Positions 1 to 64,000 of a stretch of DNA of 64,000 nt are shown piece by piece (within the stretch, counting starts at the first letter, position 1; each line of letters starts with the position of its first letter). The translations under genes and the position numbers were made by a program. The DNA is from Dicyema japonicum (lineage: Eukaryota > Dicyemida > Rhombozoa > Dicyemidae). The notes below the pieces were generated by a model. The model had not been told where the DNA came from. It searched no databases and worked only from the letters and a program-made list of their open reading frames with translations. Location of the stretch: positions 165,838-229,837 of the forward strand of contig RDEW01000065.1 in assembly GCA_011109175.1 (NCBI GenBank), read 5' to 3'.

Positions 1-79
1 GGAAGGTATGAGCAGAAGCCAAGTATCCCCACTTCTAGGTATTTCGCTCTGTGTGTAGAATCAGACTGCAATTATAATA

Positions 80-975
80 CAGTAAACCCCCATTAATCCG
101 AACTTCAATAATCCGAATTTTTTGATGAGTCAGCAAAATTTTACCAAGTTTCCATAAAACAATAAACCGAAACTCCATAATCCGCAATCCGAAAGACATT
201 TATTAAAAATTTCGGAGTAATTTATTTTGTTTTTATTGAGCATGTACATGAATTAAGATTTTAAATTTAAAGTCTTACATGGTTAGAAAAAGGAATTTCG
301 ATTGCACAGAAAAGAAAGATTTGTGAAATAAAAAATACATTAAAATGACAATAAAAATTTTATTCCTAATTCTTAGAGAGAAGAATTATCTCACCTTTAT
401 TTGGGAATTTCGATACTTTCAGAAATTCTAAAAAACAGTGAAAACTGTGAACTTGATAATTCGCTTGTTGAATGGATTTAAAGGATGAATGCAATCAATG
501 GTTTTATTACTAAAGATGTCATCTCAAAAGATAAGGTATTTTGTCAAAAAATTGGAATCATAATGTTGAATTTAGTAAAGGCTAAGGAAAATTTAATCTT
601 AAACTAAAAGTTCTTTTTTGGAGAATCTGACATTATAACACAATATGAAATTAATTTGAATAGATCTGATTGATAATTTAAAAGAAGTACCCGGATGTAT
701 TGCTAAACATGGTTGAAACTGGAATCTTTTTTCAATCTTTCCCTTCTAGAACAATTTCATATAAAGATAGAAAAGGCATAAAGCAATAAAAGTGAGAATC
801 ACTATAGTTCTTTGTGCAACAATAAAAATTAAACTTTTTTGTTACTAGGCAAGTCAAAGACCATAATGTTTGAAAGATTTTGACTAGAAAATTATTTACT
901 ATGCAAATAAAAGAGTTTGGATGACAACAGAACTTTTTAATGCTATCATCAGTCATCTTAGTGATGAATTAAAAC
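80..975 (+). mobile_element. pogo/Tigger DNA transposon remnant with 5' terminal repeat
   Basis: A TA followed by CAGTAAACCCCCATTAATCC at 79-99 looks like the terminal inverted repeat of pogo/Tigger elements, with the internal 'aatccgaa' repeats typical of the family. Downstream, in several frames, are remnants of the transposase: a CENP-B-type DNA-binding stretch around 445-560 (LDNSLVEWI) and part of the DDE catalytic domain around 705-965 (VETGIFFQSFP, then YYANKRVWMTTELF). Multiple stops and frameshifts make it inactive. The right end is lost where a minus-strand LINE tail begins near 976. Family assignment rests on motif order, not a database search. Confidence 0.75.
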
Positions 976-1485
976 ATAATTATTATTGTCCCGGGATCAC
1001 CGGTTAAAAGAATAAAGTTCTTAACTAACTAAGTGATCCCAGACCGACAACTTGGGACCTGGGTCCGCCAGGGACGGCCGTCCAGAATTGCCTTTCTAAA
1101 AGGGCTAGCTTCGACTCATATCTCCTGTTTGTCTGGAGATATGAGATGAGTAGCGCATGCAGAGGATGATCTGGTATCATTGTTCCTCTGATGAGAATTC
1201 TTTGTTTTTTGATGAAAAGATCTTCTGTAGATATAGGGGAGAATGTTGGCCCGATAATAGTCTTTGACCTTTTGAATATTTGATGGTCGATGTTCTTGAA
1301 ACAAAAACCAAGCCTCACTTGCATAGAGCAACGTCGGCTGGACAAACTGTTTGTAGATCATCTGAAGGCATCCAGCGTCACTTCTTAGCGGCTTGATAAC
1401 GACTTTTAATATCGTCATTTGAACTGGTTGGTTGAATGTCACGTAACTCACCGAACTGGAGACATTTTGAAGAAAAGAGTTACAC
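976..1485 (-). mobile_element. J-family (Jockey-like) LINE 3' fragment
   Basis: Read on the minus strand, this encodes a degenerate C-terminal reverse-transcriptase segment (thumb-like MIYKQFVQPTLLYASEAWF, about 1,300-1,375) and ends at 976-1,030 with the 3' terminal sequence recurring in other J-LINE copies here (about 2,330; 24,785; 30,480; 40,385). It is 5'-truncated and frameshifted. It abuts the Tigger remnant on the left and a plus-strand fragment of the same family on the right. Confidence 0.65.
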
Positions 1486-1565
1486 TGCCCCTATCCTACA
1501 AGGATGACTGACAAGGACGGACTGTCTCTGTGTGGGGACGTCGAACCCCGGCACCCTAAAGATCA

Positions 1566-2190
1566 TGAAAATAAATGTAAACGGGATAAAATGTAAGATT
1601 ATCGAACTCAGAAACCTTATGGAAAAATATCGAATTGATGTCCTTCTATTACAAGAATCCAAACTCAGAAGTGCGAACACAACTCCATAATTTCCTGGAT
1701 ACTCAGTTATAAATGTGGAAAACTTGGGGGAGCTCACTAACTATCATACAAAAGAAATCTCTTATGAAGATATCACCAATACGTCTACAATCGTCTCCAA
1801 AACCATGAAAGTATCGAAATTCTGGCCACAAAAATTTAACACTCAAGGTTACTTCTTTCTCTGATCAATTCATATCTACCTCCTTCATCATCAGCCACTT
1901 GCCCAATACTTTCGTTGATCAGCTCACTAAAGAACGTTCTTATTTGCGGTGACCTAAACACAAAACATCCGCTTTTTGCTTAGACGTCAAACAGGGGGGG
2001 AGATGTGCTAATCGAAAACTTGGGAACCTTTTGCATCCTAAACGACCTAACTTTCACACAAGAACTCCCTCAAGACAAATGATAAACCGTCATCCCCTGA
2101 TAAAATATTAAAAACCCGAGGTCCAGACAATATTTCTACAACAGAACTAGAGCATCTGGGACCACTTGCTTTAGATCTAATTGCTTACAT
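1566..2190 (+). mobile_element. J-family LINE 5' fragment, endonuclease domain, internally deleted
   Basis: The plus strand encodes the start of an apurinic-type endonuclease: MKINVNGIKCKIIELRNLME at 1,566, then IDVLLLQESKL, a stop, and FPGYSVIN. Further on CGDLNTKHPLF matches the GDLNAKHPLW motif of the minus-strand copy at 4,540-4,570. Near 2,115 it jumps to the beginning of a reverse-transcriptase domain (RGPDNISTTELEHLG), so hundreds of bases are missing. It is a dead, internally deleted copy lying head-to-head with the fragment at 976-1,485. Confidence 0.7.
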
Positions 2191-2309
2191 CAGGGCTGGC
2201 CAACCGGTTGATGACGATCGACCAGTCGATCACGGCGAGTTTTTTGGTTGATCGAAATTGATTGATTTTTAACGCTCGATATACAAATTGATAATTATTT
2301 TTTTGTATT
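2191..2309. other. spacer between opposing LINE fragments
   Basis: Short stretch with several GATCGA/TCGATC words (2,205-2,285) and then T-rich sequence. No coding signal; possibly a degenerate LINE end. Confidence 0.3.
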
Positions 2310-5180
2310 TATTTTATTTATTTAACACCCAAGACCACGGTAAAACCAAAACTAACTATCACGTGATCCCGATGCGCTCCGCCAAAATCCTCATTCTTTC
2401 CCGGTGCTCCTCCCTCGTACCCACACAAGCTCGTACAGGGCGGCTGACTGTATTTGCAGGGCCACCTTCCCGCATGCCGGAGTTTTGTTTAATGAGGGCC
2501 TCCAGAGTAGTCGGTCTGGTTCTATGTCTCCCACAAGACCACCGCTCCGTCATTCTGAAAGCCTTCTTTTGAACGTCCTCATTTTCTTAGTGTTCGTCCA
2601 TGATAATGAAGGTCCCCACGAAGCACACGCGTACGAGAAGTAAGGTTCGATGTATTGCTTGTAAATGTTCATCAAGACTGGGTGGGTACCTGTCTTCCAT
2701 ATTCCAGATAAACATTTTAATACATTGATCCTCTTCTCGCACTTCAGAACAATGTTTGCCACGTGTGGTGACAAACATAAGTGTGTATCCAGTGTCACGC
2801 CCAGGATCTTCTGACATTTGGTGAAGGGGATTTCAATGTTGTCCAATTTTAACTTGACAGTCATCTTCCCCAACCTTTTGTCCGAAGTAAACATAGACGT
2901 GACCGACTTTCTGGAATTTATCGTGAGTCGGTTCTTCATTACCCAGGCGTTGAGTCGGTCCAGGTTAATTTGTAATCTTTCTGTAGCATTTTGGATATCC
3001 CGATCACGCGAGGCCAAAACAATGTCGTCCGCATATGTGAGTAGAACATCGTTATTGGATTCCGGTGTCGGAGGTCTGCCAGGTATAAATTGAATAAGGC
3101 GGGGATAAAGGAGATCCTTGGGGGACACCGTTTGGGAGAAGACGTGAGACTGATTTCAGTCCTCCGAGGCATACACTTCGTCCACTTAAGAAATTTGTTA
3201 TCCAAAGTTTAAGCTTCCCCGGGATCTCGGACTGGAAAATTTTCTTTGATAATATTTTTCTCGAAATAGAATCAAAGGCCTTGTTAATATCAATGGAACA
3301 TAAGACTGTCTTCAAATGCCTTGGTTTGTTTGAAAAACCATCTCTAATGAAGTTGGTTAATTTCTGTAGGTACGTTGATGTAGAACAATCGCTCTTGAAT
3401 CCGTGTTGAAAATCCTTTTCTGGTAAGAAAGCCTTGATTCTCCCAAGCACAAGCCTTTCCAGGATTTTCGATATGGAACATAACAATGACACAGGTCTAA
3501 ATGATGCCGGATCTTCCTTAGGTTTTCCAGGTTTCAGTATAGGTCGGATGTTGGCTTGCTTCCATAACAACGGTATTACATTACAATTAATTGAATAGTT
3601 ATACACCGACGTTAGAAAACCGACTCCAATATCTCCAAGGTTCTTCAATAACACTACTGGAATGTTGTCGGGACCGGCAGAGTACGTTGTTCTTGTAAAA
3701 TGCAGCGCATTCTTCACGTCTTCATCCGAGAAGTAAACTGGGTTAGAATCCTTCTTCAGTTTTCTCCATCAAGAGAGGAGCACTTCCGACTTCCTGTGTT
3801 CCTTGTACGAAATTTTTGTGTAGAATTTTATCAAATTGTTAACGTCTCGTTGAGTATAGTCATCCTCGGGGGAAGTTTCTTCTCCCTTTGCAACATTTCG
3901 GATGGCTTTCCACACTTCTCCGGTACTACGGTTGCGATTTACCTTTGTAAGAATCCGATTCCACTTCAATTTCTGGGCCTTGAACTCTCTGGCCTTTATT
4001 TCGTTGTTTAGAGCTCTGATCCGGAGTTTCGTTTTTAATGTGATCCAATTAGATTTTTTGAGGTGATTTCTTTCTTTGATCAATGCCGACTTCCCTCGAC
4101 CATTAGAGGAGTTTAGACGATGCTTGGGAATAGCCAATGATCTTGCTTCTAGAATTGTGCAAGTAAAGTATTTGATCGCTTTTTCTAGCGATTTGAAGCT
4201 GACAAAGTAACAATTCTTCAGTCTATCATCAGAGATTGCGCGATACAATTCCCAATTAGCAGCTTTGTAGTTATAACTAGCAGGTGTTCTCCTCACTCTG
4301 ACTTCTCTCATGACTTTCATCACAATTGGATTATGGTCGCTACTTGTTTCGTAGAGGACTGACCAATCAATTTTTGATGAAAGCGACGATGAGCAGAGTG
4401 TTACATCCGGTGAAGTAAGCTGATCCGTCTCTCTTAGTGGGATCCTTGTATTTTTCGCTGGATCGTTCAGTATCGTTAGGGAGTCCGATTTCAATAACAA
4501 TAGCTTCCCTCTCGTGTCGGCCTGTTGGGTTGACAACCATAATGGGTGCTTTGCGTTTAAATCTCCACGTATGATTATCTCATCGTAGATAGCCAATCTT
4601 GATAGATTTGGAATAACATAGTCCTTTGGGCAGGAGCCGGAGGAGGCAAGTAGATATTCACGAGGGACATATTTCCTTTCGTTGTCCCAAGCGAGATTCC
4701 AATTGCCTCAGTAACCTCGTCATTTCCAACAAGTTTCCTCACTTCCGAAGTAATGTCTCTGCATTTCAGGTTCTTTTTGAATAGAGTAAGTAGTCCACCC
4801 CTCTTCTCTTTTTACGGTCCATCCTGATTGCCTCGTATCCAGGGAATGAAGGAGTGGAATCATGCATGCGGAGTTTAGTTTCTTGAATCATGGCCACGTC
4901 GATCTTCTGATTTGCCAGGATAGACCGGAGTTCCCTGACCTTTCCTTTAATTCCGTTGATGTTTATTTGGAGAGCAGTAAATTTCTTTTCTCAACAGAGG
5001 GCTGAGGGTTTTGGCCGGAAATGTTTGGACTATCTTGAAACACATCGCCTGGGGTCGATAATGACCCCGGGGGAAGGGTCTAATGGTCCTTTTCGGGAGG
5101 GTATTAGAAGCCCTCTGGGCGTTGCCAAATCCTTTTGAATTTTTTGAATTGGTGGACCACATAACGCCACGATACAACTC
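2310..5180 (-). mobile_element. J-family (Jockey/I-like) LINE, longest copy, frameshifted
   Basis: Non-LTR retrotransposon on the minus strand. From its 5' end: a poorly conserved leader (about 4,950-5,177); an APE-type endonuclease beginning near 4,975 (ALQININGIKGKVRELRSIL, IDVAMIQETKL, FPGYEAIRMD), then GDLNAKHPLW, SPDVTL and SSDHNPIV in an open frame at 3,769-4,596; a linker (WKAIRNVAKG); and a reverse transcriptase split over two frames, 3,052-3,717 (AGPDNIPVVLLK, FRPVSLLCSISKILERLV, CSIDINKAFDSI, NGVPQGSPLSP) and 2,550-3,128 (TYADDIVLAS). The 3' end at about 2,310-2,370 carries the family's terminal sequence. Single-base shifts at about 3,090 and 3,730 break the polyprotein, so it is a recently inactivated copy or contains sequence errors. 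No clear ORF1 with zinc knuckles is visible. Confidence 0.88.
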
Positions 5181-5589
5181 AAGATTGAGTATACCACAAA
5201 GTATTAAAAATCAAGCTAATAATTTTAAATGAAATATAATATAAATCTTATAGTTTTAATATAATATAAATAATATAAGACTCGATTATTTATTCGTCTT
5301 TAATTTTTTACATGACAATAAGCTCCTCGATAACCATCGCCTCCTTGATCAGAAAAATCGCCCAAAAGGGGCGATTTGCCCCTCGTTGAAAACCACTAGA
5401 CAAGCTAAAGGGGTACTTCTCAGCTTATTTTTATTGTTTGTATTGGAAAGCTTCTTTTTATTGTTTGTATTAGCCTGACACCTAACCACCCCGCTAGTAT
5501 ATTGTAGACAAAAAAATATTTGTAGACAAAAAATCAAAAAATTAATTAATAAAAAATAAATTAATTGTATGAAATAATTAATTAAACAT
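5181..5589. other. non-coding AT-rich stretch
   Basis: AT-rich sequence between two LINE pieces, containing two near-identical 'ttttattgtttgtatt' words (about 5,427 and 5,456) and a repeated 'tgtagacaaaaaa' (about 5,503 and 5,520). No gene recognised. Confidence 0.4.
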
Positions 5590-5800
5590 TTAATTTTTAA
5601 CGATGGCGTCACTGGATCCACCTTACTGTGGAGGCGCCCAATGACTGCCCGGCATCAAGAGGATCCAATAATTCTTCCACGGGGACAACGTCGTTACCTG
5701 GTGACAAGTTCTGGAATACTGGAACGAGTCAGGATCGAGGAGTTAGTTAGTTTGGTTACCCTTGGTCTTTGGAAATAATTTTATTTTTTTAATTTTAACT
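5590..5800 (+). mobile_element. probable LINE 3'-end fragment
   Basis: The stretch around 5,735-5,790 (gttagttagtttgg, cttggtctttgg, then T-rich AATAA-like sequence) resembles the 3' terminal sequence of plus-strand J-LINE copies at 7,745-7,800 and 28,825-28,875. No coding part is recognisable. Confidence 0.4.
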
Positions 5801-6890
5801 AAAAAATTATCATATATTGATTTTGTTGCAAAAAAGTGTCGGTCATCTATTAGATAAGAACCTTATCTGTGCTCTCAATCATGAGAGCTACTTGTGGGTA
5901 TTAATGGTTCTTGTTCATTACCTTAATACATTGTTTTTTCAACAAATTTTGTTTTGTGTTACGGTCAAAGTAGGTTAGGGTGTGACTATTGTTATATTCC
6001 TTGGACAATGGTCATAGTACCTTGGTACCTTCTGGTTTCATTTATGTTAACCATTCGATTAAGACTGGAATACATAGTGTTTAGATATAAACAGGTTGAC
6101 GCTAGAGATCTCCCATGTGAAAATCGGAAAGTCGTCATCTTTTTGAGTCCCCTCTTATTCCCACGATCCAGCCCCGTGGCTCTATCTGAGATGGAAAACC
6201 GATAATATTAGTTAGTTAACTGCTATTGGGGGTGTTTGGACTTTTAAATTACCTCCTGTGAGGTTGATGTGCCTCCCTCTAAGGCCTGTCATGAGGAACT
6301 ATAAGTGATAACCTCAATTTCCACTCATTTGACAAAACCACCAACCTTTGAAATTGAAATCTTAAGATTAACCAACGGTGGAATCTAAAGATCCACGAGG
6401 AATTGATGACTCATTTGATGATTTCTCAGATGCTTATAGATATTAACTGGTTGACTATCCGGGAGAGCATTTTGACTAAAAATGATTACTTTTATATTAG
6501 AATGTCCCTTAATGGATTCGCTGTCACTGCTTAAAAGATGAGCTAAGAGCCATAAGAAAACCTAAGATCACCTGAAAGAAGATTGTAAACCCAATTAATT
6601 AGGCGACCCCACCTTCTAGTAGTATCCGGAGTTTCTTCGAGTGGTCCCTTTCTCCTGTCCCCCGCTAATATTAGTCATGTATTGTGCACAGTTTCAAGTA
6701 AGGTTATTAACCACAGTTTCGCCAACAGGAGAGAACTGACACATTAGCTGACGTCGTTAATTTAACCCCTCCAAAGGAACTTTATAGTCTGAGTCCGTGT
6801 GGGGAGATCTCTAACCTCTCCTCCGTAGTTGCAGCCTTAACAATTTCATATCAGATTTTTCAAAAAATAATTAAAAAAATTTATTAACTT
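5801..6890. other. no recognisable gene
   Basis: No domain, splice pattern or repeat family could be assigned. Short pieces near 6,210 and 6,840 resemble LINE tails ('attagttagtt' followed by A/T-rich runs) but are too diverged to annotate. Confidence 0.4.
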
Positions 6891-6959
6891 AATTTTTTAA
6901 CGATAACTCACTAATGCACATTTCACTACCAAAAATTGCACTGTCCGTAAATCATCCAT

Positions 6960-7800
6960 TAGTTTCCCGCCAGTCCCTTCAACTGAAGAATACCGGTGAC
7001 TCGAAGGAAAATAACCAGGAAACTATGTTTTTATCCTATGCGGACGACCTAATTATCGCTGCAAAGATAAATCTCATTCCGTGGCTGTAGCAATGTGACG
7101 GGCTATCTGCAAATATGTTATGTGTATCAGCATCTAAATCCCAGTTCACCATTTTCACTACTGATAGAAGATTTAAGGATGGACTCGAACTGTTTTTTGG
7201 AAATATTTCTATCCCTTTTACGCGGACCTATAAGATCATTGGGGTAGTTTTCGACTTTCTGATGACGTTCTCTAGTCACGTGTAGGAGGTGCTTTCCAAG
7301 GGTCTTTGGAAATGGAACATTTTAAAAGCGATCATAAAGAAGAGACCCTTCCCCCTGCTACTTGAGTCAACAAGGTCTATCACCAAGTCATTGTTCATAC
7401 TATTGAATATGCCTGCTCCGCCTGGAGATTTGCCATTCCCTCTGAGAATTAATCGTTTGAAGTCTCAGGGGGAAAATTATGCACCACACTGACATCTCCA
7501 TTGGCGGTCTCGTTTCTGATGAAGCGACTTTGAAGAATGGCCAGGGCTTTTTACATTTTTGCAAGGAACTGGGAAACCAATTCAAGGAAAAGGTGACCAA
7601 TGCAGAGGAATTTCGGTCGATTATAAAAGTGCACGCCGATTGAATTCCTATGCAGAAGGAATAGAAGGCGCTTCCGGAGTGCGGTTTGGTTATCAGAAGA
7701 CCAGACAAAGAGAGTTCGGCTGTTGTTGGAGGCTGGGATCACCTAATTAGTTAGTTTTGACCTATCTTTCTTGGAGGTTTGGAGTTAAATAAATAAAAAT
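6960..7800 (+). mobile_element. J-family LINE, 5'-truncated, with 3' end
   Basis: The plus strand starts inside the reverse transcriptase with YADDLIIAAKINLIPWL (about 7,036-7,090) and continues with KIIGVVFDFLMTFSSHV, both interrupted by stops, then the C-terminal region at 7,289-7,740 in changing frames. It ends with the J-family 3' terminal sequence (cctaattagttagttttgac, 7,742-7,761) and an AATAAATAAAAA tail. The last 300 bp match copies at 28,630-28,870 (+) and 30,480-30,935 (-). Confidence 0.75.
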
Positions 7801-7859
7801 TATTCACTACTTTATTATTTATCGAACTTTTATTAAATTATATGTAATTATTGCCAACC

Positions 7860-8165
7860 CTGTATAAACTGATGACCAAATTGGTGGCTAATGATGTCAG
7901 GAGCTTTGTAGAAGCAAATGGGACTCTCTCCGAGAATCAGTTGGGTACTGTGCGAAATTGTCAGGGGCAAATCTCAAGACCGTTTGCAGACTGTGGAGGT
8001 GGAGAAAGAGTCCCTTGAAAAGACGGAAGATGTAAAGAAGGCTGCCTGCCTCAAAACAGCCAGTTGTCACACGACGGATGATGTACTGATGTTAGATTTT
8101 AGCATAAATAAATCCATTTCTTGGAAACGAGTTTCAGATCATATTGGAAAAATTACATGTTTGTG
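7860..8165 (+). mobile_element. R-family (RLE-type) LINE fragment with internal deletion
   Basis: A reverse-transcriptase segment of R2/NeSL-like type (LYKLMTKLVANDVRSF, then TLSENQLGTVRNCQG, 7,862-7,970) runs directly into SQDRLQTVEVEK (about 7,971-8,006). In the copy at 16,921 that second motif belongs to the C-terminal restriction-like endonuclease. Hundreds of residues between RT motifs and endonuclease are therefore missing, joined in frame. Downstream, to about 8,165, the reading frame is unrelated to the endonuclease. Confidence 0.65.
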
Positions 8166-8183
8166 CCGAGATAAAGGTGGACT

Positions 8184-8480
8184 GTGAACAACAAAAATAA
8201 GTCAAACATTTGTGTAAATACTGGAGCAATTAAATATACGGATCAAGTACAATATCAAGCAGTATGTGTGAATTCGAAGGGTTCTTTTAAAGATTACATC
8301 AAAGATGGAAGGTTAAAACCGCTTCTACAATTTCACTTGAGTCTGGAAATTTTTTTCGATTTCACACGGTGGAACACTCGAATAAAAAATGTTGATTTAT
8401 GCAGATGGAAAAGAGTTTCGAATCATATTGGAAAAATTGTCCACATAATAAAACCATTAGAGATAAAGTCCTACCTTTAA
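8184..8480 (+). other. open frame of unknown nature
   Basis: A 98-residue open frame with no recognised family. WKRVSNHIGKIV at about 8,407-8,440 echoes WKRVSDHIGKIT at about 8,123-8,158, so a short segment is duplicated about 280 bp apart on the same strand. A cgaagggttc word followed by similar spacing occurs again in the tandem units (about 39,855), suggesting an old mobile element. I would not call it a gene. Confidence 0.3.
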
Positions 8481-8559
8481 GTACAGTTCGTTTTAAGACT
8501 GCCGCAACAGAAACATCGAGAATTATAAACCAAATGTGATTTCATTCAATATTCCATTG

Positions 8560-9000
8560 ATACTGAAAAAAAGTAGGCACATCTTGATATAACAATTCCA
8601 TACAATTCGTAAGAGGTGCATAATCCAATTCATATATGCGGATGATGTAGACTTAGTGTATACTGATAGGGAAACGGAATCTGGTGATAAACATTACAAA
8701 AACTGATTATACAAGAATCGAACGAGCAAAATCAAGAAATGATGAATGCTGGCGACATGCAAAAAAACTCGGATCACTACTAGGTGACCTCGAGGACATT
8801 TGTCGAAGAAAAATGCTTGCTACCATATATTTCAAAAATGTACAAAACCTGGATAGAAAGAACCATGTATCACTGAAACTTCGTGTCAGACTATACATGT
8901 CTGTTAAGCCAATATTGCTATACAATTCAGGAAAATAAGGAATTTCGAGAAAAAAAATTTAGACTTCAGGTAATAGGGAATAGAAGACAATATTAGAACT
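8560..9000 (+). mobile_element. B-family (APE-type) LINE reverse-transcriptase fragment
   Basis: IYADDVDLVYTDRE at about 8,633-8,675 is the RT catalytic motif. The open frame at 8,684-8,938 carries KKLGSLLGDLEDICRRKMLA and a thumb-like SLKLRVRLYMSVKPILLYN, matching the B-LINE copies at 23,395-23,650 and 32,990-33,200 on the minus strand. It is truncated at both ends, with a frame break between the YADD and GSLLGD parts. Confidence 0.7.
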
Positions 9001-9039
9001 TTCAAATGACCCATGACTGCAAAGAATACAGAACTAAAT

Positions 9040-9330
9040 CTTTCATTTTCAATAATTGGACAAATCAAATGGTGAAGAACAATGCACATTTATAGGTTAC
9101 CCAAATATATATTATACACTTTGATAACAGCCTTCAACACTCTTTGATAAATCCAATAATATATAGAATATTTAATATATGAAAATAAAATACAACAAAA
9201 TAATAAGAATCTACAAAAAAATATAAAAAACAAGCAACCACAAGAACGTAAAACGCACGCAGATTATTAACTATGTATTATATAGGTTTCCCATACTTTA
9301 AAACAATTTTTATAAATAAATGAATATTAA
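9040..9330. repeat. dispersed AT-rich repeat, also in the tandem units
   Basis: About 270 bp align by eye with 37,900-38,140 and its tandem copies. Shared words include ggttacc-aaatata, gataa-ag-cttcaa, gatgaatccaataatata (here gataaatccaataatata) and caaccacaagaacgt. No coding potential. Its position after a LINE RT fragment suggests LINE 3' UTR or a non-autonomous element. Confidence 0.6.
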
Positions 9331-9504
9331 ATTAATTAATGGAACTTTCGCAAACGCTACCTACTATTAGAAAATAAAATGATTTCTTTCGTATTTAATT
9401 GACACTGGGTTCCAACACAATAATTAAACCACATGACGTCACCATTCTAACAAGATTACATTTTTGGTCAGAAGTATTTGAAGATGGATTTGGTCAGCAC
9501 ATGT

Positions 9505-9700
9505 TCTCCCTTTGGTTCTTTCCTTGGATTAGTTAGTTATGACTGTTTCTGCTGGGCTTACAATGGTATGCCTGTGGTTAATAATAATAAAAGATTACGT
9601 TCACGAGATCCCCGAAGATCTTCGGCATCGTTTTCGACACGTTAATAACATTTATTCATCACGTTGGTGACCAAGGCTCCGAAAGTGAAAAATCCCTCCC
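9505..9700 (+). mobile_element. LINE 3' tail followed by a J-LINE RT scrap
   Basis: Sequence 9,510-9,590 (ttggattagttagttatgac, gggcttacaatggta, taataataata) resembles the LINE tail at 37,370-37,440. Directly after it, 9,600-9,690 encodes FTRSPKIFGIVFDTLITF, the counterpart of FTRTYKIIGVVFDFLMTF in the J-LINE at 7,217-7,270. Confidence 0.55.
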
Positions 9701-10340
9701 CAATGCTGATCTTCCGATCCGGAGGACCTGCTGAGAAGGATGTAGTAAGAAAAATCCTAATTTGCCAATTTAGCTACAAGACAACAGTTCACTATTTCTC
9801 GAAGAACCACTTCCGTTTGTAAGTGATCTTAAAATCTTACACTAATGATGGAAGATATTGTTCTTAAAACTTCAAGGTCGGAAAAATATTGATAAGTTCA
9901 CAGCTAATAGTCGCTTGTTATCGACGAGGTAAGCCTTGACAATTACCAGTGTCTGATGGTATTAGAGAACAAATCTAGTGAAATAGTAAGCGATGAAGTT
10001 TTAAAGTATAAACAGGATAAAGTACAAAGACGTGTTAAAATGTTAGACAAAATTAAATTTAAGGCAATTAACGAATAGCTTATCTCCGACAACTACTATA
10101 TTGGATTGTTGGATCTATAACATTTCCATGTAGTCATCTTTTACCTTTATTAGTCTCGAACAAGTGGAAAACAAATATTATTTGTACAGTAGTTAGTCAC
10201 TCAAACGCATAATCTAATAACTGTATTACCGTATCGTACATTGATTCATTCATGTCGAATAGTCTATGTGAAGAAAGAAAAAAAAGAGAAAAAGAAAGGA
10301 AAATCAGAAAAGAAAATGCAGAAAACTATTCAGGCTAAGT
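9701..10340. other. no recognisable gene
   Basis: AT-rich, with a purine-rich run (about 10,270-10,320) just before the A-LINE. No exon set or repeat could be assigned. Confidence 0.4.
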
Positions 10341-10344
10341 CTGA

Positions 10345-13300
10345 CTCTGCTCAATGTTTTGCTATGGATCATGCTACACTCAAAGAATTACTACTTTCCT
10401 GCGAAATCAAAAGAGCTGTGCGAGTCTTGCGGATATTGCAACGCGAGGAAATACGGTTTGAATTGTACATCTTGCATTTCCACTTCGGGTGTGTCCGAAA
10501 TTCGATATTGGCTGCCAGATCTCTTTACAAATGGGACTGCGCATACTGTATGGATTGCGACCCCGCTCAGTGGCTCCATCAGTCATCCCTCTTACTCTTA
10601 TTCTGGACAAATCGAACCATTTTTGTCACGCCTATCGGAGAGTCGGAAAGGTAGACGGATTCCACTGAGAATACCAAAGGTCGCTTGAATTCCAGCCTGC
10701 TGAATGCCTCACGTCATTAATTGATAAAGCCATCAGCATCAGTGACCAGGCCTCTTGGATACGTCTACTAAGCTTTGCATCTATGACCCTTGGAATTTCT
10801 GCCTCAAAGCAAGCTCGCAACGGATCACTGGCCTCAAAAATCAAGAAGAATACTTCTGCCTTTTTGGTCACTTCAATGCAGCAAAACTCTGGAACCGAGC
10901 CTGAGCAAGTACTTAGGTGCAAACAGTTGTCTACAGAAGCTGGGAGTAAACAAGAAGATTCTAAAGCATTTAGAGAGAGAGAGAGAGAGAGTGAACCGAA
11001 AACTAATGAAAGTAGACGTGTGCGCAGCTGTAAAAGTGGTGTCTTGTGACAAAACGCTGTTGAAACCGTGCCGTGAAGTCTTGGAGTTATTGAGAAGGAA
11101 GCACCCTGCTCCACCACCGAACCAGCGGAACTTGACAATGCAGAAGATCTCCCGGCATTTACTCCCACGGAATTTGAAATAGTGCGTTGAATAAAGTATT
11201 TTGCACCCAATAGCTGCGGAGGCCTGGACGGACTGCGCCCAAGCCATATAAAGGACTTAACCTCTGAAGCTACTGCTGAAGCCTGCCGTGCTTGTTAACG
11301 TCTATCACCTTGCTGCTCACTCGAATAGTTAATGGTGATTTTCCAAAATTTGCTAGAGATCTTTTTTGTAAACATCTATTGGCATTCTGAAAAGGAGATG
11401 GAGGTGTCCGCCAAATTGCGATCGGTACATACTTTCGAAAGCTTGCTGCTAAAATCGCTGCCCGGAGAGTCTCCCACAATGTTGCTGAAAAGTTGTTCCC
11501 GACTCAACTTGAGGTGAGAGTGACCGGTTGCGAGGCAGCAGTCTACGCCGCGAGGAGTTACTTCAACAACAATAATTCCCAGACCCAAAGGCTAGGCCTG
11601 AAGCTTGATATATCAAATGCGTTCAACGTTGAGGAGAGACTGTATTTTGGAAACCTGTCGGAAGAGAGCTCCAGAGATTGGCGACTTATACACTTATCGT
11701 ATTGGACGGACTCAGCCTTAGTTTACGGAAACGATATCGTTTATTCACGCACAGGCGTTCAGCATGGAGACCCTCTAGAGCCTTTGCTTTTTGCAATGAC
11801 AATTGACACAGTGGCACGAAACATAAACTGTGAACTCAACTTGTGGTACTTGACGACGCTACAATAGCTGGCCCATGGGAAAACGTATATCAGGATATTT
11901 CTTCAACCATTCCAGCTCTAAACGAATTGGGTTTAAGTGTCAACGTTATGAAATCGGAACTTATCAATATTTCCTGCTCATCTCCAAGCTTTTCTACTGC
12001 CTGCAAGAATTCAGATCCCTACTTCCAGGTTTCAACATATCCTCCTTGGACAAGCACACTTCCTTGGCTACCCTCTCGGAAAACTGCCTTACCAGTAAGG
12101 ATAATGAAGTTGAAGCCTTTACAAAGAGAGTATCATCTTTGGATCCACCCACATGTGTCTTTCTTTTTGCTCAAGAAATGTATTTCGATGTCGAAGATGA
12201 TGTACATTTTGAGATGTTCACCATGTTTTGAACATCGGAATGCACTATTGTCGGCTGATGGGACTCTGAGACGATCGGCGGAGTCAATACTGAATGTCAA
12301 ATTCGATGATCTGGGCTGGAATATGTGCAAAGAACCTGCGAGAAATGGGGGTATTGGGTTGAGATCCCCCCTTGAAGCCGCCCTGCCTGCCTACTTTTAA
12401 TCTTTTGCGAGCTGCAGTCGCTTGGCCCAAGCAGTCCTACGTGACGCAACCGGACATACCTTGGACTCGGAGCTTTACAGAGTTTGCAAGTTGTGAGGTG
12501 AGTTGGACTTGGAAATCCCGTCGAATTTCGCTTGCCAGAATAGTTGGGACTCAATTGCATGTATGAGCACTCTGGAGGCCGCGAAGAAAAGCGCCAACCA
12601 ACACCGACTAGCAAGCATTAAGTCGGCCGCACATCGCGGAAATGGAGTCTGGCTCGAGGCCCTACCGTGCCCACATCTGGGGACCCTCCTTGACGAAAAC
12701 AGCCTGAGGATCGGGTGGCACTGCGCCCAGGACTGGACATATGCCAGAGACACAAACGCCGTCGCGGTGGGAACGTTGATACGAAAGGCTTACATCCACT
12801 CTCTTGCCGACGAAGTGCTGGTCGAGCCCCGCGCCACGCAGCCCTCAATGACATCATTTTTCGAGCCCTCAAGGCTGCGGGATTTCCGGTTTAATTGAAA
12901 CCATTGGGCTTAGACAGAGGCGACAAGAAGAGGCCGGATGGAATGACGTTATTCCCATACTCCCACGGAAAATCACTCGTCTGGGACGCAACGTGTGTGG
13001 ACATCTTTTCAGGAGCCAGATTGCTGACGGCGAACGCACTCTCCTGGAGACGCATCCGACCAGGCGGAGGACAAGAAGATCCATAAGTACGAATCCCTCG
13101 AGACCATTACCATTTCGCCCCCATTGCTGTGGAGACAACTGGAACTGTAGGCGCGAAGACGGACGCTATTCTCCACAGCATTGGAAGCAAACTCGCCTCA
13201 AAAAGGTGCGAGCCACGGGAGGGACTCTGATTGAGGCAGAGGCTCGAAATGGCGATTATCAGATGTAACACATTCGCCATTCTGTCGTCCTAATTATTGT

Positions 13301-13345
13301 CTAAATCAATTTATTTGTTGAATAAATCATTTTAGTCTATGTGAT
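10345..13345 (+). mobile_element. A-family RLE-type LINE, near full length but broken
   Basis: Non-LTR retrotransposon of the type with an N-terminal zinc-finger-like cluster and C-terminal restriction-like endonuclease. In order: LCESCGYCNARKYGLNCTSC (about 10,408-10,467); a helical region; the conserved lead-in LELLRRKHPAPPP (11,080-11,120); RT motifs GGLDGLRPSHIKDL (11,218-11,260), KLDISNAFN (11,602-11,628), TGVQHGDPLEPLLFA (11,752-11,796), LWYLDDATIAGP (about 11,840-11,876, with one base shift) and NGGIGLRSPLEAALPAYF (about 12,345-12,400); then the endonuclease with RGDKKRPDGMTLFPYSHGKS and VWDATCVDIFSG (12,917-13,015). At least six frame changes or stops. An AATAAA lies at 13,321. An (AG)n run at 10,973-10,991 falls inside the coding part. 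Homologous minus-strand fragments occur in each tandem unit. Confidence 0.85.
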
Positions 13346-13985
13346 TGGTCCAAAAAGTTTTCAACACAGGATGACATTAATATGCAATCATTGAGATTAT
13401 GATTCTAATTCAGATGTAAATCTCTATCCAAAAAATATTTTCAAAGAAGGCATATAATTTTATTTTGCCTATTATTAATGGTTTAATGCGTGAGAAGAAT
13501 CGTTAAGGGCGAAGCTGAGTCTCACTTTTCTACAAAAACTAAACACAGCTCAAAACTGTCTTGAAAACATCGTGGCACAGTAGTCATTGCTTTCATTCGT
13601 GTCATTATTAGTTATGGGTTCGATTTCAAACAGCCACCGACCTGGCCAAAGGATTTTCTACTGCTCTGTGCCTTCTTAAAATCCTAGTAGGAGTCATGCG
13701 ATCAACCTGTCTCAGAAGGCACCCAATGTCTGGCCGGCATTTAAAAATGATCACTATTTTCCCTACCTTATTGAATGGGTTTTTAAACTGTAAAATGCTT
13801 GGAAAGGAGTGGTCCTACTGCTACTTTGGGAAACGGATATACCATAATCAGAGGTTAATAATCCTTAACCTCTTTCCGATTTTTTCATAGCTAGTAATAA
13901 ATCTAAAAACCCGGACATGTGCATGTTTTTAATCAAATAATCAAAAAGTGAGATAATTAAATATTCGGGTGAAGAAATGTAAACA
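13346..13985. other. no recognisable gene
   Basis: Intergenic stretch between the A-LINE and NOSIP. An open frame at 13,696-13,890 shows no family resemblance and no splice context. Nothing else seen. Confidence 0.45.
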
Positions 13986-13990
13986 ATAGG

Positions 13991-14957
13991 TTAGAATGAC
14001 TGCATAACAACACTCTTATGTTCAGCCTGTAAACTGTTATCTCCCAATCCACTAAACCCAGAGGCACCCTTGAATATAACACAAAGACCAACCCTCTTCA
14101 AATTAATCACATCATATTCGCTTATTGACTTGCCATTGATTGGGTCCTTCTTATCAATCTTTAAAGCAGTTTTAATGCAATCCAACTTCATAACAATACA
14201 TCTAAAATAGTAAAACATAATACGATGTTTTCAAAATAGCTGAGGGCACGGAATTCCCGAGGGGATCCCCACTCACTGGGCATATATAACGATCGTCACT
14301 CCCGCCAAGTTGTGTGGATCTGTCCCTGGAGCAGGTTCGAATCTGATTTCTATCAAATCCTTGAACTTTAGGGGCTTCCCAGTCATCGGACACAACACAG
14401 CTTTCGACTGGGGTTATAAAAAACACAGACTGGTGGGTCTGGTGGCGTCAGCTTGTATTCTGGGGTCAACGAAGGAATCCAAAAACAGTTCAACTCCTTG
14501 TTTTCGACAGTAGATGTGCCCGTCTTCATGACCTTGTGAGATCTGTTTGTTATAGACGCTTCCAAATCAGCATATTTCCGTTTCTTCTGATCATCTTGGC
14601 GGGCTTTATCTTTAGAATCTTTGGCCTTCTGTTCTTCCTTCCACCTCTGGTACTCCTTGGTCTTTCGTTCAATTTCCCTCTTAGAATTGACGATGTACTC
14701 TAGAATGGACTCTTTATCGAACAAATATCCGTCAGGACTGCAGTTAATGAGTAAATTACTTTATCATTGGGTGAGCACAGGGCTGCATTGTAAGACAACA
14801 GCAGTCAAAATCCTATATTGTCTATAATGACTACTTTGACTGAATCCTTAGACATTCTAAGTGTCTGAGATCCGTATCCTGATGATTTTGAATCCTTCTT
14901 TCTTTCGTTGTACGAGTATACTGAGTTTGCTGTTGCATTTCTGCCATGACGAGTCAT
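13991..14957 (-). CDS. NOSIP: NOSIP homologue (nitric oxide synthase-interacting protein, U-box E3 type)
   Basis: Six exons on the minus strand, start ATG at 14,955-14,957, stop at 13,991. The N-terminus MTRHGRNATANSVYSYNERK matches the invariant NOSIP start. Then come DFDCCCLTMQPC and PDGYLFDKESILEYI (first half of the split U-box), a lysine-rich coiled stretch (KKRKYADLE), the signature FWIPSLTPEYK, CPMTGKPLKFKDL, DDRYICPVSGDPL and the C-terminal GFSGLGDNSLQAEHKSVVMQ. Five introns restore the family alignment: 14,813-14,834 (22 nt), 14,738-14,759 (22), 14,408-14,430 (23), 14,202-14,223 (22) and 14,069-14,092 (24). The last is a multiple of three without a stop, so it is invisible to ORF finding. 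One frameshift lies in the CCC run at 14,301-14,303 (one base short). In other animals NOSIP is a nuclear/cytoplasmic ubiquitin ligase linked to eNOS traffic and the spliceosome; here only homology is shown. Confidence 0.93.
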
Positions 14958-15241
14958 TTTCAACAACAAGCAACTAAATGTTTTAAAATTTTGTTATAAT
15001 ATTCGAATATATTTATTTATAGTCTTAAATATTAAATTATTTACAATTTTTAGTCAAGCATGCATTCAATAATATAATAATTACATTAAAATTTCGGCCA
15101 CGTGCTTTTTCTTTTTTAAATAAAGTGTGGGTTTTTCCTACGCGGAGGTTAAGTAATGGAAACATTACTACTCCTCGGTTGAAGGGCTGGAAAAATTAAT
15201 TTGGTTTACTGATTTCGTGTACATTTGTGCTACTTGACGCT
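14958..15241. other. AT-rich intergenic stretch upstream of NOSIP
   Basis: Presumed 5' flank of NOSIP followed by the 3' flank of the next minus-strand gene. No defined promoter element is recognisable. Confidence 0.35.
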
Positions 15242-15508
15242 TTAAGGAAACCAAAGTTCTATCAGCTGATCTTTTGAGTTGGGAGTTTCAAAATTGATAA
15301 TCCCAGTGACTGCCAGAGTCAAATTCGTTTGTATCTCAGTGGTCATCATGAATTTGTTGGTGAAGACAAGTTGGTGATCTTTTCTGTTTCCTTGGAATGT
15401 CAATATTTTACCTGGAAGTGCCACTAGCTACATGGTCTTATGTAATTCAAAGTACTCTCCGTCGTACACAAAATTAAAAGTACCTGTTTTGATAGAGCTC
15501 GATGCCAT
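15242..15508 (-). CDS. unidentified short gene, one in-frame stop
   Basis: An ATG at 15,506-15,508 opens a frame of 88 codons to a TAA at 15,242, interrupted by one TAG at 15,428-15,430. The product begins MASSSIKTGTFNFVYDGEYF and continues past the stop with LVALPGKILTFQGNRKDH and LTLAVTGIINFETP. Alternating hydrophobic/polar pattern suggests a beta-rich soluble domain; no signal peptide or membrane segment. No 20-30 nt intron removes the TAG in frame, so it is either a nonsense change (one base from CAG) or an error. It is codirectional with NOSIP, 285 bp upstream. Family not recognised. Confidence 0.45.
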
Positions 15509-15779
15509 ACACCGTCAAAAGTTAAACGGATTCCAGTTCAGCAAATTTCTTGAATCAACTTATTTTGAATGTCTCATGTAAATAATTCTTTTTCAATATT
15601 TATAAAACTGAAGATATTATCCTGAGTCCGTAACTAGGTCGGTGATTTCTTGGTAAATAAGTGAAGCACTTTTACAATATCTATAATCCATATAGCCACT
15701 GTGTACAACAATTTTCAATGCCAGTATCTTTTATGCTCCTATTGTCAATTGTCAACATTTTTCAGCATTTTCAGATTGT
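15509..15779. other. no recognisable gene
   Basis: AT-rich sequence between the unidentified gene and an R-LINE fragment. Nothing assigned. Confidence 0.4.
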
Positions 15780-16165
15780 TTCCTAAAACAAGAGAAAATA
15801 AGCCCTGTCGGTGGACATAAGACAGATACTCAGGTCAGGTTCGATAAACCTGATATTTTTGTCCACGATAAGATGAAGAATGAAATTGTACTTATTGAAA
15901 ATGGGATTACTTCTCAAGGATTATTGAAACATACAGAAGTAGAAAAGTTACTAAGTACGATTTATTGGCTAGATAGCTCAAACTAATTTATGGTGCCACA
16001 GTAAAAGTCATACATATTGTTCTAACGTGGGACGGTGTCGTTTCGAAGGCCTATAAATCTCACTCGGGAGCCACCGCAATCGATGCACCGACTAGAACAT
16101 ACAATCAATCCGTTGTCCTCAAGAAGACTTTGGAGAGTATGTTGGTGGAGTATAAATAATGGGTG
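15780..16165 (+). mobile_element. R-family LINE endonuclease fragment, degenerate
   Basis: FDKPDIFVHDKMKNEIVLIE followed by GITSQ (15,840-15,920) is a diverged version of the restriction-like endonuclease at 16,921-17,000. Then a stop, VKVIHIVLTWDGVVSK in another frame, and a C-terminal remnant LKKTLESMLVEYK ending at a TAA at about 16,159. Older than the copy at 16,915, judging by its divergence. Confidence 0.65.
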
Positions 16166-16529
16166 CCCACTATCGTGGAAGATTTGGTTACAACAACCAA
16201 TCAACTAGTGGAATTAGCAATCAGTTCGATGACGTTCTAGGCAACCCAGGTGGGGAAGAAACGGTTGGTTTTCAGGTCAACAACTCTTCTTCTAAAGCGA
16301 GAAAGGTCTAGAAGCAGCTAGTAATTTTTATTTAATTGTGTTTTCCGTAAAATAAATATCGGTCCTTTTATACAGCCCTGCCGCAAAGGATTAGTAATGT
16401 AAATTTCAGCTTAGGAAAAACTCACATTTAAGAAGAACAGTCTTACTAATTACTCCAAGGCATTGAGAATGTCCTTGACTTCTCGTTCTTTTTTACTTTC
16501 GAGTCGTAGAAAATAAGAATGAATTAATA
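16166..16529. other. no recognisable gene
   Basis: Probably decayed 3' part of the R-LINE fragment, then AT-rich sequence. Nothing assigned. Confidence 0.4.
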
Positions 16530-16845
16530 TTATTATTTATTAACCCGGGATACACCGAGAAAGAAGTTAAAGTAAACAACTGATTAAGTGTATCCAGTTT
16601 TCACTTCTACGGAAACAGAGCCCATCCGGAATCACCATAAAAGGAAAAAAACTTCCATTACTTGCAGTTGTGGAAAACCCTCCAGTAAAGTGGGGAAGAG
16701 CAAATGATCCTTTTTCGTGCCGGGCTGGCACTGGGCGCCACACAGACAGGTGGATCACATGACGTCACTCTAAAAGAAAGAGAGAGGAGGAACAGACAAA
16801 CCAACAGAAAACTTCAACCAATTAGCCACGTAGCACCACATGGGC
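16530..16845 (-). repeat. 290-bp dispersed repeat, copy 1 (possible SINE)
   Basis: Nearly the same sequence recurs at 26,508-26,803 in the same orientation, about 85% identical by eye. Read on the minus strand, one end carries TGGCTAATTGG (16,823-16,833), which fits a tRNA-type A box; the other end (ACTTCTTTCTCGGTGTAT, AATAAATAATAAT) resembles the J-LINE 3' terminus. That layout, a pol III-like head plus a borrowed LINE tail, is what a SINE would show, but I see no convincing B box. Confidence 0.55.
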
Positions 16846-16914
16846 CACTAGGAATTTATTTTTAAAAATATAATTTTAGAATAGTTCATTTTAAATAAAA
16901 AAAGTTAATTAAGT

Positions 16915-17440
16915 ACCTCGGTGCTAGTCAAGCACAATAAACCGGACATTGTGGTACACGATAAGGAGTCTGGCCAAGTCCTTATCATAGAAGTTGGCAT
17001 CACGTCTCAAGACCGTTTGCAGACTGGGGAGGTGGAGAAAAAAAGGAAGTATGACTTTCTTGCAAACGAGATGAGGCAGATGCTTGGTTGGAAGGTCCTC
17101 GTTATTCTTATAGTAATGACGTGGAAAGGAATTGCAACGAAGTACCACAAGGGTTATCTGAAGCAGTTGGGGGTAGATAGGAAGCTCTAGGCCTATCTAC
17201 AGTCCACTGTGTTAAAGCGGACCCTAGAGAACCTGACACTGGAGTATAGGAGGCAGATCCCTGAGATGCCATATGGGCAGAGGGTTCAATTGGACAAGGC
17301 GCTCTCGGAGTTGTTTCAGCAACCAGAATCGAACCTGCCTGAGGAGGCTGGCGAACAGGCAGGCGAGGAAGGTTGTTGATTATTAAATATATTAACTTTT
17401 TTATTGTTTGTTAAATAAAGTTTAATATTTAATTTGAAAT
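16915..17440 (+). mobile_element. R-family (RLE-type) LINE 3' end
   Basis: The plus strand reads NKPDIVVHDKESGQVLIIEV and GITSQDRLQTGEVEKKRKYD, a PD-(D/E)XK restriction-like endonuclease as found at the C-terminus of R2/NeSL-type LINEs, then TWKGIATKYHKGYL. A TAG at 17,188-17,190 interrupts it; the frame continues (TLENLTLEYRRQIPEMPYG, FQQPESNLPEEAGEQAG) to a stop at 17,378-17,380. The 3' UTR ends in TTAAATAAAG at about 17,410. The last 140 bp are almost identical to 38,395-38,537 and its tandem copies. The element ends about 65 bp before the MTREX start codon. Confidence 0.8.
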
Positions 17441-17504
17441 TTGAATAATTATCTGCCGTGCTTTGCTTTTGTTTCTTGTTGTTTTGTAACTTTTTTAACG
17501 GAAA

Positions 17505-20500
17505 ATGGATGGATTGTTCGACAATGACTTGTTTTCAGTATTTAACGGAGAAAACAAAAAGAATAGCAAGAAACTTAAAAGAAAAAACTCATCGACGACG
17601 AGCAAAAACGAAAGTGGAGCCAAAAAGTCTACAAAGTAGTCCCTAATTGGTTCTACTTAGTTCTTCTAGCCTACCAGAACCGGACAACGATGTAGTTTAC
17701 CTTGGTACTGTAAATTACGACGAAGAATCCTCAAAAATGTATTTAATGAACTCACTTCAGATTACCAAACTCAAGTGACCTTAAAGACTTCGAAATTACA
17801 GATAAAAGTGAATTTTCATGGTAACTGTTATTTTTTATTTCTCAGTTTCCTTCAATCTTCAGAACGAGCCCACATTTACAGAATTGAATCCTCAGATAAG
17901 TGTCTTCACGAGGTAGCCAGCCGTAATTACTATTTTCAAGGTTGCGGTCCCCCATGACGAAGATTTGAAAACTTTGCATGCTCGTGTACCACCTGTGAGA
18001 GAGTTTCCATTCAAATTGGATGGCTTTCAAAGGGAAGCAATAAAATGTCTGGACAATGACCAGTCAGTCTTGGTTTCGGCCCACACCTCGGCAGGGAAGA
18101 CAGTCGTCGCCGAGTTTTGCTTTAATGACTAAATCAAAGATATGCCATAGCCAAGTGTGTGGAGGAACACAGAATGGTGATCTATACGACCCCAATAAAG
18201 GCTTTAAGCAACCAAAAGTACAGAGACTTGCAGGAGAAGTTCATCGATGTCGGTCTTGTAACAGGAGACGTGACTTATAATCCCAATGCCAAGATTTTGG
18301 TGATGACAACTGAGGTATATTCTAACTGATTGTAGATTCTGAGGAATATGTTGTACAGGGATCACAAGTTATGAGAGAAGTCGGTGGGTCGTCTTTGATG
18401 AAATCCACTACATGCGAGACAGAGGTTATATTGTTTTTTATCTCTAGAGAGGGGAGTTGTCTGGGAAGAAACTATCATTCTTTTGCCTGATACTGTCCAC
18501 TATGTGTTCTTGTCAGCAACTATTCCTAATGCCTCCCAATTTGCTGGATGGATTTGCCAGCTTCACAATCAGGTTGATGAGCATATATATCTTAGCATTG
18601 TCACGTGGTCTACACTGATTTCCGACCGACTCCGTTGCAGCATTTTATTTATCCTTGTGGGGGAGAAGGAATAAACTTAATTGTTGACGAAAATGTATTA
18701 ACTTGCTGTTATTTTAGGGTCAATTCAAATCGGAGAGTTTTGAGAAGGCTATCAAGCAAATTAGAAAGTCAGGTACCGCATCTAATACGACCACTCGTCC
18801 CAGAGTTTCTGGACAGTCTGGTTCACTCATTTTTATATTAAATAGCAAAGTCTAACATTCACAAGGTTGTCAGTTTTATTTCTGATGAAAACATGACGCC
18901 TGCAATAATATTTAGCTTTTCGAGAAAGGATTGTGAAGCTTATGGTCTAGAAATGGCAAAAATGGACTTTACTTCCAATGGTTTGTGATTTTTGCTGACT
19001 TTTAGACGAAAAGAGTATAATTCAGGAAATATTTTTAAATGCTATTGCCGATCTGTCTGATGAAGACAGAAAACTCCCACAAATACAAAACATGACTCCG
19101 CTTTTGAAAAAAGGGATAGGAATTCATCATTCTGGTCTTATGCCTATGGTAAAAGAGATTGTGGAAATCCTTTTCGGAGAGGGACTTTTGAAGGTATTCG
19201 TTTTGTAACAATTAAAGGTTCTGTTTGCGACAGAAACTTTTGCAATGGGAGTGAATATGCCTGCTCGGACGGTTGTCTTTTCTAGTATGAGAAAATTCGA
19301 CGGGAAACAAGTACGATCAATTACACCTGGGGAATACATTCAAATGAGTGGAAGAGCGGGGCGACGAGGACTGGATAAAATTGGGACCTCAATAATGATG
19401 GTTGATCAACAGTTTACGTCATCAGAGTGTCGAGATTTGTTTATGGTGTTTTTATATGTTAATTTGGCAGGGATCAGCTGATCCACTAAACAGTGCATTT
19501 CATTTGACTTATAACATGATCCTTCAGTTGCTTAGAGTAGAAGGAATTAATCCTGAATATATTATGGGGAGGTCATTCTTCCAATTTCAAAATTATGCTG
19601 CGATTCCTGGTCTGCTTGATGGTTAGTTCGATTGTTACTGGTAGATTTGAACACTTTGGAGCAGAAGTATTTATCCACCAAAATCCCCAATGAGGAGGAG
19701 ATTGCTGAGTATTACACTACAAGGAAGCATTTAGCATTGGCTGAAAATAAAATGCTTAAATTCTTACAAGATCCTATAAATTCTGTCCCCTTTCTGCAAG
19801 TTGGGAGACTCATAATGGTAGTAAAGTGAGTTACTTTAGATACGTCGAGATGAAGGTGACGATGCGTCCTCTTCTGTTTGGGCAGTTGTCCTTAACTGCT
19901 ATAAGTCGGAAGGGAAAGATGTTATTAATTATTATAATTTGTAGAAAAGTACTGATGAGAGTAAGAAATCCAGGACTTATGCGATTGATATTATGCTGGG
20001 TAACGGAAAACAACCTCAGGTTTATATTAGAGATAGTAGGTTTAATTGCAGATCATGAGTTTTACGCTTAATCAAGTCCGTAAGAATTAGCAGTGTGTGT
20101 CTTAAACTGCCCAAAGATCTATCTGGTGAGGATAATCAGCGACGTGTGCTGAGGATTATGGAGGTTGTTATTTGATATAATGTTTAGGAAGTCTCTAACA
20201 GATTTAAAGGGAATATTCCGCTGATTGATCCAGTGGAGGATATGAAAATAAAGAACACTGAGATTTCCTCAATTGTTGATAAAATGAAGGTTTTTGAGGA
20301 GAGGATGCAATTGCATCCATTTCATCATTCCCCCAATAAGGCTGAGCTTTGTGCTGCGTATCATTCAAAGCAACAGGTTCTTGTAATTATAAAATTCAGT
20401 TGGGGGAGAAAATAAAGTCTCTAAAACTTGATTTGAAACATAAAAAGTCATTGCTTCAAATGGACGAACTAAAATGCAGGAAGCGAGTGCTAAGGAGACT

Positions 20501-21124
20501 CAACTTTATAAACTCTAATGATGTGATTGACATGAAAGGACGGATTGCTTGTGAGATTTCAAGGTTTATTTATTTTTAATTTTTAGTGGAGACGAGTTGT
20601 TACTCACAGAACTGGTTTTTGCAGGATTCTTCAATGCTCTCTCCTGTGAGGACATTTGCTCAATTCTCAGCTGTTTTGTGTTCGAAATAAAGTCCACTTC
20701 TTTCCCCAAACTTTCTGAGATTTTAATGACTTGCTTATCGAAATTACAGGTTTTATGGTCGTTTAATTGTCAGGAAACTGCCAGAAGGATATCCGCTATT
20801 TCAGTTGAGTGCAAGTTGGATGTTGATGAGGATGAATACGTCGACTCGTTTAAGTCTGGGTTGATGGAAGTTTGCCGTGCATGGGCTGGTGGAATGTCTT
20901 TCAGTGGAATATGTGAACTGACTGATTATTTTGAGGGATGCGTTATTAGATCAATTAGGAGTATTGAAGAGTTGTTGAATGATTTGATAAGAGTGTCTAA
21001 GAATATGGGCTGTATTGAATTGGAAGAAAAGTTTCAAAAAATGTATTTTTATCTTAACCCCTTTATAATAGGCATTTCCCTTATCAAGAGAGATATTGTA
21101 TTTTCTTCTTCACTTTATTTGTAA
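17505..21124 (+). CDS. MTREX: MTR4/MTREX exosome-associated DExH RNA helicase homologue
   Basis: Ski2-like helicase that feeds RNA to the nuclear exosome. ATG at 17,505 gives [15 protein letters not shown], like the animal MTR4 N-terminus. Motifs in order: [19 protein letters not shown] (Walker A), [25 protein letters not shown] (DEVH box as DEIH), [57 protein letters not shown] and [15 protein letters not shown]. The KOW/arch region follows (QVGRLIM, then [10 protein letters not shown]), then [16 protein letters not shown] and the invariant C-terminus [13 protein letters not shown]. Eighteen well-supported introns of 21-32 nt: 17,913-17,940; 18,114-18,139; 18,315-18,335; 18,425-18,447; 18,573-18,595; 18,695-18,717; 18,821-18,845; 18,981-19,005; 19,194-19,217; 19,446-19,470; 19,622-19,644; 19,818-19,839; 19,921-19,944; 20,020-20,051; 20,164-20,187; 20,377-20,399; 20,564-20,586; 20,750-20,773. 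Three more are tentative (17,636-17,660; about 17,821-17,862; 21,043-21,071). One-base frame breaks occur near 18,385, 20,085 and the A-run at 21,036-21,041. The joining of exons 1-3 (17,505-17,912) is unresolved. Confidence 0.95.
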
Positions 21125-21725
21125 TAATTAGTTTTTTGATTAAATTTAATAATTACGATTTACTTTTAATATACCTTGTCTTGTGTTTTTGGCATACGAT
21201 CTTCTAGGTTAGTACGTACTTGAATACGTATTTTACTATAATTATTTTATTACAAATCCTAACAGGGGATACACCCGTTTACTGTTGTTCTTGGAACAGC
21301 CGATTACACTTGCTGATATTGGAAAGGATCATCTACCGATCTTTTATAATCGCAACTTCTCTTCTGTAGAGGTTTAATTTTGTTTTCTAATTTGGATCTT
21401 GATCCAACTCTCTCATTTCTTACCTGAAATCGTGCCTCGAAACGTATCCAAATCAAGTTTATTTGGTTAACAAAAAATCTCATTTGCTATCGAAATATGT
21501 AGTAATAGCATTGTTTGATAAACAAACTTTGGCCATGTCCCGATTCGCACTAACTGTTCCTTGGAGGTCCAAAATTTGAAATTAGTTTTTAATAACATTT
21601 TCTGGCAAATCTTGAGGATGGAGTTATCATCCAAACAGAGTAATGAAAAGCTGCTATGTCTTTCTGAGGTCCGTTTTCATGAAAAGCCGAGGATAACTTT
21701 GCCGGTCGTTCTACAAAGGTCTTGA
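21125..21725. other. no recognisable gene
   Basis: AT-rich 3' flank of MTREX. No domain or repeat recognised. Confidence 0.4.
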
Positions 21726-21845
21726 TAATATGTTGAAAAATGGCCAGGATTTCCTACGTTTCTGCAAAGAGCTAGGACACTCATTCAGAGATAGGGTTGC
21801 TCACGCAGAGGAATGTACAGGACAAACACTTTATTTAAGAACAGA
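21726..21845 (+). mobile_element. J-family LINE scrap
   Basis: MLKNGQDFLRFCKELGHSFR (about 21,730-21,790) matches the C-terminal J-LINE segment at 7,530-7,600 and 28,750-28,800 (NGQSFLRFC). Roughly 110 bp survive. Confidence 0.6.
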
Positions 21846-23030
21846 TAATTAATAGTTGGAAGGGCCAAAATGCATGTTTTTAACTTCTTTATTTTGGTTA
21901 CGTGCGGGTCTGTAAAAAACTGATACCATATTAGGTATTACTGATGATGGTGTACTATTTTCCTATGCACTGTAGGTTTCACAAGAGGACTCGGATGACA
22001 TACGTCAATAGACACGCTCTCATGGATTCTCTTGATCACGGTTACTCTATGTGCGGATATTTTTTGTTCCTTAAAATAACATTCAAGAAAAGTCTTTAGT
22101 AAAACATAAAGATAAATTTGTTTTTAATGAAGCTCCATAAAATTGAAAAAGTTTTAAAAGGTCATCTTATTGAGGATCTATCTATCCTCTTCTTTTAAAA
22201 CGTTTGTTGGCAGAATGAAAAAATCAAGAAAAATACCATAAAATCGCCTGTTCGAGGTCACATATAGGACCGTCCTCGAAAAGTTTCTAGAAGTCACATA
22301 TAAGATTATAGTTACTTTTGGGATCTTCGTCTTGAGTACATGTGGATACGACTATCCTTGTATGATTAATATTGTAATGGTCAATACAGGGTAGCTGAAA
22401 CTATTTTGTTTGAAACTATTGATCTCATCATTAGATAATTTTGCTATACTTAAGAAAATGGATCGTTTTGTGGTATTGAGAATATGAGCAGCATATTTCG
22501 CATCTTTAAAGAGATGATTCTCCAAGTTCTTTTCAATTTTGACTTGAAGGGATCTGAACTTTGGGAAATATTACTATGGAGTCAATTCTATATTTAGTGA
22601 CGTTTCTGGCAGACAACATTTGTCTCAGTTGTGAAGATTGTAGAAGGGTACGACCTGGACTATATGAGATTACTGACTCACGATCAAGGCTATAAGTACT
22701 ATGCTTCACGCGAATGTTTGATGATTTTTTTACATTTTCTTTTCACCTCCACAGTTATTACTTTCCCTTTATGTTGGTGCATTAATAATATCATCTTCAA
22801 CCATTTGCATTCTAACTGAGCATGTATTATTATATGCACTCATCGTCTCCTCTCTTTAGGTATTTCCTCACTCTTTGGAGGTCTTTGTGCAGTAAGGAGT
22901 ATTATCCTTGGTCGGCCACGAAAGCATTTCCCCTCGAACATGAAGTGATCCTCCATCGAGCATGTGACTTAAATATTATTATTAAAACGCACTCCTGAAA
23001 AAACATAAATTAGTTAAGTTTCCCTTGTGT
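21846..23030. other. no recognisable gene
   Basis: About 1.2 kb of AT-rich sequence with no open frame showing family resemblance and no run of small introns. The last 40 bp (attagttaagtttccc) resemble a LINE 3' tail belonging to the B-LINE that follows on the minus strand. Confidence 0.4.
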
Positions 23031-24790
23031 CGTATTCCTAATCATCCTCTCCGTCAGCCTCGACCATGATCCTCCGTAACTCGCTAATTCTCTTAGTTAG
23101 TTCAGGTCGTCCGCCGAAGTTAGTCTCATGCCAACCGCCGATAGGTCTGGAAGAGGTAAAAGATATCATTTTTGTTCACGATAGGCCAAAATGTCGTTCT
23201 TGGCCTTCCGCGGAATCCGACTCCTGTTTGTGCAAAGATGTTTCCATTGTGATATTTGCGTGGACCTGGTCATTTAGACGTAACACGTGGCCAAAAGGCT
23301 CCATCTTAATTTGAAAATATCATCTGACAGCACGCCGGATTTGCATTTATTATAAAGGTTTGCATTAGAGATTTCATAGGCCAGTTGATCTTGATTACCG
23401 ATTTGAGCTGAGCTCTGTGGAAGGAATCAAGACGATCCATTTCCCGTTTAGAGATTCCCCAAGTCCCGGAGTCGTAGGGTATACCGGGATAACAAAAGCT
23501 TTGTATATTCTAAGCCTGGTGTTAAGTCCTATCCTCTTCTTGTCGCTCCATTTTGACGATATTTTTTTCAGTGCACTCATAGCGATGATCTTCTTACGAG
23601 TAACATCTTCAGAGTCTCCTAGAAGCGAGCCAACCTTCTTTTGCTTCTCCATGACTCGTCCGATCTCCGATCATAACATGTAAGCGTTGTAAACTCCGTT
23701 TTGTCGGTATTTACGGTATGAACCATTTCGAAAATATGTGTTGTGGGAGTACGCTGAGCATGTGCTGAAGTGTTTGAGTATCTTCCGAGACAAATCCAGA
23801 TCGTCCACATAAATTATCTCGTCATAATTGTTTCCAATCATGGCCCTGAACTCTCTTAGTGCAGCTTCAAGATAAACATGAAAAGGACCGGGGATAGCGA
23901 GTCTCCCTGTGGAACTCCACGTGAAGTCGGAAAAAAGTTGGAAGTACATTTGCCAATTTTAACAGAAAAGTTAGTGTTCTGCAATGAGAAGGCGTATTAT
24001 TTTAACGTCTTCTGGGTGAAGAAAACTCTTCAGAACTTCCATAAGTTTTCCTTGATGTACCGAATCGAATGCACGGGACATATCAATGGCAAGTATTTCA
24101 ATAGATTTTTATATTTTTGGCATAGAGCACAATACCATCTGTGTCCCCAAACTACATCGGCTAGACCTGCCTGTCCGAAATCCACTTTGGCCGGGGATAG
24201 AATTTGTTCACTTGTTTTTTATCCGGTGTAATGTAATGAGGGACAGTGTTTTGTGTATGAAAGTTAGTAGAATTATTGGTCTAAGGTTGCAAAGGAGACC
24301 TTTAGCTTTCTCGGGTTTTTGTAGAGGTATTAGCCACCCTCTTTCCAGTTCAACGCATTGTCTTCCTGGAGAGACCGATTGAAAACATTAGTGATCATTT
24401 TGGCTAGCTCCTCAGGGGGATGTTTTAAAAGTTCTGCTGGGATATTATCTGGTCCTGTAGTTCTTCCGATGTCCAGTTTTTTGATTGCTTGAAGAGTTTC
24501 CGGAACGGTTAATAAAGTGGATTTGTCAGGTTTCGATAGTTTCATTGTGTGGTTAATTTTGCTGTGCGTGTTGAAGATATGATCAGAATGATATATTAGC
24601 ATTGTTAACGTCTCCAATGGTTATCTTGGACACTGATCAGGGCCGAACTCCTCCCTCTATTGAGGAGGCGAATTGCATTGAACATCCTTGGTCCATCTTT
24701 ATATTTCGTTATTTCGGAAAATTGATTTTCTGCTTCACTTGTGACTTTAATTATCATTAATATGTCTGAGATCAATGTTCCAAAGATCAC
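23031..24790 (-). mobile_element. B-family APE-type LINE, reverse-transcriptase half
   Basis: On the minus strand from the 5' side: linker YKDGPRMFNAIRLLNRGRSS (24,605-24,790); RT opening KKLDIGRTTGPDNIPAELLK (about 24,430-24,490); the catalytic motif as IIYVDDLDLS (23,790-23,825), with Val in place of the usual Ala; KKVGSLLGDSEDVTRKKIIA (23,585-23,645) and RLRIYKAFVIPVYP; a C-terminal FGHVLRLNDQVHANI; and the final GGRPELTKRISELRRIMVEA running to a TAG at 23,038. Several frame changes make it inactive. The 5' half (endonuclease) is absent; a J-LINE 3' end abuts at 24,785. Confidence 0.82.
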
Positions 24791-24915
24791 AGTAAAACCA
24801 AACTAACTAATCACATGAACTCGAAAAACTGGACCAACACCCTTATCTTGGCTCGTTGTCCCTCCTTCAAACCCACACAAGCACATATACGGGATAGAAC
24901 ACGATAATTACACGA
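24785..24915 (-). mobile_element. J-family LINE 3'-end fragment
   Basis: Aligns by eye with the 3' end of the large J-LINE at 2,335-2,470: shared cagtaaaacc, aactaacta, tcacatga/tcacgtga, gtccctcc-tc-aacccacac. It is inserted against the 5' end of the B-LINE in the same orientation. Confidence 0.55.
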
Positions 24916-25394
24916 GCGCCCTCCTCGATTCTTACGAATTAGTGATTCCAGATGGGTTGATGAGAAATCTTCCGATACTGGAGAGAAATGTATCCGTCTC
25001 TCTCACGACCCCGAAAGTCTCCACCGCAATAGGATAAATGTTAGTTATTGCTAAGTGACCCCTACTTTCTGATTTTTCCTCCGCCTTGTCTGTCACAAAA
25101 TCAATAGCACATAAACTCGATTTCATTCAAGTTATGTTAATTTATAAATTATCCGTTATTTGAATTGGTGACTAAACATTTGCGTTGAAATTTTATATCA
25201 AAAATTGTTAGTCAATAATCCATTTTAACCGCTTTTATTATACACATTCTTCGTAAAATCCAAGTGAGTTTGAGAATACTTGGATGACTTTGTCAACAAT
25301 TTACGCCCTAAATGGTTGAAATTGCTGATTTTATGATTTGCTATTGTAAAAATTCCCTTTAAATGCACTACGGAGCATATTCCCGCATTCTGTT
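24916..25394. other. no recognisable gene; upstream flank of next gene
   Basis: AT-rich. A minus-strand open frame at 24,932-25,126 has no family resemblance. The last part is the presumed promoter region of the gene at 25,395, without recognisable elements. Confidence 0.4.
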
Positions 25395-26210
25395 ATGTCT
25401 AGTCATTATATTGAGAGCTTTCTCAACAAATGGAAATCTTTGAGAAAAGAAAGATTACGGGAGTTAATGAAACAAAGATTTGTGAGTATCGGCGTGGTTT
25501 ATTACGTGGTTTAGGTTCTCCAGCTATTTTAATTGCTAGGTGGGTTTAATGTTGAAAATTCAGTCAACGTGACTGACAAGCAATTCACGGGCATAAAAGA
25601 CCAGACTGAATCTAATATCCACAATCACGTTACTAGTGTGGATGAGGATGTTGTTCCTAAATCTCCAAAAGTGGAATATGATGCTCAAGCAAAACCTGTT
25701 AAGAATAAGACTCCAAAGCTCAGAAAAGTTAAAGCAAAAACTTTCTCCCAATCCTCGGCTAAGAAAGTAAAAAACGAAGCATTCAATGATGCCGTTACGA
25801 ATGATATAAAGGTGGAGCCCCCGTGTATAGGAAATGATTGGACTACCAATGAGTTGGATTCAACCCTTGCTGATTTCAAGGAGAACTTGAATTCAAGTGG
25901 ACCCTCGGACGTTAAAGATCTCACCGTTGTGCGTAATACTGACATAAAACTTTCTGAATGTGATAATTCTGATGAACTTGAATCACTTAAAACTTCCTTA
26001 AAGCGTAAAAGATCTTCATTCCTACAATCCAGTGGGGAAGAAGTCACTTCTGTGCAATCAAATGTGGATGATCTGTTGGAATCAAGTACACTCTTTAATT
26101 GCAGGACTTGTTCATTCAATTCTGCTCGCAAAAGGATTATGATCAAGCATATTCGGACTACACACTTGAGTGAGAAACGACTCCATCTTCAGAGTCTGGG
26201 GTTTTTGTAG
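25395..26210 (+). CDS. unidentified acidic/lysine-rich protein with one C2H2-like zinc finger
   Basis: ATG at 25,395 gives a basic start MSSHYIESFLNKWKSLRKER; after a stop-containing gap the same frame continues at about 25,533 as a long open frame. A 54-nt intron from about 25,479 to 25,532 would join them in phase, but it is longer than the others here and tentative. The middle is low-complexity and charged (KNKTPKLRKVKAK, SLKTSLKRKRSSFLQ), likely disordered and nuclear. Near the C-terminus FNCRTCSFNSARKR followed by HIRTTH gives Cys-x2-Cys-x12-His-x4-His, a C2H2 pattern. Stop at 26,208-26,210. No named family recognised; a chromatin or DNA-binding role is a guess from composition. Confidence 0.65.
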
Positions 26211-26507
26211 ATTTTGCGACGCGACCTTTAAATATTCAACTGTTTGTATAAAATGAGAACGATTATCACACGTCAAAACTGAAAAATGAGTGATCTGATT
26301 TTTATTCTGGCTTTGTCTTGTCTTTTATGTTTATTACACATAGACCTCTCATGTTAGTAAGCTTTTATGTTAGGGTGGTGGAATTTGGTCATAATCAGAT
26401 GATGGATAATTATGCTGTTGTCATGACGGCGAGTATAGTCAGTACATGCTGAGGTCCTAGCTACGCCATGCTCGATGTGGTCCACATGTTAGGTGTGTTA
26501 TTATTTA

Positions 26508-26803
26508 TTAACCCCGAATACACCGAGAAAGAAGTTAAAGTAAACAACTAATTAAGTGTATCCAATTTCCACTTCTACAGTAACAGAGTCCATCCGGAAT
26601 CAGCATAAAAGGTAAGACGTCTATTACATGTAGTTGTGAAAACCCCTCCAGTAAAGTGGGGGAGAGCAAATGATCCTTTTTCGTTCCGGCCTGGCACTGG
26701 GCGTCACCTAGACAGGTGGATCACATGAAGCCACTCTAATAGGAAGAGAGAGGAGGAACAGATAAACAAGCAGAAAACTTCAACCAATTAGCCACGCGGC
26801 TCT
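26508..26803 (-). repeat. 290-bp dispersed repeat, copy 2 (possible SINE)
   Basis: Second copy of the repeat at 16,530-16,845, same orientation, differing by scattered substitutions and one-base indels. It retains the TGGCTAATTGG A-box-like word (minus strand, near 26,785) and the LINE-like tail at 26,508-26,560. It sits 300 bp downstream of the zinc-finger gene. Confidence 0.55.
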
Positions 26804-26964
26804 TAAATTAACAACATGTTAGGTGTTGCTTAGTTTGACCCTGAAGTGGTTGACAAAGAGGAATCATATCTATCCATTCTTACGCATATAATCCGTAATA
26901 AGGGATTTTGTATAATTTTTATGATTATCTGTTATTGCATAAAGGTTTAATAACTCTCAATTCA

Positions 26965-27320
26965 ATGGACAAGTCAATTTTTGGGAATTAAAATTACTGC
27001 ATCACCTCGTCGAATGGTTAGTCTGTCGGATGATACAAGGGGTGACGTACCTCATCTCCTCAAATGAACGTGAAGTTTCGCTCATCTCCTCGTGAAAAAG
27101 TAGAAAATGAAGGAAACAAGGTCACTTTGTAATAAAAAAAACTCGGGACTCCCAGTGCAACTGGAGTTTGCATTAATATTCTAATATGAAAGGGCCGAAT
27201 TCACTATGCCGTGGGGTTGAATCTTATCTGGAACAAAAATTGGAGGAAATTGGAAGTCTACTTAAGGCGGTGACAATTACAAAAGGTAATCTTAAAGCAA
27301 AACCACGTAAATCTATGTAA
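26965..27320 (+). CDS. unidentified small gene, tail-to-tail with MCAT
   Basis: ATG at 26,965 gives MDKSIFG; after a one-base shift in the GGG run at about 26,982-26,985 the frame reads ITASPRRMVSLSDDTRGD. Further exons in the same region read VKFRSSPREKVENEGNK and, after a probable 27-nt intron at about 27,163-27,189, CRGVESYLEQKLEEIGSLLK, ending AKPRKSM with TAA at 27,318-27,320. The product would be about 100 residues, basic, with a short coiled-coil-like C-terminal helix and SPRR motifs. The stop lies 25 bp from the stop of the convergent MCAT gene. Exon joins before 27,163 are uncertain; family not recognised. Confidence 0.5.
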
Positions 27321-27345
27321 AAAATGCACATTCGGAACAAGTATT

Positions 27346-28482
27346 TTAGTAAAAATCACACTTCCACAAAATAATAGGGTGCTGATCACGGTACTTTGCA
27401 TTAATGGAAGAGTTTATTAGAGGTTTCAGTTGCCTACCAGGACCGACTTCGTAAACATTTCGCTTGGATGGTGAATTAAACAAATATTCCATGGTTTGTT
27501 GCCATTTTACTGGCGACACAACCTGGTGACCAACAAATCCTTATCTCCTCCACGTTTTTGTAGGGTTTAGCTGATAGATTAGATATTACGTTAATTTTGG
27601 GCTCATTAAATTTAACATTGCTAAATTTAGTCAAAAACAAACTTTAAGACATCTTTGAGTTCATCGCAGGCAAAATTCATCATCTGAGTATGAAAGGCCC
27701 CACTGACTGAAGCCTCTTAACTTTCCGAATTCCAAATTTGGAACTATTTGCTCGATAAACTCCAAAGCCTACAATTAAACAATAGTCACCTCTACAGAGC
27801 CACCAATTACTTGAAATGCGGATGAAAGATAATTTGCAGGCTGGCAAACTGGATTAGCGATTCCCAAAGAATGACAGTGCTCAATAGCCGCCTTGCAGCA
27901 TCTTCTATGTTCGAGATTCCGTTGACCATTATAGAAATCATCCCTCCATTAGTCATCTCCGAAGCCTTCTGCATGGAAGTAGCACGAACTTTTACAACTT
28001 TTATTGCTGTTTGGATTACAAATATGACAAACCATCCTCGAAAGACAGGCACTCTGAGAAAACCAGAGAAGTATATTCTCCCAAACTCAATCCTGCGGTA
28101 TAATTGCAAGTTCTAAGAGCTTCTGGATCTTCATTCTCAAGTTTTCCGAGAGAGGCCAGAGATGTGACCATAATAGCTGGTTGGGAGATTTCTGTCCTCA
28201 TTAATTTGTCAGATGGCCCTTCCAAACATAACTAAAATGACATTATAATATACTTTCAGTAGATCATATCCTAAAATAACACTCGCTCTCTCAAAAAGAT
28301 CAACAGATTTCGGAAAGTGCTTCAACTTTGATGCCATACCGATAAATTGGGAGCCCTGTCCAGGAAAAAGAAGCACAGACGATTCCTTCAATATCTGAGT
28401 TTGCGAACACACAGCCTGCATCACTTGAGCAGTTCCTTAACACAGCTCTGACAGAAGCAAATGGGAGCCTTAACGTGAACAT
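27346..28482 (-). CDS. MCAT: mitochondrial malonyl-CoA:ACP transacylase homologue (MCAT/FabD type)
   Basis: Transfers malonyl from CoA to acyl carrier protein in mitochondrial fatty-acid synthesis. ATG at 28,480-28,482 starts an arginine-containing leader MFTLRLPFASVRA, suitable as a mitochondrial presequence. Then SSVLLFPGQGSQFIGMASKL, the nucleophile elbow as AGLSLGEYTSLVF (GLSLGE in place of the usual GxSxGE), VRATSMQKASE with the conserved Arg, EHCHSLGIANPVC, SGAFHTQMM with the catalytic His, PVKWQQTMEYL and YEVGPGRQL. Introns: 28,416-28,443 (28 nt), 28,232-28,253 (22), 28,007-28,032 (26), 27,769-27,789 (21), 27,621-27,642 (22). Four further frame breaks, near 27,893, 27,713, 27,512 and 27,540, each resolve by one base in a two- or three-base run. 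About 340 residues, close to the animal protein. Confidence 0.93.
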
Positions 28483-28629
28483 AAGCACCGGTAACTGGAA
28501 ACGCGTTCAAAATTCTATAAATAATCGACATGGCGTGATCACGCCACTCTGATATGGTACGATTTTTACTGTTATTAATATTTTTGCAGAGATTAATTTA
28601 TTTAATAATTCTGAGTTATAATAGTATTA

Positions 28630-28875
28630 AAGGTATTTTGCCCCCCTGGAGATTTGCGATTCCCTCTTCGAGAGTGGATCGTTTGAACTCCCTCAGGCGA
28701 AAAATTATGCACCACACGGACATCCCCACTTGCGGCCTCGTTTCTGATGAGGCGACGTTGAAGAATGGCCAGAGTTTCCTACGTTTCTGCGAGTTCGGGT
28801 GTTGTTGGAGGCTGGGATCACCTAATTAGTTAGTTTTGAACTATCTTTCTTGTGTTTTTGGAGTTAAATAAATAA
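28630..28875 (+). mobile_element. J-family LINE 3' end
   Basis: Same sequence as the end of the copy at 7,410-7,800 (rich in identical words such as aaaattatgcaccacac and gttgttggaggctgggatca), with a 120-bp internal deletion. It ends with cctaattagttagttttgaa and AATAAATAAAAATAAAATAA. Confidence 0.75.
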
Positions 28876-29580
28876 AAATAAAATAATAAAGGCATTTCGG
28901 GGAACACATAATAATAAAATCCTTGTGAAAAAATTAATGAAAAGAGAAATCTCCCGACTAGCTATTATGGTCATATCTTTGCTGAGGTGGCTGATCAAAT
29001 TGTCTTAGACTTACAGCTATTGGAGGAAATAATTTGAAATATTAAAGTAGTTTAATTATGCTTCCTTGGTTATTCTTTGCACTTTTATTTTTCAACCAAA
29101 ACCATAATGCACGTGATATCAACGTGAAGATAATCTTGATTATCGAATATATTAACACTTAAAAATTTTACAGATATTTGAATTTCCAGACACTTTTTCT
29201 GAGAGCATCTCGACTGTTTGATTAAGAAAATTTTTTAAAATTGAGGTTTTTTTCTAGAAATAAAAATCTTTATTAGCAAAAATGCTAAAAATTTAAATAT
29301 ATTTTCCCATTTCTGGATTTTCATTTCATTTTGTAGTTCAAGAAGGTCCCTGAATCGCGCCGCATTTGCATTACGATTTTGTTGACGATTTCTTTACAAA
29401 TTCTCCTAACCTCTTTAGAAGTAGTAATTTTTTTAGCAATTTTCTGGTAAATTAACTTAAACTGGAAATTAATTAGACCCTTTTTTCTCAACCACACTAA
29501 GCTAAATCAGTACTCCCATTTTTAAGAAAGTGACATCAGCACTTTAGCAAAATCATACTCTTACTTAGTTGAATAATGTC
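28876..29580. other. no recognisable gene
   Basis: AT-rich spacer. Nothing assigned. Confidence 0.4.
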
Positions 29581-29583
29581 TAT

Positions 29584-29725
29584 GGTTACTATAGTAACCC
29601 ACCAAGAGACAGGGAGCATTACAACAAACGATTGCGAGCACAAGGCGTTTACGGCACCACCAATCGTTCACAGAAATACCCCCTGTCTCTTGGCAGTGGT
29701 GTGATTTGTTTTTTCTATAGTAATC
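29584..29725. repeat. nested inverted repeat, possible MITE or structured element
   Basis: A perfect 16-bp palindrome ggttactatagtaacc lies at 29,584-29,599. Next to it caagagacaggg (29,603-29,614) is exactly reverse-complemented as ccctgtctcttg (29,681-29,692), and inside that aacgattg (29,627-29,634) pairs with caatcgtt (29,661-29,668). A second partial ctatagtaat occurs at 29,715. The arms enclose a more GC-rich core than the surroundings. A miniature transposon or a stem-loop RNA would both explain it. Confidence 0.6.
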
Positions 29726-29936
29726 CTATTATGGATTAGAAATAACCTAACTTGTAAGCCGCTTGTTTCTTAACAACTTGTCCGCATTCTCCAATTTTTA
29801 TTGGGAAAGTTGAACAAATGGGAAACTCTATGTCTCAGACTACAACTTTATATGTCGCTAAGACATTTTAACCCTTGAATTTGGTGTTATCAGCAAAATT
29901 TATGTCACCGTGTTGTCAGTCGGTAATAATTGAATC

Positions 29937-30150
29937 TCAACTTGATATTGTGGAACTCAACAATGGTATGTCTTTAATATCTGATAAAATAATTTCGCCT
30001 CCTACGACCATAAAGTGTGTTATATTGTACTTAGTTAAATTCTCTCCCGTGTTACCCATAAGCGTATGAATACTTAGGGTTCCGCTTGTGTCGTGCCCTT
30101 CACTGTCTGTTTTGCCAGTTTTCTCCATGTTACTTTCCTCCTCGCACGTC
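29937..30150 (-). repeat. dispersed repeat with open frame, copy 1
   Basis: A 63-codon frame on the minus strand (30,128 to 29,937) starts MEKTGKTDSEGHDTSGTLSI and continues HTLMGNTGENL. The same stretch, inverted, lies at 32,396-32,480 (EKTGIKDSEEHNTSRTLSI). Function unknown. The inverted pair brackets 2.3 kb that include a J-LINE end. Confidence 0.5.
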
Positions 30151-30474
30151 TCTGCAGTTCACAGAGGAATCCATGTCTAAAGTCTGTCTAGTGTTCGAAG
30201 CGAGTCTTCTGACGTTGAGAGTTGCAATAGTGGACGGGGGAGAATAGATAAACTGAGAGTACGATAAGGACATCAGAAAGGTGTCAACCAGCAGTTATTG
30301 GATTTATTTAATAACCTCAAGTTCGTTATGAGGATGTGTTCAAACATCTCCCATCTCTCCTCCCTTATTGTATCTTCTAGGGGACGAGATTTGCATACCC
30401 AATATAAATTTTTGCTGCTGATCTCTCTTATAAGGACCTGTAACACCGAACGTAGATGTTTTCTATAGTATGTT

Positions 30475-30935
30475 TGTTTTTATTTATTTAACCCCAAGAC
30501 TACCAAGAAAGATAGGTCAAAACTAAAAATTAGGTGATCCCAGCCTCCAACGACATCCGAACTTTTCATCTGGTCTTCTGATGACCCAACCACATTCCGG
30601 AAACGCCTTCTCTTCCTTCTGCAAAGGAATTCAATCGGCGTCCACTTTTTTATAACCGACCGAAATTCCTCTGCATAAAAATAAACATACCATAGAAAAC
30701 ATCTACCTTTTCCTTGAGTGAGTTTCCCAGTTCCTTGCAGAAACGTAGGAAACAGGCCATTCTTTAAAGCCTCCTCTGAAAGCAGACTGGGGACGGATGT
30801 GGAGTCTGGTTATATGTGATCTTCAGTCTGAGAGAATTCACACGCTCCACCCTGGTAGAAGGAATGGCGAATCTCCAGGCAGAACAGGCATATTCAATCG
30901 TCGGCGCAATAACTTGGAGATAGTATGTTTCAAAC
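30475..30935 (-). mobile_element. J-family LINE 3' end
   Basis: Minus-strand copy of the terminal 400 bp of the element at 7,400-7,800, from the 3' AAATAAATAA end at 30,478 through the ctgggatcacctaatt junction (30,530-30,545). A roughly 35-bp insertion near 30,678-30,715 repeats the local 'catagaaaacatct' word that also appears inverted at 30,458-30,475, so it may be a target-site or template-switch scar. Confidence 0.65.
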
Positions 30936-32040
30936 TTTTAACACTGTATCAGACTCCGCAATGCTGCTAATCTAATATTTTTGTTAAAATCAAAAAATGA
31001 TAACATTCTATCACAATTAAAAAAAATTAAATAAATATCGTACTTTTGCAATACATGCTTCAAGATTACTTTTTTTTCTTGGTTTTGTGTGAGTACCTGT
31101 AGATACTCCTGTTCGGCATTGAGGTATCACTAATGACAACGTCACTTTTCAAGTCAAAAAACATCGTAAATGCGTGGAGCCTTCAGCCAGAATTGGCAGC
31201 ATCAAAATTTGAATTTATCTAAAACAGATATTTTATCGAACTCTAATTTTATCCAAAAAATTCATATTATGAAATTAAATTTCAGACTTTTTTAACTGGG
31301 AACTTTTCTCAAATCCACTCTTGCTATCAAGTAAGTTTTTTGACTTTCTATGAACTTGAACATCCTATCACGCTGAACAACTACCGTCAACACAAAAGAT
31401 ATGTGACGCAACAGTTGTGACCAAATATATCCATTGATTTATCGTTAGGTTCACCTTCCCTAATATTCTCCAACTGCTTATCTATCCATAGACAAGAGCC
31501 TATCATTAGTGACATTGTCCTATATCTCTTGACATAATAAAATGGAGTTTTGTAAATTACAAAAACGCAAGATGGAACGATTTTAAGTGCGCAACTAAGT
31601 CAACTCTTTCAATGGGTAATTTCATTTCTCCCGATAAAGCAGTGACCTATTTTATCTTAGCAGTCCTGTCTGCCGTTGTTTAAGTCCTCTGCAATTAAAA
31701 CATCTCAGAGTGAACGGAGAAGTCGGTAAGGAATACGAATAAGACATAGTGCAATAGAGGACGTCGTTACCACCTTAACCAATGAAGACTGGACCACCAA
31801 GACTCAATTTAAAAATTGAAGATCTCTCTGGGAACAACCTGAATAACCACCAGCTTAACGGTCAAGTCGCGAAAGCTTCAATTTCATTGGGAATCCAACA
31901 GCCTCTAAGTCTTCTGCTATAAATCCGTTTATCGCTTTGTACTTCATCTTTTTATTAAATATAATAAGCCTTATCGTAGAAACATGTTTTTATATGAGCT
32001 TCAAAAGATAATTTGTTCATATATTTGTAGACATGTTGGT
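30936..32040. other. no recognisable gene
   Basis: AT-rich spacer of 1.1 kb without an assigned exon or repeat. Confidence 0.4.
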
Positions 32041-32089
32041 TGAGTGGACAACTCTCTATTAATTCTACTCTCAGTCTATCTATTCTACC

Positions 32090-32372
32090 CAGTTGTAAGA
32101 GGTCTCGTTTCTAACACTAAACAGACACTTTATGCACGATACAAAGTTACTGTGGCCTGCCTGCAAGAGGTAAAGATGAAAGTGGATCGGGATATATGCA
32201 ACGGAAATTACCGGTTAATTCAACTACCGTCCGATTGCCGTCACTATGGAATGGGCTTCGCAGTCCATCTATCAATCGTGAATCGACTATTCAAGGTATG
32301 GAGAGTTACTTACAGAATCGCTATCATTCAATTGGATATTGATTGCATAAAAAGAAATCGATTATGTCATTA
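32090..32372 (+). mobile_element. APE-type LINE endonuclease fragment
   Basis: Plus-strand frame with VTVACLQEVKMKVDRDICNG, YGMGFAVHLSIVNRLFKVW and TYRIAIIQLDI, matching the N-terminal half of an apurinic-type LINE endonuclease (QE motif followed by G-GFAV and R-A-I). It is probably the 5' part of a B-type element, but lies opposite to the B-LINE RT at 32,778-33,718. Confidence 0.65.
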
Positions 32373-32395
32373 ATGTCAAGACGTGTGAAAAAGAA

Positions 32396-32485
32396 AATTA
32401 CTGAGAAAACTGGTATAAAGGATAGTGAAGAGCATAACACAAGCAGAACCCTAAGTATTCATACGCTTATGATTAACACGGAAGT
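32396..32485 (+). repeat. dispersed repeat with open frame, copy 2
   Basis: Inverted partner of 30,050-30,130; both share cctaagtattcatacgctta exactly. Confidence 0.55.
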
Positions 32486-32759
32486 ACATTTATCTATCTA
32501 ACTAACTTAACTTTAAGTAGGATATTATTATGGCACTTTCACGAAAGCCATAATGTTATAGCCCCGCATGTGCAACACTCAAAGAAACAATATTTATAGT
32601 TACTCTTTTCCATCTTCCTCTGTCGAATGCGAGTGATCTCAATTCGTCCAGGTCGTCCCCGTCTTTAGGTTTTTTCTCACACGATTTAGGTCTTTGTTTA
32701 ATGCAGTCGGAAGTGTCGATCTAGGTCGTTCGCGGAAGGGTTTGTCGCATCTGTCAAAG

Positions 32760-33890
32760 TAATCTTCCATCGCTTTGTTAGCGGGTGCGTCCGGGTTCAT
32801 TCTTAGTACATTCCCAAATAGCCTCTACCGGGCATCTATCACATCCTTGCTGATGTAGGAACACATACACTTGTTGTAGATACCAGTGGTTGATACTACG
32901 TGGCCACTCCAATCCGAGTAAGCTTCTTAGTTGCCAACTATGGAACGAATCGAGTTTCAATAGTTTGTTGAAGGAACTTCCTCATGTCCTTACAGTAGGA
33001 TCGGTTTCACAAACGCGTTGTAAAGCCTGCATCTGATGTCAATTCTAAGCCATCCTTTCTTCAGTTTAGCCATTGCCTCATTTGCCAGTGTTTTCATCCT
33101 TAGTACATCTTCAGTGTCTCCTAGTAGAGAGCCGAGCTTATTAGTACGTCTCCATCTTTCATGAGTAATATCGTCTTTTCTTTTGATTTCCGTAAATTCA
33201 GTTTTGTTAACATTTACGCTGAGAAACCATTTCTCAAGCTCCGCAGGTGCATTTTCTAGCAGGTGTTGGAGTGCGGTCACATCCCGTGATACAAAATCCA
33301 CATCATCCGCATAAGATGTATCTTCTATGTCTTCTATATAGCATTTACGGAGGTCGTGGAGTGCAGATTCAAGGTATATGGTGAATAGTAAAGGGGAGAG
33401 GGAATTACCCTGGGGTGTCCTAATCGTTGTTTTGAAACTGCGGGAAGTTGCTCCTTCTGTCCTCACAGATAATCTTGTGTTCGCAAGTAATAGTCTGATT
33501 ATCGTAACCGACGATTCATCCAATATTTGCTCAAGCACATTCATCAGTTTCTGTCTGTTTATTGAGTCTAATGCTCTGGAGAGATCTATTCCCAACATGG
33601 TCGTTGCGCAGCGCCATCTTGGCTCCATACAATGTCTGCCGTAGACTTCCTTCCGGAACCCAATAGATCCGCCACACCCTTTATCCGACTTAGTGCAATG
33701 TTTGCCAGTACTTTGCATATCGAATTCAGAAGTATTATGTTACTGGCACATGCGTTACCGAGCGCTACGCGTTACACTTCGCCTTGAAACTCCTTCGACT
33801 TGAGAACATGAAAGTAGCACCAGTGGCACCACCTCCACATGAACATGAACGACGTCCTTGTATGGAGAGAATTCAGGGAAAGAGTGTAGA
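32760..33890 (-). mobile_element. B-family LINE reverse transcriptase
   Basis: An open frame at 32,990-33,718 contains MLGIDLSRALDSINRQKLMN, RTPQGNSLSPLLFTIYLESA (motif with PQGNSLSPLLF), DTSYADDVDFVSRD (catalytic YADD), NKLGSLLGDTEDVLRMKTLA and RCRLYNAFVKPILL. Upstream in another frame, NSICKVLANIALSRIKGV (about 33,665-33,745) is the preceding RT motif. 5'-truncated. The portion left of 33,528 is unique; everything to the right is copied in the tandem array. Confidence 0.85.
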
Positions 33891-34149
33891 ATCCTCTTGA
33901 CAAGGGTGTTACAGGCCATTAGCGACGAGAGATATACAGGGAGAGAAATGTCTATAGAGCTGTGATTCCAAGTTTTCCGAGTCTGACTGCCAGTTTGGCC
34001 TGCTTCCGTTAGTATTCCTCAAGCCGGAAGTTTAGAGATACGCTTCGATGTCAAACGGAAGATCCCGTCAATATGTGCGATTTGGTCGAATTTTCGCTCG
34101 TTGTATTGTCGTGTATTGAATCAATTACCATTAACATCATGTCCACTCC

Positions 34150-34420
34150 ATACATTATTCCACTCCAACTGCTTCCTTCATGTTTTTAGTCCAACACTTA
34201 TCTTCGGACATCATCTTAAATAGTGATCTTGTGATTGTCTGATTGAAGCGTTCGATAATCCTTTGACTCCTTGGATTGTTAGGCCTACTATGAATTTGTT
34301 AGACGCTGAAGCAGTGGAATGTCACATTCTGACACCAATTTCCGAATAATTTCTCTTTTCACGAAAAAATATCTTCTACTATCGTGGCGATATGTGTTTT
34401 ATTTGAATTTTTGACCCGCA
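34150..34420 (-). pseudogene. degenerate integrase-core fragment (unit 1)
   Basis: On the minus strand HSRPNNPRSQRIIERFNQTI (34,235-34,295) followed by SLFKMMSEDKCW is the C-terminal part of an integrase/rve core (the x-R-x-P-x-SQG-x-VER-N region). Upstream, HIATIVEDIF suggests the earlier core, broken by stops. It could come from a Ty3-like retroelement or a Ginger/KRBA2-type element; too little remains to decide. Copies at 44,195 and 54,298. Confidence 0.55.
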
Positions 34421-35198
34421 GAATTTATGCTTTCCTCAGATATTATTCAGACTTCTCCAAGTATCGGAAGAATTGTAAAAGCATCTGTTCACTTATATGG
34501 GTAATGGATACCAATTCTCTCCCAAACTCGTGTCAGATAGAATATTTCTTCGTTTCTAGGTTTGAAATGAATCTGATTCTGTACAATTATCAAGTTCATT
34601 GATGACTTTGAATATGTTACCCGAGTTGAATTTTGTATTTGCCAAATTCCGATCCTCTTTTTAACCCCTTCAAATATCAACTTTAACACTTAGTTTTTCC
34701 TCTAGCAATCAATGTATTAACACCAATCCATTTCGTCAAGCGAACTAGCTTCAGATCTCAAGCCAGCAAATTAATAGTAGATTTTTCGATATTCCGTTCG
34801 ATTTGAGTGGCTTCAAAGAAAGTATTAACCTTCATCATCGTTGAGTTTTCCCTTCGAAAAAATACTTTTAGGTGGTCCATAAATATCAGGTAGTTTGTTA
34901 CATAACTATGAGATCATAGGTCGTAGTTGTTAAGAGAAAGAATATTATTTCTCTTATAATTGGTCACAGTGATCTGATTATTGATATTTCCACGGCGACT
35001 GATTCAAAAATTAACTGTCGTCCGAGAGAATCGTTACAACTTCATTAAAAGATCTGCTCTATTTTAATTTTGATTTTCACAACAAGATATAGTTATTTTT
35101 AAGTGATAAAAGGGACCTTCACGCAATCCTGACCTCTTGGTTAAGAGATTTTAGTCGTTTTTATTTAGTTTTTGATTGTTAAAGAAAATTAAAGCCTT

Positions 35199-35932
35199 AT
35201 GTGCGATTTTTATTTACTGTGACTTATTTGTAATTTTTCAAACTACTAGGTATATTTTCCGTTTTATTTTGTGCTCTGGTCGGGACTTTATGGTTTTTAA
35301 AAACGTAAACGAGTCTCTAATCAGTGGATTGCTCCTTCTATTCATTTCGCGTAGAAGAATAGAAAAATTCCTTCATACAAAGTTTAGAACGAGCGCAGAA
35401 AATTATAGGTCATTGTCATTATGACAAGATTATGAAAGGGGTAGTCTTTAAGAGATTATTAATTATACATGAGGTCACATATTAACCTTGTCAGCCTTAC
35501 TTCAAACTATATTACTGTCATGATTATTGGGGTCTTCCTAACATTAATTAGCGATTTGAATTACCTAAAAGCCTCCAAAAACAATGCTGGGAAGCAAGAT
35601 TGAAAATTCGTACATTAGAAAGAGAGATCAGGAACAATGAAAAAAAGAAACAAGAAAAGTTTGGAAAAACCTCATGTCCGATTAAAACAAGCAGAACTCC
35701 CTTAAAATATGTAAAAAACACTTAGAAGCTTTAGTAACGCTGAAAACTCTGCACATGTGATGAAATGGAAAACAAGATCTTCCTAAAGAAACTTATGAAC
35801 TACTACTCCTCCACAAATTTTATCCCACACAAGAAAGGTCCATCCATCCTAGCCTTCAAACCTAGAAGAGACACCTCCCTGATTATTCTCCCTGTGGAGA
35901 ACGTACAGAATATGGTCAGGGATCAGAAGTAA
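35199..35932 (+). CDS. unidentified multi-exon gene (unit 1 copy)
   Basis: Reading with 20-34 nt introns gives a continuous product: MCDFYLL joined across an intron at 35,219-35,249 to YIFRFILCSGRDFMVFKN; an intron at about 35,299-35,318; WIAPSIHF; an intron near 35,349-35,380; ERAQKIIGHCHYDKIMKGVV and FKRLLIIHE; an intron at about 35,473-35,493 (21 nt); YFKLYYCHDYW; a probable 20-nt intron with a ctaac branch motif; then LQKQCWEARLKIRTLEREIR and SCPIKTSRTPLKYVKN. The last part, MENKIFLKKLMNYYSSTNFI, KPRRDTSLIILPVE and VQNMVRDQK, ends at TAA 35,930-35,932, with a one-base break near 35,750 that is absent in units 2 and 3. The middle is a likely coiled coil. No family recognised. Confidence 0.5.
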
Positions 35933-36004
35933 ACAAAAAACTTGTAAAAATATGTTGGGGGTCCGCGACTAAAAAAGGTTGAGAACAACTGATTTAAAGC
36001 AAGC

Positions 36005-36610
36005 ATGGGTCTGAATGTTCATGTTGGAGAGTACACCAGAATTTCAATTGCTCAAAAAGTGGAAATATTGCGGCATAATGAAACCAATAAATCAGCTTCA
36101 TGTCAGACGATATGCAACAGATTTTCTTCTATTTTAAAAAAAGAATCTCAAGAAGGACAGTCAATGCAATATTAATGAATGCAGAATCGCTTTTATTCTC
36201 AGTTCTGGAACTAAAAAACTTTAAAAAATTAAAGTACCAGGAGCTTAATGAAAATCTAGTAGATTGGATAGATTCAATGGAATCAAAATGTAAACTATTT
36301 ACTCCAATATTTAAGGGGGTTTATTGAAAGTTTCTATAATATTACATAAGCCAACGAAATAACTTTCGTTAACTAATTTTAAAAATCTCACGGGTTTTAG
36401 GATAAACTTAAAAAAGACATGGATTTCGAAGACATAAATTACACGGCGAAATGCACACTGAAAAACATAGGATATTGATGACTTTTTATAAGAATTTGAA
36501 GAAGTTTCAAATAGTTACTCGGTTGAAAATATTTATTTGGACGAGACAGGAATATTTTATAAATCTTTCAAAGTTCATTTTTCAAGGCACAAATTACCCC
36601 TTGGACTTCC
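36005..36610 (+). mobile_element. Tigger/pogo transposase fragment (unit 1)
   Basis: ISIAQKVEILRHNETNKSAS (about 36,036-36,095) is a pogo/CENP-B N-terminal helix-turn-helix; KYQELNENLVDWIDSMESKC (36,232-36,291) the second DNA-binding part; and YSVENIYLDETGIFYKSF (about 36,506-36,560) the first catalytic Asp region of the DDE domain. Related to the remnant at 80-975. Broken by stops; copies at 46,078 and 56,158. Confidence 0.7.
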
Positions 36611-36611
36611 A

Positions 36612-37440
36612 AAAAAACAAACATCGATGTACTCAAACGGGTAGAAGGAAGAATCGTAAAACACAAATTGGCGTTCTTTGGGCATGTTGTCCGCTCTGAT
36701 TCACTAGAAAGAACCATTATGCTGAGCAATATTACTGGAAAGAGAAGACCTGGCCGACAGAGGACTCGGTGGCTATCCAAGGTGGAAGACGTCACGAATG
36801 CCTATATCAAGGCTACTCCAAATTGCAACGGATCGGAGAGTGGAGGAAACTCGTTCATGAGATCTCCAAGGGTCGGACACGACTTAATTGGACAACATAA
36901 CATTGGAAACCGAGAAGAACTCAGTATGTGATCCATATAAAAGTTAAATCTAGGAATACTGTAATGTTTGTAAAAATGGCATAGGAAGATGTGAAATCCC
37001 AAACAATATCAAAATGTTCTGTATTTAACGTCAACTGACAAATAATAGGCATTAACTATGATAATCAATTATTGGAAAGCACTTGTTCTACTTGGAGATT
37101 TTAATATATGCTAGGTAGAAAGCCACAAATGGATTAAAAGCTCATCAAAATTTAAATCATTTTTTCCATGATATTCTATGGATAATAAAAAAATTTACGC
37201 AATCACGAGAAAACAAATTTACGATGCTGTATCCAAGTCTCTTTTCTGTCAGTGTTAACTGTTTTGAATATATACAAATACTGAAAAATAGTTTTCTCGT
37301 GACATTCCTATCTTTTAATAATAAACATTCATGACATAATGTTCGGCACAAGCAGATGTTATCCTTTTGGTTCCTCCCTTGGATTAATTAGTAACTGTCA
37401 GTGGGCTTACCATTGTAAGCCTAATATTAATAACAATGAC
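36612..37440 (+). mobile_element. LINE C-terminal fragment and 3' tail (unit 1), third APE-type family
   Basis: HKLAFFGHVVRSDSLERTIM, then GKRRPGRQRTRWLSKVEDVT and LVHEISKGRTRLNW (36,655-36,905) is the C-terminal region found after the RT domain in L1/RTE-like LINEs (FGH, G-R-GRQ-RW, KSRTRL). The tail continues to about 37,440 and ends with ttggattaattagtaactg and gggcttaccattgtaagcc, similar to 9,520-9,590. Confidence 0.65.
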
Positions 37441-37479
37441 ATAGTGATCGTCATAATTCGTTTTTATTCAACAATAGGG

Positions 37480-37735
37480 TGGCATTATGTGGTTCTCCAA
37501 TGAGACAAATTTTGAAGACGCCAGGGGCACCTAATGCATACCGAAAAGGACCAATAGACCTTCTCCTCCGGGGAGCACATACAATTCGTTACATTTGAAA
37601 ATCTGTTTCCATGTATTCCGATTTTAGCTGCGATCGCAACAATAGTTTATGCTCTCCGTAGAAATAGTCATTCCGGAATCCAGATTAATCAGTAGAATAA
37701 AATTTTGATATACCAGACAATCTGCTATGAAAAGA
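37480..37735 (+). pseudogene. small membrane-protein gene, broken (unit 1)
   Basis: Homologous to the readable copy at 57,620-57,899. Here an extra C in ctcctccgggg (about 37,575) and a four-base difference near 37,663 shift the frame. Confidence 0.4.
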
Positions 37736-37889
37736 AAGAGACAAAAATAAGAAAATTGACCCGACAATTTACAGGCAAACTCAAAAAATGTTTCCTCATT
37801 GAAATTCCTGGCCGCACAAACAATAAAATATCATATTTTTCATTAAAAATATCAATAACTGATCAATGTAGATAGGGAAAAATCAAATA

Positions 37890-38140
37890 GTGGAGAATAA
37901 TCAATATTCATTGGTTACCAAAATATAAATATATTAGACATTTTGATAATAGACTTCAATGCTATTTGATGAATCCAATAATATATATAATATTTACGCA
38001 AATGTATCACAATACAACAAAAATATACAATAAAATTCAAACAAAAAAACCAACCACAAGAACGTGGCAACTGCACGCCAAAGAAAATACAAATGTATTA
38101 AAAGGTTAGCCACATTATAAAACAATTCAATTTTATTATA
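37890..38140. repeat. dispersed AT-rich repeat (unit 1)
   Basis: Counterpart of 9,040-9,330; copies at about 47,965 and 58,045. Confidence 0.55.
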
Positions 38141-38169
38141 AGAAAAAAGAATAGTTAATTTTAATTTTA

Positions 38170-38345
38170 ATTATTCAGCTGTGGGAGATGCATAAGCTAT
38201 TCCCACGGACGACAGCCAACGAGAGCCTCTCCTTGAGCCATCTCGTCTCACGAAGATCACCAGTTTTGTCGGATAGTAGTTTTCCAAGATGATTCTGGAA
38301 CTTCAGCGTTTTAGGGCCAAAGTTCAAAACAATTTAAAAAAATAA
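38170..38345 (-). mobile_element. RLE-type LINE RT fragment (unit 1)
   Basis: On the minus strand ETRWLKERLSLAVVRGNSLC matches the motif near the end of the RT domain in R2/R4-like LINEs (LxxRxSxAxQRGNA). About 150 bp only. Confidence 0.5.
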
Positions 38346-38394
38346 ATATTAAATTAATATAAATTTATCAAAATTTGACTTTAGTAATCTAGGG

Positions 38395-38540
38395 AAGAGG
38401 GTTCAATTGGACAAGGCGCTCTCGGAGTTGTTTCAGCAACCAGAATCGAACCTGCCTGAGGAGGCTGGCGAACAGGCAGGCGAGGAAGGTTGTTGATTAT
38501 TAAATATATTAACTTTTTTTATTGTTTGTTAAATAAACGT
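38395..38540 (+). mobile_element. R-family LINE 3' end (unit 1)
   Basis: Almost identical to 17,275-17,420 (ALSELFQQPESNLPEEAGEQ and the following 3' UTR), including the stop and TTAAATAAA. A severely 5'-truncated insertion that predates the duplication, as it is in all three units. Confidence 0.85.
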
Positions 38541-38598
38541 AATCTCGGGAAACTAGAAAAACTAATACCCTTATCACTTGAAGACCTTATCCGACAAA

Positions 38599-38800
38599 AT
38601 GGATAGGGATTTGCTACCCAGTGCAGGCAGTGCAACTCTCAATTATACAAAGCCACGAAGTGTCTTATGAGAAGGGTATGCATCATCCCTCTCCAATTCC
38701 TATTCTCGAAACCACCCCGCCCACAGAGAAATTGTGTTGAATCCCAGAAGGCGCACGAGGAGAAAATAAGAAATCTGATTGAGGCTTTCGAGATCACTTA
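38599..38800 (+). pseudogene. small open frame, broken (unit 1)
   Basis: Counterpart of the intact 58,748-58,945 frame; two bases are missing at about 38,668 relative to unit 3 and an extra segment lies near 38,710. Confidence 0.35.
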
Positions 38801-39014
38801 ATTTAGTAATTAAATTAACTATTGGTGTTCTTGGGTTAATAATAATACCCCCCAAACATAGCTATGGAGGATTACTTTGTCATAGACGCTCTGCTTTTTT
38901 GCGTTTGAACTAGGACAACCCTCCCGACCGTCTTAGATGAAGACTTAAGACCTTAAAAAAATCTAAAACTTTAATTTGGTTAAACTGTTTGGTCCCCCTT
39001 GTATTGTGATTTTG

Positions 39015-39310
39015 CAGTTCTTCGTCCACCGGATGCTTCTCCAGATTCAAAAAAGGTCACTGAGTTGTGGGCCATGCAGGGAAGTGTAAACTCGTTCTGG
39101 TCTTTGCTGTTGGTGTTTTAGAAAGAAATTCTAGAAGTCAGCAGTTCATTTGGTAATGGAAGAGAGTTGTTCAAATCATAAGTCAAATTAAAATATGAAA
39201 TGCAAGCACATGGATTTGTGAGACTGAGTTTAGTTGATTTTTCTTTCGTCAAAGGTTTTATTCAGAAATCTAAGCTACAACTTTTTTTAAAAACAAATCA
39301 CATTACAGAA
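39015..39310 (+). other. exon-like open frame (unit 1)
   Basis: Counterpart of 59,143-59,457, with a few substitutions. A ttttgcag acceptor-like site ends at about 39,017, consistent with an internal exon of an unidentified gene. Confidence 0.35.
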
Positions 39311-39312
39311 TA

Positions 39313-39385
39313 GCGAAACAGGTGGCTTAATGGTTAGGATGTCGTGTCAATAACAATGCTCCTTTGATTCTATCCCCCCACTGAT
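39313..39385 (+). repeat. tRNA-like element (unit 1)
   Basis: ggtggcttaatggttagga (39,321-39,339) fits a tRNA D-arm/A box, and ctttgattctatccc (39,362-39,376) a degraded T-arm/B box at tRNA spacing. The anticodon arm does not fold well. A tRNA pseudogene or SINE head. Copies at 49,401-49,475 and 59,457-59,530. Confidence 0.5.
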
Positions 39386-39419
39386 TACTTGGTCAAGATT
39401 TCTTTTCTCCTCTATTGCA

Positions 39420-40380
39420 TTAAAGGGAACTCAGATTTGAAAGCTCTAATTTTTGGTTAATTAGTTCCCTCACAAATCCAAGGTCACTAAAAGGTATTTG
39501 CAGCACTGAAAACGTACTAAAACAATGAGTAGGTTCTAATGAAAATAAATTCATAGAGCATCTTGGATCTTTATTGAGTTCCTTACATTCCAGAAGCAAC
39601 GCTCTAGAAGGCGATTTAAAGTTATGCAGTCGCAACATTCATCCATTGCTTATCTTCCATAAAAACACTCAATACACTGTTATTAGGACATAATTTTGTA
39701 GAATGGTTGATTCCCGCACACTCGTGAACCATAAATGAAAGCAATTCCAGTACAGGTCTTACTTTTATTTGTTATCTCAGGGAATGATCCAAGTGTCTTA
39801 AATAACTTTCATAAAGAAGAAGGTTCCTATAAGGCTTGACATCGAACTCGAAGGGTTCGAGGTAAATTCATTGACAGTAAATTAAAGGTTGGCAGGTTCC
39901 TAGATAAAAGAGGTCGATATTTTGATTTTTACATAATCGTTAAATGTGATTCTGGAAATTTTTTTTATAATAATTTTTTTAACAATTAAACAAATGTCAG
40001 TTGAGGAAGCCTGCTGCGTGGATTCTGGAAATTAAATCCACGATAGGAACCACGTGGACAGGTTCGAAGATAGAAGAAATCGAAAAGTTCAATTCTCTGG
40101 AAAAATGTTAAATGAGATTTTTAAAGTTTAATTAACGATATGAACCAAGTGGGTAGGTCTATTAATCAATGTGGTATAAAAATGTGAACTGTCTTAAAAG
40201 TGTCATCTGCATACCTAAAGAAAAGATATTAGGAGGATCAACAACCCACCAACATTTAGCATTTTCTATAATAGTGAAGTAGGTTTCCGTTATTTCGTCA
40301 CAATGAGAGTTATCGATTTACAGAACAGGATAACTACTAGGAAACAGAAAAGCCACTCCCTGACGACTACCCACCTATTA
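39420..40380. other. non-coding spacer within unit 1
   Basis: No gene recognised. A minus-strand frame at 39,420-39,638 is conserved between units only as expected from recent duplication. Confidence 0.35.
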
Positions 40381-40384
40381 TTAT

Positions 40385-40505
40385 TACCCCCAGGATCACC
40401 GGGTGAAAAAGAAAGTTCCTAACTAAGTGACCCCACACCGATATGAACGAGAATCCTGGGTAGTTTTCAAGAAAGGCTAGGATCATCCTCATCGAGGAAT
40501 GAAAT
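40385..40505 (-). mobile_element. J-family LINE 3'-end fragment (unit 1)
   Basis: cccaggatcaccgggtgaaa through cctaactaagtgaccccaca parallels 976-1,050. It lies 120 bp upstream of the TBC1D19-like start codon. Confidence 0.55.
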
Positions 40506-40623
40506 TTTATAAAAATATAAAATATTATTAAAATATTAATCCTAAACAAAAATATTATATCGTCAACTACTATTACTATGACTAACATTCGAGGTCTCGT
40601 GGTCGGCTTTGATGAAAAAAGAA

Positions 40624-42038
40624 ATGGCAAGTTTATTATCAGAAATTAAAGAAAAATACAACAAATCAGAATATTCAGAAAACGGTTGATTTTCCTATAA
40701 AATTAGCAAGAAGTCGTCGATTTCGCTATGAAAAGTGAATTCTACTTGAAATGTCGTCAAAAGAAATTAAATAACGAATTTCTGAAAAATTTAAAGCACA
40801 ACAAATTTGAGGAAAAGCTCAGCCATATCAAGGAGGCCCAAAAGATCTGGCTTAGAAAATTAAGAATCGGCATCAACGGTCTCTCAACTTTCCACAATCT
40901 CAAATTGGCATCAAAACGGAGTCAGACTTCCTTGGAGGTGATTTCGCCACAAAGAAGCGATATTTTGGGCTTGCACAGGGATGTTACCCCAATTTTTAGT
41001 TCTGATGACTTATTGAATACTATCGCTAAGATCAGTAACCCAAATATAAAAAAGGACCTCCTCTTTGAGTCGAATCTCCCCGTAGTCGTCAAGCTGAGTC
41101 TCAGGTGGACTCCTTTTGAGAAACTGAAGGATCTAGTTGAAATATTTGGGGACATCAATGGACAAGACGACAAATATGGTGAAATACTAAGTCGTCAAGA
41201 CATCAAAGCGGCCACTGAGATATGCGCACGTGGGTGTCCTTTGGGAATGAGAGGGTCAATTTGGAAGTTGGCATTTGGAATATATCCAGAGGACAGGACA
41301 AAGTACTTCAGTGGACTGAAGGATCACTTTCTCAAATATGAAATGCTGGTCGACTACGTGGTGGAAGAGGACATTAGACAAACCGTGACTAACGACGATC
41401 AGTACTTTGTATTTGAGGATTTTATCCGCCAAATATTCCACTCTTTCATGAGAGATTCGGAAGTTACCGAAAGCATTGGATTGCTTAACGAGAATCAGTT
41501 CCTGAGATCAAAGAATTCCGTTGGAGATACTGTCGTGTATCCCCAAATGGGTATGTCCCCTACCATGGCTTCAGTTACCTCATTGCCCCTTTCTGTTATC
41601 TCTACACCGATATTGAAGATATCTACTTTGTTTTTCGGGCATTTTTTGAGCGTCATTTTATATATTTGACCACAATATCCTCGCATAAGGAGTCGATCCT
41701 TTCACTCTGTGTACAATTTGAGCAACTTTTGATGGAAAAAGAGACGCACGTGTGCGCTCATATGAAGAAGATTGACATATATCCCCTCAATATCGCTTTT
41801 GGTTGGATTGTTAGCGCAATTTTCGTGGTATTTGGCGAATGAGGAACTACTTTTACTATGGGATCGAATCATTGGGACCCAATCGCTGACAATTCTTCCA
41901 GTTTTGTCTGTTGCTATCATTTCCTTTCGTCGGGATAACGTATTGTGTGCTGAGTCCTCACAAGATATCGAAGCGATATTTTCGGATATAAAAAATATAA
42001 AAATTAATATTATTTTGAAGAAATTTATTTTTGAGTAA
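40624..42038 (+). CDS. TBC1D19: TBC1D19-like protein, copy 1, two frame breaks
   Basis: TBC (Rab-GAP-fold) protein matching animal TBC1D19 throughout. Exon 1 starts at ATG 40,624 (an in-frame ATG also at 40,612), giving MASLLSEIKEKYNKSEYSEN; a 26-nt intron at 40,685-40,710 leads into the main exon. Landmarks: RGCPLGMRGSIWKLAFGIYP (TBC entry), NDDQYFVFEDFIRQIF, FSYLIAPFCYLYTDIED, TISSHKESILSLCVQFEQLL and LLLLWDRIIGTQSL. Relative to copy 2 a C is missing in the run at 41,541-41,544 and an A is extra at 41,818-41,819, putting the intervening 275 bp out of frame. As in TBC1D19 the canonical IxxDxxR arginine finger is not evident, so GAP catalysis is doubtful. Confidence 0.9.
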
Positions 42039-42164
42039 TTTTCTGATTATTAATATTAAATAATCTATTTTTACTATCTAAAAGAACCATCAGACTACTA
42101 ATATAGGGTTTCCTGAGCATTAACATCACTTTTCCGATCAATAGGTCACTTTCTACTAATTAAC

Positions 42165-42415
42165 ATGGGCTTTGAATAACGAAATTAAAAGCAGGGAGAT
42201 TAAAGCAGAAAAATCGAGATGTAAGCACGTTCTCCCATGTTTGAACCGAAATAGATCCACTGCAGAAGTTTGGAAGACTAATCGATCCGTCTCAAGAAAA
42301 AATGAAAGATAATCTGAGGAGGATCACAGCCAAATGGATTTGAATAACCTCATAAAATATTACATGAAAATATCCCATAAGAACCATAAGAAGTCGGATG
42401 TACCTCCTTTTATTC
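42165..42415 (+). mobile_element. J-family LINE linker fragment (unit 1)
   Basis: ALNNEIKSREIKAEKSRC, then LNRNRSTAEVWK and MDLNNLIKYYMKISHKNHKK correspond to ALNNEIKAREFKAQKLKW, VNRNRSTGEVWK and VNNLIKFYTKISYKEHRK in the large J-LINE (3,780-4,020). Immediately downstream of the TBC1D19-like stop; interrupted at 42,415 by hAT sequence. Confidence 0.75.
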
Positions 42416-42416
42416 G

Positions 42417-42722
42417 TTGTTACAATCGCATCTATTAAAAGTATTATGTGAAGAAATGGGATCTGATCATACATCTCTTCTGTTACATACCAAAGTAAGG
42501 TGGTTATCGAGAGGCAAAATTTTGGCTCGTTTTTTTGAGTTAAGAGATGAACTTAATGTTTTTTTTAATCAACTCAAATCTCAATTTTGTAAATTTTTAA
42601 ACGATTTCATTTGGCTGCAACGAGTAGCAGATTTTTCGGATATTTTCAGTAAATCGAATAAATTTTCTTTACTTTTACAGGGAAAATATTTCACAATATT
42701 TGATTCAAGAAAGAGGCTGTGA
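42417..42722 (+). mobile_element. hAT transposase fragment (unit 1)
   Basis: LLLHTKVRWLSRGKILARFF, ELRDELNVFFNQL and LQRVADFSDIFSKSNKFSLL match the C-terminal domain of hAT transposases of the ZBED5/SCAND3/GTF2IRD2 type (H-x-x-VRWLS, then LADIF and LN-LQGK). No termini found; about 100 residues remain. Confidence 0.75.
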
Positions 42723-43572
42723 TACTTCCCGCGGCACCAGACGTCTCGATTGCTACCTGTACAAAACGAAAGCAGTCTCCAATTTCGTCATATTTTTTAA
42801 TCTTGATTTTTTCGGCCAGATCGGCTGCCGATCCAGCAGACTGCGCCGACCTGAGTATCATCGAGTTCGAGAAAGAATCCACAACAGTGCAGTCCCATAC
42901 GAGCAATTTCCCCTCAGTGAACAGAAAGATAATTAACCCATCCTGTATTTTCCCATCTCCGCGGTCCAATCCCACGGGCTCTAGTACTGCCGGGAAGCCT
43001 GCCTCTTCAAAAGCTCGCATGACAATGTTGTTGGTGCTCTGCCCGCACTCCTTTTGCACGAGAGCAGATGCAGCCCTTTGACATCGACGATCCCTCCACA
43101 ACGACATTGGTGTTCGACGCAAAAATCAACTCCCATGCGTTGTGTGATCCTAATACAGTCATCGTCCAAAAGGGTCCCCAGGGAGAAACACGGGAGTGCA
43201 TCCAGCCACGCTCCGATCTTATGGTTGGCGGCGGACACGAGGCATGCAAGACGATGCTGGTTGGCCTCAGACTTTATCACGTCGAAGATATTCGTGGAGT
43301 AGATCTCATCCCAGTCACGTTGCCTCGAAGGATCGTTCGGCGTATCCAAACCAGTTTCACACCATTCGCGACGAGCTTCGTCTAAGACTTTTTCCCAAAA
43401 AAAAGTCCGGTTGGAAAACGTAGGATTTCTTGGACCAAAAGGCTTCCACTTGAGAGCGATGACACATATGCTGGAAAGGCAATCTCCAGCGTCGACCTGA
43501 GACCCGTACCTCCGAGGCGTGCAGGAAGCTTGCATTGATTCCAACTCGGCACATCAAAGTGGATCCAAAATT
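42691..43572 (-). mobile_element. A-family LINE C-terminal part (unit 1)
   Basis: From the unit's right edge on the minus strand: LGGTGLRSTLEIAFPAYV, SEANQHRLACLVSAANH, ALPCFSLGTLLDDDCIRITQ, the zinc-finger HQCRCGGIVDVKGLHLLSC, and the endonuclease AVLEPVGLDRGDGKIQDGLI and VWDCTVVDSF, ending KYDEIGDCFRFVQVAIETSG and a stop near 42,691. It extends the A-LINE protein beyond what is readable at 12,300-13,100. Broken by several shifts. Confidence 0.8.
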
Positions 43573-44194
43573 TGCTCAAGCACATTCATCAGTTTCTGTC
43601 TGTTTATTGAGTCGAAAGCTCTGGAGAGATCTATTCCCAACATGGTCGTTGCGCAGCGCCATCTGTGGCTCCATACAATGTCTGCCGTAGACTTTCCTTC
43701 CCGGAACCCAATAGATCCGCCACACCCTTTATCCGACTTAGTGCAATGTTTGCCAGTACTTTGCGTATCGAATTCAGAAGTATTATGTTACTGGCACATG
43801 CGTTACCGAGCGCTACGCGTTACACTTCGCCTTGAAACTCCTTCGACTTGAGAACATGAAAGTAGCACCAGTGGCACCACCTCCACATGAACATGAACGA
43901 CGTCCTTGTATGGAGAGAATTCAGGGAAAGAGTGTAGAATCCTCTTGACAAGGGTGTTACAGGCCATTAGCGACGAGAGATATACAGGGAGAGAAATGTC
44001 TATAGAGCTGTGATTCCAAGTTTTCCGAGTCTGACTGCCAGTTTGGCCTGCTTCCGTTAGTATTCCTCAAGCCGGAAGTTAGAGATACGCTTCGATGTCA
44101 AACGGAAGATCCCGTCAATATGTGCGATTTGGTCGAATTTTCGCTCGTTGTATTGTCGTGTATTGAATCAATTACCATTAACATCATGTCCACT

Positions 44195-44460
44195 CCATAC
44201 ATTATTCCACTCCAACTGCTTCCTTTATGTTTTTAGTCCAACACTTATCTTCGAACATCATCTTAAATAGTGATCTTGTGATTGTCTGATTGAAGCGTTC
44301 GATAATCCTTTGACTCCTTGAATTGTTAGGCCTACTATGAATTTGTTAGACGCTGAAGCAGTGGAATGTTACATTCTGACACCACTTTCCGAATAATTTC
44401 TCTTTTCACGAAAAAATATCTTCTACTATCGTGGCGATATGTCTTTTATTTGAATTTTTG
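44195..44460 (-). pseudogene. degenerate integrase-core fragment (unit 2)
   Basis: Copy of 34,150-34,420, with the same stops. Confidence 0.5.
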
Positions 44461-45266
44461 ACCCGCAGAATTTATGCTTTCCTCAGATATTATTCAGACT
44501 TCTCCAAGTATCGGAAGAATTGTAAAAGCATCAGTTCACTTATATGGGTAATGGATACCAATTCTCTTCCAAACTCGTGTCAGATAGAATATTTCTTCTT
44601 TTCTAGGTTTGAAATGAACCTGTTTTTATACAATTGTCAAGTTCATTGATAATTTTGAATATGTTACCCGAGTTGAATCTTGTATTTGCCAAATTCCGGT
44701 CCTTTTTTTAACCCCCTTCAAATATCAACTTTAACAATTAGTTTATCCTCTAGCAATCAATGTATTAACACCTATATATTTCGTCATGCGAACTAGCTTC
44801 AGATCTCAGGCCAGCAAATTAATAGCAGATTTTTTGATATTCCGTTCGATTTCAATGGCTTCAAAGAAAGAATTAATTTTCATTATCGTTGAGTTTTCCC
44901 TTCGAAAAAATACTTGTAGGTGGTCCATAAATATCAGGTAGTTTGTTACATAACTATGAGATCATAGGTCGTAGTTGTTAAGAGAAATAATATTATTTCT
45001 CGTATAATTGGTCACAGTGATCTGAGTATTGATATTTCCACGGCGACTGATTCAAAAATTAACTGTCGTCCGAGGGAATCGTTACAGCTTCATTCAAAAA
45101 TCTGCTCTATTTTAATTTTTTCACAAAAAGAGATAGTTATTTTTAAGTGATAGAAGGGACCTTCACGCAATCCTGACCTCTTAGTTAAGAGATTTTAGTC
45201 TTTTTTATTTAATTTTTGATTGTTAAAGAAAATTAAAACCTTTCTTGATTAAAATTGATTAAAATT

Positions 45267-46000
45267 ATGTGCGATTTTTATTTACTGTGACTTATTTATA
45301 ATTTTTCAAACTACTAGGTATATTTTCCGATTTATTTTGTGCTCTGGTCGGAACTTTATGGTTTTTAAAAACGTAGATAAGTCTCTAATCAATAGATTGT
45401 TTCTTCTATTCATTTCGCGTAGAAGAATAAAAAAATTCCTTCATACAAAGTTTAGAACGAGCGCAGAAAATTATAGGTCATTGACATTATGACAAGATTA
45501 TGAAAGGAGTAGTGTTTAAGAGATTATTAATTATACATCAGGTCACATATTAACCTTTCAGTCTTACTTCAAACTATATTACTGTTATGATTATTGGGGT
45601 CTTCCTAACATTAATTAGCGATTTGAATTACCTAAAAGCCTCCAAAAACAATGCTGGGAAGCAAGATTGAAAATTCGTACATTAGAAAGAGAGATCAGGA
45701 ACAATGAAAAAAAGAAACAAGAAAAGTTTGGAAAAACCTCATGTCCGATTAAAACAAGCAGAACTCCCTTAAAATATGTAAAAAACACTTAGAAGCTTTA
45801 GTAACGCTGAAAACTCTGCCACATGTGATGAAATGGAAAACAAGATCTTCCTAAACAAACTTATGAACTACTACTCCTCCACAAATTTTATCCCACACAA
45901 GAAAGGTCCATCCATCCTAGCCTTCAAACCTAGAAGAGACACCTCCCTGATTATTCTCCCTGTGGAGAACGTACAGAATATGGTCAGGGATCAGAAGTAA
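45267..46000 (+). CDS. unidentified multi-exon gene (unit 2 copy)
   Basis: Copy of the gene at 35,199-35,932. Its 3' exon reads in frame (NAENSATCDEMENKIFLNKL) where unit 1 is broken. The acceptor of the second intron is changed from aatcag to aatcaa, with a new tag three bases later, which would shift the next exon. Ends at TAA 45,998-46,000. Confidence 0.45.
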
Positions 46001-46077
46001 ACAAAAAACTTGTAAAAATATGTTGGGGGTCCGCGACTAAAAAAAGGTTGAGAACAACTGATTTAAAGCAAGCATGG

Positions 46078-46690
46078 GTCGGAATGTTCATGTTGGAGAG
46101 TACACCAGAATTTCAATTGCTCAAAAAGTGGAAATATTGCGGTATAATGAAACCAATAAATCAGCTTCATGTCAGACGATATGCAACAGATTTTCTTCTA
46201 TTTTAAAAAAAGAATCTCAAGAAGGACAGTCAATGCAATATTAATGAATGCAGAATCGCTTTTATTCTCAGTTCTGGAACAGAAACTAAAAACTTTAAAA
46301 AATTAAAGTACCAGGAGCTTAATGAAAATCTAGTAGATTGGATAGATTCAATGGAATCAAAATGTAAACTATTTACTCCAAATTTAACAATATTTAAGGG
46401 GTTTATTGAACGTTTCTATAATATTACATAAGCCATCGAAATAACTTTCGTTAACTAATTTTAAAAATCTCACGGGTTTTAGGATAAACTTAAAAAAGAC
46501 ATGGATTTCGAAGACATAAATTACACGGCGAAATGCACACTGAAAAACATAGGATATTGATGACTTTTTATAAGAATTTGAAGAAGTTTCAAATAATTAC
46601 TCGGTTGAAAATATTTGTTATTTGGACTAGACAGAAATATTTTATAAATCTTTCAAAGTTCATTTTGCAAGGCACAAATTACCCCTTGGA
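46078..46690 (+). mobile_element. Tigger/pogo transposase fragment (unit 2)
   Basis: Copy of 36,005-36,610, with a few small insertions (about 46,281 and 46,385). Confidence 0.65.
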
Positions 46691-46694
46691 CTTG

Positions 46695-47525
46695 CAAAAT
46701 AACAAACATCGATGTACTCAAACGGGTAGAAGGAAGAATCGTAAAACACAAATTGGCGTTTCTTTGGGCATGTTGTCCGCTCTGATTCACTAGAAAGAAC
46801 CATTATGCTGAGCAATATTACTGGAAAGAGAAGACCTGGCCGACAGAGGACTCGGTGGCTATCCAAGGTGGAAGACGTCACGAATGCCTATATCAAGGCT
46901 ACTCCAAATTGCAACGGATCGGAAGAGTGGAGGAAACTCGTTCATGAGATCTCCAAGGGTCGGACACGACTTAATTGGACAACATAACATTGGAAACCGA
47001 GAAGAACTCAGTATGTGATCCATATAAGAAGTTAAATCTAGGAATACTGTAATGTTTGTAAAAATGGCATAGGAAGATGTGAAATCCCAAACAATATCAA
47101 AATGTTCTGTATTTAACGTCAACTGACAAATAATAGGCATTAACTATGATAATCAATTATTGGAAAACACTTGTTATACTTGGAGATTTTAATATATGCC
47201 AGGTAGAAAGCCACAAATGGATTAAAAGTTCATCAAAAGTTAAATCATTTTTTCCATGAGACTCTATGGATAATAAAAAAAATTTACGCAATCACGAGAA
47301 AACAAATTTACGATGCTGTATCCAAGTCTCTTTTCTGTCAGTGTTAACTGTTTTGAATATATACAAATACTGAAAAATAGTTTTCTCGTGACATTCCTAT
47401 CTTTTAATAATAAACATTCATGACATAATGTTCGGCACAAGCAGATGTTATCCTTTTGGTTCCTCCCTTGGATTAATTAGTAACTGTCAGTGGGCTTACC
47501 ATTGTAAGCCTAATATTAATAACAA
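46695..47525 (+). mobile_element. LINE C-terminal fragment and 3' tail (unit 2)
   Basis: Copy of 36,612-37,440. This one reads NCNGSEEWRKLVHEISKGRT in frame (46,907-46,966), confirming that units 1 and 3 have lost one base there. Confidence 0.65.
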
Positions 47526-47559
47526 TGACATAGTGATCGCCATAATTCGTTTTTATTCA

Positions 47560-48630
47560 ACAATAGGGTGGCATTATGTGGTTCTCCAATTAGACAAATT
47601 TTGAAGACGCCAGGGGCACCTAATGCATACCGAAAAGGACCAATAGACCTTCTCCTCCGGGGAGCACATACAATTCGTTACATTTGAAAATCTGTTTCCA
47701 TGTATTCCGATTTTAGCTGCGTTCGCATCAATAGTTTATGCTCTTTGTAGAAATAGTCATTCCGGAATCAAGATTAATCAGTAGAAGAAAATTTTGATAT
47801 ACCAGACAATCTGCTATGAAAAGAAAGAGACAAAAATAAGAAAATTGACCCGACAATTTACAGAGCAAACTCAAAAAATGTTTCCTCATTGAAATTCCTG
47901 GTCGCACAACAATAAAATATCATATTTTTCATTAAAAATATCAATAACTGATCAATGTAGATAGGGAAAAATCAAATAGTGGAGAATAATCAATATTCAT
48001 TGGTTACCAAAATATAAATATATTAGACATTTTGATAATAGACTTCAATGCTATTTGATGAATCCAATAATATATATAATATTTACGCAAATGTATCACA
48101 ATACAACAAAAATATACAATAAAATTCAAAACAAAAAAACCAACCACAAGAACGTGGCAACTGCACGCCAAAGAAAATACAAATGTATTAAAAGGTTAGC
48201 CACATTATAAAACAATTCAATTTTATTATAAGAAAAAGAATAGTTAATTTTAATTTTAATTATTCAGCTGTTGGGAGATGCATAAGCTATTCCCACGGAC
48301 AACAGCCAACGAGAGCCTCTCCTTGAGCCATCTCGTCTCACGAAGATCACCAGTTTTGTCGGATAGTAGTTTTCCAAGATGATTCAGGAACTTCAGCGTT
48401 TTAGGGCCAAAGTTCAAAACAATTTAAAAAAATAAATATTAAATTAATATAAATTTATCAAAATTTGACTTTAGTAATCTAGGGAAGAGGGTTCAATTGG
48501 ACAAGGCGCTCTCGGAGTTGTTTCAGCAACCAGAATCGAACCTGCCTGAGGAGGCTGGCGAACAGGCAGGCGAGGAAGGTTGTTGATTATTAAATATATT
48601 AACTTTTTTTATTGTTTGTTAAATAAACGT
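47560..48630. repeat. unit 2 mid-section: broken membrane-protein gene, AT repeat, RLE LINE ends
   Basis: Copies of unit-1 features: small membrane-protein gene (47,560-47,820, extra C as in unit 1), AT-rich repeat (about 47,965-48,220), minus-strand RLE LINE RT scrap (48,258-48,420) and R-LINE 3' end (48,483-48,628). Confidence 0.6.
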
Positions 48631-48684
48631 AATCTCGGGAAACTAGAAAAACTGATACCCTTATCACTTGAAGACCTTATCCGA

Positions 48685-49475
48685 CAAAATGGATAGGGAT
48701 TTGCTACCCAGTGCAGGCAGTGCAACTCTCAATTATACAAAGCCACGACGTGTCTTATGAGAAGGGTATGCATCACCCCTCTCCAATTCCTATTCCCGAA
48801 CCACCCCGCCCACAGAGAAATTGTGTTGAATCCCAGAAGGCGCACGAGGAGAAAATAAGAAATCTGATTGAGGCTTTCGAGATCACTTAATTTAGTAATT
48901 AAATTAACTATTGGTGTTCTTGGGTTAATAATAATACCCCGCAAACATAACTATGGAGGATTACTTTGTCATAGACGCTCTGCTTTTTTGCGTCTGAACT
49001 AGGACAACCCTCCCGACCGTTTTAGATGAAGACTTAAGACCTTAAAAAAATCTAAAACCCTAATTTGGTTAAACTGTTTGGTCCCCCTTGTATTGTGATT
49101 TTGCAGTTCTTCGTCCACCAGATGCTTCTCCAGATTCAAAAGAGGTCATTGAGTTGTGGGCCATGCAGAGAAGTGTATACTCGTTATGGTCTTTGCTGTT
49201 GGTGTTTTGGAAAGAAATTCTAAAGTTAGCAGTTCATTTGGTAATAGAAGAGAGTTGTTCAAATCATAAGTCAAATTAAAATATGAAATGCAAGCACATG
49301 GATTTGTGAGACTGTGTTTAGTTGATTTTTCTTTCGTCAAAGGTTTTATTCAGAAATCTAAGCTAAAACTTTTTTTAAAAACAAATCACATTACAGAATT
49401 GCGAAACAGGTGGCTTAATGGTTAGGATGTCGTGTCAATAACAATGCTCCTTTGATTCTATCCCCCCACTGATTA
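48685..49475 (+). repeat. unit 2: broken small frame, exon-like frame, tRNA-like element
   Basis: Copies of 38,599-38,800 (frame broken), 39,015-39,310 (frame at 49,088-49,279, with a three-base loss near 49,223) and the tRNA-like element (49,401-49,475). Confidence 0.45.
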
Positions 49476-50474
49476 CTTGGCCAAGATTTCTTTTCTTCTC
49501 TATTGCATTAAAGGGAACTCAGATTTGAAAGCTCTAATTTTTGGTTAATTAGTTCCCTCACAAATCCAAGGTCACTAAAAGGTATTTGCAGCACTGAAAA
49601 CGTACTAAAACAATGAGTAGGTTCTAATGGAAAATAAATTCATAGAGCATCTTGGATTTTTATTGAGTTCCTTACATTCCAGAAGCAACCTCTGAAAGGC
49701 GATTTAAAGTTATGCAGTCGCAACATTCATCCATTGCTTATCTTCCATAAAAACACTCAATACACTGTTATTAGGACATAATTTTGTAGAATGGTTGATT
49801 CCCGCACACTCGTGAACCATAAATGAAAGAAATTCCAGTACAGGTCTTACTTTTATTTGTTATCTCAGGGAATAATCCAAGTGTCTTAATAACTTTCATA
49901 AAGAAGAAGGTTCCTATAAGGCTTGACATCGAACTCGAAGGGTTCGAGGTAAATTCATTGACAGTAAATTAAAGGTTGGCAGGTTCCTAGATAGAAGAGG
50001 TCGATATTTTGATTTTTTACATAATCGTTAAATGTGATTCTGGAAATTTTTTTTATAATAATTTTTTTAACAATTAAACAAATGTCAGTTGAGGAAGCCT
50101 GCTGCGTGGATTCTGGAAATTAAATCCACGATAGGAACCACGTGGACAGGTTCGAAGATAGAAGAAATCGAAAAGTTCAATTCTCTGGAAAAATGTTAAA
50201 TGAGATTTTTAAAGTTTAATTAACGATATGAACCAAGTGGGTAGGTCTATTAATCAACGTGGTATAAAAATGTGAACTGTCTTAAAAGTGTCATCTGCAT
50301 ACCTAAAGAAGAGATATTAAATGGATCCACAACCCACCAACATTTAGCATTTTCTATAATAGTGAAGTAGGTTTCCGTTATTTCGTCACAATGAGAGTTA
50401 TCGACTTTACATAGAACAGAATAACTACTAGGAAACAGAAAAGCCACTCCCTGACGACTACCCACCTATTATTA

Positions 50475-50595
50475 TTACCCCCAGATCACCGGGTGAAAAA
50501 GAAAGTTCCTAACTAAGTGACCTCAGACCGATATGAACGAGAATCCTGGGTAGTTTTCAAGAAAGGCTAGGATCATCCTCATCGAGGATGAAATT
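50475..50595 (-). mobile_element. J-family LINE 3'-end fragment (unit 2)
   Basis: Copy of 40,385-40,505. Confidence 0.5.
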
Positions 50596-50712
50596 CTATA
50601 AAAATATAAAATATTATTAAAATATTAATCCTAAACAAAAATATTCTATTGCCAACTACTATTACTATGACTAACATTCGAGGTCTCGTGGTCGGCTTTG
50701 ATGAAAAAAGAA

Positions 50713-52127
50713 ATGGCAAGTTTATTATCAGAAATTAAAGAAAAATACAACAAATCAGAATATTCAGAAAACGGTTGATTTTCCTATAAAATTAGCAAGA
50801 AGTCGTCGATTTCGCTATGAAAAGTGAATTCTACTTGAAATGTCGTCAAAAGAAATTAAATAACGAATTTCTGAAAAATTTAAAGCACAACAAATTTGAG
50901 GAAAAGCTCAGCCATATCAAGGAGGCCCAAAAGATCTGGCTTAGAAAATTAAGAATCGGCATCAACGGTCTCTCAACTTTCCACAATCTCAAATTGGCAT
51001 CAAAACGGAGTCAGACTTCCTCGGAGGTGATTTCGCCACAAAGAAGCGATATTTTGGGCTTGCACAGGGATGTTACCCCAATTTTTAGTTCTGATGACTT
51101 ATTGAATACTATCGCTAAGATCAGTAACCCAAATATAAAAAAGGACCTCCTCTTTGAGTCGAATCTCCCCGTAGTCGTCAAGCTGAGTCTCAGATGGACT
51201 CCTTTTGAGAAACTGAAGGATCTAGTTGAAATATTTGGGGACATCAATGGACAAGACGACAAATATGGTGAAATACTAAATCGTCAAGACATCAAAGCGG
51301 CCACTGAGATATGCGCACGTGGGTGTCCTTTGGGAATGAGAGGGTCAATTTGGAAGTTGGCATTTGGAATATATCCAGAGGACAGGACAAAGTACTTCAG
51401 TGGACTGAAGGATCACTTTCTCAAATATGAAATGCTGGTCGACTACGTGGTGGAAGAGGACATTAGACAAACCGTGACTAACGACGATCAGTACTTTGTA
51501 TTTGAGGACTTTATCCGCCAAATATTCCACTCTTTCATGAGAGATTCGGAAGTTACCGAAAGCATTGGATTGCTCAACGAGAATCAGTTCCTGAGATCAA
51601 AGAATTCCGTTGGAGATACTGTCGTGTATCCCCCAAATGGGTATGTCCCCTACCATGGCTTCAGTTACCTCATTGCCCCTTTCTGTTATCTCTACACCGA
51701 TATTGAAGATATCTACTTTGTTTTCCGGGCATTTTTTGAGCGTCATTTTATATATTTGACCACAATATCCTCGCATAAGGAGTCGATCCTTTCACTCTGT
51801 GTACAATTTGAGCAACTTTTGATGGAAAAAGAGACGCACGTGTGCGCTCATATGAAGAAGATTGACATATATCCCCTCAATATCGCTTTTGGTTGGATTG
51901 TTAGCGCATTTTCGTGGTATTTGGCGAATGAGGAACTACTTTTACTATGGGATCGAATCATTGGGACCCAATCGCTGACAATTCTTCCAGTTTTGTCTGT
52001 TGCTATCATTTCCTTTCGTCGGGATAACGTATTGTGTGCTGAGTCCTCACAAGATATCGAAGCGATATTTTCGGATATAAAAAATATAAAAATTAATATT
52101 ATTTTGAAGAAATTTATTTTTGAGTAA
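50713..52127 (+). CDS. TBC1D19: TBC1D19-like protein, copy 2, intact
   Basis: The only copy that reads through. Exon 1 50,713-50,773, 26-nt intron 50,774-50,799 (donor GT, acceptor CAAG), exon 2 50,800-52,127; 1,389 coding bases, 462 residues, against roughly 526 in the human protein. The N-terminal half is helical and charged (NNEFLKNLKHNKFEEKL, HIKEAQKIWLRKLRIGINGL); the TBC domain runs from about residue 175 to the end (RGCPLGMRGSIWKLAFGIYP, TVVYPPNGYVPYHGFSYLIA, SYLIAPFCYLY, NIAFGWIVSAFSWYLANEEL, LLLWDRIIG). Start chosen by homology and in-phase splicing; ATG at 50,701 is an in-frame alternative. Likely acts on membrane-traffic GTPases or as a scaffold; the catalytic Arg motif of active TBC proteins is not apparent, as in TBC1D19 generally. 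Confidence 0.93.
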
Positions 52128-52249
52128 TTTTCTGATTATTAATATTAAATAATCTATTTTTACTATCTAAAGAACCATCAGACTACTAATATAGGGTTTC
52201 CTGAGCATTAACATCACTTTTCCGATCAATAGGTCACTTTCTACTAATT

Positions 52250-52810
52250 AACATGGGCTTTGAATAACGAAATTAAAAGCGCAGGGAGATTAAAGCAGAA
52301 AAATCGAGATGTAAGCACGTGCTCCCATGTTTGAACCGAAATAGATCCACTGCAGAAGTTTGGAAGACTAATCGATCCGTCTCAAGAATGATGAAAGATA
52401 ATCTGAGGAGGATCACAGCCAAATGGATTTGAATAACCTCATAAAATATTACATGAAAATATCCCATAAAAACCATAAGAAGTCGGATGTACCTCTTTTA
52501 TTCGTTGTTACAATCGCGTCTATTAAAAGTATTATGTGAAGAAATGGGATCTGATCATACATCTCTTCTGTTACATACCTAAGTAAGGTGGTTATCGAGA
52601 GGCAAAATTTTGGCTCGTTTTTTTGAGTTAAGAGATGAACTTAATGTTTTTTTTAATCAACTCAAATCTCAATTTTGTAAATTTTTAAACAATTTCATTT
52701 GGCTGCAACGAGTAGCAGATTTTTTGGATATTTTCAGTAAATCGAATAAATTTTCTTTACTTTTACAGGAAAAAAATTTCACAATATTTGATTCAAGAAA
52801 GAGGCTGTGA
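52250..52810 (+). mobile_element. J-LINE linker and hAT transposase fragments (unit 2)
   Basis: Copies of 42,165-42,415 and 42,417-42,722. One stop is added in the hAT part (near 52,580). Confidence 0.7.
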
Positions 52811-53675
52811 TACTTCCCACGGCACCAGACGTCTCGATTGCTACCTGTACAAAACGAAAGCAGTCTCCAATTTCGTCATATTTTTTAATCTTGATTTTTT
52901 CGGCCAGATCGGCTGCCGATCCAGCAGACTGCGCCGACCTGAGTATCATCGAGTTCGTAAAAGAATCCATAACAGTGCAGTCCTATACGATCGATTTTTC
53001 CTCAGTGAACGGAAAGATAATTAACCCATCCTGTCTTTTCCCATTTCCGCGGTCCAATCCCACGGGCTCCAGTACTGCCGGGAAGCCTGCCGCTTCAAAA
53101 GCTCGCATGACAATGTTGTTCATAGCAGCATGGCGGGGTGCTCTGCTCGCACTCCTTTTGCACGAGAGCGGATGCAGCCCTTTGACATCGACAATCCCTC
53201 CATAACGACATTGGTGTTCGACGCAAACATCAACTCCCATGCGTTGTGTGATCCTAATACAGTCATCGTCCAAAAAGGTCCCCAGGGAGGAACACGGGAG
53301 TGCATCCAGCCACGCTCCGCTCCCATGGTTGGCGGCGGACACGAGGCATGCAAGACGATGCTGGTTGGCCTCAGACTTTACCACGTCGAAGATATTCGTG
53401 GAGTAGATCTCATCCCAGTCACGTTGCCTCGAAGGATCGTTCGGCGTATCCAAACCAGTTTCACACCATTCGCGACGAGCTTCGTCTAAGACTTTTTCCC
53501 AAAAAAAGTCCGGTTGGAAAACGTAGGATTTCTTGGACCAAAAGGCTTCCACTTGAGAGCGATGACACATATGCTGGAAAGGCAATCTCCAGTGTCGACC
53601 TGAGACCCGTACCTCCGAGGCGTGCAGGAAGCTTGCATTGATTCCAACTCGGCACATCAAAGTGGATCCAAAATT
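52779..53675 (-). mobile_element. A-family LINE C-terminal part (unit 2)
   Basis: Copy of 42,691-43,572 and the longest clean reading of this region: one frame at 52,983-53,660 covers FPAYV-like end through [20 protein letters not shown] and RAPRHAAMNNIVMRAFEAAG to GLDRGNGKRQDGLIIFPF. It contains 18 extra bases (RHAAM region) that units 1 and 3 lack, so those deletions are derived. Confidence 0.8.
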
Positions 53676-54297
53676 TGCTCAAGCACATTCATCAGTTTCT
53701 GTCTGTTTATTGAGTCGAAAGCTCTGGAGAGATCTATTCCCAACATGGTCGTTGCGCAGCGCCATCTGTGGCTCCATACAATGTCTGCCGTAGACTTTCC
53801 TTCCCGGAACCCAATAGATCCGCCACACCCTTTATCCGACTTAGTGCAATGTTTGCCAGTACTTTGCGTATCGAATTCAGAAGTATTATGTTACTGGCAC
53901 ATGCGTTACCGAGCGCTACGCGTTACACTTCGCCTTGAAACTCCTTCGACTTGAGAACATGAAAGTAGCACCAGTGGCACCACCTCCACATGAACATGAA
54001 CGACGTCCTTGTATGGAGAGAATTCAGGGAAAGAGTGTAGAATCCTCTTGACAAGGGTGTTACAGGCCATTAGCGACGAGAGATATACAGGGAGAGAAAT
54101 GTCTATAGAGCTGTGATTCCAAGTTTTCCGAGTCTGACTGCCAGTTTGGCCTGCTTCCGTTAGTATTCCTCAAGCCGGAAGTTAGAGATACGCTTCGATG
54201 TCAAACGGAAGATCCCGTCAATATGTGCGATTTGGTCGAATTTTCGCTCGTTGTATTGTCGTGTATTGAATCAATTACCATTAACATCATGTCCACT

Positions 54298-54560
54298 CCA
54301 TACATTATTCCACTCCAACTGCTTCCTTCATGTTTTTAGTCCAACACTTATCTTCGGACATCATCTTAAATAGTGATCTTGTGATTGTCTGATTGAAGCG
54401 TTCGATAATCCTTTGACTCCTTGGATTGTTAGGCCTACTATGAATTTGTTAGACGCTGAAGCAGTGGAATGTCACATTCTGACACCAATTTCCGAATAAT
54501 TTCTCTTTTCACGAAAAAATATCTTCTACTATCGTGGCGATATGTGTTTTATTTGAATTT
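54298..54560 (-). pseudogene. degenerate integrase-core fragment (unit 3)
   Basis: Copy of 34,150-34,420. Confidence 0.5.
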
Positions 54561-55349
54561 TTGACCCGCAGAATTTATGCTTTCCTCAGATATTATTCAG
54601 ACTTCTCCAAGTATCGGAAGAATTGTAAAAGCATCTGTTCACTTATATAAGTAATGGATACCAATTCTCTCCCAAACTCGTGTCAGATAGAATATTTCTT
54701 CGTTTCTAGGTTTGAAATGAATCTGATTCTGTACAATTATCAAGTTCATTGATGACTTTGAATATGTTACCCGAGTTGAATTTTGTATTTGCCAAATTCC
54801 GATCCTCTTTTTAACCCTCTTCAAATATCAACTTTAACACTTAGTTTTTCCTCTAGCAATCAATGTATTAACACCAATCCATTTCGTCAAGCGAACTAGC
54901 TTCAGATCTCAAGCCAGCAAATTAATAGTAGATTTTTCGATATTCCGTTCGATTTGAGTGGCTTCAAAGAAAGTATTAACCTTAATCATCGTTGAGTTTT
55001 CCCTTCGAAAAAATACTTTTAGGTGGTCCATAAACAGCAGGTAGTTTGTTACATAAATATGAGATCATAGGTCGTAGTTGTTAAGAGAAAGAATATTATT
55101 TCTCTTATAATTGGTCACAGTGATCTGATTATTGATATTTCCACGGCGACTGATTCAAAAATTAACTGTCGTCCGAGAGAATCGTTACAACTTCATTAAA
55201 AGATCTGCTCTACTTTAATTTTGATTTTCACAACAAGATATAGTTATTTTTAAGTGATAAAAGGGACCTTCACGCAATCCTGACCTCTTGGTTAAGAGAT
55301 TTTAGTCGTTTTTATTTAGTTTTTGATTGTTAAAGAAAATTAAAGCCTT

Positions 55350-56084
55350 ATGTGCGATTTTTATTTACTGTGACTTATTTGTAATTTTTCAAACTACTAG
55401 GTATATTTTCCGTTTTATTTTGTGCTCTGGTCGGGACTTTATGGTTTTTAAAAACGTAAACAAGTCTCTAATCAGTGGATTGCTCCTTCTATTCATTTCG
55501 CGTAGAAGAATAGAAAAATTCCTTCATACAAAGTTTAGAACGAGCGCAGAAAATTATAGGTCATTGTCATTATGACAAGATTATGAAAGGGGTAGTCTTT
55601 AAGAGATTATTAATTATACATGAGGTCACATATTTACCTTGTCAGCCTTACTTCAAACTATACTACTGTCATGATTATTGGGGTCTTCCTAACATTAATT
55701 AGCGATTTGAATTACCTAAAAGCCTCCAAAAACAATGCTGGGAAGCAAGATTGAAAATTCGTACATTAGAAAGAGAGATCAGGAACAATGAAAAAAAGAA
55801 ACAAGAAAAGTTTGGAAAAACCTCATGTCCGATTAAAACAAGCAGAACTCCCTTAAAATATGTAAAAAACACTTAGAAGCTTTAGTAACGCTGAAAACTC
55901 TGCACAATGTGATGAAATAGAAAACAAGATCTTCCTAAACAAACTTATGAACTACTACTCCTCCACAAATTTTATCCCACACAAGAAAGGTCCATCCATC
56001 CTAGCCTTCAAACCTAGAAGAGACACCTCCCTGATTATTCTCCCTGTGGAGAACGTACAGAATATGGTCAGGGATCAGAAGTAA
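55350..56084 (+). CDS. unidentified multi-exon gene (unit 3 copy)
   Basis: Copy of 35,199-35,932 with the second-intron acceptor intact and the 3' exon in frame (CDEIENKIFLNKLMNYYSST), so the best-preserved of the three. In the intron before the YFKLYY exon the word aaccttgtcag is kept as taccttgtcag. TAA at 56,082-56,084. Confidence 0.5.
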
Positions 56085-56157
56085 ACAAAAAACTTGTAAA
56101 AATATGTTGGGGGTCCGCGACTAAAAAAAGGTTGAGAACAACTGATTTAAAGCAAGC

Positions 56158-56770
56158 ATGGGTCGGAATGTTCATGTTGGAGAGTACACAGAATTTCAAT
56201 TGCTCAAAAAGTGGAAATATTGCGGTATAATGAAACCAATAAATCAGCTTCATGTCAGACGATATGCAACATATTTTCTTCTATTTTAAAAAAGAATCTC
56301 AAGAAGGACAGTCAATGCAATATTAATGAATGCAGAATCGCTTTTATTCTCAGTTCTGGACTAAAAACTTTAAAAAATTAAAGTACCAGGAGCTTAATGA
56401 AAATCTAGTAGATTGGATAGATTCAATGGAATCAAAATGTAAACTATCTACTCCAATATTTAAGGGGGTTTATTGAACGTTTCTATAATATTACATAAGC
56501 CAACGAAATAACTTTCGTTAACTAATTTTAAAAATCTCACGGGTTTTAGGATGAACTTAAAAAAGACATGGATTTCTAAGGCATAAATTACACGGCGAAA
56601 TGCACTCTGAAAAACATAGGATATTGATGGCTTTTTAAAAGAATTTGAAGAAGTTTCAAATAGTTACTCGGTTGAAAATTTTTATTATTTGGAAGAGACA
56701 GGAATATTTTATAAATCTTTCAAAGTTCATTTTGCAAGGCACAAATTACCCCTTGGACTTCCAAAATAAC
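56158..56770 (+). mobile_element. Tigger/pogo transposase fragment (unit 3)
   Basis: Copy of 36,005-36,610 with further small deletions. Confidence 0.65.
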
Positions 56771-56771
56771 A

Positions 56772-57592
56772 AACATCGATGTACTCAAACAGGTAGAAGG
56801 AAGAATCGTAAAACACAAATTGGCGTTCTTTGGGCATGTTGTCCGCTCTGATTCACTAGAAAGAACCATTATGCTGAGCAATATTACTGGAAAGAGAAGA
56901 CCTGGCCGACAGAGGACTCGGTGGCTATCCAAGGTGGAAGACGTCACGAATGCCTATATCAAGGCTACTCCAAATTGCAACGGATCGGAGAGTGGAGGAA
57001 ACTCGTTCATGAGATCTCCAAGGGTCGGACACGACTTAATTGGACAACATAACATTGGAAACCGAGAAGAACTCAGTATGTGATCCATATAAAAGTTAAA
57101 TCTAGGAATACTGTAATGTTTGTAAAAATGGCATAGGAAGATGTGAAATCCCAAACAATATCAAAATGTTCTGTATTTAACGTCAACTGACAAATAATAG
57201 GCATTAACTATGATAATCAATTATTGGAAAGCACTTGTTCTACTTGGAGATTTTAATATATGCTAGGTAGAAAGCCACAAATGGATTAAAAGCTCATCAA
57301 AATTTAAATCATTTTTTCCATGATATTCTATGGATAATAAAAAAAATTTACGCAATCACGAGAAAACAAATTTACGATGCTGTATCCAAGTCTCTTTTCT
57401 GTCAGTGTTAACTGTTTTGAATATATACAAATACTGAAAAATAGTTTTCTCGTGACATTCCTATCTTTTAATAATAAACATTCATGACATAATGTTCGGC
57501 ACAAGCAGATGTTATCCTTTTGGTTCCTCCCTTGGATTAATTAGTAACTGTCAGTGGGCTTACCATTGTAAGCCTAATATTAATAACAATGA
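56772..57592 (+). mobile_element. LINE C-terminal fragment and 3' tail (unit 3)
   Basis: Copy of 36,612-37,440. Confidence 0.65.
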
Positions 57593-57623
57593 CATAGTGA
57601 TCGTCATAATTCGTTTTTATTCA

Positions 57624-57899
57624 ACAATAGGGTGGCATTATGTGGTTCTCCAATTAGACAAATTTTGAAGACGCCAGGGGCACCTAATGCATACCGAAAA
57701 GGACCAATAGACCTTCTCCTCGGGGAGCACATACAATTCGTTAAATTTGAAAATCTGTTTCCATGTATTCCGATTTTAGCTGCGATCGCAACAATAGTTT
57801 ATGCTCTCCGCAGTAGTCATTCCGGAATCCAGATTAATCAGTAGAATAAAATTTTGATATACCAGACAATCTGCTATGAAAAGAAAGAGACAAAAATAA
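57624..57899 (+). CDS. candidate small membrane protein, best copy (unit 3)
   Basis: After an acceptor-like caacaatag ending at about 57,630 a frame reads ALCGSPIRQILKTPGAPNAY, RKGPIDLLLGEHIQFVKFEN and a hydrophobic stretch LFPCIPILAAIATIVYAL (one membrane segment). A 25-nt intron at 57,841-57,865 replaces the in-frame stop and gives the lysine-rich tail QSAMKRKRQK, ending at TAA 57,897-57,899. No upstream start exon was found: the region before it is LINE tail, so the gene may be a truncated duplicate. A single membrane span with a basic tail fits a small organelle-membrane protein; family not recognised. Confidence 0.45.
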
Positions 57900-58044
57900 G
57901 AAAATTGACCCGACAATTTACAGACAAACTCAAAAAATGTTTCCTCATTAAAATTCCTGGTCGCACAACAATAAAATATCATATTTTTCATTAAAAATAT
58001 CAATAACTGATCAATGTAGATAGGGAAAAATCAAATAGTGGAGA

Positions 58045-58690
58045 ATAATCAATATTCATTGGTTACCAAAATATAAATATATTATACTTTTTGATAATAA
58101 ACTTCAACGCTATTTGATGAATCCAATAATATATATAATATTTACGCAAATGTATCACAATACAACAAAAATATACAATAAAATTCAAAACAAAAAAACC
58201 AACCACAAGAACGTGGCAACTGCACGCCAAAGAAAATACAAATGTATTAAAAGGTTAGCCACATTATAAAACAATTCAATTTTATTATAAGAAAAAGAAT
58301 AGTTAATTTTAATTTTAATTATTCAGCTGTTGGGAGATGCATAAGCTATTCCCACGGACAACAGCCAACGAGAGCCTCTCCTTGAGCCATCTCGTCTCAC
58401 GAAGATCACCAGTTTTGTCGGATAGTAGTTTTCCAAGATGATTCAGGAACTTCAGCGTTTTAGGGCCAAAGTTCAAAACAATTTAAAAAAATAAATATTA
58501 AATTAATATAAATTTATCAAAATTTGACTTTAGTAATCTAGGGAAGAGGGTTCAATTGGACAAGGCGCTCTCGGAGTTGTTTCAGCAACCAGAATCGAAC
58601 CTGCCTGAGGAGGCTGGCGAACAGGCAGGCGAGGAAGGTTGTTGATTATTAAATATATTAACTTTTTTTATTGTTTGTTAAATAAACGTA
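58045..58690. repeat. unit 3: AT-rich repeat and RLE LINE ends
   Basis: AT-rich repeat (about 58,045-58,300), minus-strand RLE LINE RT scrap (58,320-58,480) and plus-strand R-LINE 3' end (58,542-58,687), as in unit 1. Confidence 0.6.
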
Positions 58691-58747
58691 ATCTCGGGAA
58701 ACTAGAAAAACTGATACCCTCATCACTTGAAGACCTTATCCGACAAA

Positions 58748-58945
58748 ATGGATAGGGATTTGCTACCCAGTGCAGGCAGTGCAACTCTCAATAATACAAA
58801 GCCACGAAGTGTCTTATATGAGAAGGGTATACATCACCCCTCTCCAATTCCTATTCCCGAACCCCCACAGAGAAATGGTGTTGAATCCCAGAAGGCGCAC
58901 GAGGAGAAAATAAGAAATCTGATTGAGGCTTTCGAGATCACTTAA
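58748..58945 (+). CDS. small unidentified open frame (unit 3, intact)
   Basis: ATG at 58,748 opens 65 codons: MDRDLLPSAGSATLNNTKPR, then proline-rich HHPSPIPIPEPPQ and a helical end HEEKIRNLIEAFEIT. Units 1 and 2 have small indels in the proline-rich part. It could be a complete small protein or a first exon. No family recognised. Confidence 0.35.
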   Translation: MDRDLLPSAGSATLNNTKPRSVLYEKGIHHPSPIPIPEPPQRNGVESQKAHEEKIRNLIEAFEIT

Positions 58946-59142
58946 TTTAGTAATTAAATTAACTGTTGGTGTTCTTGGGTTAATAATAATACCCCGCAAA
59001 CATAACTATGGAGGATTACTTTGTCATAGACGCTCTGCTTTTTTGCGTCTGAACTAGGACAACCCTTCCGACCGTCTTAGATGAAGACTTAAGACCTTAA
59101 AAAAATCTAAAACCCTAATTTGGTTAAACTGTTTGGTCCCCC

Positions 59143-59457
59143 TTGTATTGTGATTTTGCAGTTCTTCGTCCACCAGATGCTTCTCCAGATTCAAAAGAGG
59201 TCATTGAGTTGTGGGCCATGCAGAGAAGTGTATACTCGTTATGGTCTTTGATGTTGGTGTTTTGGAAAGAAATTCTAGAAGTCAGCAGTTCATTTGGTAA
59301 TAGAAGAGAGTTGTTCAAATCATGAGTCAAATTAAAATATGAAATGCAAGCACATGGATTTGTGAGACTGTGTTTAGTTGATTTTTCTTTCGTCAAAGGT
59401 TTTATTCAGAAATCTAAGCTACAACTTTTTTTAAAAACAAATCACATTACAGAATAG
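59143..59457 (+). other. exon-like open frame with possible 30-nt intron (unit 3)
   Basis: FAVLRPPDASPDSKEVIELW and LVFWKEILEVSSSF, then a stop-containing 30-nt GT...AG segment at about 59,297-59,326, then VKLKYEMQAHGFVRLCLVDF and SFVKGFIQKSKLQLFLK to TAG at 59,455-59,457. The acceptor-like ttttgcag at 59,154-59,161 suggests an upstream exon. No family recognised. Confidence 0.35.
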
Positions 59458-59530
59458 CGAAACAGGTGGCTTAATGGTTAGGATGTCGTGTCAATAACAA
59501 TGCTCCTTTGATTCTATCCCCCCACTGATT
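59457..59530 (+). repeat. tRNA-like element (unit 3)
   Basis: Copy of 39,313-39,385, identical in the A- and B-box-like words. Confidence 0.5.
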
Positions 59531-60531
59531 ACTTGGCCAAGATTTCTTTTCTCCTCTATTGCATTAAAGGGAACTCAGATTTGAAAGTTCTAATTTTTGG
59601 TTAATTAGTTCCCTCACAAATCCAAGGTCACTAAAAGGTATTTGCAGCACTGAAAACGTACTAAAACAATGAGTAGGTTCTAATGAAAATAAATTCATAG
59701 AGCATCTTGGATTTTTATTGAGTTCCTTACATTCCAGAAGCAACGCTCTAGAAGGCGATTTAAAGTTATGCAGTCGCAACATTCATCCATTGCTTATCTT
59801 CCATAAAAACACTCAATACACTGTTATTAGGACATAATTTTGTAGAATGGTTGATTCCCGCACACTCGTGAACCATAAATGAAAGCAATTCCAGTACAGG
59901 TCTTACTTTTATTTGTTATCTCAGGGAATGATCCAAGTGTCTTAAATAACTTTCATAAAAGAAGAAGGTTTCCTATAGGCTTGACATCGAACTCGAAGGG
60001 TTCGAGGTAAATTCATTGACAATAAATTAAAGGTTGGCAGGTTCCTAGATCGAAGAGGTCGATATTTTGATTTTTTACATAATCGTTAAATGTGATTCTG
60101 GAAATTTTTTTTAAAATAATTTTTTTAACAATTAAACAAATGTCAGTTGAGGAAGCCTGCTGCGTGGATTCTGGAAATTAAATCCACGATAGGAACCACG
60201 TGGACAGGTTCGAAGATAGAAAAAATCGAAAAGTTCAATTCTCTGGAAAAATGTTAAATGAGATTTTTAAAGTTTAATTAACGATATGAACCAAGTGGGT
60301 AGGTCTATTAATCAACGTGGTATAAAAATGTGAACTGTCTTAAAAGTGTCATCTGCATACCTAAAGAAGAGATATTAAATGGATCCACAACCCACCAACA
60401 TTTAGCATTTTCTATAATAGTGAAGTAGGTTTCCGTTATTTCGTCACAATGAGAGTTATCGATTTACAGAACAGATAACTACTAGGAAACAGAAAAGCCA
60501 CTCCCTGACGACTACCCACCTATTATTATTA

Positions 60532-60650
60532 CCCCCAGATCACCGGGTGAAAAAGAAAGTTCCTAACTAAGTGACCCCACACCGATATGAACGAGAATCC
60601 TGGGTAGTTTTCAAGAAAGGCTAGGATCATCCTCATCGAGGATGAAATTC
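60532..60650 (-). mobile_element. J-family LINE 3'-end fragment (unit 3)
   Basis: Copy of 40,385-40,505. Confidence 0.5.
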
Positions 60651-60766
60651 TATAAAAATATAAAATATTATTAAAATATTAATCCTAAACAATAATATTC
60701 TATCGTCAACTACTATTACTATGACAAACATTCGAGGTCTCGTGGTTGGCTTTGATGAAAAAAGAA

Positions 60767-62179
60767 ATGGCAAGTTTATTATCAGAAATTAAAGAAAAAT
60801 ACAACAAATCAGAATATTCAGAAAACGGTTGATTTTCCTATAAAATTAGCAAGAAGTCGTCGATTTCGCTATGAAAAGTGAATTCTACTTGAAATGTCGT
60901 CAAAAGAAATTAAATAACGAATTTCTGAAAAATTTAAAGCACAACAAATTTGAGGAAAAGCTCAGCCATATCAAGGAGGCCCAAAAGATCTGGCTTAGAA
61001 AATTAAGAATCGGCATCAACGGTCTCTCAACTTTCCACAATCTCAAATTGGCATCAAAACGGAGTCAGACTTCCTTGGAGGTGATTTCGCCACAAAGAAG
61101 CGATATTTTGGGCTTGCACAGGGATGTTACCCCAATTTTTAGTTCTGATGACTTATTGAATACTATCGCTAAGATCAGTAACCCAAATATAAAAAGGACC
61201 TCCTCTTTGAGTCGAATCTCCCCGTAGTCGTCAAGCTGAGTCTCAGGTGGACTCCTTTTGAGAAACTGAAGGATCTAGTTGAAATATTTGGGGACATCAA
61301 TGGACAAGACGACAAATATGGTGAAATACTAAGTCGTCAAGACATCAAAGCGGCCACTGAGATATGCGCACGTGGGTGTCCTTTGGGAATGAGAGGGTCA
61401 ATTTGGAAGTTGGCATTTGGAATATATCCAGAGGACAGGACAAAGTACTTCAGTGGACTGAAGGATCACTTTCTCAAATATGAAATGCTGGTCGACTACG
61501 TGGTGGAAGAGGACATTAGACAAACCGTGACTAACGACGATCAGTACTTTGTATTTGAGGATTTATCCGCCAAATATTCCACTCTTTCATGAGAGATTCG
61601 GAAGTTACCGAAAGCATTGGATTGCTCAACGAGAATCAGTTCCTGAGATCAAAGAATTCCGTTGGAGATACTGTCGTGTATCCCCCAAATGGGTATGTCC
61701 CCTACCATGGCTTCAGTTACCTCATTGCCCCTTTCTGTTATCTCTACACCGATATTGAAGATATCTACTTTGTTTTTCGGGCATTTTTTGAGCGTCATTT
61801 TATATATTTGACCACAATATCCTCGCATAAGGAGTCGATCCTTTCACTCTGTGTACAATTTGAGCAACTTTTGATGGAAAAAGAGACGCACGTGTGCGCT
61901 CATATGAAGAAGATTGACATATATCCCCTCAATATCGCTTTTGGTTGGATTGTTAGCGCATTTTCGTGGTATTTGGCGAATGAGGAACTACTTTTACTAT
62001 GGGATCGAATCATTGGGACCCAATCGCTGACAATTCTTCCAGTTTTGTCTGTTGCTATCATTTCCTTTCGTCGGGATAACGTATTGTGTGCTGAGTCCTC
62101 ACAAGATATCGAAGCGATTTTTTCGGATATAAAAAATATAAAAATTAATATTATTTTGAAGAAATTTATTTTTGAGTAA
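60767..62179 (+). CDS. TBC1D19: TBC1D19-like protein, copy 3, two frame breaks
   Basis: Same structure as copy 2: ATG 60,767 (or 60,755), 26-nt intron 60,828-60,853, stop 62,177-62,179. One A is missing from the run at 61,191-61,195 (after NPNIK), and one T from the run at 61,562-61,564 (FEDFIRQ), so the middle 370 bp are out of frame. Otherwise it differs from copy 2 by a few substitutions and encodes the same residues through most of the TBC domain. Confidence 0.9.
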
Positions 62180-62305
62180 TTTTCTGATTATTGATATTAA
62201 ATAATCTATTTTTACTATCTAAAAGAACCATCAGACTACTAATATAGGGTTTCCTGAGCATTAACATCACTTTCCTGATCAATAGGTCATTTTCTACAAA
62301 TTAAC

Positions 62306-62861
62306 ATGGGCTTTGAATAACGAAATTAAAAGCAGGGAGATTAAAGCTGAAAAATCGAGATGTAAGCACGTCCTCCTATGTTTGAACCGAAATAGATCCA
62401 CTGCAGAAGTTTGGAAGACTAATCGATCCGTCTCAAGAACGAGGATGAAAGATAATCTGAGGAGGATCACAGCCAAATGGATTTGAATAACCTCATAAAA
62501 TATTACATGAAAATATCCCATAAAAACCATAAGAAGTCGGATGTACCTCTTTTATTCGTTGTTACATCGCGTCTATTAAAAGTATTATGTGAAGAAATGG
62601 GATCTGATCATACATCTCTTCTGTTACATAAAAGTAAGGTGGTTATCGAGAGGCAAAATTTTGGCTCGTTTTTTTGAGTTAAGAGATGAACTTAATGTTT
62701 TTTTTAATCAACTCAAATCTCAATTTTGTAAATTTTTAAACGATTTCATTTGGCTGCAACGAGTAGCAGATTTTTCGGATATTTTCAGTAAATCGAATAA
62801 ATTTTCTTTACTTTTACAGGGAAAAAATTTCACAATATTTGATTCAAGAAAGAGGCTGTGA
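62306..62861 (+). mobile_element. J-LINE linker and hAT transposase fragments (unit 3)
   Basis: Copies of 42,165-42,415 and 42,417-42,722, with small length differences near 62,440 and 62,632. Confidence 0.7.
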
Positions 62862-63709
62862 TACTTCCCGCGGCACCAGACGTCTCGATTGCTACCTGTA
62901 CAAAACGAAAGCAGTCTCCAATTTCGTCATATTTTTTAATCTTGATTTTTTCGGCCAGATCGGCTGCCGATCCAGCAGACTGCGCCGACTGAGTATCATC
63001 GAGTTCGAGAAAGAATCCACAACAGTGCAGTCCCATACGAGCGATTTCCCCTCAGTGAACGGAAAGATAATTAACCCATCCGGTATTTTCCCATCTCCGC
63101 GGTCCAATCCCACGGGCTCCAGTACTGCCGGGAAGCCTGCCCTTCAAAGCTCGCATGACAATGTTGTTGGCATGGCTCTGCCCGCACTCCTTTTGCACGA
63201 GAGCGATGCAGCCCTTTGACATCGACGATCCCTCCACAACGACATTGGTGTTCGACGCAAACATCAACTTCCAGGCGTTGTGTGATCCCAATACAGTCAT
63301 CGTCCAAAGGGTCCCCAGGAGGTAACACGGGAATCCATCCAGCCATGCTCTGCTCCCATAGTTGGCAGCAGATACGAGGCATGCAAAACGATGCTTGTTG
63401 GCCTCACACTTTAGCACGTCGATGATATTTTTGGAGTAGATCTCATCCCATTTTCGTTGGTTCAAAGGAGTGTTTGGCGTATCCAAAACAGTTTCACACC
63501 ATTCAGGAAGAGCTTCGTCATAGACTTTTACCCAAAAAAAAGTCCAATTGGATGGCGTGGGATATCTTGGACAAAAAGACTTCTACTTGAGAGCGACGAC
63601 AGATATGCTGGAAAGGTGATCTCCAGCGCCGACCTAAGACCCGTGTCTCCGAGGCGTGTAAGAAGCTTGCATTGATTCCAACAAGGCACGTCAAAGTGGA
63701 TCCAAAATT
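62830..63709 (-). mobile_element. A-family LINE C-terminal part (unit 3)
   Basis: Copy of 42,691-43,572, the most diverged of the three (for example SEANKHRFACLVSAANYGS and ALKGRLPGSTG where the others read AFEAAGFPAVL). Confidence 0.78.
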
Positions 63710-64000
63710 TGCTCAAGCACATTCATCAGTTTCTGTCTGTTTATTGAGTCGAAAGCTCTGGAGAGATCTATTCCCAACATGGTCGTTGCGCAGCGCCATC
63801 TGTGGCTCCATACAATGTCTGCCGTAGACTTTCCTTCCCGGAACCCAATAGATCCGCCACACCCTTTATCCGACTTAGTGCAATGTTTGCCAGTACTTTG
63901 CGTATCGAATTCAGAAGTATTATGTTACTGGCACAATGCGTTACCGAGCGCTACGCGTTACACTTCGCCTTGAAACTCCTTCGACTGAGAACATGAACAG
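63710..64000. repeat. 10-kb tandem repeat, start of unit 4
   Basis: The marker at 63,710 and the following 290 bp of B-LINE match the starts of units 2 and 3, so the array continues past the window. Confidence 0.9.

Follow-up and report, generated by a model that had tools for sequence, protein, structure and literature searches.

The window analysed here, i.e., the whole stretch of 64,000 nt at contig positions 165838–229837 of a Dicyema japonicum assembly of 64.67 Mb in 191 contigs (published dicyemid genome size 67.5 Mb; PMC6736024), contains genes whose coding sequence is interrupted by segments of 21–28 nt. This raises the question of whether the segments are introns, and if so, by which machinery such short introns could be removed.

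The interrupted genes MTREX, NOSIP, and MCAT were analysed with a spliced protein-profile-to-DNA aligner. Intron length was not assumed, since the aligner charges a flat cost per intron, with a minimum of 10 nt and no maximum. The MTREX profile comprised 20 of at least 120 MTR4 homologues, with GT-AG ends imposed in the main run, while NOSIP and MCAT were each aligned to one human sequence drawn from a PDB alignment. The ultra-short GT-AG introns originally predicted in the three genes were confirmed, with 25 accepted by spliced alignment to homologues (Table 1): 17 of 19 called gaps in MTREX (21–28 nt), four of five in NOSIP (22–23 nt), and four of seven in MCAT (21–26 nt). The predicted counts of 18, 5, and 5 were slightly high, and the 21-nt segment at 18315–18335, predicted as the shortest clear intron, was recovered as such. 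All six gaps that were called and then dropped lie in these window genes. A 90-nt gap in MTREX (17636–17725) falls where the N-terminus is poorly conserved; a 10-nt gap in the same gene (18368–18377) spans frame changes inside one exon, and a 17-nt gap in NOSIP (14350–14366) looks like an exon frame change. Three MCAT gaps of 31–35 nt were dropped because they resemble exon sequence on either side of what seem to be frame changes.

Additional genes were obtained via the DEAD domain. Four of the eight fetched loci were used, located on four other contigs and identified by PDB search as two eIF4A3-like genes, DDX47, and ASCC3, and all 17 introns called in them were accepted (21–27 nt). The pool of seven genes on five contigs thereby amounts to 42 GT-AG introns of 21–28 nt, with a median of 23, a mean of 23.5, and a standard deviation of 1.6 nt. 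The original prediction gave a mean near 24 nt and a range of 21–32 nt. Outside this pool, the single intron predicted in TBC1D19 is probable, as removal of 50774–50799 joins two open frames when these are inspected by eye. Ab initio gene models, with widely scattered gap lengths, served as queries and leads and were excluded from the length counts. ARAGORN and Rfam (at gathering thresholds) gave no matches within the 64-kb window. The segments are GT-AG introns of 21–28 nt in ordinary genes, in the window as well as on four other contigs.

Table 1. Introns in the window and AT-AC introns of the genome (positions refer to the window).
Feature	Length (nt)	Position	Strand	Support
MTREX intron	28	17913..17940	+	spliced alignment
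MTREX intron	26	18114..18139	+	spliced alignment
MTREX intron, predicted shortest	21	18315..18335	+	spliced alignment, boundary-pair controls
MTREX intron	23	18425..18447	+	spliced alignment, boundary-pair controls
MTREX intron	23	18573..18595	+	spliced alignment
MTREX intron	23	18695..18717	+	spliced alignment, boundary-pair controls
MTREX intron	25	18821..18845	+	spliced alignment
MTREX intron	25	18981..19005	+	spliced alignment, boundary-pair controls
MTREX intron	24	19194..19217	+	spliced alignment
MTREX intron	25	19446..19470	+	spliced alignment
MTREX intron	23	19622..19644	+	spliced alignment
MTREX intron	22	19818..19839	+	spliced alignment
MTREX intron	24	19921..19944	+	spliced alignment
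MTREX intron, precise ends less certain	24	20036..20059	+	spliced alignment
MTREX intron	24	20164..20187	+	spliced alignment, boundary-pair controls
MTREX intron	23	20377..20399	+	spliced alignment
MTREX intron	23	20564..20586	+	spliced alignment, boundary-pair controls
NOSIP intron	22	14813..14834	-	spliced alignment
NOSIP intron	22	14738..14759	-	spliced alignment
NOSIP intron	23	14408..14430	-	spliced alignment
NOSIP intron	22	14202..14223	-	spliced alignment
MCAT intron	22	28232..28253	-	spliced alignment
MCAT intron	26	28007..28032	-	spliced alignment
MCAT intron	21	27769..27789	-	spliced alignment
MCAT intron	22	27621..27642	-	spliced alignment
Probable TBC1D19 intron, outside the 42	26	50774..50799	+	by-eye frame translations, no reference alignment
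PI-PLC AT-AC intron	58			PI-PLC-Y match spans junction
CaV2 alpha-1 channel AT-AC intron	53			gapless PDB alignment across junction
GGPP synthase AT-AC intron	52			gapless PDB alignment across junction
SMAP ArfGAP AT-AC intron	48			gapless PDB alignment (SMAP1) across junction

At the accepted introns, position +3 is occupied by T in 20 of 42 cases and by A in 17, while G occurs at +5 in nine and at -1 in 23. The same gene spans hold 278 other GT..AG pairs of matching lengths, which means that terminal dinucleotides and length are by themselves insufficient to tell introns from decoys. Discrimination improves with T-richness and a TRAY motif: the T fraction alone gives an AUC of 0.88, and TRAY occurs 6–11 nt upstream of the intron end in 24 of the 42 introns, compared with 41 of the 278 decoys, a weak signal. 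Judged from this motif, the branch point lies a median of 15 nt from the 5′ site (range 7–20) and 7.5 nt from the 3′ end (range 4–16), in agreement with the prediction that little room is left between branch point and splice sites. An in-frame stop is present in all ten introns of length 3n and in 17 of the 32 others, a parallel to the ultra-short introns of Paramecium and Nyctotherus, albeit one that the stop penalty of the aligner favours.

The major splicing machinery looks canonical as far as genomic matches can tell. U1 snRNA gave 11 matches, all of them below the Rfam threshold of 69.5 (highest score 69.0), and ten of them have the normal 5′ end CTTACCTGG; an altered U1 5′ end that would fit T at +3 was considered, and none was found among the U1 copies. 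For U2, 22 of 25 matches lie above the cut-off and GUAGUA is read in one aligned copy, and for U6, nine of ten lie above it and ACAGAGA is read in two. An SF1-HH match scores 80.5 bits (cut-off 29.3). Four U2AF_lg profile matches are arranged in order on one contig with gaps of 22, 23, and 50 nt between them, forming a U2AF65-like locus; the best scores 82.6 vs the whole-protein cut-off of 310.3, as expected for single exons. If the snRNA pairing sequences are canonical, as they appear to be, short introns need no changed U1, U2, or U6.

The genome also contains a single match to U12 snRNA (85.4 bits, cut-off 53), and U12-type introns were defined by a ATATCCTT 5′ site, a TCCTTRAY branch site, AT-AC ends, and homology across the junction. 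The AT-AC pattern admitted lengths of 30–70 nt and spacings of 8–38 nt, and a related pattern with AG ends admitted 22–64 nt. The former gave 11 rows at eight places vs 8 in a reversed control and the latter 15 matches vs 14, two of the 15 being the PI-PLC and GGPP synthase introns. As neither pattern is clearly above its control, the minor introns are backed by homology and not by counts. Homology is restored across the junction at four of the eight AT-AC places, and the joined Pfam scores for GGPP synthase (14.3, cut-off 27) and SMAP (24.2, cut-off 28.7) are both below threshold. A 35-nt U12-type pair whose open flanks extend over no more than 18 and 4 codons was not counted. Neither were four short AG-end candidates, one of 25 nt between open frames of 30 and 38 codons and three with at least one longer open flank each; the joined peptides of these four of the 15 AG-end matches gave no Pfam matches, although the candidates may still be genuine. 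By these sequence matches, the introns of 21–28 nt share the genome with a gene for U12 snRNA and with four U12-type introns of 48–58 nt that have AT-AC ends.

In two of the four genes, the ab initio models place a GT-AG intron next downstream of the minor intron, of 24 nt in CaV2 and 23 nt in PI-PLC; they make no such call in SMAP and GGPP synthase. Removing the major intron as well lifts the Ion_trans Pfam score of CaV2 from 16.9 to 63.7, and the PI-PLC-Y score of PI-PLC from 95.4 to 115.7. Measured from the 5′ end, the putative branch adenosine lies at 43 nt in PI-PLC, 46 nt in CaV2, 45 nt in GGPP synthase, and 41 nt in SMAP. Across the four introns, the 5′ octamer is separated from the branch octamer by 26, 28, 30, or 31 nt. 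Under a uniform model, this clustering has a P of 0.02, and a P of 0.03 applies to all four being at least 26 nt. The sample is four introns in a length range bounded on both sides by the search patterns, all with near-perfect signals, and weaker ones would be missed by the search.

The overall reading, to which we assign a probability of roughly 0.85, is that introns of 21–28 nt would be processed by a conventional major spliceosome and coexist with U12-type introns of 48–58 nt; a role of the U11/U12 di-snRNP in keeping the latter longer is a less certain part of it. The normal U1, U2, and U6 pairing sequences, SF1, and the U2AF65-like locus suggest that the short introns would be removed by the conventional machinery. 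As the 5′ site is poorly informative outside the GT itself, recognition would depend mainly on the narrow length window, the abundance of T, and a weak branch point close upstream of the AG. U1 and U2 would bind major introns independently of each other. The U11/U12 di-snRNP, by comparison, would bind 5′ site and branch site jointly, as one unit, and since it grips both sites at once, U12-type introns could not have shrunk as far. We infer, with less certainty and from four introns, that the minor spliceosome has a higher length floor. The specific proposal that the major spliceosome operates at ~23 nt, and the minor one not below ~45 nt because the di-snRNP must span both sites, is tentative, and we would give it somewhat less than an even chance.

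The minor introns may instead owe their greater length to history and neutral drift, since they are few and would shrink more slowly, without any physical floor. Larue and Roy (2023) describe species whose minor introns far exceed the major ones in length, and their title favours neutral processes (PMC10639083); the present sample comprises only four introns. Against this, the four octamer spacings fall between 26 and 31 nt although the pattern admitted 8–38, and Blastocystis, with the shortest minor set in a survey that left out introns below 30 nt, has a mean of just under 42 and a median of 39 nt (PMC10639083). Drift appears to us a plausible account that falls a little short of even odds. 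Should the di-snRNP floor prove true, dicyemids would constitute a natural experiment that measures, for each spliceosome, how short an intron can physically be. The contrast between major and minor introns, with two cases in the same gene, provides a direct route to what sets minimum intron length.

Somatically eliminated DNA elements, such as the internal eliminated sequences of ciliates, also show tight length classes, which counts for a reading in which the present segments are lost from somatic DNA and not spliced from RNA. This is very improbable in view of the boundary controls, in which all 256 boundary pairs were tried in the aligner. GT-AG is the best pair in MTREX, with a score of 2220 compared with 2060 for the runner-up, a mean of 1690 (standard deviation 194) for the other pairs, and 428 for alignment without introns. 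It also ranks first in NOSIP (479 vs 454), and first in the four additional loci, in DDX47 as a tie with two other pairs; MCAT, where GT-AG ranks second (435 vs 448), is the weakest case. With boundaries left free, MTREX still has 19 gaps near the same places, most of them 21–30 nt; GT-AG is among the equal-scoring placements in only six of the 19, so the exact intron ends rest on the GT-AG rule. The enrichment of a branch-point-like motif near the 3′ end and the presence in the genome of genes for both splicing systems likewise argue against somatic elimination, and corresponding introns in Dicyema sp. are termed spliceosomal (PMC6543705). It is just as improbable that decayed or misassembled genes led the aligner to mask frame changes as short introns: five dropped window gaps do look like frame changes (one each in MTREX and NOSIP, three in MCAT), but the accepted introns share length, T-richness, and branch motif, and every intron called on the other contigs was accepted. 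The predicted spliceosomal nature of the segments is thus supported by the preference for GT-AG, T-richness, a weak branch-point signal, and restored homology, together with the snRNA, SF1, and U2AF65-like matches.

The genome furthermore contains many innexin matches, which mark it as that of an animal. A protein search with one of these innexins returned only seven relatives, of which five carry the label Octopus sinensis and two are unnamed, and another locus in the present genome is 70–74% identical to one of the five O. sinensis-labelled proteins. Octopuses were the source of the sequenced D. japonicum, and host reads were filtered in that genome project with O. sinensis tissue (PMC6736024). 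From the sequence comparison we infer that the labelled innexins are dicyemid contaminants of the host assembly, which agrees with a dicyemid source of the present genome, the contaminant probably being another species.

Earlier publications already describe ultra-short dicyemid introns and their weak 5′ sites, and since the host is a dicyemid, the core finding is real yet not new. The present data add a further genome that supports introns of 21–28 nt in an animal with apparently canonical snRNA pairing sequences. What is new is a dicyemid genome that retains a U12 snRNA and four AT-AC introns about twice the length of the major ones. Neither dicyemid minor introns nor a contrast between two length classes in dicyemids was found in the accessible parts of the literature searched, and the term “dicyem” is absent from the main text of the minor-intron survey (PMC10639083). 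As originally noted, dicyemids are among the few known cases of such introns: the median in Dicyema sp. is 27 nt with about two thirds below 30 nt (PMC6543705), the mean in D. japonicum is 38.2 nt (PMC6736024), and a table row for D. acuticephalum gives 25 and 24.93, read here as lengths, together with the weakest 5′ boundary score known (PMC2483917). Compared with these, our small sample of conserved genes is slightly shorter and tighter, and it shows a weak branch-point signature, which was unseen in the dicyemid data as presented in PMC2483917.

Comparable introns are known from other systems. The nucleomorph of Bigelowiella natans is the remnant genome of an endosymbiont. Together with dicyemids and Paramecium, it is named as having the shortest introns known among intron-dense genomes (PMC2483917). 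Introns of ~25 nt are likewise found in Paramecium and Nyctotherus (PMC5014332), which are ciliates, whereas the present host is an animal in which AT-AC introns are retained as well. As in D. japonicum, the minor introns of Blastocystis are short and mostly AT-AC, but they number 253 and have a mean just under 42 nt (PMC10639083), compared with the four of 48–58 nt found here.

Apparent frame changes lie within conserved exons of MTREX, NOSIP and MCAT. Across the aligned stretches of the four loci from other contigs (two eIF4A3-like genes, DDX47 and ASCC3), no such change was apparent. Apparently, those in the three window genes represent assembly errors or decay.

Nearly half of the 64-kb window is taken up by a tandem array (33518–63997) of three copies, each ~10.1 kb, with 97–98% identity, within which the TBC1D19-like gene (50713–52127) is located. 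A 146-bp repeat occurs four times in the window (98.6% identity), the three occurrences in the array being spaced ~10 kb.

Coordinates of frame changes and repeat occurrences
Feature	Coordinates	Location
Apparent frame changes	18336–18424	MTREX
Apparent frame changes	about 14290–14366	NOSIP
Apparent frame changes	about 27523–27926	MCAT
146-bp repeat	17275–17419	next to MTREX
146-bp repeat	38392–38537	tandem array
146-bp repeat	48482–48627	tandem array
146-bp repeat	58541–58686	tandem array

On another contig of the same genome, five full-length U2 snRNA matches (L034–L037, L040) occur on both strands within about 111 kb (C115:851–962 kb). Public databases contain five innexins under the name Octopus sinensis that look like dicyemid contaminants; the observation concerns the proteins P0121–P0125 and the loci L054–L061.
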